Part shown: piece by piece, positions 1 to 33,142 of the stretch
Numbering within the stretch: the stretch's first letter is position 1
Layout: each line of letters begins with the position of its first letter
DNA from: Bacteroidota bacterium
GTDB taxonomy: Bacteria; Bacteroidota; Bacteroidia; UKL13-3
Direction of reading: 5' to 3'
Assembly: GCA_027491355.1 (NCBI GenBank)
Contig: JAIXWI010000035.1
Span: 1-33,142 of the forward strand
Length of the DNA stretch: 33,142 bases
Translations under genes and position numbers: made by a program
Notes under the pieces: generated by a model
Seen by the model: the letters and a program-made list of their open reading frames with translations, nothing else
What the model was told of the DNA's origin: nothing
The model's database searches: none

Positions 1-501
1 ATTTATCCCCCATTCATACCTAGTGCCTAAACTAAATTTATTCCCAAAATGGTGTCTAAAATCAAAAAACAGAGAAGAATAATTCGTTGTTTCACTACTT
101 ACGTCTTTGGTACCCGTTGTAGTCTTAAGCTCAGAGCTAAATAAATAGTTTTCCACTACCCCCAAACTCAAATTCGACTTCTTTCCAATGTCAAACATTG
201 GGCCAATATAAACGGCAAGATTGCCAGTTGTAAATTCTCCACCTAAACCTGGCATTAATGCCAAATGTCCATAATTACGGCTTGAACCATCAATCTCGGT
301 ATAGATTGAGAGTCTTTTGGATATTTTTCTACTAAAATAAAAACCGCCGCCAACTGCAACATGATTAAGATCATCATTCAATCCAAAAATATTGGTAGAT
401 AATGTAACGCCAAATTTATTTTTTGATGGAGCAATCTCTTGCGCAACTATTGTTGTTATTGTTGCACAAAGTAATGCGAGTGTTAAAAATGATTTTTTCA
501 T
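1..501 (-). CDS. outer-membrane beta-barrel protein, 3'-truncated by window edge
   Basis: Reading leftward from an ATG at 501-499, the frame stays open for 167 codons to the window edge, so the C-terminus lies outside. The N-terminus (MKKSFLTLALLCATITTIVAQ) is a clear Sec signal peptide with a probable cut after VAQ. The rest alternates short polar and hydrophobic stretches rich in Gly, Tyr and Phe (for example VAVGGGFYFSRKISKRLSIY, then NLAVYIGPMFDIGKKSNLSL), the usual look of a small Bacteroidota outer-membrane barrel. No catalytic motif is seen. It lies 28 bp downstream of, and on the same strand as, the hydrolase fusion gene, so both may share a transcript. Family not recognised; the barrel call is inferred from composition. 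Confidence 0.65.
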   Translation of the reverse strand, partial: MKKSFLTLALLCATITTIVAQEIAPSKNKFGVTLSTNIFGLNDDLNHVAVGGGFYFSRKISKRLSIYTEIDGSSRNYGHLALMPGLGGEFTTGNLAVYIGPMFDIGKKSNLSLGVVENYLFSSELKTTTGTKDVSSETTNYSSLFFDFRHHFGNKFSLGTRYEWGIN

Positions 502-529
502 TTAATTAATTTTAGAATAATTTAACCTT

Positions 530-2890
530 TTAAAATTCACCCTTCAACACATTTACACCAATTGCGTACCCATAGGTTTTTCCATTGGCATCTTTGTAAA
601 TTCTGATTTTATTGCAAGCCATTCCTAAATTAATTGGTGTCCACGTTAATCCGCCATCTTTGGTTTCGTAGCCAGTGTTCATGGTACCTACAAAGCCGTT
701 GTTTTCGTCAATAAACCCAATGCCAAATTCTCTCGCGTCGGCATCTTCCACTAAGTTGATTTCATTCCATGTTTTTCCACCATCGGTTGTTTTGGCAATG
801 CGTTGTTGTTTCACGTTTGGATCAGGATTATAGGATTGAATCGTTACATAGCCAACTTGCTTTGTTGGAAACGAGGCTTTCCAAGTGCCTTCAAATGGAC
901 GATTGGATTGGTACACCTTTTTCCAGGTCTTTCCGCCATCGCTCGTTTTTAAAATCAAGGCATTGGATTTTTCCATGTCTTCATCCGATGCAGCGCAAAC
1001 GATCCCGTTGTTTTTATCAAACATTTTAATGTCAAACAACATTTTACAGTCTTTATTCATGCTATTCGATGTCCAATTCAAACCGCCATCGTGTGAGACC
1101 ATCATATTTGCTGGACTTCCGACGCGTCCAACTCCGTAAATATGAATTTTGTAATCTATTTTTCCGTGATTGATAAATTGTTCCTTGACGATATCGATTG
1201 CGCAGAGACCTTTTACATATGGACCTTTGAATGGAACTGGATTCCATGTTTTTCCTCCATCTGTTGTTCCGTATAAGGGAATGGTATCTGTTACGTTTGG
1301 AAAATAGTCTGTACCAACTGTTCCCGCAAATCCTTTTAAACTATCTACAAAAGCAATGCAACGGAAAAAAGTTCCTTTCTTTTCCAATTGCTTTTCCCAA
1401 GTTTCGCCTCTGTCTTTCGTATGATTAATAGTCCCGTATCCATTGACATACCAGCCTTCCTTTTCGGTGATAAATGCAATGTCGTCTTGTTTTCCGGGAT
1501 AGCGCTCAGTATTGAGCTTACGCCAACCTTTTTCAATAGGTTGGTTATCTGATTTTTTATTCAACACATCATTACTCCATTGAACAGCCGATAAACCAAT
1601 CTCCTGATTGTACTCATCAAAGAGTTGCTGAATCTGACTGTTGGCAAATTTGTTGTAAGCCTCTTGCATTGTACCTGACTTTGCAAAGAAGTGATCCGTG
1701 GAAGGAAATGTTTTCAAGGTCGCATTGCCTGGATGAAAATAATTCACAGTATTTACGATTTGCTGATGATCTGCTTTGGAGAAAGCCTGAAAATCTGATT
1801 CGCCAAATTGCACCAATACTTTAGCCTGGGTATTTTTCCAGTTTTCAAGGTGTGGATAATCTTGTATTTGTCGCCAGTATTCCGCATTTCTTGAATAGAT
1901 TTTTCCTTTTCCATCGTATTCCCATGTGGTTCTCAAAACACTATCAGCCTTGGGATCTTTGGCTAAGTCTTCCAGTTTCTCTTTCTTTACGAAATAGCGG
2001 TAATTTAAATCGTATTGAGCAATTACAGATTGTTCTACTTCAATCGGGTTCATTCCTGCTAAAGCATTTTGAACACGATACATTTCGATTTGGTATTCAA
2101 ACCAAGATTTGGCAGTTGTTCCATATACTACAACTCCCGCAACTTTATTTTTTGCACTTATTGCAGGAGCAATGATCCCACCCATGGAATGCCCAACAAT
2201 GATGATTTGATTCGTATCGACATACGACAATGTTTTCAGCTTTTTTAATCCCACTTCAAAATTTTCAATCTCATCTAGCAAATCGCAGGACTCACAAGGG
2301 GGTGTGTTTTTACTGTCACCCAGTCCGCTTTTTTCAATACGCAGCGTAACGTATCCTGCATCGACATACGCATCAATAATTCGTTTGTAGGGATGATTAT
2401 TGGTTAACTCATCAATACTGCTGCAAGTATAGCCCGGAATAAAAAGCATAGCGGGCATTTTATTCTCCTTGAAAGGTTTGTTGATGATGACGCGCAGTTG
2501 TCCACCTTTGTAGTTTGCTTCATCATAAATAACGGTGGCGTTGTCATCTGTTTCAAACGGACGTGCAACGGCTTTTGCTTTTAACACAAGTTTCTTTTTA
2601 CCACGCAATACCATTAATTGAACTTCTTGATCGGGTGAATAACCGGTAAACAGTCGGATGAATTCGGCCGTTGATGCAAAAGTGGAATTGCCAATTTTTA
2701 CAATCAAATCCTTTTCCTTCAATTTTAAAGCAACACTTGTTCCTCTAGAAACTTGTTGCACTTTACAACCGGAAGTTCCATTTTCGGTGACAAATTCAAC
2801 TCGTGCACCGAATTGCACTTTACGCTGAAGTTGGGAATACCCATTAACACTAATAAAGAATAGAAAACAAAGATAAATTAATCGAATCAT
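530..2890 (-). CDS. secreted PDZ / alpha-beta hydrolase / BNR-Ycf48-like propeller fusion
   Basis: 786 residues with a signal peptide (residues 1-20, ending NGYSQ). Residues about 25-110 look like a PDZ-type domain (SRGTSVALKLKEKDLIVKIG). Residues about 115-430 form a serine alpha/beta hydrolase: nucleophile elbow GHSMGG with Ser235, likely acid Asp366 (FGESDF) and His400 (STDHFF), resembling acyl-peptidase/dienelactone-type hydrolases. Residues about 455-786 carry repeated D-x-G-x-x-W strands (DRGETW, DGGKTW three times, DGGLNW, DGGLTW), typical of BNR/Ycf48-like propellers. There is no T9SS sorting domain; the chain ends NVLKGEF. The reaction is probably ester or peptide hydrolysis in the periplasm or outside the cell; the substrate cannot be told. 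The three-part arrangement is unusual, and the propeller may bind protein or glycan. Confidence 0.8.
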   Translation of the reverse strand: MIRLIYLCFLFFISVNGYSQLQRKVQFGARVEFVTENGTSGCKVQQVSRGTSVALKLKEKDLIVKIGNSTFASTAEFIRLFTGYSPDQEVQLMVLRGKKKLVLKAKAVARPFETDDNATVIYDEANYKGGQLRVIINKPFKENKMPAMLFIPGYTCSSIDELTNNHPYKRIIDAYVDAGYVTLRIEKSGLGDSKNTPPCESCDLLDEIENFEVGLKKLKTLSYVDTNQIIIVGHSMGGIIAPAISAKNKVAGVVVYGTTAKSWFEYQIEMYRVQNALAGMNPIEVEQSVIAQYDLNYRYFVKKEKLEDLAKDPKADSVLRTTWEYDGKGKIYSRNAEYWRQIQDYPHLENWKNTQAKVLVQFGESDFQAFSKADHQQIVNTVNYFHPGNATLKTFPSTDHFFAKSGTMQEAYNKFANSQIQQLFDEYNQEIGLSAVQWSNDVLNKKSDNQPIEKGWRKLNTERYPGKQDDIAFITEKEGWYVNGYGTINHTKDRGETWEKQLEKKGTFFRCIAFVDSLKGFAGTVGTDYFPNVTDTIPLYGTTDGGKTWNPVPFKGPYVKGLCAIDIVKEQFINHGKIDYKIHIYGVGRVGSPANMMVSHDGGLNWTSNSMNKDCKMLFDIKMFDKNNGIVCAASDEDMEKSNALILKTSDGGKTWKKVYQSNRPFEGTWKASFPTKQVGYVTIQSYNPDPNVKQQRIAKTTDGGKTWNEINLVEDADAREFGIGFIDENNGFVGTMNTGYETKDGGLTWTPINLGMACNKIRIYKDANGKTYGYAIGVNVLKGEF

Positions 2891-2946
2891 GAATTTTTTA
2901 AGTCAAAAAAAAACTTTTTCAGGAACATCCTCTTGTCAAAAATTGC

Positions 2947-3795
2947 TTATTTAATAAATTGACTTGGTGATTGCCCAAACGCTTGTTTGAAAGCTTTAGA
3001 GAAAGAAGCTAAATCGGCATAACCATAAGCAAAAGCAGTATCAAGAATAGAAACACCTTTAAGTATTTCGAGTTTAGCAAGCTCTAATCTTCTCCGGATT
3101 TGATATTGATAAGGGGATAATCCAAAAACGTTCTTAAAAAGGCGAATGAAATGATATTTTGATATACCAGCCGCTGAACTGATATCATCCAACGACAAGT
3201 TTTTCATTGCGTGCAGATCAAGCAATTCCTTTGCATTAAGTAATAAGCGAAAAACTTCTTCATTGGTATTTACTTTTTTAAAATCCATTTTATTCAAATG
3301 ATTGAATATAAAACGCTGGTCAGTGATTATGGATTCTGCCAATGAGTAGAACAGTTCTTCCTGTAAAAACTGCATATCGTGGTTTCTTGTTTTGATTGAT
3401 TCATTGATGTCAATCAATGAATAACCTAAGGTGGTGTTTTTGATATTGTAGCGATTCACAAAAAACTGATCGGAGAGCAAAAATTCCGTGAGGTCTTCAC
3501 CGTTCAAATCATAATAGTCGGCAACTTCAGAAATGATTTCAGAGGAAATATCAATACAAAGGCCTTGAACAATTTTCTGGTTATCTATCTTAACAATGGA
3601 GGATGTGAAATCATTTCCAATGATGTATTCACCTTCTTTGACCAAAATTTTTTTATCATTGGCGAAATAGGTTTCTTCACCTGATGCGACATATTTGATA
3701 CCCAAACCGGTGAAAGGTGTCTCGGCTTCTATTTTGTTGAATTCTGAAAACCGAATGGCGTTTTTATTTTCGTCTTGATAAATTGTCTGATTCAT
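2947..3795 (-). CDS. AraC-family transcriptional regulator
   Basis: 282 residues. The last ~90 contain two helix-turn-helix units: LDDISSAAGISKYHFIRLFK and, after a linker, ILDTAFAYGYADLASFSKAF followed by FGQSPSQFIK, the classic AraC/XylS signature. The N-terminal ~180 residues start like a cupin-type effector domain (GLGIKYVASGEETYFANDKK) with no recognisable ligand motif. It is a cytoplasmic DNA-binding protein; target genes are unknown. The gene follows, on the same strand, the repeat element at 3816-3949, so it has a separate upstream region from the T9SS gene. No TAnnTTTG promoter is visible in the short stretch before its ATG. It could regulate the hydrolase gene 56 bp downstream, but that is a guess from proximity. 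Confidence 0.9.
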   Translation of the reverse strand: MNQTIYQDENKNAIRFSEFNKIEAETPFTGLGIKYVASGEETYFANDKKILVKEGEYIIGNDFTSSIVKIDNQKIVQGLCIDISSEIISEVADYYDLNGEDLTEFLLSDQFFVNRYNIKNTTLGYSLIDINESIKTRNHDMQFLQEELFYSLAESIITDQRFIFNHLNKMDFKKVNTNEEVFRLLLNAKELLDLHAMKNLSLDDISSAAGISKYHFIRLFKNVFGLSPYQYQIRRRLELAKLEILKGVSILDTAFAYGYADLASFSKAFKQAFGQSPSQFIK

Positions 3796-3815
3796 ATGTG
3801 TTTTGACGAGGTTGT

Positions 3816-3949
3816 GGCTAACGGTTTGCAGCTACCCGAAGGGCGGGACTTTTACCACAAAACTTGATTTGAAAAACTAATGTTTGATTACCCACAAAAC
3901 TGTCTTTGGAACACGAAACCCCGCCTTTAGGGTAGGTGCTGTTAGTGCC
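3816..3949. repeat. quasi-palindromic repeat element with CTAAC/GTTAG outer cores
   Basis: A 134-bp imperfect inverted repeat. The left arm begins GGCTAAC (3816-3822) and continues GCTACCCGAAGGGCGGG (3831-3847). The right arm is CCCCGCCTTTAGGGTAGGTGC (3919-3939), then GTTAGTGCC (3941-3949). The inner arms pair over about 17 bases with a few mismatches; the centre is unrelated. The size and the outer CTAAC...GTTAG cores recall integron attC sites, but the cores do not fit the attC consensus exactly. I recall similar strings from many Bacteroidota genomes but cannot check. A MITE-like or folding recombination-site element is possible. Confidence 0.55.
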
Positions 3950-3974
3950 TAGTGATTTTTCCAATTTACGCATG

Positions 3975-5279
3975 TCAGTCCTTAATTAATATTTTATCAG
4001 ATGCTATTATTTTATTGTCTTGTGATAGTTGAACAAAATATAGTCCGCTTGCTAGATTACCTCGATTGAAAATAACTGTCTGTCCGATTAGATTGTCAAT
4101 TCGCTTTACTGCTTGTCCATGCATATTATAAATTGTCAATGTCCCTCTGTTCAGAACTTGACTTAATTGTAATGTTGTTGTTATTGAAAAGGGATTAGGA
4201 AAAACGGCAATTGAAGTTATTTTATTTAATCCATTAATTCCCGTTGAAGAAAAATTATTTTGATAAACATAAACTCCAGTGCCTCCTAAAAATACCTTAT
4301 CTCCCGATGGAATATTTTTAACTGCTAAACACCTTATGAATGATTGCGAAAAATTAGCTGCAGTTGAAAGTGTATCCCATGTTGCACCGTTATTCTGCGA
4401 ATAGAATAAGGGAACTCGCGATCCACCGCCAGAAATAGATCCTGTCACGTACATTTTGTTATTGTCTGCCGGACTCACTTCAATATCCCACATGTATATA
4501 CCCCATTGCTGGGGCCAGTTCCACACATTTAACAATTGTGTCCAGTTATTACCCCCGTCAATGGTTCTGCAAATCACTCCCTCACCAGCCGTTGTCCATA
4601 AATTATTGTTGTCAATCACCATATCATGCACACAATTATCACCAGAAAAATATCCAATCATGCTTGGAATTGACCAGTTGTTTCCTTGATCTGGTGATGC
4701 TTGTAAAAAACCGCTTAAAATCCATGTTTCCCCACCTATTATCAGCTGATTATGATTTACTGGATTTACTTTAATAAATCTATTACTAAAATTGTCATAA
4801 TTTGCTATCGTGTCCCAAGTGATTCCTCCATCGAATGTCTTAAGCTGATGATTTAGAAAATACAAGGTGTCGTAATTACCTTCTGGATGCGCCACTGCAT
4901 TTAAATACTGGTAATTGTTGTAATTTGAAGTATCCGTATTCATTAAATTGAATGTTGAACCGCCGTTACTCGACTTGTATATCTGTGTGGTTTTGGTTAA
5001 TCCTATTTCAACAACACAAACAAAGTTTTGTAAATCTCGAACTAAAGTTTGTACAACATGATTGCCTTGCATTCCGCAGGGAACCCAGTTTGTATCAATT
5101 GAGAGTACGTGCTTTTTATAGACCCCATCATATGTGCTTGCGTAAATGGTATCGTTATAAATAGTAAGGTTAGTTGTTTGGCCTGCATGAGCAAGACCAA
5201 TGTAACTCCACTGAGCAAAGGAAAAATGGCTTTGACAGAGAATTAATATTAAAATCAGTAAAAATTTAATGTTTTTCAT
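3975..5279 (-). CDS. secreted BNR/sialidase-like repeat protein with T9SS type A sorting domain
   Basis: About 434 residues from the ATG at 5279. An in-frame ATG 24 bases upstream (5303) would add eight polar residues before the signal peptide, so the inner start is preferred. Signal peptide MKNIKFLLILILILCQSHFSFAQ. The body has repeated G-x-x-W elements (KTFDGGITWDTI, RTIDGGNNWTQLL, SQNNGATWDTL) of BNR/Ycf48-like propellers. The last ~80 residues form a T9SS type A C-terminal sorting domain: FPNPF near its start, then TIYNMHGQAVKRI, GLYFVQL and the ending DKILIKD. It should be exported, passed through the T9SS translocon and surface-anchored or released. No catalytic residues are seen. Repeat elements at 3816-3949 and 5358-5402 flank the gene. 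Confidence 0.88.
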   Translation of the reverse strand: MKNIKFLLILILILCQSHFSFAQWSYIGLAHAGQTTNLTIYNDTIYASTYDGVYKKHVLSIDTNWVPCGMQGNHVVQTLVRDLQNFVCVVEIGLTKTTQIYKSSNGGSTFNLMNTDTSNYNNYQYLNAVAHPEGNYDTLYFLNHQLKTFDGGITWDTIANYDNFSNRFIKVNPVNHNQLIIGGETWILSGFLQASPDQGNNWSIPSMIGYFSGDNCVHDMVIDNNNLWTTAGEGVICRTIDGGNNWTQLLNVWNWPQQWGIYMWDIEVSPADNNKMYVTGSISGGGSRVPLFYSQNNGATWDTLSTAANFSQSFIRCLAVKNIPSGDKVFLGGTGVYVYQNNFSSTGINGLNKITSIAVFPNPFSITTTLQLSQVLNRGTLTIYNMHGQAVKRIDNLIGQTVIFNRGNLASGLYFVQLSQDNKIIASDKILIKD

Positions 5280-5357
5280 TGCTTTGCTGTCTGTTTTTAT
5301 CATGTTGACTTTGTTTTATTTTTCAATTTGAATAATGTCAGGTTGCAATATAGCATT

Positions 5358-5402
5358 GGCACTAACTTATATATACACGAAACAAAACTTCGCTTAGCCA
5401 AC
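5358..5402. repeat. short repeat element sharing cores with the one at 3816-3949
   Basis: Begins GGCACTAAC (5358-5366), the exact reverse complement of GTTAGTGCC at 3941-3949. It then has ACACGAAAC (5375-5383), also present in direct orientation at 3911-3919, and ends CGCTTAGCCAAC (5391-5402), close to the reverse complement of GTTGTGGCTAACGG at 3811-3824. It looks like a short relative of the larger element, so the T9SS gene sits between two related sites. Confidence 0.45.
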
Positions 5403-5687
5403 AATAATTGAGTGATTTGCAAAACTTTATTTCGTTTTATTCTTTTGCAATTACAGCTGTATTTTTAAATTAATTGCTCCGTAGAATAAAAATTTATCCC
5501 CATTTTTTTCATACACCTATTTAATGATTTACACACCCTCTTCCGCCTTTTTTCTATTATTCCATTTCAGAAGTTTGTATCCTAATCGATAGAAGACTTC
5601 ATGCAACATCACACACATATTGTATAATTTACGACCATTTCATACCCTACTAAAAAGCTAGAAATCGCCTGCTCCCCGCTACTCAAG

Positions 5688-5718
5688 AAAAAGTTGTCTG
5701 TTCAGACGACTTTTTTTT
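5688..5718. terminator. probable intrinsic terminator, bidirectional
   Basis: AAAGTTGTCTG (to 5700) pairs with CAGACGACTTT (from 5703) with one G-T wobble, leaving a GTTC loop once the last pair opens. T-runs follow on both strands: eight T on plus and a TTTTTCTT tract on minus. It sits just past the stop of the minus-strand helicase gene and probably ends its transcript. Confidence 0.75.
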
Positions 5719-5721
5719 ATT

Positions 5722-8700
5722 TTAATCCAACAAGGCCAAAATCTCTTCAATGTCAATTTGTTTGATGACGGCTTCATCTGTTTCAATTAAGCTATTGGCC
5801 AATTCGGTTTTCTTTTGTTGTAAAAGCAATATTTTTTCTTCGACTGTTTCTTTTGAAATGAACTTATAAATAAAAACTGGCTTGTCCTGACCAATCCTAT
5901 GTGCCCTGTCAATGGCTTGGCGTTCAACTGCAGGGTTCCACCAAGGGTCTAACATGAATACATAATCAGCTTGAGTGAGGTTCAAGCCAAATCCACCTGC
6001 TTTTAACGATATGAGAAAAAATGGAATTTGCCCATCTTGAAAATGATTCACCATTTTTTGACGTTCGTCGTTACTCATGGTTCCATCTAAATAACAATGT
6101 GCGATGCCTTTTTCTTGGAGCCAATTTCTATAAATGGCCAATTGCGAAACAAATTGTGAAAATATCAGCACCTTATGCCCTTCTGCCATGGCAGTTTCAG
6201 CCATATAGGTTACTTCTTTGAACTTACCGCTGATGCCATCAAAATCCGGGTTTACCAGCAAAGGATGGTTGGCAATTTGTCTGAGTTTGGTTAAGCCTTG
6301 CAACAATGTAAAATGACTTTTGTTCAAGCCCAATTCTTTAATGGCGTTTAAAATTTCATTGCGGTAATGTGATTTTACTTTTTCATAGGCCTCTTTCTGC
6401 TCTTCGCTCATTTGACAATAAACCAATTGCTCCATTTTTGCGGGCAAATCTTTGGCAACTTGGTCTTTGGTTCGTCTCAGAATAAAGGGTTTGATGATAG
6501 CCTTTAACTGTTGCAGTTTTCTTAAATCTTTTTGTTTTTCAATAGGAATCACAAAGCGCTCAGTAAAACTATTCAAGCCCCCCAACAATCCAGGATTTAC
6601 AAAAGAAAGCTGGCTCCATAACTCTTGAACACTGTTTTCAATTGGTGTCCCTGTTAATACCAATTTATTGGAAGCCCTTAGCATTTTTACTGCTTTTGAA
6701 GATTGTGAATTGGGATTTTTGATGGCTTGACTTTCGTCTAAAATCAGGTAATTGAACTTGAATTCTTTCAGAACTTCAATATCAACTCTGGCAGTTCCAT
6801 AGGTAGAAATCACCAAATCGTAATTGGCAAATTGAGCAGCATTTTTATACCTGTTTACTCCAGTGTAAACCAATAACTTTAAATCTGGAGTAAATTTCAA
6901 TGCCTCTTGGTACCAATTGTAAACCAAAGAATTTGGAACAATGATGAGCGAGCATCGAATACTCGTTTGTTTGACAGTATTTTCTTTAGGGGCAACAATG
7001 CCGCCATTTTGAATGAATTGTGTTCTGTTAGCATTGTCATTGACTGATGAGAATAAGTCCATTTGCACTGCCTGTCCCATCATTTTTTGACTGTCTACTG
7101 TAGCTGCTAAACTGACTTGAGGAACGTTTGGTAAAGCTTGCATATAGCATTCCTTTTCTTTTTGAAGTAATGACAATGTTTGAATGGTTTTACCTAAACC
7201 CATGTCGTCGGCTAAACAACCACCAAATTGATTGGATTTTAAAAAATAAAACCAATCCAAGCCCGCCTTTTGATAAGGCCTCAATGAGCCTTTAAAATTT
7301 ACGGGAGGTTCTGTTTCAATGACAGCACCCCCTTCTTTTAACTTCAATAATTTATCACTGAGGTTTAAATATTTGCCACCTTGATTGGCTATTTCTTCTA
7401 ATAAACCAACATGTTGTTTTTCTAGTTTGATTTCATCCTCCCCCGAACTGAATTCCAATATCCCTGTTAAATTACCAAACCATTCTTCAGGAATGATGGC
7501 CAACATGCCATTGGGTAGTATGAATTCTCTTTTACCACGCAGTATGTATTCTTTTAAGGTTAAAAATGAAAAAGTATATTCACCAAATTGAACAATAGCA
7601 CTAACATCAAACCAGTCGCGCTGTTCTTTAACTTCTATTTTAATTTCTCTAGGACCAAAATAATACTTATTAGGCTCGTCCTGTTGATTGATTGAAATAC
7701 CTATGTTTGCTAATTCGTTGTGCTTTTCGTTGAGCCAATCTAAAAAAATATACTTATTGGTAACTTCTGTACCGAGCAGCACATCTTTCATTTTATGTGC
7801 CGCAGTTTGAGGCAATTTAAAATAAGCAGATTGACTGTATTGCAAACCCATTTTCATGAGCGCTTCAGCAATGAATTTTTCTGCATTTTCATCCCTGACA
7901 ATTCGGTTAAAAGCATATTTACCATTGTTTTTAACCAATTGGGCTATAATTTTTTGGTCAGAATCGAAATCAAACAAGGCATTGTGGTAATCGAACTGCA
8001 ATTTGAGGGCAATTTCATCCTCATAAAAATGCACCATTTGCAAAACCGCTTTTGATTGACCTGTTAGGGTTTGAATACCAAAACAATCAGACCTAACATC
8101 ATACTTTTCTACCAATTGAGATACAAATTTCTGCAGATAATTTTCTTCTGCATTCTTAGGAATGAGAATGTATCTTTTGTTAAGGAATGGTTGTAATTTT
8201 TTTCCATCTAACCTTTTTGCAAATGAATACAACTGATTATTTACCAGCAACCATGCAGGATATAGGCCAACCAGCAGTGAACCTTTGTACATGAATTCAA
8301 TTTTTTCTGATTGGTACTTAATGGTTGGATAATAGCGAATGCCATCTTCATTTTGCTTGAAATGAAACAACACTTGTGCTTGTTCCTCAGCTATGGTTAT
8401 TTTTTGAGAAATGGGATTGTTGTCATTGCCTGTTTTGTATATGTATTTCCCCCTCAACAATTCAAAAACCTTGTTCATTTTTGCTTGAAAAAAAGGTTTT
8501 ATTTTTTCTTCAAGTAAAGGAGCTGGACAGTATTTATTAAAAAACTCAGCAGTTCTAATTTTCTTCTTGGTTTCAGTATTGAATTTTCTGAATAGATAGT
8601 CATCATCTACCTCATCTAAAATTCGAATGATTTCAAATTCTTCTGCTGAAATATTTTTGGAAAAATAATCTGCAGTTTTTGAGAATACACGTTGATGCGT

Positions 8701-8820
8701 AAGTGTAAAAGCACCTTTGCTATTCTGCTGAACAACATGAGGCTCAAGCATCAAGCCCAGCTGGGGATGCTCCACCAAAGTGAATACCAAAGCAAATGGT
8801 TGTGTGTTGACTACAATCAA
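5722..8820 (-). CDS. SNF2-family (SWI2/SNF2-type) DNA helicase/translocase
   Basis: 1032 residues. Helicase motifs in order: motif I ADDMGLGKTIQTLSLL (near residue 535), Ia SLIIVPNSLVYNW, II YLILDESQAIKNP (DESQ, near 695), III VLTGTPIENS, then in the C-terminal RecA lobe LIFSQFVSQL, KAGGFGLNL and WWNPAVERQAIDRAHRIGQ (near 975). The ~500 residues before motif I are a variable bacterial extension with no zinc finger visible. About 65 extra residues lie between motifs I and Ia. It is an ATP-driven dsDNA translocase that remodels protein-DNA or transcription complexes; its specific role is unknown. The start is TTG at 8820: an in-frame TAG lies two codons upstream and the next ATG is 23 codons in. 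The early segment PFALVFTLVEHPQLG resembles family N-termini as I remember them, so TTG is kept. Confidence 0.93.
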   Translation of the reverse strand: MIVVNTQPFALVFTLVEHPQLGLMLEPHVVQQNSKGAFTLTHQRVFSKTADYFSKNISAEEFEIIRILDEVDDDYLFRKFNTETKKKIRTAEFFNKYCPAPLLEEKIKPFFQAKMNKVFELLRGKYIYKTGNDNNPISQKITIAEEQAQVLFHFKQNEDGIRYYPTIKYQSEKIEFMYKGSLLVGLYPAWLLVNNQLYSFAKRLDGKKLQPFLNKRYILIPKNAEENYLQKFVSQLVEKYDVRSDCFGIQTLTGQSKAVLQMVHFYEDEIALKLQFDYHNALFDFDSDQKIIAQLVKNNGKYAFNRIVRDENAEKFIAEALMKMGLQYSQSAYFKLPQTAAHKMKDVLLGTEVTNKYIFLDWLNEKHNELANIGISINQQDEPNKYYFGPREIKIEVKEQRDWFDVSAIVQFGEYTFSFLTLKEYILRGKREFILPNGMLAIIPEEWFGNLTGILEFSSGEDEIKLEKQHVGLLEEIANQGGKYLNLSDKLLKLKEGGAVIETEPPVNFKGSLRPYQKAGLDWFYFLKSNQFGGCLADDMGLGKTIQTLSLLQKEKECYMQALPNVPQVSLAATVDSQKMMGQAVQMDLFSSVNDNANRTQFIQNGGIVAPKENTVKQTSIRCSLIIVPNSLVYNWYQEALKFTPDLKLLVYTGVNRYKNAAQFANYDLVISTYGTARVDIEVLKEFKFNYLILDESQAIKNPNSQSSKAVKMLRASNKLVLTGTPIENSVQELWSQLSFVNPGLLGGLNSFTERFVIPIEKQKDLRKLQQLKAIIKPFILRRTKDQVAKDLPAKMEQLVYCQMSEEQKEAYEKVKSHYRNEILNAIKELGLNKSHFTLLQGLTKLRQIANHPLLVNPDFDGISGKFKEVTYMAETAMAEGHKVLIFSQFVSQLAIYRNWLQEKGIAHCYLDGTMSNDERQKMVNHFQDGQIPFFLISLKAGGFGLNLTQADYVFMLDPWWNPAVERQAIDRAHRIGQDKPVFIYKFISKETVEEKILLLQQKKTELANSLIETDEAVIKQIDIEEILALLD

Positions 8821-8824
8821 AAAC

Positions 8825-8853
8825 TACTTACATTAAGTTAGCTAAGGTAAGTA
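8825..8853. repeat. small inverted repeat between dapF and the helicase gene
   Basis: TACTTAC (8825-8831) and GTAAGTA (8847-8853) form a perfect 7-bp stem. The 15-base loop contains the palindrome TTAGCTAA (8838-8845). It lies after the dapF stop and just before the helicase TTG on the minus strand. It lacks a T-run, so it is not a convincing terminator; a leader structure or a protein site is possible. Confidence 0.35.
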
Positions 8854-8874
8854 AGAATTTATTTTAAAAAAAGT

Positions 8875-9672
8875 TTAAAATGTATAAACGCCTTGGTATA
8901 CAAATTTGGCGGGTCCTTCTAACCAAACATCTGTAAAATAGCTTTCTTCGGTTTTATTGAAAGTTACGCGCAGTGCTCCACCGGGTGTACCCAATCTAAC
9001 AGTAAAGCTTGGCAATATTCTATTTTGAACAAAGGCATAAGCAATGGCTGAGGCTGTAACACCTGTTCCACAACTATAAGTTTCGTCCTCTACTCCCCTT
9101 TCATATGTTCTAACAGCTAAACTGTTATCTGGCATTACCTGTACAAAATTTACATTGATGCCATCAGTTGCAAAACGATCTGAATACCTAATAGCCCGAG
9201 CCATTTGAACAATATCAATTTGAGCTATGTTTTGATCTATGAACTGAACATAATGTGGAGATCCAGTATTTAAAATGAATACGCCATTGGGTTCTTCTGA
9301 AACAGAACTCACATTTTTCATTTGTAAAGCTACTAAATTATTGCCATTGATATGGCTTTCGTGCATTCCATCTATGGCTCTAAATTGTAATTTCTCAGAA
9401 ACAATTTTCAAATCATAAGCAAATTGAGCAATACACCTGCCCCCATTGCCACACATGGTACTTTCTGAACCGTCGCTGTTAAAATATTGCATGTAAAATT
9501 CTGATTGCTCATCGGGTTGTAACAAAATGAGGCCATCAGCTCCAATACCATATCTTCTGTGACATAAATGTGCTATGAGTTTTTGATCATTTGTTGGAAA
9601 TTCTCTAGCCCTATCATCTATTAAAATAAAATCATTGCCAGTTCCTTGGTATTTATAAAAAATTTGGTTCAC
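8875..9672 (-). CDS. dapF: diaminopimelate epimerase
   Basis: Interconverts LL- and meso-diaminopimelate in the cytoplasm for lysine and peptidoglycan synthesis, by a two-cysteine acid-base mechanism without cofactor. At 265 residues it is close to the usual length. The N-terminus FYKYQGTGNDFILID is characteristic. The catalytic cysteines are Cys74 in STMCGNGGRC and Cys201 in ETYSCGTGVTASA, and ERGVEDET precedes the second. The start is GTG (9672-9670), whose first bases overlap the upstream gene's TGA in a GTGA overlap (9669-9672). The two genes are therefore co-transcribed and probably translationally coupled. Confidence 0.97.
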   Translation of the reverse strand: MNQIFYKYQGTGNDFILIDDRAREFPTNDQKLIAHLCHRRYGIGADGLILLQPDEQSEFYMQYFNSDGSESTMCGNGGRCIAQFAYDLKIVSEKLQFRAIDGMHESHINGNNLVALQMKNVSSVSEEPNGVFILNTGSPHYVQFIDQNIAQIDIVQMARAIRYSDRFATDGINVNFVQVMPDNSLAVRTYERGVEDETYSCGTGVTASAIAYAFVQNRILPSFTVRLGTPGGALRVTFNKTEESYFTDVWLEGPAKFVYQGVYTF

Positions 9673-10562
9673 GGTGTGTAAATCTTTGTTAATTGATTGT
9701 TGTTTTTTAGTTGTATTAGCTGTTGCTGCATGATCATAAAATACCTAGACTTAGACTCATCACAGAGAAAATAAAAAGGTTCAGAAGCATCTACTCCATA
9801 AAGCATGAGCTTTTTACCATCAAACTGATAAGCTTTTAATTGGTTTGCACTTTCCCAAAACTCAACTAAAACAGAAAGATTGAGGAGTTGCTTCTTCTTG
9901 GTGAGTGCTAAAATTGCACGCTCCATCATCAATGAGTCAGATAAAATTGAATCAACTTCATATGAAACAGTTTCAAGCATATTTTCCCAATCGGCATATA
10001 GAAAACAATCGTACAATTTTTCAGATACAAATATTTCATCCTCTAACTTTAAAAACTCTGTTGTAATAGCTTCATTGATTTCTGAGGAATCTAATCCAAA
10101 TGTTCCATTCAAAGCAGAGGAATCATTAGGCAAGGATACCATTTGCTTAACAGCTGAATTTTCAGTTTCACTTTGAAATTGCTGCTTGGTAGTAACTGCA
10201 TTTTTTTTATCACTTTTGAACATTCCAATAGAACGACTGAAGATGTTTCTCTTTGGCTGTAAGGCATCATCACTTGTAGAATGAATAAAATAATCTGCAA
10301 CTAAAATCAAACTTAACAGTGAAACCAATAAATACAACCAATTGATTTTTTTTGATGCATCAGTTTTTAAAATAGGCTTCTCGTACTCTTCCAGCCCTTT
10401 TTTTAGAATTTCAGTTCTGTTGAGTTTGTAATTTTCAAATTCTAGTTTGAATGCTTCATCTTGATTTAACTTTTCCTCAAAAGCATTCAAATCAGTTTTA
10501 CCTAGATCAGCCCTTAGGTACTTTTCAAAAATGTAGTGGTATTTTTCTGGATCAAGATGCAC
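9669..10562 (-). CDS. membrane-anchored protein with anti-sigma-like N-terminus
   Basis: 297 residues starting at GTG (10562). Residues 1-60 (IFEKYLRADLGKTDLNAFEE, then LNQDEAFKLEFENY) match a short helical module common at the N-termini of Bacteroidota anti-sigma-like and TPR membrane proteins. One membrane helix spans about 73-93 (INWLYLLVSLLSLILVADYF). Residues 94-297 should be periplasmic: a Ser/Asn/Lys-rich linker, then a mixed helix/strand region. No zinc-binding motif and no neighbouring sigma factor gene are present, so a true anti-sigma role is unsupported. It overlaps dapF by 4 bp, which hints at an envelope link. Function unknown. Confidence 0.75.
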   Translation of the reverse strand: MHLDPEKYHYIFEKYLRADLGKTDLNAFEEKLNQDEAFKLEFENYKLNRTEILKKGLEEYEKPILKTDASKKINWLYLLVSLLSLILVADYFIHSTSDDALQPKRNIFSRSIGMFKSDKKNAVTTKQQFQSETENSAVKQMVSLPNDSSALNGTFGLDSSEINEAITTEFLKLEDEIFVSEKLYDCFLYADWENMLETVSYEVDSILSDSLMMERAILALTKKKQLLNLSVLVEFWESANQLKAYQFDGKKLMLYGVDASEPFYFLCDESKSRYFMIMQQQLIQLKNNNQLTKIYTP

Positions 10563-10713
10563 AATTTCAAATTTGCTAAATTTAACTGACTTTAAAAATA
10601 ATTTAAACCGTTATTTATACATACCAATTGTTTATACTAAAAACAAAATAGGTGCGTTAAATGACAGGTAAAATTTGGAATAATTTTTGAAAAAAGTAAG
10701 AAAAGTTAAAACT

Positions 10714-12186
10714 ATGCATACAAAAAAAATCTTAACATTTGCACTGGTTGCAACCCTTGGAGGGCTTGCGGCAATTGGTATTGGAAAGTTTTTTGACAAA
10801 AAATCTGATGCTGCATTTACAGAAGCCCATATGGCAAAATATGCCAGCCTTTCAGTTGAAACTGACAGACCTGACTTTGTTTCAGTTGCTGAACTTGTAA
10901 CCCCTACAGTTGTTCATATTTTAACAAGTGTCGAGGGTTTAAAAAATGAAAATGCCCAACTCAATGACCCTTATGGTTTTTTCAAAGATTTTGGATTTAA
11001 AATAGAACCGCAACAAATGATTCCTAGAGGCGGTTCTGGCTCAGGTGTAATTATATCTCCAGATGGATACATTGTTACAAACAACCATGTAGTAGATGGA
11101 GCTACCAAAATAAAAGTAGTGCTCAATGATAAAAGAGAATACGCGGCAGAATTAATAGGAAAAGACCGTAATACTGACCTGGCATTGCTTAAGATAGATG
11201 AGAAAAATCTGGCATTTGCCATTCAGGGAAATTCAGACGATGTAAAAGTTGGGCAATGGGTATTGGCTGTTGGCAATCCATTCAACCTAACTTCTACAGT
11301 AACAGCAGGTATTGTAAGTGCAAAAGGCAGAGGACTGAACTTACTAAGAGACCCAAGAAACCCGGAAACTCAATATGCCATCGAAGCTTTTATTCAAACG
11401 GATGCAGCTGTTAACCCAGGCAACAGCGGTGGAGCTTTAGTTGCTGCTGACGGAAAGTTAATTGGCATCAATGCAGCCATTGCAAGCGAAACAGGCCAAT
11501 ATGCAGGCTATTCTTTTGCAATACCTGTGAACTTGATGAAAAAAGTAATTGATGACCTTTTAAAATATGGAGAAGTACAAAGAGGCTTATTGGGTGTACA
11601 AATACAGGATGTTACCAGTGAACTAGCCGACAAAGAAGGGCTCAAAGAGGTAAAAGGTGTATACATTGCTAAAGTAAATGAAAAATCGGCAGCTGAGGAT
11701 GCAGGAATCAAAGAAAAAGATGTCATTATTACTGTAGATGGAGAGAACGTAAACAGTTCAAACGAATTACAAGAGAAAGTAGGCAAAAGAAGTCCTGGAG
11801 AAAAAGTAAAAGTAGGTGTTTTAAGAAACAACAAAGCACTTGAATTTGATGTTATTCTAAAAAATAAAGATGGTAAAATAGGTATTGTAAAATCTGAAAA
11901 AATAGAATCAAATAAGGTTTTAGATTGCGAATTTGAAACCATTCCAAGAGAAGAAAGACTCAAGTTAAAAATAGCAAACGGGGTAAAGGTTAAGAAAATT
12001 GGAGACAAAAGTCCATTGAAAAAAGCGGGTGTTCCTATAGGATTTATCATCATTCAAATTGACAAAAGTATGGTTGCCACAAGTGCTGAAGTAAAAAGTG
12101 CACTTGAAGGACGAAAAGGTGGAATATTATTAGAGGGCATTAATCCAGATGGATCTAAAGGTTATTATGGATTTGGAATTAATTAA
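10714..12186 (+). CDS. degP: DegP/HtrA-family periplasmic serine protease
   Basis: About 490 residues from the ATG at 10714; the frame also has a TTG nine codons upstream, but the signal sequence (MHTKKILTFALVATLGGLAA) fits the ATG. Trypsin-like protease domain with triad His125 (VTNNHVVDGA), Asp155 (DRNTDLALLKID) and Ser238 (NPGNSGGALV). PDZ1 begins at GLLGVQIQDV and carries NEKSAAEDAGIKEKDVIITV; a shorter PDZ2 ends the protein (GDKSPLKKAGVPIGFIIIQI). It degrades or refolds damaged envelope proteins in the periplasm. It is transcribed divergently from the dapF operon across about 150 bp, and a strong terminator follows its stop. Confidence 0.95.
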   Translation: MHTKKILTFALVATLGGLAAIGIGKFFDKKSDAAFTEAHMAKYASLSVETDRPDFVSVAELVTPTVVHILTSVEGLKNENAQLNDPYGFFKDFGFKIEPQQMIPRGGSGSGVIISPDGYIVTNNHVVDGATKIKVVLNDKREYAAELIGKDRNTDLALLKIDEKNLAFAIQGNSDDVKVGQWVLAVGNPFNLTSTVTAGIVSAKGRGLNLLRDPRNPETQYAIEAFIQTDAAVNPGNSGGALVAADGKLIGINAAIASETGQYAGYSFAIPVNLMKKVIDDLLKYGEVQRGLLGVQIQDVTSELADKEGLKEVKGVYIAKVNEKSAAEDAGIKEKDVIITVDGENVNSSNELQEKVGKRSPGEKVKVGVLRNNKALEFDVILKNKDGKIGIVKSEKIESNKVLDCEFETIPREERLKLKIANGVKVKKIGDKSPLKKAGVPIGFIIIQIDKSMVATSAEVKSALEGRKGGILLEGINPDGSKGYYGFGIN

Positions 12187-12193
12187 ACATTGC

Positions 12194-12242
12194 ATATAAA
12201 AAAGAAGTGGCGGGCCTATGGCCCGCCACTTCTTTTTTATAT
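12194..12242. terminator. strong bidirectional intrinsic terminator
   Basis: A perfect 23-bp stem: arm 12194-12216 (ending AAGTGGCGGGCC) pairs with 12220-12242 around a 3-base TAT loop. The stem has a GC-rich tip and an A/T-rich base, giving a T-run on either strand. It lies between the convergent degP and DUF3467 genes and can end both transcripts. Confidence 0.93.
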
Positions 12243-12254
12243 AATTCTAGCTTG

Positions 12255-12572
12255 TTAAGCTTGACCCATTGAACCACCAAAATTCATTGGATAAGGAGGC
12301 GCTTGTTCATTGATTTGAATATTGCCATTGTGCTCTTCAAATTTCCTGATATTGTCATTAAGCGCAAACATGAGCCTTTTTGCATGATCAGGAGTAAGCA
12401 CAATTCTTGATTTCACCTTTGCCTTAGGAATTCCTGGCATTACTCTAATAAAATCTAATACAAATTCAGAATTTGAATGGGTAATAATTGCCAAATTTGA
12501 ATAAGTACCTTCTGCCATTTCTTCGGTCAGTTCAATATTGAGTTGGTTGTTTTCTGGCTCTTTGTTTTCCAT
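12255..12572 (-). CDS. DUF3467 domain protein
   Basis: 105 residues with the hallmark DUF3467 pattern: GTYSNLAIITHSNSEFVLDF, then RVMPGIPKAKVKSRIVLTP and HAKRLMFALNDNI, and a loose Pro/Gly-rich tail (PPYPMNFGGSMG). The family is widespread in Bacteroidota as a stand-alone small cytoplasmic protein; no biochemical function is established to my knowledge. It is monocistronic, with the convergent degP terminator at its 3' end. TACATTCG lies upstream of its start on the minus strand, one base from the TAnnTTTG promoter element. Confidence 0.9.
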   Translation of the reverse strand: MENKEPENNQLNIELTEEMAEGTYSNLAIITHSNSEFVLDFIRVMPGIPKAKVKSRIVLTPDHAKRLMFALNDNIRKFEEHNGNIQINEQAPPYPMNFGGSMGQA

Positions 12573-12716
12573 GATGGTTTATTTTAATACGAATGTATAT
12601 GCCAAATCAGGTGTATGCAAAATTATTTATGTATTTTTATTTAAAACCAAAAATTATAACAATTAGCTGAAATCTTTAACATTCAATTCTTAAAAAAGCC
12701 CTTAATATTGTGTGAG

Positions 12717-13292
12717 ATGCCTCAACCTATTTACATCAAAAACATGGTCAGCAAACGTTGTATCCAAACTGTTCAGCGCATTTTGGATGAATTAAGTGTG
12801 ACTTATCTTAAAGTAAATTTAGGCAGTATCGAATTCACAAAACCCATAGAGCCTGCTCTCAAAAACGAGCTAAAATTAGCTATCCAAAAGGCTGGTTTTG
12901 AAATTTTAATTGGAAAAGAACAGCAGTTAATTGAGCAAATAAAATTAGCGGTTTTAGAAATGATTTATTTTGGTAACAATTTAAATACCATCATCAGAAA
13001 CTCAGACTATTTAAGTGATAAAATTGGCAAATCGTATGCGTACATCAGTAAGCATTTCAGCGACAATACTGGTCATACAATTGAAAAATATATCATATTG
13101 GTAAAGTTAGAACGTGTAAAAGAATTATTGAGCTATAATGAAATGACTTTGAGTGAAATATCTTACCAAATGGGTTATAGCAGTGTGCAACATTTATCAA
13201 ACCAATTCAAACAAGTAACTGGAATGAGTGTGAGTGAATTCAAAGCACTTCCAATAAAACCAAGAACTCCGTTAGATGAAATAATCCCCTAA
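12717..13292 (+). CDS. short AraC-type regulator with degenerate HMA-like N-terminus
   Basis: 192 residues from the ATG at 12717 (a TTG three codons earlier is less likely). The C-terminal ~100 residues are an AraC DNA-binding domain: SDKIGKSYAYISKHFSDNTG and, in the second helix-turn-helix, LSEISYQMGYSSVQHLSNQF followed by KQVTGMSVSEFK. The N-terminal ~65 residues (IYIKNMVSKRCIQTVQRILD, then LKVNLGSIEF) follow the beta-alpha-beta pattern of heavy-metal-associated domains. Where those have M-x-C-x-x-C, this has MVSKRC, so only the second cysteine remains. It has its own downstream hairpin (13313-13334) and lies just upstream of the PqqD/ATP-grasp run, which it may regulate. Confidence 0.85.
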   Translation: MPQPIYIKNMVSKRCIQTVQRILDELSVTYLKVNLGSIEFTKPIEPALKNELKLAIQKAGFEILIGKEQQLIEQIKLAVLEMIYFGNNLNTIIRNSDYLSDKIGKSYAYISKHFSDNTGHTIEKYIILVKLERVKELLSYNEMTLSEISYQMGYSSVQHLSNQFKQVTGMSVSEFKALPIKPRTPLDEIIP

Positions 13293-13312
13293 ATTTATAC
13301 ATTAATCAAGTG

Positions 13313-13339
13313 ATACTGTAAAGCTTTACAGTATTTTTT
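13313..13339 (+). terminator. 22-bp palindrome with T-run: terminator, or possibly operator
   Basis: A perfect palindrome at 13313-13334, half-site ATACTGTAAAG, followed by T at 13334-13339. As RNA it gives a 9-bp stem with an AGCT loop and a U-tract, a plausible intrinsic terminator for the AraC gene. Only 33 bases then separate it from the PqqD-like ATG, so the palindrome would also overlap the upstream part of any promoter for that operon. Confidence 0.65.
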
Positions 13340-13367
13340 ATAAGAATTTTGTAACAAAGCGACCCTT

Positions 13368-13610
13368 ATGAAAATTAAAAAAAATATCGCCATCAGTGAA
13401 TCTGGATTTATTTTCAATCCAACAACTGGAGATTCATTTTCAACCAATCCGATTGGATTTGAAATTATCCATTTATTGAGAGAAGAGAAAGACAAAGAAG
13501 CAATCAAACAAAGTATTTTGAGTCGTTATGCAGTTGATGAGTCTACATTTGAAAAAGATTTTTATGATTTTTCAACACTGCTTCAAAATTCACAAATAGC
13601 AGAGGATTAA
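13368..13610 (+). CDS. PqqD-like small protein
   Basis: 80 residues. The fold pattern matches PqqD/RiPP-recognition-element proteins: a two-strand start with FNPTTGDSFSTNPIGFEIIH, then a winged-helix-like remainder (KEAIKQSILSRYAVDESTFE, followed by DFYDFSTLLQ). In known systems such proteins bind a peptide substrate and deliver it to a modifying enzyme. Here no radical SAM enzyme and no precursor peptide are adjacent; the next gene, 2 bp on, is an ATP-grasp ligase. It may be a peptide- or carrier-binding partner of that ligase. The C-terminus ends in Glu-Asp, which leaves open that it is itself the acceptor, but that is speculation. Confidence 0.75.
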   Translation: MKIKKNIAISESGFIFNPTTGDSFSTNPIGFEIIHLLREEKDKEAIKQSILSRYAVDESTFEKDFYDFSTLLQNSQIAED

Positions 13611-13612
13611 AA

Positions 13613-14665
13613 ATGATACCAAAAAAACAGCTAACAATAGCAGTTTCAGGACTCAATAACATTGATAGTCCTGGCCCAGGAATACCTGTCATAAGGGCAT
13701 TGAAAGAAAGTGAATATTTTGATGTCAGAATTATTGGTCTTTCCTATGAGGCTTTAGAGCCTGGATTGTACATGCACAATTTGGTTGATAAATCATACCA
13801 GATTCCATTTCCAACCGCTGGAATAGATGCATTGATTGAAAGAATTTCATACATTCATCAATGCGAAAACATTGCTGTCATCATTCCAAATTTTGATGCT
13901 GAATTAAGCAATTTCATGAAGCTAGAACCAAGACTGTTGGCTGAGTTTGGCATTAAAATGTTTTTGCCAACCCAAGATCAATTTGACGAAAGACACAAAT
14001 CTAATTTGTTTGATTTTGGATTAAAACATGGCATCAAAGTTCCTTACAGCAAAATGATTTTCAGTACCGCTGAAATTCCAGGATTGTTGAATGAGTTTAC
14101 ATTCCCTATTGTTGTGAAAGGCAAATATTATGAAGCATATGTGGCTTATAATATTGAGCAAATACATAGTTATTTCAACAAATTAACGGCCAAATGGGGT
14201 TTACCAATTATCATTCAACAATATGTATTTGGAAGCGAAGTAAATGTTACAGCAATAGGCGATGGCAACGGCAATGCCATTGGTGCTGTCCCAATGAGAA
14301 AGCTTTACATAACTGATAAAGGAAAAGCATGGGCTGGCATTTCATTAGATGATGACAAATTGGTGCAGATAGCAAAAAAACTCATTTCCTCTTCCAAATG
14401 GAGAGGAGGAATGGAGTTGGAATTCATTAAAACTGCAGAAAACGAATATTACTTGTTGGAAATCAATCCTCGTTTCCCTGCTTGGGTATATTTAGCAAAA
14501 GGTTGTGGACAAAACCACCCTGAAGCACTGGTAAGAATGGCTTTGGGTGAAACGGTTACCCCTTTCAAAAATTATGAAATAGGTAAAATGTTTATCCGCT
14601 ATTCTTATGATATGGTAGTCGACTTAAAAGAATTTGAGCAAATCTCTACAATGGGAGAATTATAA
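13613..14665 (+). CDS. ATP-grasp carboxylate-amine ligase-like protein
   Basis: 350 residues. The N-terminal ~120 form a pre-ATP-grasp Rossmann-like domain (LTIAVSGLNNIDSPGPGIPV). The ATP-grasp core has the nucleotide lysine near 169 (FPIVVKGKYY), the hinge IIIQQYVFGSEVNV and metal ligands in GGMELEF (268-270) and YLLEINPRFPAWV (Glu283, Asn285). It is nearest to carbamoyl-phosphate-synthase/biotin-carboxylase-like ATP-grasp proteins and may be labelled so automatically, but no biotin carrier, carboxyltransferase or CarA partner is present. The expected chemistry is acyl-phosphate formation and transfer to an amine; the substrate is unknown. It lies 2 bp after the PqqD-like gene and 8 bp before the decarboxylase gene. 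Confidence 0.88.
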   Translation: MIPKKQLTIAVSGLNNIDSPGPGIPVIRALKESEYFDVRIIGLSYEALEPGLYMHNLVDKSYQIPFPTAGIDALIERISYIHQCENIAVIIPNFDAELSNFMKLEPRLLAEFGIKMFLPTQDQFDERHKSNLFDFGLKHGIKVPYSKMIFSTAEIPGLLNEFTFPIVVKGKYYEAYVAYNIEQIHSYFNKLTAKWGLPIIIQQYVFGSEVNVTAIGDGNGNAIGAVPMRKLYITDKGKAWAGISLDDDKLVQIAKKLISSSKWRGGMELEFIKTAENEYYLLEINPRFPAWVYLAKGCGQNHPEALVRMALGETVTPFKNYEIGKMFIRYSYDMVVDLKEFEQISTMGEL

Positions 14666-14673
14666 AAAAACTT

Positions 14674-16032
14674 ATGGAAAAATTAAGATACGAAAGACCG
14701 GTTGTTAAAAAATTAAATACCGGAATGATGAATAAATTTGGCACACGTACAGAATACAATCCTGTTACCCACATTGATGGTGTTGCGGTAAAGGAACTCA
14801 TCGGTAAATACGGTTCTCCCTTATTTGTAATTTCAGAACGTACCATTCGTCAAACCTATCAAGATTGTAAAAGAGCGTTTACCAATAGGTACCCTCGGGT
14901 GCAAATGGCTTGGAGTTACAAAACAAATTACATCAATGCCGTTTGTAATGTATTCCATCAAGAAGGCTCATGGGCAGAGGTTGTTTCTGGTTTCGAATAC
15001 AACAAAGCTCTTCAAAATGGAGTACCTGGTAATAAAATCATTTTCAATGGTCCAGATAAAACTGACAAAGATTTATTGTTGGCGATTGAACACAATTCGC
15101 TAATTCATATTGACCACCTGGATGAGTTGTATAGACTCATGGAAATTACCAAAGAGGTAAACAAAAGACCAAGGGTTGCCATTCGTGTGAATATGGACAC
15201 AGGAGTTTACCCAATGTGGGATAGATTCGGTTTTAATTACGAAACTGGTCAGGCTTGGGATGCCATCAATAAAATTATATTAAACGACCAAATGGATTTA
15301 GTGGGTTTGCATTGCCACATTGGTACGTTTATGCTAACAGCCAATGCCTATGCAATTGCAGCTTCAAAATTAGCTGACCTGGCTTACCATATACATGCCA
15401 AATTCAACAAAAAAATCACTTACATAGATTTAGGTGGTGGATTTGCATCAAAGAATACTTTAAGAGGATCGTATTTACAAGGAAACGTAAGTTCGCCAAG
15501 TTTTGATGATTATGCTGAGGCAATTTGTAGTGCATTGTTAAACGCAGAATACAGTAAACAAGAATTACCCTTATTAATTTTAGAAACAGGACGGGCTTTA
15601 ATTGACGATGCGGGTTCATTGTGTGGAACTGTTCTTGCAAACAAAAGATTGAGTGATGGAAGAAGAGCAACTATCATGGATTTTGGCGTGAATATTTTAT
15701 TTACTTCATTTTGGTACGAACATAAATTATCTCCAGCTCAAGAATTCAGCCACTATACCGAAGATGGTGTGGTTTATGGGCCATTGTGTATGAACATAGA
15801 TGTCATCAGAGAAAGTATTACCTTGCCTCCTATGAAAAAAGGCGACAATGTAGTGGTACATTCCGTTGGGGCTTATAACATGACACAATGGATGCAATTC
15901 ATTGCCATGAGACCAAATGTTGTGATGATAGATATGGATAGTAAAGTGCATTTGATCAGAAACAAAGAAACCCTGGAATACATTAACAACATTGAAGAAA
16001 TGCCAGGGTATTTAAAAGAATTCAAAATTTAA
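14674..16032 (+). CDS. fold-type III PLP decarboxylase (DAP-decarboxylase-like, substrate unknown)
   Basis: 452 residues with the alanine-racemase/ornithine-decarboxylase fold. The PLP lysine is Lys83 in WSYKTNYINAV, followed by EGSWAEVVSGFEY. His215 lies in GLHCHIGTF, the phosphate loop is DLGGGFAS and LILETGRALI follows. In the C-terminal barrel, GPLCMNIDVI has Cys372 and HSVGAYNM has Tyr401. Lysine-pathway DAP decarboxylases usually read CESxD where this reads CMNID, and EPGR where this reads ETGR, so the substrate carboxylate contact is altered. I infer decarboxylation of a different amino acid or an amino-acid conjugate. The first ~25 residues are an extra extension. It lies 8 bp after the ATP-grasp gene and 3 bp before the transporter fusion. 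Confidence 0.88.
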   Translation: MEKLRYERPVVKKLNTGMMNKFGTRTEYNPVTHIDGVAVKELIGKYGSPLFVISERTIRQTYQDCKRAFTNRYPRVQMAWSYKTNYINAVCNVFHQEGSWAEVVSGFEYNKALQNGVPGNKIIFNGPDKTDKDLLLAIEHNSLIHIDHLDELYRLMEITKEVNKRPRVAIRVNMDTGVYPMWDRFGFNYETGQAWDAINKIILNDQMDLVGLHCHIGTFMLTANAYAIAASKLADLAYHIHAKFNKKITYIDLGGGFASKNTLRGSYLQGNVSSPSFDDYAEAICSALLNAEYSKQELPLLILETGRALIDDAGSLCGTVLANKRLSDGRRATIMDFGVNILFTSFWYEHKLSPAQEFSHYTEDGVVYGPLCMNIDVIRESITLPPMKKGDNVVVHSVGAYNMTQWMQFIAMRPNVVMIDMDSKVHLIRNKETLEYINNIEEMPGYLKEFKI

Positions 16033-16035
16033 TCT

Positions 16036-18228
16036 ATGATTAAAAGTAGCAAGCAAATAACAAACCTGTCATTCTTAGGATTGGCAAACAGCTATGCACA
16101 GTTATTTCTTTCTACGAACCAGTTAGCTGGTTTACTTATAGGTATTGCAAGTTTTATTGATCCCATAGCCGGAAGTTGTGGGCTTGCAATGACTTTGTTA
16201 ACCAATGCCATTGCTTATCTGTTTCAACTTAACCAAGCTAAAATAAAATCGGGCACATTGGGCTACAATGCCCTTTTGACTGGATTGTTTATTGGTCATT
16301 CGTTTACATGGAGCCCCTATTTAATTCTGATTTTACTAACTGGTAGTATCTTATGCTTAATGCTTACAGTTACTTTTGAAAATTGGCTCAGTAAAAATGC
16401 ATTACCCTTTTTGAGTTTACCTTTTTTAGCTTGTGTATGGCTTTTAAAATTAGCTACCACCGGCTTGAGTAATTTAGATCCAAACTTAAATGAGTTATTT
16501 GTTTTCAATCATTTGTACAGGGTTGGTGGAGAAAACCTACTCAACACTTATTTGTCTATAGAACAGCTTCCCATTCCTCAGGTAATTGCAGTATACTTTA
16601 AATCGTTGGGTGCAGTTTTGTTTCAATACAGCCTAGGCTCAGGAATTTTGGTTGCAACCGCAATTTTAATACATTCCAGAATTGCGTTTTCATTGTCTGT
16701 TTTGAGTTTTATTTCAGGGTATCTCTTTTACCAAATTATTGGAGCCAATATGAATGATCTCAACTATGGATTCATTGGCTTTAATTTCATTTTGAGTGGA
16801 ATGGCCTTGGGAGGGTTTTATTTGATACCAAGTAGGTGGTCTTTTTTATTGACATTATTGATTTCTCCAACCATTGCAATAATTGGAATAGGGTCTGAAA
16901 AAATACTAAGTGTGTTTCAAATCCCTTTACTTTCCCTTCCTTTCAACTTGTTTGTTATTTTGTTCTTGTACTTTTTATACTTCAGAGAAAAAGCTGTTTT
17001 TCTTCACTTGACACCGAACCAATTTGCCTCACCAGAAAAGAATTTATACAGTTACCAAAATAAAGCAAATAGGTATGGGGGCCTTGCATCGTTTAAAATA
17101 CACTTACCAATTATTGGTAAGATGAGAATTTCACAAGGTCATGATGGTAAAATTACTCACTTATCTGATTGGAAATATGCATGGGATTTTGATGCTACAG
17201 ACGCCGAGAATAGAACCTACCGATTACCAGGTATTTTAGTTGAAGATTATTACTGCTACAACCTGCCCGTTATTGCTCCTGCATCTGGAACAGTTGTTAA
17301 GGTAACAGACCATGTCAAAGACAATAGCATTAACCAAGTAAACCTTACAGAAAACTGGGGAAATACCGTAATCATTCAACATGCTCCTTATTTATTTAGT
17401 AAATTGTCTCACTTAAAAAAAGGATCAATAAAAGTTCAGGAAGGAGAATGGGTTGCTATGGGAAAAACCATTGGAAATATTGGCAACTCAGGAAGATCTC
17501 CAGAACCCCATTTACATTTTCAATTGCAAAGCACTCCCTACATTGGTTCACCTACACTTCATTTCCCAATTAGTAATTATATTGAATTTATAGAAGAGCG
17601 AGTTTCATTCAAAAGAAACGGAGTTCCAAAAATTGGTAACTGGGTAGAGAATCCTATTCCCAATAAATTACTACAAGAGTCTCTTTCTTTCATTCCCGGT
17701 AAAAAATACAATTGGCATATTTCTGAAACCAATCAAATAGAAACATGGGAATCGCATACCGATGCATACAATAACCGTTATTTATTCGACTCAAAAACCT
17801 CTTCATATATGTATTTCTCAAATGACAATCAACTTTTTGAGGCACATTCATTTTATGGTGATAAAAACAGTTTACTTTTTCATTTTTATATAGCGTCTCA
17901 ACAAATTTTGATGAGCTTCTATCCAAATCTTCGGATTGAAAACCCATTGAATATCAGCGAAGTTTATTCAGCATCCCAACGATTTTTACAAGATTGGATT
18001 GCCCCATTTTACTTGTATTTACAAGCAAAATGTATGCTCAACTATGCTCACATAGATGACGACATTCAATCACCAAAAATCATACTTGAGGGAATGGTGC
18101 AGCCTAGCAATTTACTGTCTAAAAAATCATTTTTTGATTTTAAACTAGAATTTGAAAACGGTCAATTGTCACAATTTAAATTAAATTCAAGTAATCAGCA
18201 ATTAACTGCTACATGTGTCAGCAACTAA
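16036..18228 (+). CDS. urea-transporter-like membrane protein fused to M23 metallopeptidase domain
   Basis: 730 residues. Residues 1-320 are hydrophobic with about ten membrane segments and two related halves, each with a urea-transporter-like loop: GTLGYNALLTGLFIGHSF (73-90) and LNYGFIGFNFILSGMALGG (242-260). After a short linker, residues about 350-515 are an M23 peptidase/LytM domain: ITHLSDWKYAWDFDA (His375, Asp384), LPVIAPASGTVVKV, NTVIIQHAP (His449) and SPEPHLHFQL (His492, His494). The His-to-Asp spacing is wider than the classic HxxxD but the metal and catalytic residues appear present. The last ~215 residues are unrecognised. It would combine passage of a small solute with an enzymatic or binding module facing the periplasm. 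It overlaps the next gene by 16 bp. Confidence 0.85.
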   Translation: MIKSSKQITNLSFLGLANSYAQLFLSTNQLAGLLIGIASFIDPIAGSCGLAMTLLTNAIAYLFQLNQAKIKSGTLGYNALLTGLFIGHSFTWSPYLILILLTGSILCLMLTVTFENWLSKNALPFLSLPFLACVWLLKLATTGLSNLDPNLNELFVFNHLYRVGGENLLNTYLSIEQLPIPQVIAVYFKSLGAVLFQYSLGSGILVATAILIHSRIAFSLSVLSFISGYLFYQIIGANMNDLNYGFIGFNFILSGMALGGFYLIPSRWSFLLTLLISPTIAIIGIGSEKILSVFQIPLLSLPFNLFVILFLYFLYFREKAVFLHLTPNQFASPEKNLYSYQNKANRYGGLASFKIHLPIIGKMRISQGHDGKITHLSDWKYAWDFDATDAENRTYRLPGILVEDYYCYNLPVIAPASGTVVKVTDHVKDNSINQVNLTENWGNTVIIQHAPYLFSKLSHLKKGSIKVQEGEWVAMGKTIGNIGNSGRSPEPHLHFQLQSTPYIGSPTLHFPISNYIEFIEERVSFKRNGVPKIGNWVENPIPNKLLQESLSFIPGKKYNWHISETNQIETWESHTDAYNNRYLFDSKTSSYMYFSNDNQLFEAHSFYGDKNSLLFHFYIASQQILMSFYPNLRIENPLNISEVYSASQRFLQDWIAPFYLYLQAKCMLNYAHIDDDIQSPKIILEGMVQPSNLLSKKSFFDFKLEFENGQLSQFKLNSSNQQLTATCVSN

Positions 18229-19388
18229 AAAAAATTATAATTTTCGTTGGTATTCTAATTTGTTCGTTGCAATTAACCTCACAAACAATTGGTTCATTTG
18301 TTGGATTGACAGATTCTATTGCAGCATTTGAAAAACAAAAAAACTTTACCAAAATTATCGCAATTGGTAAATTAGCCATTCACCGAGATATTGATTTTTA
18401 CAAACTCAGAATGAGCTTAGGAAATGCTTATTTAAATAAAGGTAACTTTCAACAAGCATACTTGCATTTCAATAAGGCTTATCAATTTGACCCTTCTTCA
18501 ATTGAGGCCTTACAGAATTTGAATACTTGTGCTGTTTTGAATGGTCAAAATAATTTAAGCAATTATTACAAACCTAAATTGGGAATTACCAACCAAGTTT
18601 TACAAAAAGTTTATGCTGAAACCGGAAGTAAATTAAGTAGTAGAACGGATTCAATCAATCACCTCTATTATGTTCATTTAGGCTTATTATTGAATATTAG
18701 TAAACAATTAGAAACCTACCAAGGATATTTTTATTGTACTCAAAAGAGTAGTCTTTATGATGTAACGCAACACCAATATCTTGGCATAGCAACAATTGTA
18801 TTAAATCCTACTTTACAACTTAAACTTGGATTTTCTTATTTACAGGCTTTGGTTAATGAGCACTTTCAAAATAGTCAACAAACCATAGCTAATTTTACAG
18901 AGGCCATTACCATCAACAAGCAAATTGCTAACCTGAATATTGGATTAAATGCTGCCATTTGCAGGTTAAATAAACAAGAACAATGGCAAATTGGAGCACT
19001 GTTTCAATATGCACCACTTGGAAACGACAAATTGAACATTCAATTCAATCCCATTTTACAAAACCAAAACACAGAATACAAAGTCATTTACAATCCTAGT
19101 GTTTCCATCAAATTATGGAAGAATAGTTGGCTAATAGGCACTTATACTTATGCGAACACTACTAACTATATAGAACAAGAAGGATTTATGGTACACAACA
19201 ATTACGATACAACTAATGATAAATTTGCATTGATGTTCAATTACAAAACACAAAGCAATAAAGATTTTTATCTTTGTTATCAATTAGAAAGCAAAACCAG
19301 AAAGTATTTGGAGCCGCTTTATTATTCAGAAGTCAATCAAGTATACACCTTTAATAATTTAATCATAGGCTATACCCTTAAAAACTAA
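18213..19388 (+). CDS. TPR plus outer-membrane barrel protein (YaiO-like architecture)
   Basis: 391 residues with a signal peptide (QLKKIIIFVGILICSLQLTS). Residues about 65-115 hold a TPR pair (LGNAYLNKGNFQQAYLHFNK, then AYQFDPSSIEALQNLNT). From about 145 to the end, alternating strands such as YYVHLGLLLNISKQ, NLNIGLNAAICRL and WLIGTYTYANTT, with the final strand NLIIGYTLKN ending in an aromatic-rich turn, suggest an outer-membrane barrel. The order TPR then barrel recalls YaiO-type proteins; this is inference from layout. It overlaps the transporter fusion by 16 bp and the secreted TPR gene follows after 3 bp, so it is likely the outer-membrane part of the same pathway. Confidence 0.72.
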   Translation: MCQQLKKIIIFVGILICSLQLTSQTIGSFVGLTDSIAAFEKQKNFTKIIAIGKLAIHRDIDFYKLRMSLGNAYLNKGNFQQAYLHFNKAYQFDPSSIEALQNLNTCAVLNGQNNLSNYYKPKLGITNQVLQKVYAETGSKLSSRTDSINHLYYVHLGLLLNISKQLETYQGYFYCTQKSSLYDVTQHQYLGIATIVLNPTLQLKLGFSYLQALVNEHFQNSQQTIANFTEAITINKQIANLNIGLNAAICRLNKQEQWQIGALFQYAPLGNDKLNIQFNPILQNQNTEYKVIYNPSVSIKLWKNSWLIGTYTYANTTNYIEQEGFMVHNNYDTTNDKFALMFNYKTQSNKDFYLCYQLESKTRKYLEPLYYSEVNQVYTFNNLIIGYTLKN

Positions 19389-19391
19389 TAT

Positions 19392-20003
19392 ATGAACAAA
19401 ATAATTACCATTTTTTACCTATTCATTCTGTTCAATACTACTTTATTTGCTCAGAATAACAAGTTGGCCACCGCATTTAGCAACAGCTATCAATTTGAAA
19501 AGAAAGGTGATTACATAAATGCCCAAAAAGAAATACTGGCTGTTTACCAAGACAAAAGCTATGAAATGAATTTGCGTTTAGGTTGGCTATTGTACAATGA
19601 AGGTGAAATGATCAAGTCTAAGGAATATTATGAAAAAGCAATTGCTATCATGCCTTATGCCATTGAGCCAAAACTAGGTATAGTGTATCCACTTTCTAGC
19701 ATAGGGAACTGGGATGCTGTGCTTGAAACATATTTGAAAATTTTAAAAGTTGACCCAAATAACAATTTAGTAAATTATAGAACTGGTTTGATTTACTACA
19801 ACAGAAAAGAGTATGCAAAAGCCATTGGCTATTTGCAAAAAAACATCAATTTGTATCCATTCAATTATGAGAATTTAATACTTTCGGCATGGGCTCATTT
19901 GTATGCAGGACAAAATACTGAAGCAAAAGCTTTGTTTGAAAAATGTTTATTAATTAACATTGAAGATGAATCAGCTAAAGCTGGACTGAAACTGATAAAA
20001 TAA
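19392..20003 (+). CDS. secreted/periplasmic TPR protein
   Basis: 203 residues, with signal peptide MNKIITIFYLFILFNTTLFA. The mature part is a run of about four to five tetratricopeptide repeats, for example AQKEILAVYQ, LRLGWLLYNEGEMIKSKEYY with EKAIAIMPYAIEPK following, YRTGLIYYNRKEYAKAIGYL and LSAWAHLYAGQNTEAKALFE. TPR arrays are protein-protein scaffolds. It probably bridges the inner-membrane fusion protein and the outer-membrane TPR-barrel protein encoded just upstream (3-bp gap). No enzyme motif is seen. Confidence 0.85.
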   Translation: MNKIITIFYLFILFNTTLFAQNNKLATAFSNSYQFEKKGDYINAQKEILAVYQDKSYEMNLRLGWLLYNEGEMIKSKEYYEKAIAIMPYAIEPKLGIVYPLSSIGNWDAVLETYLKILKVDPNNNLVNYRTGLIYYNRKEYAKAIGYLQKNINLYPFNYENLILSAWAHLYAGQNTEAKALFEKCLLINIEDESAKAGLKLIK

Positions 20004-20007
20004 CACT

Positions 20008-20955
20008 GTGAAATTAAAACTCGATTTCTATTTTGAAGCAAACAAAGAACGGATCAATCACCATTCCAATGTGATTTTCACTGGCTCATGCTTTGCCTTT
20101 CAAATGCATGAAAAACTCAGTCAACTAAAATTGAACGCTCAATTTTTAGGAAATGGTATTGTATTTCACCCCAGCATCATTGCTGAATACATTCAGCTTT
20201 GTTTAAAAAAAGAAGACTTTCCTGAACACTTAGTGTTTGAACACAATGGCATTTGGCATTCTTGGATGCACCATGGTTCAGTATGGGCCAATACAAAGTC
20301 TGAACTATTAACAAACATCAACTATGTGTTACAAAAAGATGCTGCAATGCTTTTAACTAGCAAGCAATTGGTAGTAACATTTGGAAGTAGTTATGTTTAC
20401 AGCAAATTGGAGAATGGAATTGCTGTTGCTAATTGTCATAAAGTTCCCTCATCTCATTTCATTAAGCAATTGAGTAGCCATTTTGAAATGCTACAAATTT
20501 GGATGCAGTGCATCAATGAACTAAAAAGACAGAACCCTTCAATTAGTTTTATATTCTCTGTAAGTCCAGTAAAATATATCAAAGATGGCATACATGAAAA
20601 CAATATCAGTAAAGCCAATTTGTTAATTTTGGTTAATGAAATTTGTAAATCCAATGACGCTGCTTATTATTTTCCAGCTTTTGAAATTTTACAGGATGAG
20701 TTAAGAGATTATCGGTTTTATGCCAGCGATTTTTCACATCCAACTGAACAAGCCATAGCTTATATTTTTGAACTGTTTACAGACAAATGCATTGACCAAG
20801 ATACACAAATTGTTTTGAATGAAATTGGGGCTTACAATCAATTATTGAATCACCGCATTTTGCATGCTAACACCAAAGAACATGCTTTATTAGAAGGCAA
20901 AAAAGTACACGTTCTGTCACAACTTAAACAACGCTATCCTCATTTAAACTGGTAA
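20008..20955 (+). CDS. GSCFA-family (SGNH-like hydrolase) protein
   Basis: 315 residues starting with GTG, 4 bp after the TPR gene. The name-giving motif is FTGSCFAFQMHEKL (Gly26-Ala30), where Ser27 sits as an SGNH/GDSL block I nucleophile would. FGSSYVYSKLENG lies mid-chain, and FYASDFSHPTEQA gives Asp241 and His244 with the D-x-x-H spacing of SGNH block V. No signal peptide is visible, so it is probably cytoplasmic. SGNH-fold enzymes are esterases or acyltransferases; no reaction is established for this family to my knowledge. GSCFA genes are common in Bacteroidota in varied contexts, so its place in the pathway run is less certain than that of the six genes before it. Confidence 0.88.
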   Translation: MKLKLDFYFEANKERINHHSNVIFTGSCFAFQMHEKLSQLKLNAQFLGNGIVFHPSIIAEYIQLCLKKEDFPEHLVFEHNGIWHSWMHHGSVWANTKSELLTNINYVLQKDAAMLLTSKQLVVTFGSSYVYSKLENGIAVANCHKVPSSHFIKQLSSHFEMLQIWMQCINELKRQNPSISFIFSVSPVKYIKDGIHENNISKANLLILVNEICKSNDAAYYFPAFEILQDELRDYRFYASDFSHPTEQAIAYIFELFTDKCIDQDTQIVLNEIGAYNQLLNHRILHANTKEHALLEGKKVHVLSQLKQRYPHLNW

Positions 20956-21357
20956 TTTCTCAGCCAATTGTGGCATCCTATAAACCATTATAAATGTAAA
21001 GATTGCGTGCATAGGGAGCACCAAAAATGGAAAGTTAATTGGCGTGGGCGACCCATCAGATAACTGCGCTTCAAAAGCTGTAAAATTGCTGAAAACAAAA
21101 AAAGCTACTCCAAGAAAATAATACAAAAAACGGCCTTTACTAAAAAACTTTGTCAATAAATAATAGCCATTGGTAGCAAACAATGCAGCTAAAAAAGTAG
21201 ACAAAACCACAGCCATCATAAAGCCCTTAGGTAAACCTTGAATACTGAGTAATTGAACAATCACGAGCCCCCAAAAACAATTTAAAACGCTCGCCCAGAT
21301 GGCCAATCTTAAATTAAGTTTTAACAAAAGGAAGAAACGGTTAGCCTGATGAGACAT
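20944..21357 (-). CDS. small four-helix membrane protein (DUF6069-like)
   Basis: 137 residues with four predicted membrane helices: about 17-37 (LAIWASVLNCFWGLVIVQLL), 47-70 (MAVVLSTFLAALFATNGYYL), 78-97 (LYYFLGVAFFVFSNFTAF) and 108-128 (FPFLVLPMHAIFTFIMVYRM). The layout and a His in the last helix resemble DUF6069-type proteins, a tentative match. Function unknown. Its ATG directly abuts the lipA stop (21357/21358), so it is in the lipA operon. Its 3' end overlaps the convergent GSCFA gene by 12 bp. Confidence 0.75.
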   Translation of the reverse strand: MSHQANRFFLLLKLNLRLAIWASVLNCFWGLVIVQLLSIQGLPKGFMMAVVLSTFLAALFATNGYYLLTKFFSKGRFLYYFLGVAFFVFSNFTAFEAQLSDGSPTPINFPFLVLPMHAIFTFIMVYRMPQLAEKLPV

Positions 21358-22224
21358 TTAAATATGCTTTTCTGCATGATAAGAACTCCTTACCAATGCA
21401 CCCGATTCTACATATTTGAAGCCTTTACTTAAACCAGCTTCTTTGTAGAAAGTAAATTGCTCAGGTGTGATAAATTCCTCTACATTCAAATGCATTTTAG
21501 TAGGCTGCAAATATTGGCCTAACGTTAATACATCGCAACCATTTGCAACCAAATCATCCATAATTTCCAATACTTCTTGTTCTGTTTCACCTAATCCCAA
21601 CATGATACCACTTTTTGTTCTTCTGCCTCTTGCTTTGGTTAAACGAATTTGTTCTAAACTGCGTTCATATTTGGCTTGAGGCCTAACCTTACGGTAAAGC
21701 CTTTTTACAGTTTCCATATTATGAGAAACAACCTCGGGCTTTTCATCAATTACTTGATAAAGTAAATCCCATTTGGTCATAAAATCAGGTATCAATGTTT
21801 CCATTGTTGTGCCAGGACATTCTTGCTTGATTAACCTAATGGTATCGGCCCATACTTTAGCTCCTTTATCAGGTAATTCATCGCGGTTCACTGAAGTAAT
21901 TACGGCATGCTTCACCTTCATTAATTTAACTGCTTCTGCTACTCTTTTAGGCTCTTCCGTATCATATCCCATAGCTCTTCCAGTTGCAACAGCGCAAAAT
22001 GAACATGAGCGGGTGCAAGTATTTCCTAAAATCATGAAGGTTGCGGTTCCTTCCCCCCAACATTCTCCCATGTTTGGGCAATTCCCACTTTCACAAATGG
22101 TATGTAATTGGTAATGGTCTACGAGTTGTCTTACCTTTTTATAATTTTCTCCAGTTGGTAATTTTACTTTAAGCCATGCTGGTTTTTTTGTTTTTTCTTC
22201 TCCTAAAACTGGTAATGCTATCAT
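21358..22224 (-). CDS. lipA: lipoyl synthase
   Basis: A radical SAM enzyme that inserts two sulfur atoms into octanoyl-protein to form the lipoyl cofactor of 2-oxoacid dehydrogenases and glycine cleavage. 288 residues, the normal size. The auxiliary cluster cysteines are Cys44, Cys49 and Cys55 ([12 protein letters not shown]). The radical SAM cluster is Cys70, Cys74 and Cys77 (TCTRSCSFC). The C-terminal RSSYHA holds the serine that ligates the auxiliary cluster. Other family stretches are [14 protein letters not shown] and [14 protein letters not shown]. It lies 2 bp after the upstream membrane-protein gene and abuts the four-helix membrane gene downstream. Confidence 0.98.
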
Positions 22225-22226
22225 TG

Positions 22227-22982
22227 TTAATTTTTAATTCCCCAATTAAATGCCAAATACAAACCTAAGAATTTTGATTCATATGGTAAACTTGCCATCA
22301 TTGGAATTCCTGAAATAAACGTATCAAATGTAATACCTGCTTCGATGCTTTTAGTTTCGTCTGGAAACTGCCCCCACTCTACTTCTAGCCCTGCCCTGCC
22401 ATAGCCACCTAGTTGTGCATCAATTGCAGACATGCCAGAAAAGAACGATGAATTCCCATAAATTCTATAAACATCTTTGTGTTTATTGGGGTCATACCTT
22501 TCAGAAACTAAATACCCACTTGGTGCAGCATTTGAATACGGATAAAAAATATCTAAATAAACAGGTTTTAAAAGTGCTAAACTCACTCCTGCTGCATAAT
22601 TAAAACGCAAAGACAAAGCATTTTTATAAGGTCTTTCTGTGAGCATGATTGTTTGTCCTACTCCATTTCTTAAAAAGAAAACAGTGTTCAACCTACCAAA
22701 TGAATATTGATTGGGCTGCTCTGTTATTGCACCGTTTCGTCTAATTTCTTTTGGGTGTTTAATTCTGCACAATTCAGCTTCATAAAAACTAGATTTCAAT
22801 GCATTTTGATGCCAATTGTATCTAAACTGAATGCCTCCTAAACCAAAAGTATTCACATTCAAGCCAAACTGATAATGGTTATTGTAAACCATTTCAGGCT
22901 CATTGATTGGAACGTTTTGAGCGCCCAATAAGATTGCAGAGCAACTAAAATAAAGTAACAAAAATCGCTGTAAATGTGTCAA
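22227..22982 (-). CDS. conserved outer-membrane barrel protein, start uncertain
   Basis: The stop is at 22227. The frame is open up to 23054, past the divergent OsmC gene's start. An in-frame TTG at 22982 gives a good signal peptide ((M)[20 protein letters not shown]) without overlapping that gene, so about 251 residues are proposed; ATG at 23021 is the alternative. The mature protein has many amphipathic strands and Gly/Tyr/Phe ([40 protein letters not shown]) and ends [14 protein letters not shown], a typical barrel end. The family seems specific to Bacteroidota and is of unknown function. It is the first gene of the lipA transcript. Confidence 0.75.
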
Positions 22983-23011
22983 TTTCTTAAATTTGTTTAA
23001 ACTTAAAACGA

Positions 23012-23434
23012 ATGTACACATCTGAGTTGATTTATCAAGGCAATTTAAGAGCAAATGCTACACATTTACAATCTGGAACCATTATTGAAACTGATGCCCC
23101 AACAGATAACAATGGAAAAGGTGAGCGTTTTTCACCAACAGATTTAATGGCAACATCTCTTGGAAGTTGTGCACTTACCGTAATGGGAATTGAAGCAAAC
23201 AAGCTTGGGGTAAATATTGATGGGAGCACTGTTCAAGTAAAAAAAACAATGGGAATCAACCCAAGAAGGGTTATAAAAATTGAAGTGAAAATGAACATTG
23301 TGCACAAAGGATGTGACTCAAATCAAGAAGCAAAATTGATTGAGACTGGATTGAATTGTCCTGTATCTAAAAGCCTTCACCCTGAACTCATTCAGGATTT
23401 TCAGTTTAACTTTACAGAACTGAAACAAGGATAG
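23012..23434 (+). CDS. OsmC-family peroxiredoxin-like protein
   Basis: 140 residues with the OsmC/Ohr fold pattern. The first cysteine is Cys53 in TSLGSCALTVMGIEA and the second is Cys116 in NCPVSKSLHPEL; FSPTDLMATSLG just before the first is typical. OsmC/Ohr proteins reduce organic hydroperoxides in the cytoplasm with this cysteine pair. The short form here is closer to the YhfA-like branch, whose substrate is less certain. An extra Cys101 is not part of the motif. It is divergent from the lipA operon; the two starts are only about 30 bp apart. Confidence 0.92.
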   Translation: MYTSELIYQGNLRANATHLQSGTIIETDAPTDNNGKGERFSPTDLMATSLGSCALTVMGIEANKLGVNIDGSTVQVKKTMGINPRRVIKIEVKMNIVHKGCDSNQEAKLIETGLNCPVSKSLHPELIQDFQFNFTELKQG

Positions 23435-23526
23435 CTTTTAAACTCAATTGAAATTTTGGGCATGAGCCTTTGCAAGCGCTGAGGCTCAATACAGCCATTA
23501 AACTTAATCCTAATACTATTTTTTTC

Positions 23527-24765
23527 ATGTCAGTAACTATAAACGATGAACATTTTGACTTTGATGTACTCAGCAAATTTGACCTTGCATCCTTTATTCA
23601 TGAAAACAAGTACCAAAAACCTGAAACCTTTTTATTACAAAGCAAATATAACACCAAGAAATTAAATTGGTTTTTAGCTGAGCAATTAAAGGCTTATCCA
23701 AAAGCCGTTCACAAATTACCAACTTTTACATCAACACATTGTTGGTTTACCAGTAAAAGTTATGAACAGTCGAGCAGTGAGTCGTCTGCTTTATTCAAAT
23801 CTAGTTTATTCAATGGAGGCAAAATACTGGATTTATCTGGCGGATTGGGCGTTGATGATTGGGCTTTTGCTAAATCTTTTGAACAAGTCGTTTCATTAGA
23901 TCCTGATTCGGAGTTAAATGCAATTGTTCGTTTAAATTGGCTCAAGTTAAACTTGCAGAACTGTAACCGATTAACCACTACAGCTGAAGCTTATTTGAAA
24001 ACCCATTCTGGCAATCAGTTTGATTTAATTTATCTGGATGCAGATAGAAGATCAAATACAAACCGTCAATCAGGTATTGAAGGGGGGACACCCAATTTCT
24101 TTGAGATAAAAGAAGAATTGTTTAAAATGAGTGGCAAGATTCTTCTAAAACTATCGCCCTTAATTGACATCAATTATTGTATGAAAACACTGCCACATTT
24201 AAATACAATTTGGATTGTCAGTGTGCAACAAGAAGTAAAAGAAATACTTTGTTATTTAGAGAATAGCTCAAACAAAGCATCAGCTTCCATCCATGTCATT
24301 GAAATTGACAAAAAAGGAATTGTACACGAGTTGAAACAGATCAATTCAATTGAGAATTTAGCATCAAATGAAAAGCAAGGAATTACTGAAACTGTTTTTT
24401 TTGAACCATCTTCTGCATTGATTAAAAGTGGCTTAACCTTGGCTCATACTAAAAAATATCAACTGGCCCCAATCGGAATAAACACACTCTATTTTACAGG
24501 CAAAACACCCATCATTGAACTAAAAAATCATGGTAGATTTTTTAAACTAATACACCAAGAAACATACAATAAGCGTCAATTTTTAACCTACTTAATTGAG
24601 AACAAAATAGAGCTGATGACTATCAGCACAAGAAATTTTGGAATGGATGCTGAAGCATTGACAAAAGTTTTGAAAATAAAACCTGGAGGTGACGATTATT
24701 TTTTCTTTGGTAAAAACACCCAAGGCATTAGGTTATTTTTTCATTGTAAAAAACTACCTGCTTAA
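23527..24765 (+). CDS. THUMP-like / PG_1098-type class I methyltransferase-fold protein
   Basis: About 412 residues from the ATG at 23527. An upstream in-frame TTG (23470) would add 19 residues with no family look. The N-terminal helical part leads to a Rossmann methyltransferase core with SAM loop ILDLSGGLGVDDWAFAK, acidic strand end VVSLDPDSEL and motif IV-like DLIYLDADRRS. The C-terminal ~170 residues include the ferredoxin-like part and a THUMP-like end (RFFKLIHQETYNKRQF and KIKPGGDDYFFFG). This matches the PG_1098-type proteins of Bacteroidota, thought to act on RNA; the target is unknown. Its TAA overlaps the convergent transglycosylase stop in one TTAA. Confidence 0.85.
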   Translation: MSVTINDEHFDFDVLSKFDLASFIHENKYQKPETFLLQSKYNTKKLNWFLAEQLKAYPKAVHKLPTFTSTHCWFTSKSYEQSSSESSALFKSSLFNGGKILDLSGGLGVDDWAFAKSFEQVVSLDPDSELNAIVRLNWLKLNLQNCNRLTTTAEAYLKTHSGNQFDLIYLDADRRSNTNRQSGIEGGTPNFFEIKEELFKMSGKILLKLSPLIDINYCMKTLPHLNTIWIVSVQQEVKEILCYLENSSNKASASIHVIEIDKKGIVHELKQINSIENLASNEKQGITETVFFEPSSALIKSGLTLAHTKKYQLAPIGINTLYFTGKTPIIELKNHGRFFKLIHQETYNKRQFLTYLIENKIELMTISTRNFGMDAEALTKVLKIKPGGDDYFFFGKNTQGIRLFFHCKKLPA

Positions 24766-26027
24766 GCTCTGTCTGTTTTGATAACAATGGTTTGGCCCTT
24801 GTGCAACCTGTTGTGTCTGATTTTACCTCTGTTCCACTTCTTGATTTCAGCAATACTAACATCGTACTTCTTGGCCAATTGAGCTAAGTTTTCACCTGCT
24901 CTTACTTTGTGCCTCAGCTTACTTGTTTTAGAAACAGTAGCAGGTTCAATGATTTCATTGTTTAACTGAGCCAAAGCTTGTTGAGAAGATTCATTGAAAG
25001 TAGAATCATTGGTTAAATCAACCAACTTCACAACATGGTGGTATGGTAAATTCAAAACCACTTTGTTGGGCGAAAAAGGAATATACCCTTTCTTGAATGA
25101 TGGATTCCATGCTTTTAATTCAGATGGCGAAACTTGCAATCCAATTGCCAATTGTTCTATTGACATTCTGTTGTCAACCATAATAGTATCTAAGAAAGGG
25201 TTGATTTCAGTATCTGCTGGATACAAATTGTGTTCAGCTGCATAGTTTAAAACATAAGCTGCCGCAATAAAAGCCGGCACATAGCCTCTGGTTTCTCTGG
25301 GTAAATATGGCATAATTTCCCAAAAGTTTCTTTTACCTCCTGAGCGTTTAATGGCTTTGTTTACATTTCCAGGACCGCAATTGTATGAAGCAATCACTAG
25401 TAACCAATCGCCATATATTTTGTATGAATTTTTGAAATACTTAACGGCAGCTTCAGTTGAACGAATCAAGTCTCTTCTTTCATCAATGGCATTGTCTGTT
25501 CTTAAGCCAAATATTCTACCAGTAGGAGCCATGAATTGCCACATGCCTGTTGCACCAACTGGAGAAACCGCATTTTGATTCAAAGCGGACTCTATGACTG
25601 CCAAATACTTCATTTCTAATGGTATATGCTCTCTGTCAAAAATTTCTTCAAAAACAGGGAAATAATGCCTGGACTGTGCCAAAACCTTACCGACCAATTT
25701 CCTACGCCTAAAAGCATACAGATCAATGTATGATTTTACATATTCGTTGTAATCTAGCGGTACTTCTGTTTCTAACAAAGAAAGTCTGTAAGCATAAGCA
25801 CTGTCTGAAAACACAGGTACATCCTCTTCGTTGTATCCATAAATATTTAAATCTCCTTGGTTATAAACAGGAAACAATTTGTTGTTTCTTAACTTAACAG
25901 TTGCAGAATCTATTTGTGCAATACGGAAGCGCAATTCATTGTCTGATTTTGCTAGCAGCCCCTGACCTTTTAAGGTAGCAACACTAGACAAACAGCAAAA
26001 AAGAAGTATATATAAATATTTTAACAT
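24762..26027 (-). CDS. lytic murein transglycosylase with LysM domain (MltD-like)
   Basis: About 421 residues from the ATG at 26027; a farther start at 26063 would put 12 residues before the signal peptide. Signal peptide MLKYLYILLFCCLSSVATLK. The SLT domain has the catalytic glutamate in MKYLAVIESALNQNAVSP (about residue 146), then GATGMWQFMAPTGR, YNCGPGNVNKAI and a tail at LPRETRGYVPAFIAA. One LysM ends the protein (VRAGENLAQLAKKYDVSIAE, then LHKGQTIVI). It cleaves glycan strands of peptidoglycan to form 1,6-anhydro-muramyl ends, acting in the periplasm. A TATATTTG promoter element lies 25 bp upstream. Confidence 0.95.
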   Translation of the reverse strand: MLKYLYILLFCCLSSVATLKGQGLLAKSDNELRFRIAQIDSATVKLRNNKLFPVYNQGDLNIYGYNEEDVPVFSDSAYAYRLSLLETEVPLDYNEYVKSYIDLYAFRRRKLVGKVLAQSRHYFPVFEEIFDREHIPLEMKYLAVIESALNQNAVSPVGATGMWQFMAPTGRIFGLRTDNAIDERRDLIRSTEAAVKYFKNSYKIYGDWLLVIASYNCGPGNVNKAIKRSGGKRNFWEIMPYLPRETRGYVPAFIAAAYVLNYAAEHNLYPADTEINPFLDTIMVDNRMSIEQLAIGLQVSPSELKAWNPSFKKGYIPFSPNKVVLNLPYHHVVKLVDLTNDSTFNESSQQALAQLNNEIIEPATVSKTSKLRHKVRAGENLAQLAKKYDVSIAEIKKWNRGKIRHNRLHKGQTIVIKTDRA

Positions 26028-26051
26028 GTAAATTCTATTCGAGGTTAAAAA

Positions 26052-26059
26052 CAAATATA
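26052..26059 (-). promoter_or_regulatory. putative Bacteroidota -7 element (TATATTTG)
   Basis: On the minus strand TATATTTG matches TAnnTTTG exactly and lies 25 bp before the transglycosylase ATG. A TTTTG upstream is only about 14 bases away, shorter than usual for the -33 box, so the call rests mainly on the -7 element. Confidence 0.5.
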
Positions 26060-26198
26060 GCAATATTTGGGCACAAAATCTTCACCAAACACCTATCCCA
26101 GGTGCGCTTATTCACACTTGACACAAAAATGACTAAAATAATATACAGTGCATTAAAAAATCTCCTTTTGAAGCTGAATCCACTTATTTTTGACAAAC

Positions 26199-27254
26199 AT
26201 GAAAATTCCCAAACTCATTCAACTCATTGGCACCCCGTTTTCAATCATTTATCAAGTGATTTTACGGTTCAGAAATTTCATGTTTACAATTGGTTTGCTC
26301 AAAGAAACCCAATTTGACATTCCAACCATTTCAGTAGGAAATTTGGCTTTTGGCGGAACAGGGAAAACACCCCATATTGAGTACCTGATTCGTATGTTAC
26401 AAGACGAACATGCCACTGCTGTTCTAAGTAGAGGCTACAAAAGAAAAACAAAGGGTTATGTTTTTGCAGATGAAAATTGTAAAGCAGAATCTATCGGAGA
26501 TGAACCCATGCAATTGAAATCTAAATTCCCGAATATAGCCTTGGCTGTTTGTGAGGACCGTGTTTTAGGATTGCCACAATTGTTGCATGACGCCCCTGAA
26601 ACTTCGGTTATCTTGTTGGATGATTGCTACCAACACAGGTTTTTGAAGCCAGGTTTAAACATTTTATTGACTGCATACAACAAAAGCTATGCAGATGACT
26701 TTCTTTTTCCAATGGGCACCTTGAGAGAATATGCTGCAGCAGCCAAAAGAGCTGATATAATTGTGGTAACCAAATGTCCAAGAAGTTTGGACCAAGAAAC
26801 TCAAAACAATTGTTTGTTAAAATTAAAGCCGCTTCCACATCAAACAGTTTATTTTTCTACATTCAAATACGCCCATCCAATATTGTATAACGGACAAACA
26901 GTGACTCCTAAATCTAAAGTTTTGCTTTTTGCAGGAATTGCAAACATTGAACCGGCAATTGAACATTTGAAAAATAACTACAAAGAAGTTGAATTTATTC
27001 ACTTCAATGACCATCAGGCTTATTCAAAAAAGGCATTGGCTAAAATTTCTGAGCAACTTTCAAAGCTTGGAAACGATTGGCAATTGCTAACTACTGAAAA
27101 AGATTTTGCAAAGCTCAATATTTCGGAAAATAACGATTTCTTACGCTCAAACCAATTGGCATTGTTATCAATAGAAGTTGAAATGATTGGCACTGAAAAC
27201 CATTTAAAATTCAAGCAACAAATACTCGATTATGTCAGAAAGCATGTATCATGA
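26199..27254 (+). CDS. lpxK: tetraacyldisaccharide 4'-kinase (lipid A)
   Basis: Phosphorylates the 4' position of the tetraacyl-disaccharide in lipid A synthesis at the inner membrane. 351 residues from the ATG at 26199. An N-terminal hydrophobic helix (LIQLIGTPFSIIYQVILRF) is followed by SVGNLAFGGTGKTP, the Walker A loop (GGTGKT near 52), then AVLSRGYKRKTKGYVF, IGDEPMQL and ILLDDCYQHRFL, where most relatives have DDGFQHR. FPMGTLREYAAAAKRADIIVVTK is family-typical. It overlaps the start of the purine nucleoside phosphorylase gene by 23 bp, a pairing I recall as common in Bacteroidota. Confidence 0.96.
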   Translation: MKIPKLIQLIGTPFSIIYQVILRFRNFMFTIGLLKETQFDIPTISVGNLAFGGTGKTPHIEYLIRMLQDEHATAVLSRGYKRKTKGYVFADENCKAESIGDEPMQLKSKFPNIALAVCEDRVLGLPQLLHDAPETSVILLDDCYQHRFLKPGLNILLTAYNKSYADDFLFPMGTLREYAAAAKRADIIVVTKCPRSLDQETQNNCLLKLKPLPHQTVYFSTFKYAHPILYNGQTVTPKSKVLLFAGIANIEPAIEHLKNNYKEVEFIHFNDHQAYSKKALAKISEQLSKLGNDWQLLTTEKDFAKLNISENNDFLRSNQLALLSIEVEMIGTENHLKFKQQILDYVRKHVS

Positions 27255-28050
27255 AAGCATCGATTTTTTAAAGCCTTACATCCAAACACAACCACTAATA
27301 GGTATTGTATTGGGAACAGGCTTGGGTGGTTTGGTAGCTGACATTCAAATCAAACATAAAATACCTTACACAAGCATTCCTCATTTTCCTGTAAGTACTG
27401 TTGAAAGCCACCAAGGATATTTGTTAATTGGAACACTTGCCAACAAAGAAGTAATTGTAATGCAAGGACGTTTTCATTATTACGAAGGTTATTCGATGGA
27501 GCAAGTAACATATCCAATAAGAATCATGGCTTTATTGGGCATTCAAAATTTAATGATAAGCAATGCGGCAGGTGGCTTGAACCCAGAATTTGAGATTGGG
27601 GAATTGATGTTGATCCATGACCACATCAATTTATTTCCTGAACACCCACTGAGAGGTAAAAATAACCCTCAATGGGGTCCTAGATTCCCTGACATGAGCG
27701 AACCCTATGCTTTTAATTACATTGAAATTGCAGAAAAATTTGCCCACTCAGCAAATTTTAAATTGCACAAAGGGGTGTATGCAGGGGTACAAGGCCCTTG
27801 TTTAGAAACTAGGGCTGAGTATAAATACCTGAGAACAATTGGTGCTGATGCTGTTGGTATGAGTTCAATACCTGAAAATATTGTAGCCAGACATATGGGC
27901 ATCAAAGTTTTTGCAGTATCAGTCATTACTGACAAGTGCATTCCAGAATTGCTCAAAGTTTTGAGTTTAGAGGAAGTAATTGCTGCTGCTCAGAAAGCAG
28001 AACCCAATCTCAGAAAACTCATACATTACATGGTAAGTGTGCTTGATTAA
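27232..28050 (+). CDS. punA: purine nucleoside phosphorylase (trimeric, PNP-I type)
   Basis: Phosphorolysis of purine (deoxy)nucleosides to free base and (deoxy)ribose 1-phosphate, cytoplasmic salvage. 272 residues; the first ATG (27232) and one four codons later (27244) are both possible. Motifs: GIVLGTGLGGLV (phosphate binding), MQGRFHYYEGYSMEQVTYPI, MISNAAGGLNPEFEIGELML, GPCLETRAEYKYLR and GADAVGMSSIPENIVARHMG, all typical of the trimeric family. It overlaps the end of lpxK by 23 bp. Its stop directly abuts the stop of the convergent AMP nucleosidase gene. Confidence 0.96.
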   Translation: MSESMYHESIDFLKPYIQTQPLIGIVLGTGLGGLVADIQIKHKIPYTSIPHFPVSTVESHQGYLLIGTLANKEVIVMQGRFHYYEGYSMEQVTYPIRIMALLGIQNLMISNAAGGLNPEFEIGELMLIHDHINLFPEHPLRGKNNPQWGPRFPDMSEPYAFNYIEIAEKFAHSANFKLHKGVYAGVQGPCLETRAEYKYLRTIGADAVGMSSIPENIVARHMGIKVFAVSVITDKCIPELLKVLSLEEVIAAAQKAEPNLRKLIHYMVSVLD

Positions 28051-28824
28051 TTATTCGAAACGTAGATGTTTCACAGACTCTCCAGAATCTCTCAATTCTA
28101 TGAGCGCATCAATGCCAATTTCTAAATGCTTTCTCACATAATTTAAAGTTACTGTTTGGTCGCTTTTTGATGTTTTCACACCTTCCGGTGTCATGGGATT
28201 GTCTGAAACTAATAGCAAAGCACCTTTTGGAATTTGATTTACAAAACCAACTATAAAAATGGTAGCAGTTTCCATGTCAATGCCCATAGCTCTGGTTTTC
28301 CTTAAATAAGATTTAAAATCCTCATCATGTTCCCAAACCCTTCTGTTTGTAGTGTAAACTGTGCCAGTCCAGTAATCCATATCGTGAGCAACAATGGCTG
28401 CTGAAACCGCTTTTTGTAACCTAAATGAAGGCAATGCAGGAATTTCTTGCATGATATAATCGTTACTGGTTCCCTCTCCTCTAATGGCAGCAATGGGTAG
28501 TATTAAATCGCCCAATTGGGTATTTTTTTTTAAACCGCCACATTTACCTAAAAACAAAGCTGCTTTAGGTGTTACCGCTGATAACAAATCCATACAAGTT
28601 GCAGCCATGGCACTGCCCATACCAAAATTAATGATGGTAATATTGTTAGCTGTTGCCGTTTGCATAGGCTTGTCTCTTCCCATAATTTCAACATTGAACC
28701 TTTCAGCAAATAGCTCAACATAATTGATAAAATTGGTCAACAAAATGTATTCACCAAATGTATCTAAACTTCTTCCTGTGTAGCGGGGTAACCAATCTTG
28801 TACAATCTCTTCTTTTGTTTTCAT
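28051..28824 (-). CDS. amn: AMP nucleosidase
   Basis: Hydrolyses AMP to adenine and ribose 5-phosphate, adjusting adenylate pools. 257 residues from the ATG at 28824 (a TTG seven codons earlier is rejected). MKTKEEIVQDWLPRYTG opens the Bacteroidota short form. Other stretches are ITIINFGMGSAMAATCMDLL, ALFLGKCGGLKK, GDLILPIAAIRGEGTSNDY and AMGIDMETATIFIVGF, a nucleoside-phosphorylase-like core with the ME-T nucleoside-binding stretch. The long N-terminal domain of Escherichia coli Amn is absent. It is convergent with purine nucleoside phosphorylase, stops abutting at 28050/28051. Confidence 0.93.
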   Translation of the reverse strand: MKTKEEIVQDWLPRYTGRSLDTFGEYILLTNFINYVELFAERFNVEIMGRDKPMQTATANNITIINFGMGSAMAATCMDLLSAVTPKAALFLGKCGGLKKNTQLGDLILPIAAIRGEGTSNDYIMQEIPALPSFRLQKAVSAAIVAHDMDYWTGTVYTTNRRVWEHDEDFKSYLRKTRAMGIDMETATIFIVGFVNQIPKGALLLVSDNPMTPEGVKTSKSDQTVTLNYVRKHLEIGIDALIELRDSGESVKHLRFE

Positions 28825-28925
28825 AACAACCAAAAATTTAATCAAACAAGGTAAGCAATTTAACTATTAAAAAAGTATCAACCCTATAAAAATAGAATGC
28901 ATTAGGTTTTATAAGAAAATATCAT

Positions 28926-28955
28926 TTTGTAAAAAAACCTAAACATTTACATTTG
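28926..28955 (+). promoter_or_regulatory. Bacteroidota-type promoter for the EEP-family gene
   Basis: TTTG at 28926-28929 and TACATTTG at 28948-28955, 18 bases apart, match the -33 TTTG and -7 TAnnTTTG consensus exactly. The ATG at 28980 follows about 25 bases later. A 9-bp inverted repeat, TTAGGTTTT (28902-28910) and AAAACCTAA (28934-28942), brackets the -33 box and could be an operator. Confidence 0.72.
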
Positions 28956-28979
28956 TTACAAACTAGCAAACCAATAAAA

Positions 28980-30017
28980 ATGAAAGCAAGCAAACTATTA
29001 CCTTTCTCAATGCTCATGACACTTCTTGGATGGAATATTTGCGCTGTCTATGCGCAAGAAAAACAAACTATCCAAATAGCTTTCTATAACATGGAAAACT
29101 TATTCGATACACTTGACACTCCCAATAAAATTGATGAAGAATATTTACCTGGTTCGAAAATAAATTGGAACACTGAAAAATACCAGAACAAATTGGCAAA
29201 CATGTCAGCATCTATTCTAGCAATCAATGAGGGCAAAGGACCCGCAGTTTTAGGTATGTGTGAAGTTGAAACTGAAATTGCATTAAAAGATTTGTGTAAG
29301 CAATTGGCAAAATCAGGACAGGTATACAATTCTGTTTTTTTTGAGGGACAAGATGAACGTGGCATTGATGTAGCATTGATTTATAAACCCTCGTTTTTAA
29401 AACTGATTGGTAAACATTCATATAGCATAGACCCTTCAAGCATAGGAGGAGACCACACCCGCAATGTTTTATTAGCACAATTGCAAACAAAAAAAGGAGA
29501 CAAAATGAACGTATTGGTAAATCATTTTCCGAGCAGAAGAGAAGGACAATTGGAATCTGAATTCAAAAGAATTGCTGTAGCCGCTAAACTCAAAAATTTA
29601 TGTGACAGCATCGGCAAAACAACTACCAATGCAACCATCATTGTGATGGGTGATTTCAATGACCACCCCAATGACAAATCAATGGCAGAAATTCTTTCAG
29701 GCAAGTTAAACCTTGATGAAGTTGGCAATACTGATTTTTACAATCCATTTTGGAAACTGCACCTAGATGGTTTGGGTACACATAAATACAAAGGAGAATG
29801 GGGTGTACTTGACCAAATATTGGTTAATAGCAACGGCCTCAAAAACAAAAAAGGGATTGTTTACAAAATGCAGTCAGCCAAAATCATCAAAAATGATTTC
29901 TTGCTCGAAACTGAAGAAAAATACAAAGGCAATCCTAAGAGAACATTTGCAGGCAGCAAATACCTGAATGGTTACAGCGATCACCTTCCAGTAAGTATTG
30001 AATTGTTGTTGGAATAA
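28980..30017 (+). CDS. secreted endonuclease/exonuclease/phosphatase (EEP)-family protein
   Basis: About 345 residues from the ATG at 28980, with a signal peptide (LLPFSMLMTLLGWNICAVYA). The EEP fold is shown by QIAFYNMENLFDT (metal-binding Asn and Glu near the start), GMCEVETEIALKDL (Glu), NVLVNHFPSRREGQ (His), TIIVMGDFNDHPNDKS (Asp-x-Asn) and NGYSDHLPVSIELL (terminal Asp-His), covering the main catalytic positions. Substrates in the fold include DNA, RNA, inositol phosphates and sphingomyelin; a periplasmic or secreted nuclease or phosphodiesterase is likely. It has its own promoter and is followed one base later by the mnmD start, so they may be co-transcribed. Confidence 0.92.
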   Translation: MKASKLLPFSMLMTLLGWNICAVYAQEKQTIQIAFYNMENLFDTLDTPNKIDEEYLPGSKINWNTEKYQNKLANMSASILAINEGKGPAVLGMCEVETEIALKDLCKQLAKSGQVYNSVFFEGQDERGIDVALIYKPSFLKLIGKHSYSIDPSSIGGDHTRNVLLAQLQTKKGDKMNVLVNHFPSRREGQLESEFKRIAVAAKLKNLCDSIGKTTTNATIIVMGDFNDHPNDKSMAEILSGKLNLDEVGNTDFYNPFWKLHLDGLGTHKYKGEWGVLDQILVNSNGLKNKKGIVYKMQSAKIIKNDFLLETEEKYKGNPKRTFAGSKYLNGYSDHLPVSIELLLE

Positions 30018-30018
30018 A

Positions 30019-30720
30019 ATGCAGATTCAAGCTACAAAGGATGGTTCTCATACCCTTTTCAATGCAACTTTGAATGAGACTTACCACTCTAAATTTGGGG
30101 CCATCGAGGAAAGCAAGTATGTTTTTTTAGAACAAGGTCTTCGGGCATTCATATCAAAAAAAGTAAACACACAACAAGAACCAATTACAGTTTTTGAAAT
30201 TGGGTATGGAACAGGTTTGAACGCCTTATTGTTTGCAAATTTTGCTACTGAAAACAAGGTTCAAATTCAATACACTGGCATTGACATCTTGCCTTTATCT
30301 AAAGCATTGATGGAACAGTTGAATTATGTTCAATTGCTTCCGGCTATTTCAAAAAAACACTTTGAGCAATTGAACGAGGCGGCATGGGATGAGCATACAC
30401 AAATCAATGATTGTTTTGAAATTAATAAATTTCATACCGATCTACACCAATTTGATTACACCCAATACATCCAAACATTTGACCTCATTTTAATGGATGC
30501 TTTTGCACCGGATAAACAACCCGATATGTGGCAAAACAAAGTATTCAAAGATTTTTATTTGCTTTGCAAACCGGAAGCAATTGTTGTTACCTATACCTCC
30601 AAAGGAACTGTGAAAAGAGGTTTGTTGGAAGCTGGATTTACCGTAGAAAAATTACCCGGACCACCCATGAAAAGACACATGTTAAGAGCCACGAAACCCC
30701 TGCAAAATGAAACAATTTGA
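30019..30720 (+). CDS. mnmD: tRNA (mnm5s2U34) methyltransferase MnmD (MnmC2-type)
   Basis: 233 residues from the ATG at 30019, one base after the previous stop. It methylates 5-aminomethyl-2-thiouridine at tRNA wobble position 34 using SAM. Motifs: DGSHTLFNATLNETYHSKFG and, after a few residues, ESKYVFLEQGL (signature of the MnmC methyltransferase half), SAM loop FEIGYGTGLNALL, acidic GIDILP, DLILMDAFAPDKQPDMW (motif IV-like) and a tail at PGPPMKRHMLRA. It stands alone, whereas in E. coli this domain is the N-terminal half of bifunctional MnmC. It overlaps the following FAD oxidoreductase gene by 14 bp, so the two are translationally linked. Confidence 0.94.
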   Translation: MQIQATKDGSHTLFNATLNETYHSKFGAIEESKYVFLEQGLRAFISKKVNTQQEPITVFEIGYGTGLNALLFANFATENKVQIQYTGIDILPLSKALMEQLNYVQLLPAISKKHFEQLNEAAWDEHTQINDCFEINKFHTDLHQFDYTQYIQTFDLILMDAFAPDKQPDMWQNKVFKDFYLLCKPEAIVVTYTSKGTVKRGLLEAGFTVEKLPGPPMKRHMLRATKPLQNETI

Positions 30721-31762
30721 TTGTATTGTAGTTGGCCAAGGCATTGCGGGTTCAATACTTGCCTACCAATTGATGAGTCTGCAAAAAAAAGTACTCGTCA
30801 TCAACAATCCCATCACAAACCATTCGAGTGTGGTTGCAGCCGGCATGTTCAATCCTGTATCAGGTAAAAGAATGGTATTGGCATGGAACTGGGAAAAGTT
30901 TTTAAAAGAGTTAACTGATACCTATCAATCTTTGGAAAGCATGTTTGGTGAACCTTTCTTGAATTTCTGCCCCACCATTCAGTATTTTGGAAATGTAAAA
31001 GAACAAAACGATTTCAGCATCAAAGCTGAAGATGCTTTATTCATGGGACATTTGAATGCAGACCCTAAAAAACACTTCGGTTTTAAAGATGAGTTAGGAG
31101 CCTTTGAAATTTTAACAACTGGCTGGTTGCAATCAGAGAAATTAATCAAACTACTCCGAAATAAATGGCATGCTGAAGGATTATACCTTGAAGAAGCTTT
31201 CGAGTACAAAATGCTAGAAACGCTTGACGAGGGTTTTCAATACAAAAATCATACTGCTTCAAAAATAATTTTTTGTGAAGGTATGGGTATCACAGAAAAC
31301 CCCTATTTCAATTATGTACCAATGGTTCCAGCTAAGGGCGATGTCTTTGTGATTAAATGCGAAGGCATTCCACAAACCCGAATTTGGAAGAAAGGTATTT
31401 ACTTAGTGCCTATTGGTAACGGGCAATTCAAAGCAGGCTCAACTTACAGATGGGGAAATTTAAGCCCAGCACCTGATGAAGCAGGCAGAAAAGAATTGTT
31501 AGAAAAATTACATTTACTGCTTGATGTACCTTTTGAAATAATTAAACATTTATCGGGCATCAGACCCGCCAGTAAAGACCGCATGCCAATTGTTGGTGAA
31601 CATCCTCAATTACATAACATGTATCTTTTAAATGGATTAGGAACTAAAGGAATTATGTGGGCCCCTTATGTTTCAAAACAGTTGATTGGTAAAATGTATA
31701 CAAATACTTCAATTGAAAAAGAAATTGCCCTGGAACGTTTTCATTCAGCATTCCAATTTTAA
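30707..31762 (+). CDS. FAD-dependent DAO-family oxidoreductase, likely separate MnmC1 half
   Basis: 351 residues. The N-terminal dinucleotide loop is DCIVVGQGIAGSILAYQL (GxGxxG). A DAO-type substrate domain follows, with AAGMFNPVSGKRMVLAW, TTGWLQSEKLIKLL and the C-terminal HLSGIRPASKDRMPIVGEHP, then NGLGTKGIMWAPYVSKQL, which parallel the glycine-rich tail and FAD contacts of the C-terminal half of MnmC. In MnmC this domain removes the carboxymethyl group from cmnm5s2U to give the nm5s2U that MnmD then methylates. The 14-bp overlap with mnmD in the fused-protein order supports this. Alternatively it is a generic D-amino-acid-oxidase-like enzyme; no close sequence match could be tested here. 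Confidence 0.8.
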   Translation: MKQFDCIVVGQGIAGSILAYQLMSLQKKVLVINNPITNHSSVVAAGMFNPVSGKRMVLAWNWEKFLKELTDTYQSLESMFGEPFLNFCPTIQYFGNVKEQNDFSIKAEDALFMGHLNADPKKHFGFKDELGAFEILTTGWLQSEKLIKLLRNKWHAEGLYLEEAFEYKMLETLDEGFQYKNHTASKIIFCEGMGITENPYFNYVPMVPAKGDVFVIKCEGIPQTRIWKKGIYLVPIGNGQFKAGSTYRWGNLSPAPDEAGRKELLEKLHLLLDVPFEIIKHLSGIRPASKDRMPIVGEHPQLHNMYLLNGLGTKGIMWAPYVSKQLIGKMYTNTSIEKEIALERFHSAFQF

Positions 31763-31814
31763 ATACGTTTTGCAATAACTGGGGATTTCTTCTCGCCTAT
31801 GAACAGTTGCAAAT

Positions 31815-32831
31815 ATGTATCTTAGCATGATGGAATGGCAGATTTTACCGCTCAAATTGGAACTCAAATACACCTGGAAAATCTCAAGAAACTCAAGTGT
31901 ATACAAACAGAATTTTATCATTCATTGCAGTCAAGATGGTTTGATTGGTAAGGGGGAAATTGCACCCAATATTCGTTACAATGAAACTTCAGATAAGATA
32001 CTTGCAGCTTTTAATGATTTTGTATTGAATGCACCAAAATTTGAATTGGACAATTGGGATGCATTTGAAACTTATTTATTTGAATCTAGTTTACCCAATG
32101 CCCTCAAATTTGGATTGGAAGCGGCTTTTGTTCATTTATTGGCACAATCTAAAAAACTAAGTTTACCTGCAATACTTGGTATAGAAAACAAAAAACAAAT
32201 TGGCTCTTGCTATACCCTTCCCATTATGGAGACGAGTGAATTGGAAGTATTTTACAACACCTATCATTTGCATCGATTTCCTTATATCAAAGTAAAAGTA
32301 AACGCCGAAAAAGCAACAGAAATTGTAACTGCTGTTGCCAGCTTTTGCAAACAACCCATCATGATTGATGGCAATGAAGCTTGGCAAAAAGCTGCTGATG
32401 TGATTGCGTTTTTAGACACTGTAAAAAACTTACCCATTCAGTTCATAGAACAGCCTCTCCCCGCCCATTTGGATGAAGAGTATAAGGTATTGAAACAAGG
32501 GGCCATTTTCCCTGTTTTTGCTGACGAAAGCGTATTGAACAAACCCAATTTTGATGCATTGGAAACACAATTTCATGGGGTGAACATGAAGCTCATGAAA
32601 GCTGGTTCATTTGTGAATGGCATACGTATCATCAAAGAAGCCAAAAAACGTAATTTACAAACCATGGTGGGTTGCATGGTTGAAACTACATTGGGTATTC
32701 AGGGTGCATTCTATCTGGCTGCAATGACTGATTACGCCGATTTGGATGGTTGTTTGATTGTTGCCGATGAGCCTTATCATTTTTTAACAGAAAATGAAGG
32801 AATGTTTGAATTGAATGCTGTTACGCATTGA
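31815..32831 (+). CDS. dipeptide epimerase (enolase superfamily, L-Ala-D/L-Glu type)
   Basis: 338 residues; ATGs at 31815, 31827 and 31830 are all usable. Enolase-superfamily barrel with KxK acid-base lysine at FPYIKVKVN (Lys159/Lys161), metal ligands Asp185 (MIDGNEAW), Glu212 (FIEQPL) and Asp237 (FADESV), and the second lysine at NMKLMKAG. MVGCMVETTLGI matches the subgroup that epimerises L-Ala-D-Glu/L-Glu rather than muconate cycloisomerase or o-succinylbenzoate synthase; menaquinone genes are not nearby. The role would be recycling of peptidoglycan-derived dipeptides. It is the last gene in the window; 52 bp separate it from the oxidoreductase gene. Confidence 0.85.
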   Translation: MYLSMMEWQILPLKLELKYTWKISRNSSVYKQNFIIHCSQDGLIGKGEIAPNIRYNETSDKILAAFNDFVLNAPKFELDNWDAFETYLFESSLPNALKFGLEAAFVHLLAQSKKLSLPAILGIENKKQIGSCYTLPIMETSELEVFYNTYHLHRFPYIKVKVNAEKATEIVTAVASFCKQPIMIDGNEAWQKAADVIAFLDTVKNLPIQFIEQPLPAHLDEEYKVLKQGAIFPVFADESVLNKPNFDALETQFHGVNMKLMKAGSFVNGIRIIKEAKKRNLQTMVGCMVETTLGIQGAFYLAAMTDYADLDGCLIVADEPYHFLTENEGMFELNAVTH

Positions 32832-33142
32832 GTTTAGTATATATGGTACTTTCAAATGAGAGTGGGGATGAGATTTTTAGCTGCTTGTGTGAATGGTCAT
32901 ATGTGAGTTATTGGTTTGATAGCTATCGCTCATGAATTGTCACCCGATAATTATTTGTTTGTTCTCCCTTTTCAAAATAAAAAGGTTCAAATATTTGGTT
33001 TGCACCTATTGAACGATAATCAGTTAAAAGTCATGTTTTCGTACCTTTTTTCTTGATAAAAAAGGTACCCCAAAAATCAAGACCTCCGCCAATCGGCTTA
33101 AAATCTATCTGCGTCCTTGTTCTTCGCGCGTCTGACGCAGCA
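32832..33142. other. terminal non-coding region, 311 bp
   Basis: No coding frame of convincing length or composition. It contains the hairpin repeat at 33041-33081. The bases after it (33082-33142) become more GC-rich and may belong to the same repeat family, running off the window end. Confidence 0.6.
33041..33081. repeat. hairpin repeat with loop-complementary downstream segment
   Basis: GTACCTTTTTT (33041-33051) and AAAAAAGGTAC (33058-33068) form a perfect 11-bp stem around the loop CTTGAT (33052-33057). ATCAAG at 33076-33081 is the exact complement of that loop, allowing a pseudoknot or an alternative stem. From memory, similar elements with a CTTGAC loop and downstream GTCAAG are scattered in Bacteroidota intergenic regions. 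Confidence 0.6.

Follow-up and report, generated by a model that had tools for sequence, protein, structure and literature searches.

A conserved Bacteroidota gene cassette with a discrete PqqD-like protein and a leader-like tail on its decarboxylase

What might a PqqD-like protein, an ATP-grasp ligase, a PLP decarboxylase, a fusion of a urea-transporter (UT) fold to an M23 domain and two exported proteins be doing together in one row of genes? The question is raised by a contig of 33,142 nucleotides (C44, analysed over its full length and referred to here as the window) from a Bacteroidota genome of 2.44 Mb that is 99.99% complete. We examined the six proteins, their relatives across the phylum and the known systems that they resemble, and arrive at a candidate biosynthetic unit in which one enzyme appears to carry its own recognition tag.

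A six-gene cassette and its distribution

ORF coordinates agree with the initial annotation in placing six genes (A–F) on the plus strand, separated by 2, 8, 3, −16 and 3 bp, and profile searches show the domain names given there to be right in the main. The features are as follows.

12708..13292, plus strand: AraC-type HTH regulator (PF12833, 4.6e-16), 75 bp upstream of A
13368..13610, plus strand: A, PqqD-like discrete RRE, 80 aa (PF05402, 31.9 bits, above cut-off)
13613..14665, plus strand: B, ATP-grasp ligase, 350 aa, carbamoyl-phosphate-synthase-like/PRK12767-like (PF15632/PF02655, above cut-offs)
14674..14745, plus strand: leader-like N-terminal tail of C, residues 1–24 (Y6-E-R-P9-x-[ILV]...G17...K21-F-G23)
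14674..16032, plus strand: C, PLP decarboxylase of alanine-racemase fold, 452 aa, FigC/FslC-like with Cys372-Met373 (both Orn/DAP/Arg decarboxylase domains)
16036..18228, plus strand: D, urea-transporter-fold domain, M23 and C-terminal domain (Urea transporter and Peptidase_M23 matches)
18213..19388, plus strand: E, exported protein with an N-terminal TPR and a probable outer-membrane β-barrel, 391 aa (one TPR, below Pfam cut-off)
19392..20003, plus strand: F, exported TPR protein, 203 aa (TPR match; signal peptide ending ...FAQ)

Within the genus, and at loci L045, L046, L048, L049 and L129, the AraC-type gene keeps its place upstream of A; it is probably the regulator of the cassette, outside its core set. 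Promoter and terminator scans of the region scored no better than shuffles. A GSCFA-family gene (window 20008–20955) starts 4 bp past F; we rejected it as a seventh member, as it adjoins F only within the genus.

Orthologs of B, at 53–94% identity, occur in many genomes of the host's family and reach into several further families, and nearly all of these loci that are uncut by a contig end retain the order A-B-C-D-E-F. In a phylum sample of 395 Bacteroidota genomes, B was found in 34 and D in 34, the two sets of genomes being identical. All 33 loci fetched from this sample (window excluded) have A-B-C-D in order on one strand, and each full-length UT–M23 protein of the sample sits inside a cassette. 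The neighbourhood comparison that the initial annotation had proposed for the ATP-grasp and UT–M23 homologs thus finds them together in conserved order, not mostly apart, and its view of one conserved unit is borne out. Roughly 9% of the sampled Bacteroidota species have the cassette, spanning two or more classes. Among the fetched loci, F is present after D or E at nearly every locus long enough to show it and was not found in three; E is absent or unrecognisable in several families.

Family f88 (draft genomes G611 and G668) is arranged differently: B stands alone among unrelated genes, and the four genes A–D are spread over separate contigs, all of them retained and C still with its tail (L165, L166, L178, L179, L181–L184). 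That the operon is lost while its genes are kept argues for a shared function. A search of literature readable without subscription returned no description of the six-gene set, in keeping with the earlier statement that no known pathway has it. PADLOC gave no match to anti-phage defence, and the cassette was not found in IMG/VR.

The two enzymes and the leader-like tail

By closest similarity and by its Cys-Met signature, C is a decarboxylase of the N-citrylornithine type and not a diaminopimelate (DAP) decarboxylase. Its best solved match is the N-citrylornithine decarboxylase FigC (7kh2, 8.5e-75), with LysA next (5.8e-56); the NCBIfam FslC model scores 240.5 bits, under its 500-bit cut-off. 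An invariant Met373 lies beside the catalytic Cys372, the same pair as in FigC. LysA and ornithine decarboxylases have an acidic residue adjoining the catalytic Cys, where FigC has Met (PMC7857480). Alignment to 1twi shows that the Arg that binds the distal carboxylate of DAP is Thr in C, leaving it with neither the acidic residue nor the DAP Arg of LysA and upholding the non-DAP signature noted at the outset. The host genome has a separate canonical LysA-like gene (at C36), which places C outside lysine synthesis. The FigC clade, which includes SbnH, AcsE, MccE and BtrK, acts on conjugated or carrier-bound amino acids.

Two known systems offer parallels for B and C. In rhizoferrin synthesis by FigA/FigC (FslA/FslC), a ligase likewise makes a conjugate that then meets a Cys-Met decarboxylase like C. 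The cassette differs in that B is an ATP-grasp enzyme and not an NIS synthetase, in that no citrate enzymes were seen, and in the presence of the RRE and the tail. BtrJ of butirosin synthesis is an ATP-grasp ligase, and the BtrJ/BtrK pair likewise combines such a ligase with an alanine-racemase-fold decarboxylase, acting on a carrier-bound amino acid, whereas the cassette is without an acyl-carrier protein. The best plasmid match to B outside Bacteroidota is a Streptomyces zaomyceticus protein of 758 residues (L186:8998-11274, equal to NZ_CP108525.1 134492-136768), in which an N-terminal B-like ATP-grasp is joined to a C-terminal C-like decarboxylase with S-C-M-x-x-D. This fusion suggests that the two enzymes act on one substrate in succession. 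A 195-aa protein and a fatty acid desaturase are encoded beside the fusion ORF. Plasmid relatives of B came to three distant matches only, the Priestia one having sugar and aminotransferase genes around it and none of the partners.

New here is a leader-type tail on C which, at the level of sequence, matches the lasso-type RRE motif. About 24 residues precede the decarboxylase domain (the FigC match begins at residue 30), with a consensus over 73 sequences of [YF]-E-[RK]-P-x-[ILV]-x-[KR]-x-x-[TAS]-G-x-x-x-K-[FY]-G. Pro, Lys and [ILV] are present in all 73 and Gly23 in 72; the first position is Tyr in 65 and Phe in 8, and residue 11, usually Ile in relatives, is Val in the window. The tail fits [Y/W]xxPx[L/V/I/F/A], the leader motif recognised by discrete lasso RREs, for which the mode of holding has been shown (PMC13381572). 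So loose a motif also turns up by chance, in 13 of 247 background ORFs (about 5%), and the argument therefore rests on the conservation of the tail.

A, the sole PqqD match in its host genome, is a PF05402 member closest to lasso-type RREs, the nearest solved structures being TbiB1 (8e-12) and TfuB1 (4e-7). A gapless alignment to PbaB1 pairs N27, D64 and F68 of A with G42, Q79 and F83, positions that have been equated with N33, D70 and F74 of LppB (PMC13381572). In LppB, N33 clamps the leader backbone at the proline, D70 hydrogen-bonds the leader Tyr and F74 forms the wall between two pockets; N33A nearly abolishes binding (PMC13381572). These YxxP-type leader-gripping residues are present in the A proteins that accompany Tyr-bearing tails: N27 in 62/65 (Ser in the other three), D64 in 65/65 and F68 in 60/65. 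Known leader contacts account for five of the six conserved positions considered in the A domain (27, 33, 64, 68 and 72; hypergeometric p 0.004), in an RRE core that is possibly conserved for other reasons too. Lasso-peptide and LPP RRE–leader pairs (TbiB1, FusB1/TfuB1, PbaB1 and LppB) therefore share a fold family and gripping residues with A, and [Y/W]xxPx[LVIFA] with the tail of C. They differ in that the leader of the cassette belongs to an enzyme and theirs to a precursor peptide, and in that the cassette has no lasso cyclase, B2 protease or kinase. Near the 33 cassettes, 828 small ORFs yielded 12 motif matches, none of them recurring; a precursor may be encoded far away. Taken on sequence, A most likely recognises the tail of C and not a separate substrate, so that of the substrate-recognition protein first proposed the recognition role stands and the separate substrate probably does not.

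The tail and residue 64 of A change together. We found 65 pairs of Tyr with Asp64, 8 of Phe with Tyr or His64 and none mixed, and no position of A other than Asp64 combines conservation of 95% or more in the Tyr group with loss in the Phe group. Loss of the tail Tyr hydroxyl would be expected to allow the loss of Asp64. In a tree of B a single branch (support 83) sets the Phe group apart, indicating one event, and a search of three further groups added three Phe-type genomes, all in the same clade. We accordingly rejected multiple independent switches and count one; because the event is single, a Fisher's p for the switch is not independent evidence.

Membrane and envelope proteins

D is modular, with a UT domain at residues 17–313, M23 at about 355–513 and a C-terminal domain at 545–730. 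The UT match (PF03253, 5.7e-53) is complemented by a predicted model that matches 3k3f/9j22 and has the complete ten-helix fold (Z about 31), confirming the inner-membrane channel-like protein of the initial annotation. D thus has the whole fold of urea transporters such as dvUT and UT-B, from which it differs by its fusion to M23 and by pore Thr positions that are mostly Ser and a changed Glu in the second half. No urease was found over cut-off in 58 relatives, making urea supply an unlikely purpose of D. The M23 zinc and catalytic residues (H375, D384, H459, H492 and H494) are present in 60/60 D sequences.

The M23 domain was at first placed in the periplasm, a position that UT topology and charge do not favour. 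Both termini of a UT domain are cytoplasmic (a phosphorylated cytoplasmic loop joins the halves of UT-A1), and the loop charges fit this arrangement, averaging about 9 Lys/Arg and 3 Asp/Glu inside against about 3 and 6.6 outside over 60 sequences. Homology and charge bias together predict a cytoplasmic M23 domain, which we hold to be fairly probable and no firmer, since M23 domains are usually exported. The C-terminal 186 residues of D (window 17668–18225) form a better-predicted domain with no Pfam match; a weak fold match to a Parabacteroides lipoprotein (4fvs, Z 8.4, 155 aligned, RMSD 4.6) is not relied on.

E is likely an outer-membrane barrel, judging by C-termini with the alternation typical of outer-membrane barrels and a final residue that is aromatic or hydrophobic; AlphaFold2 modelled it poorly (mean pLDDT 38.9). 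Of the outer-membrane TPR/barrel protein originally described, the barrel is in keeping with this terminal pattern, the TPR falls below the Pfam cut-off and the place of E as a universal member is not sustained. PgaA and BcsC are TPR-barrel exporters. E likewise combines a TPR with a probable barrel, but is far smaller, and the cassette is without a polysaccharide synthase. The signal peptide of F is clear and, with the TPR matches, agrees with the exported TPR proteins expected here.

Proposed pathway and alternatives

The original interpretation is partly supported: the unit and its components hold, and the side of the M23 domain, the recognised substrate and the universality of E require revision. 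On balance, and by a narrow preference, we favour a conserved unit that makes and exports a compound derived from an amino acid, built around a complex of A with the tail of C. In the cytoplasm, B would form an amide-type bond between an amino acid and a partner molecule, with the α-carboxylate of the amino acid left free, and C would remove that carboxylate from the conjugate. A would hold Tyr6, Pro9 and Val11 of the tail in its two-pocket cleft, with Tyr6 to Asp64, and so bring C into a complex, in the simplest case one with B. D would process the product, pass it across the inner membrane or both, and F in the periplasm and E in the outer membrane (where present) would extend this route across the envelope. 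Binding between A and C, the order of B then C, and transport are inferred here, export from domain types alone; that UT channels pass very small molecules counts against the export reading. If the scheme is correct, the RRE–leader handshake, so far seen with RiPP precursors, would here serve to recruit an enzyme, and what orphan PqqD-like proteins do becomes testable. The cassette, described in none of the papers that we found, points to a conserved small-molecule product.

Given the invariant Lys, the tail might also serve as the carrier of the substrate. Lys21 lies 15 residues past Tyr6, and both it (73/73) and Gly23 (72/73) are beyond the RRE-binding stretch, where a leader is thought to meet its modifying enzymes. 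B, guided by A, might then load an amino acid on Lys21, C might decarboxylate it in place and a cytoplasmic M23 domain might release it. BtrK, which acts on the glutamyl-BtrI carrier, is a precedent, an RRE is present and no separate carrier or precursor gene lies near the cassette. A conserved Lys may however serve structure, and the Streptomyces fusion starts directly at its ATP-grasp domain without a tail; we regard this route as unlikely. A broader RiPP/carrier-protein hybrid, with an RRE recognising a leader built into an enzyme, the tail as covalent carrier and export through a channel–peptidase, is a tentative idea and only slightly less doubtful.

Modification of the envelope would put the conjugate made by B and C to use in the wall or envelope, with a periplasmic M23 domain of D acting on peptidoglycan. 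The full set of M23 zinc and catalytic residues, the exported TPR proteins and the weak lipoprotein-like fold at the end of D would suit this, but UT topology and charge bias put M23 in the cytoplasm and, in the loci inspected, no further genes were seen to travel with the cassette; we think it distinctly unlikely. An ordinary RiPP system, in which A binds a peptide encoded elsewhere and the C tail is a decoy or second client, seems more improbable again: A genuinely belongs to an RRE family and the genome has no second PqqD match, but the small ORFs around the 33 cassettes include no recurring motif-bearing one, and the leader-type covariation is with C itself. The automatic family names would allow a misreading of household genes, namely LysA and a urea transporter among unrelated neighbours. 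This we consider extremely unlikely, given a C without DAP-binding determinants and the perfect co-occurrence of B and D, and LysA with urea uptake was rejected on the LysA-like gene elsewhere, the lack of urease matches over cut-off in 58 relatives and the Cys-Met signature.

Individual cassettes depart from the common pattern in smaller ways. D is split across two overlapping frames in G062 (L129), and the B–C or C–D gap reaches 300–700 bp in a few genomes (L043, L049). In three cassettes of one genus (L169, L170 and L171), Ser replaces Asn27 of A while the Tyr/Asp64 pair is kept, and the middle of the tail is off consensus (RRLTAAPL or similar).
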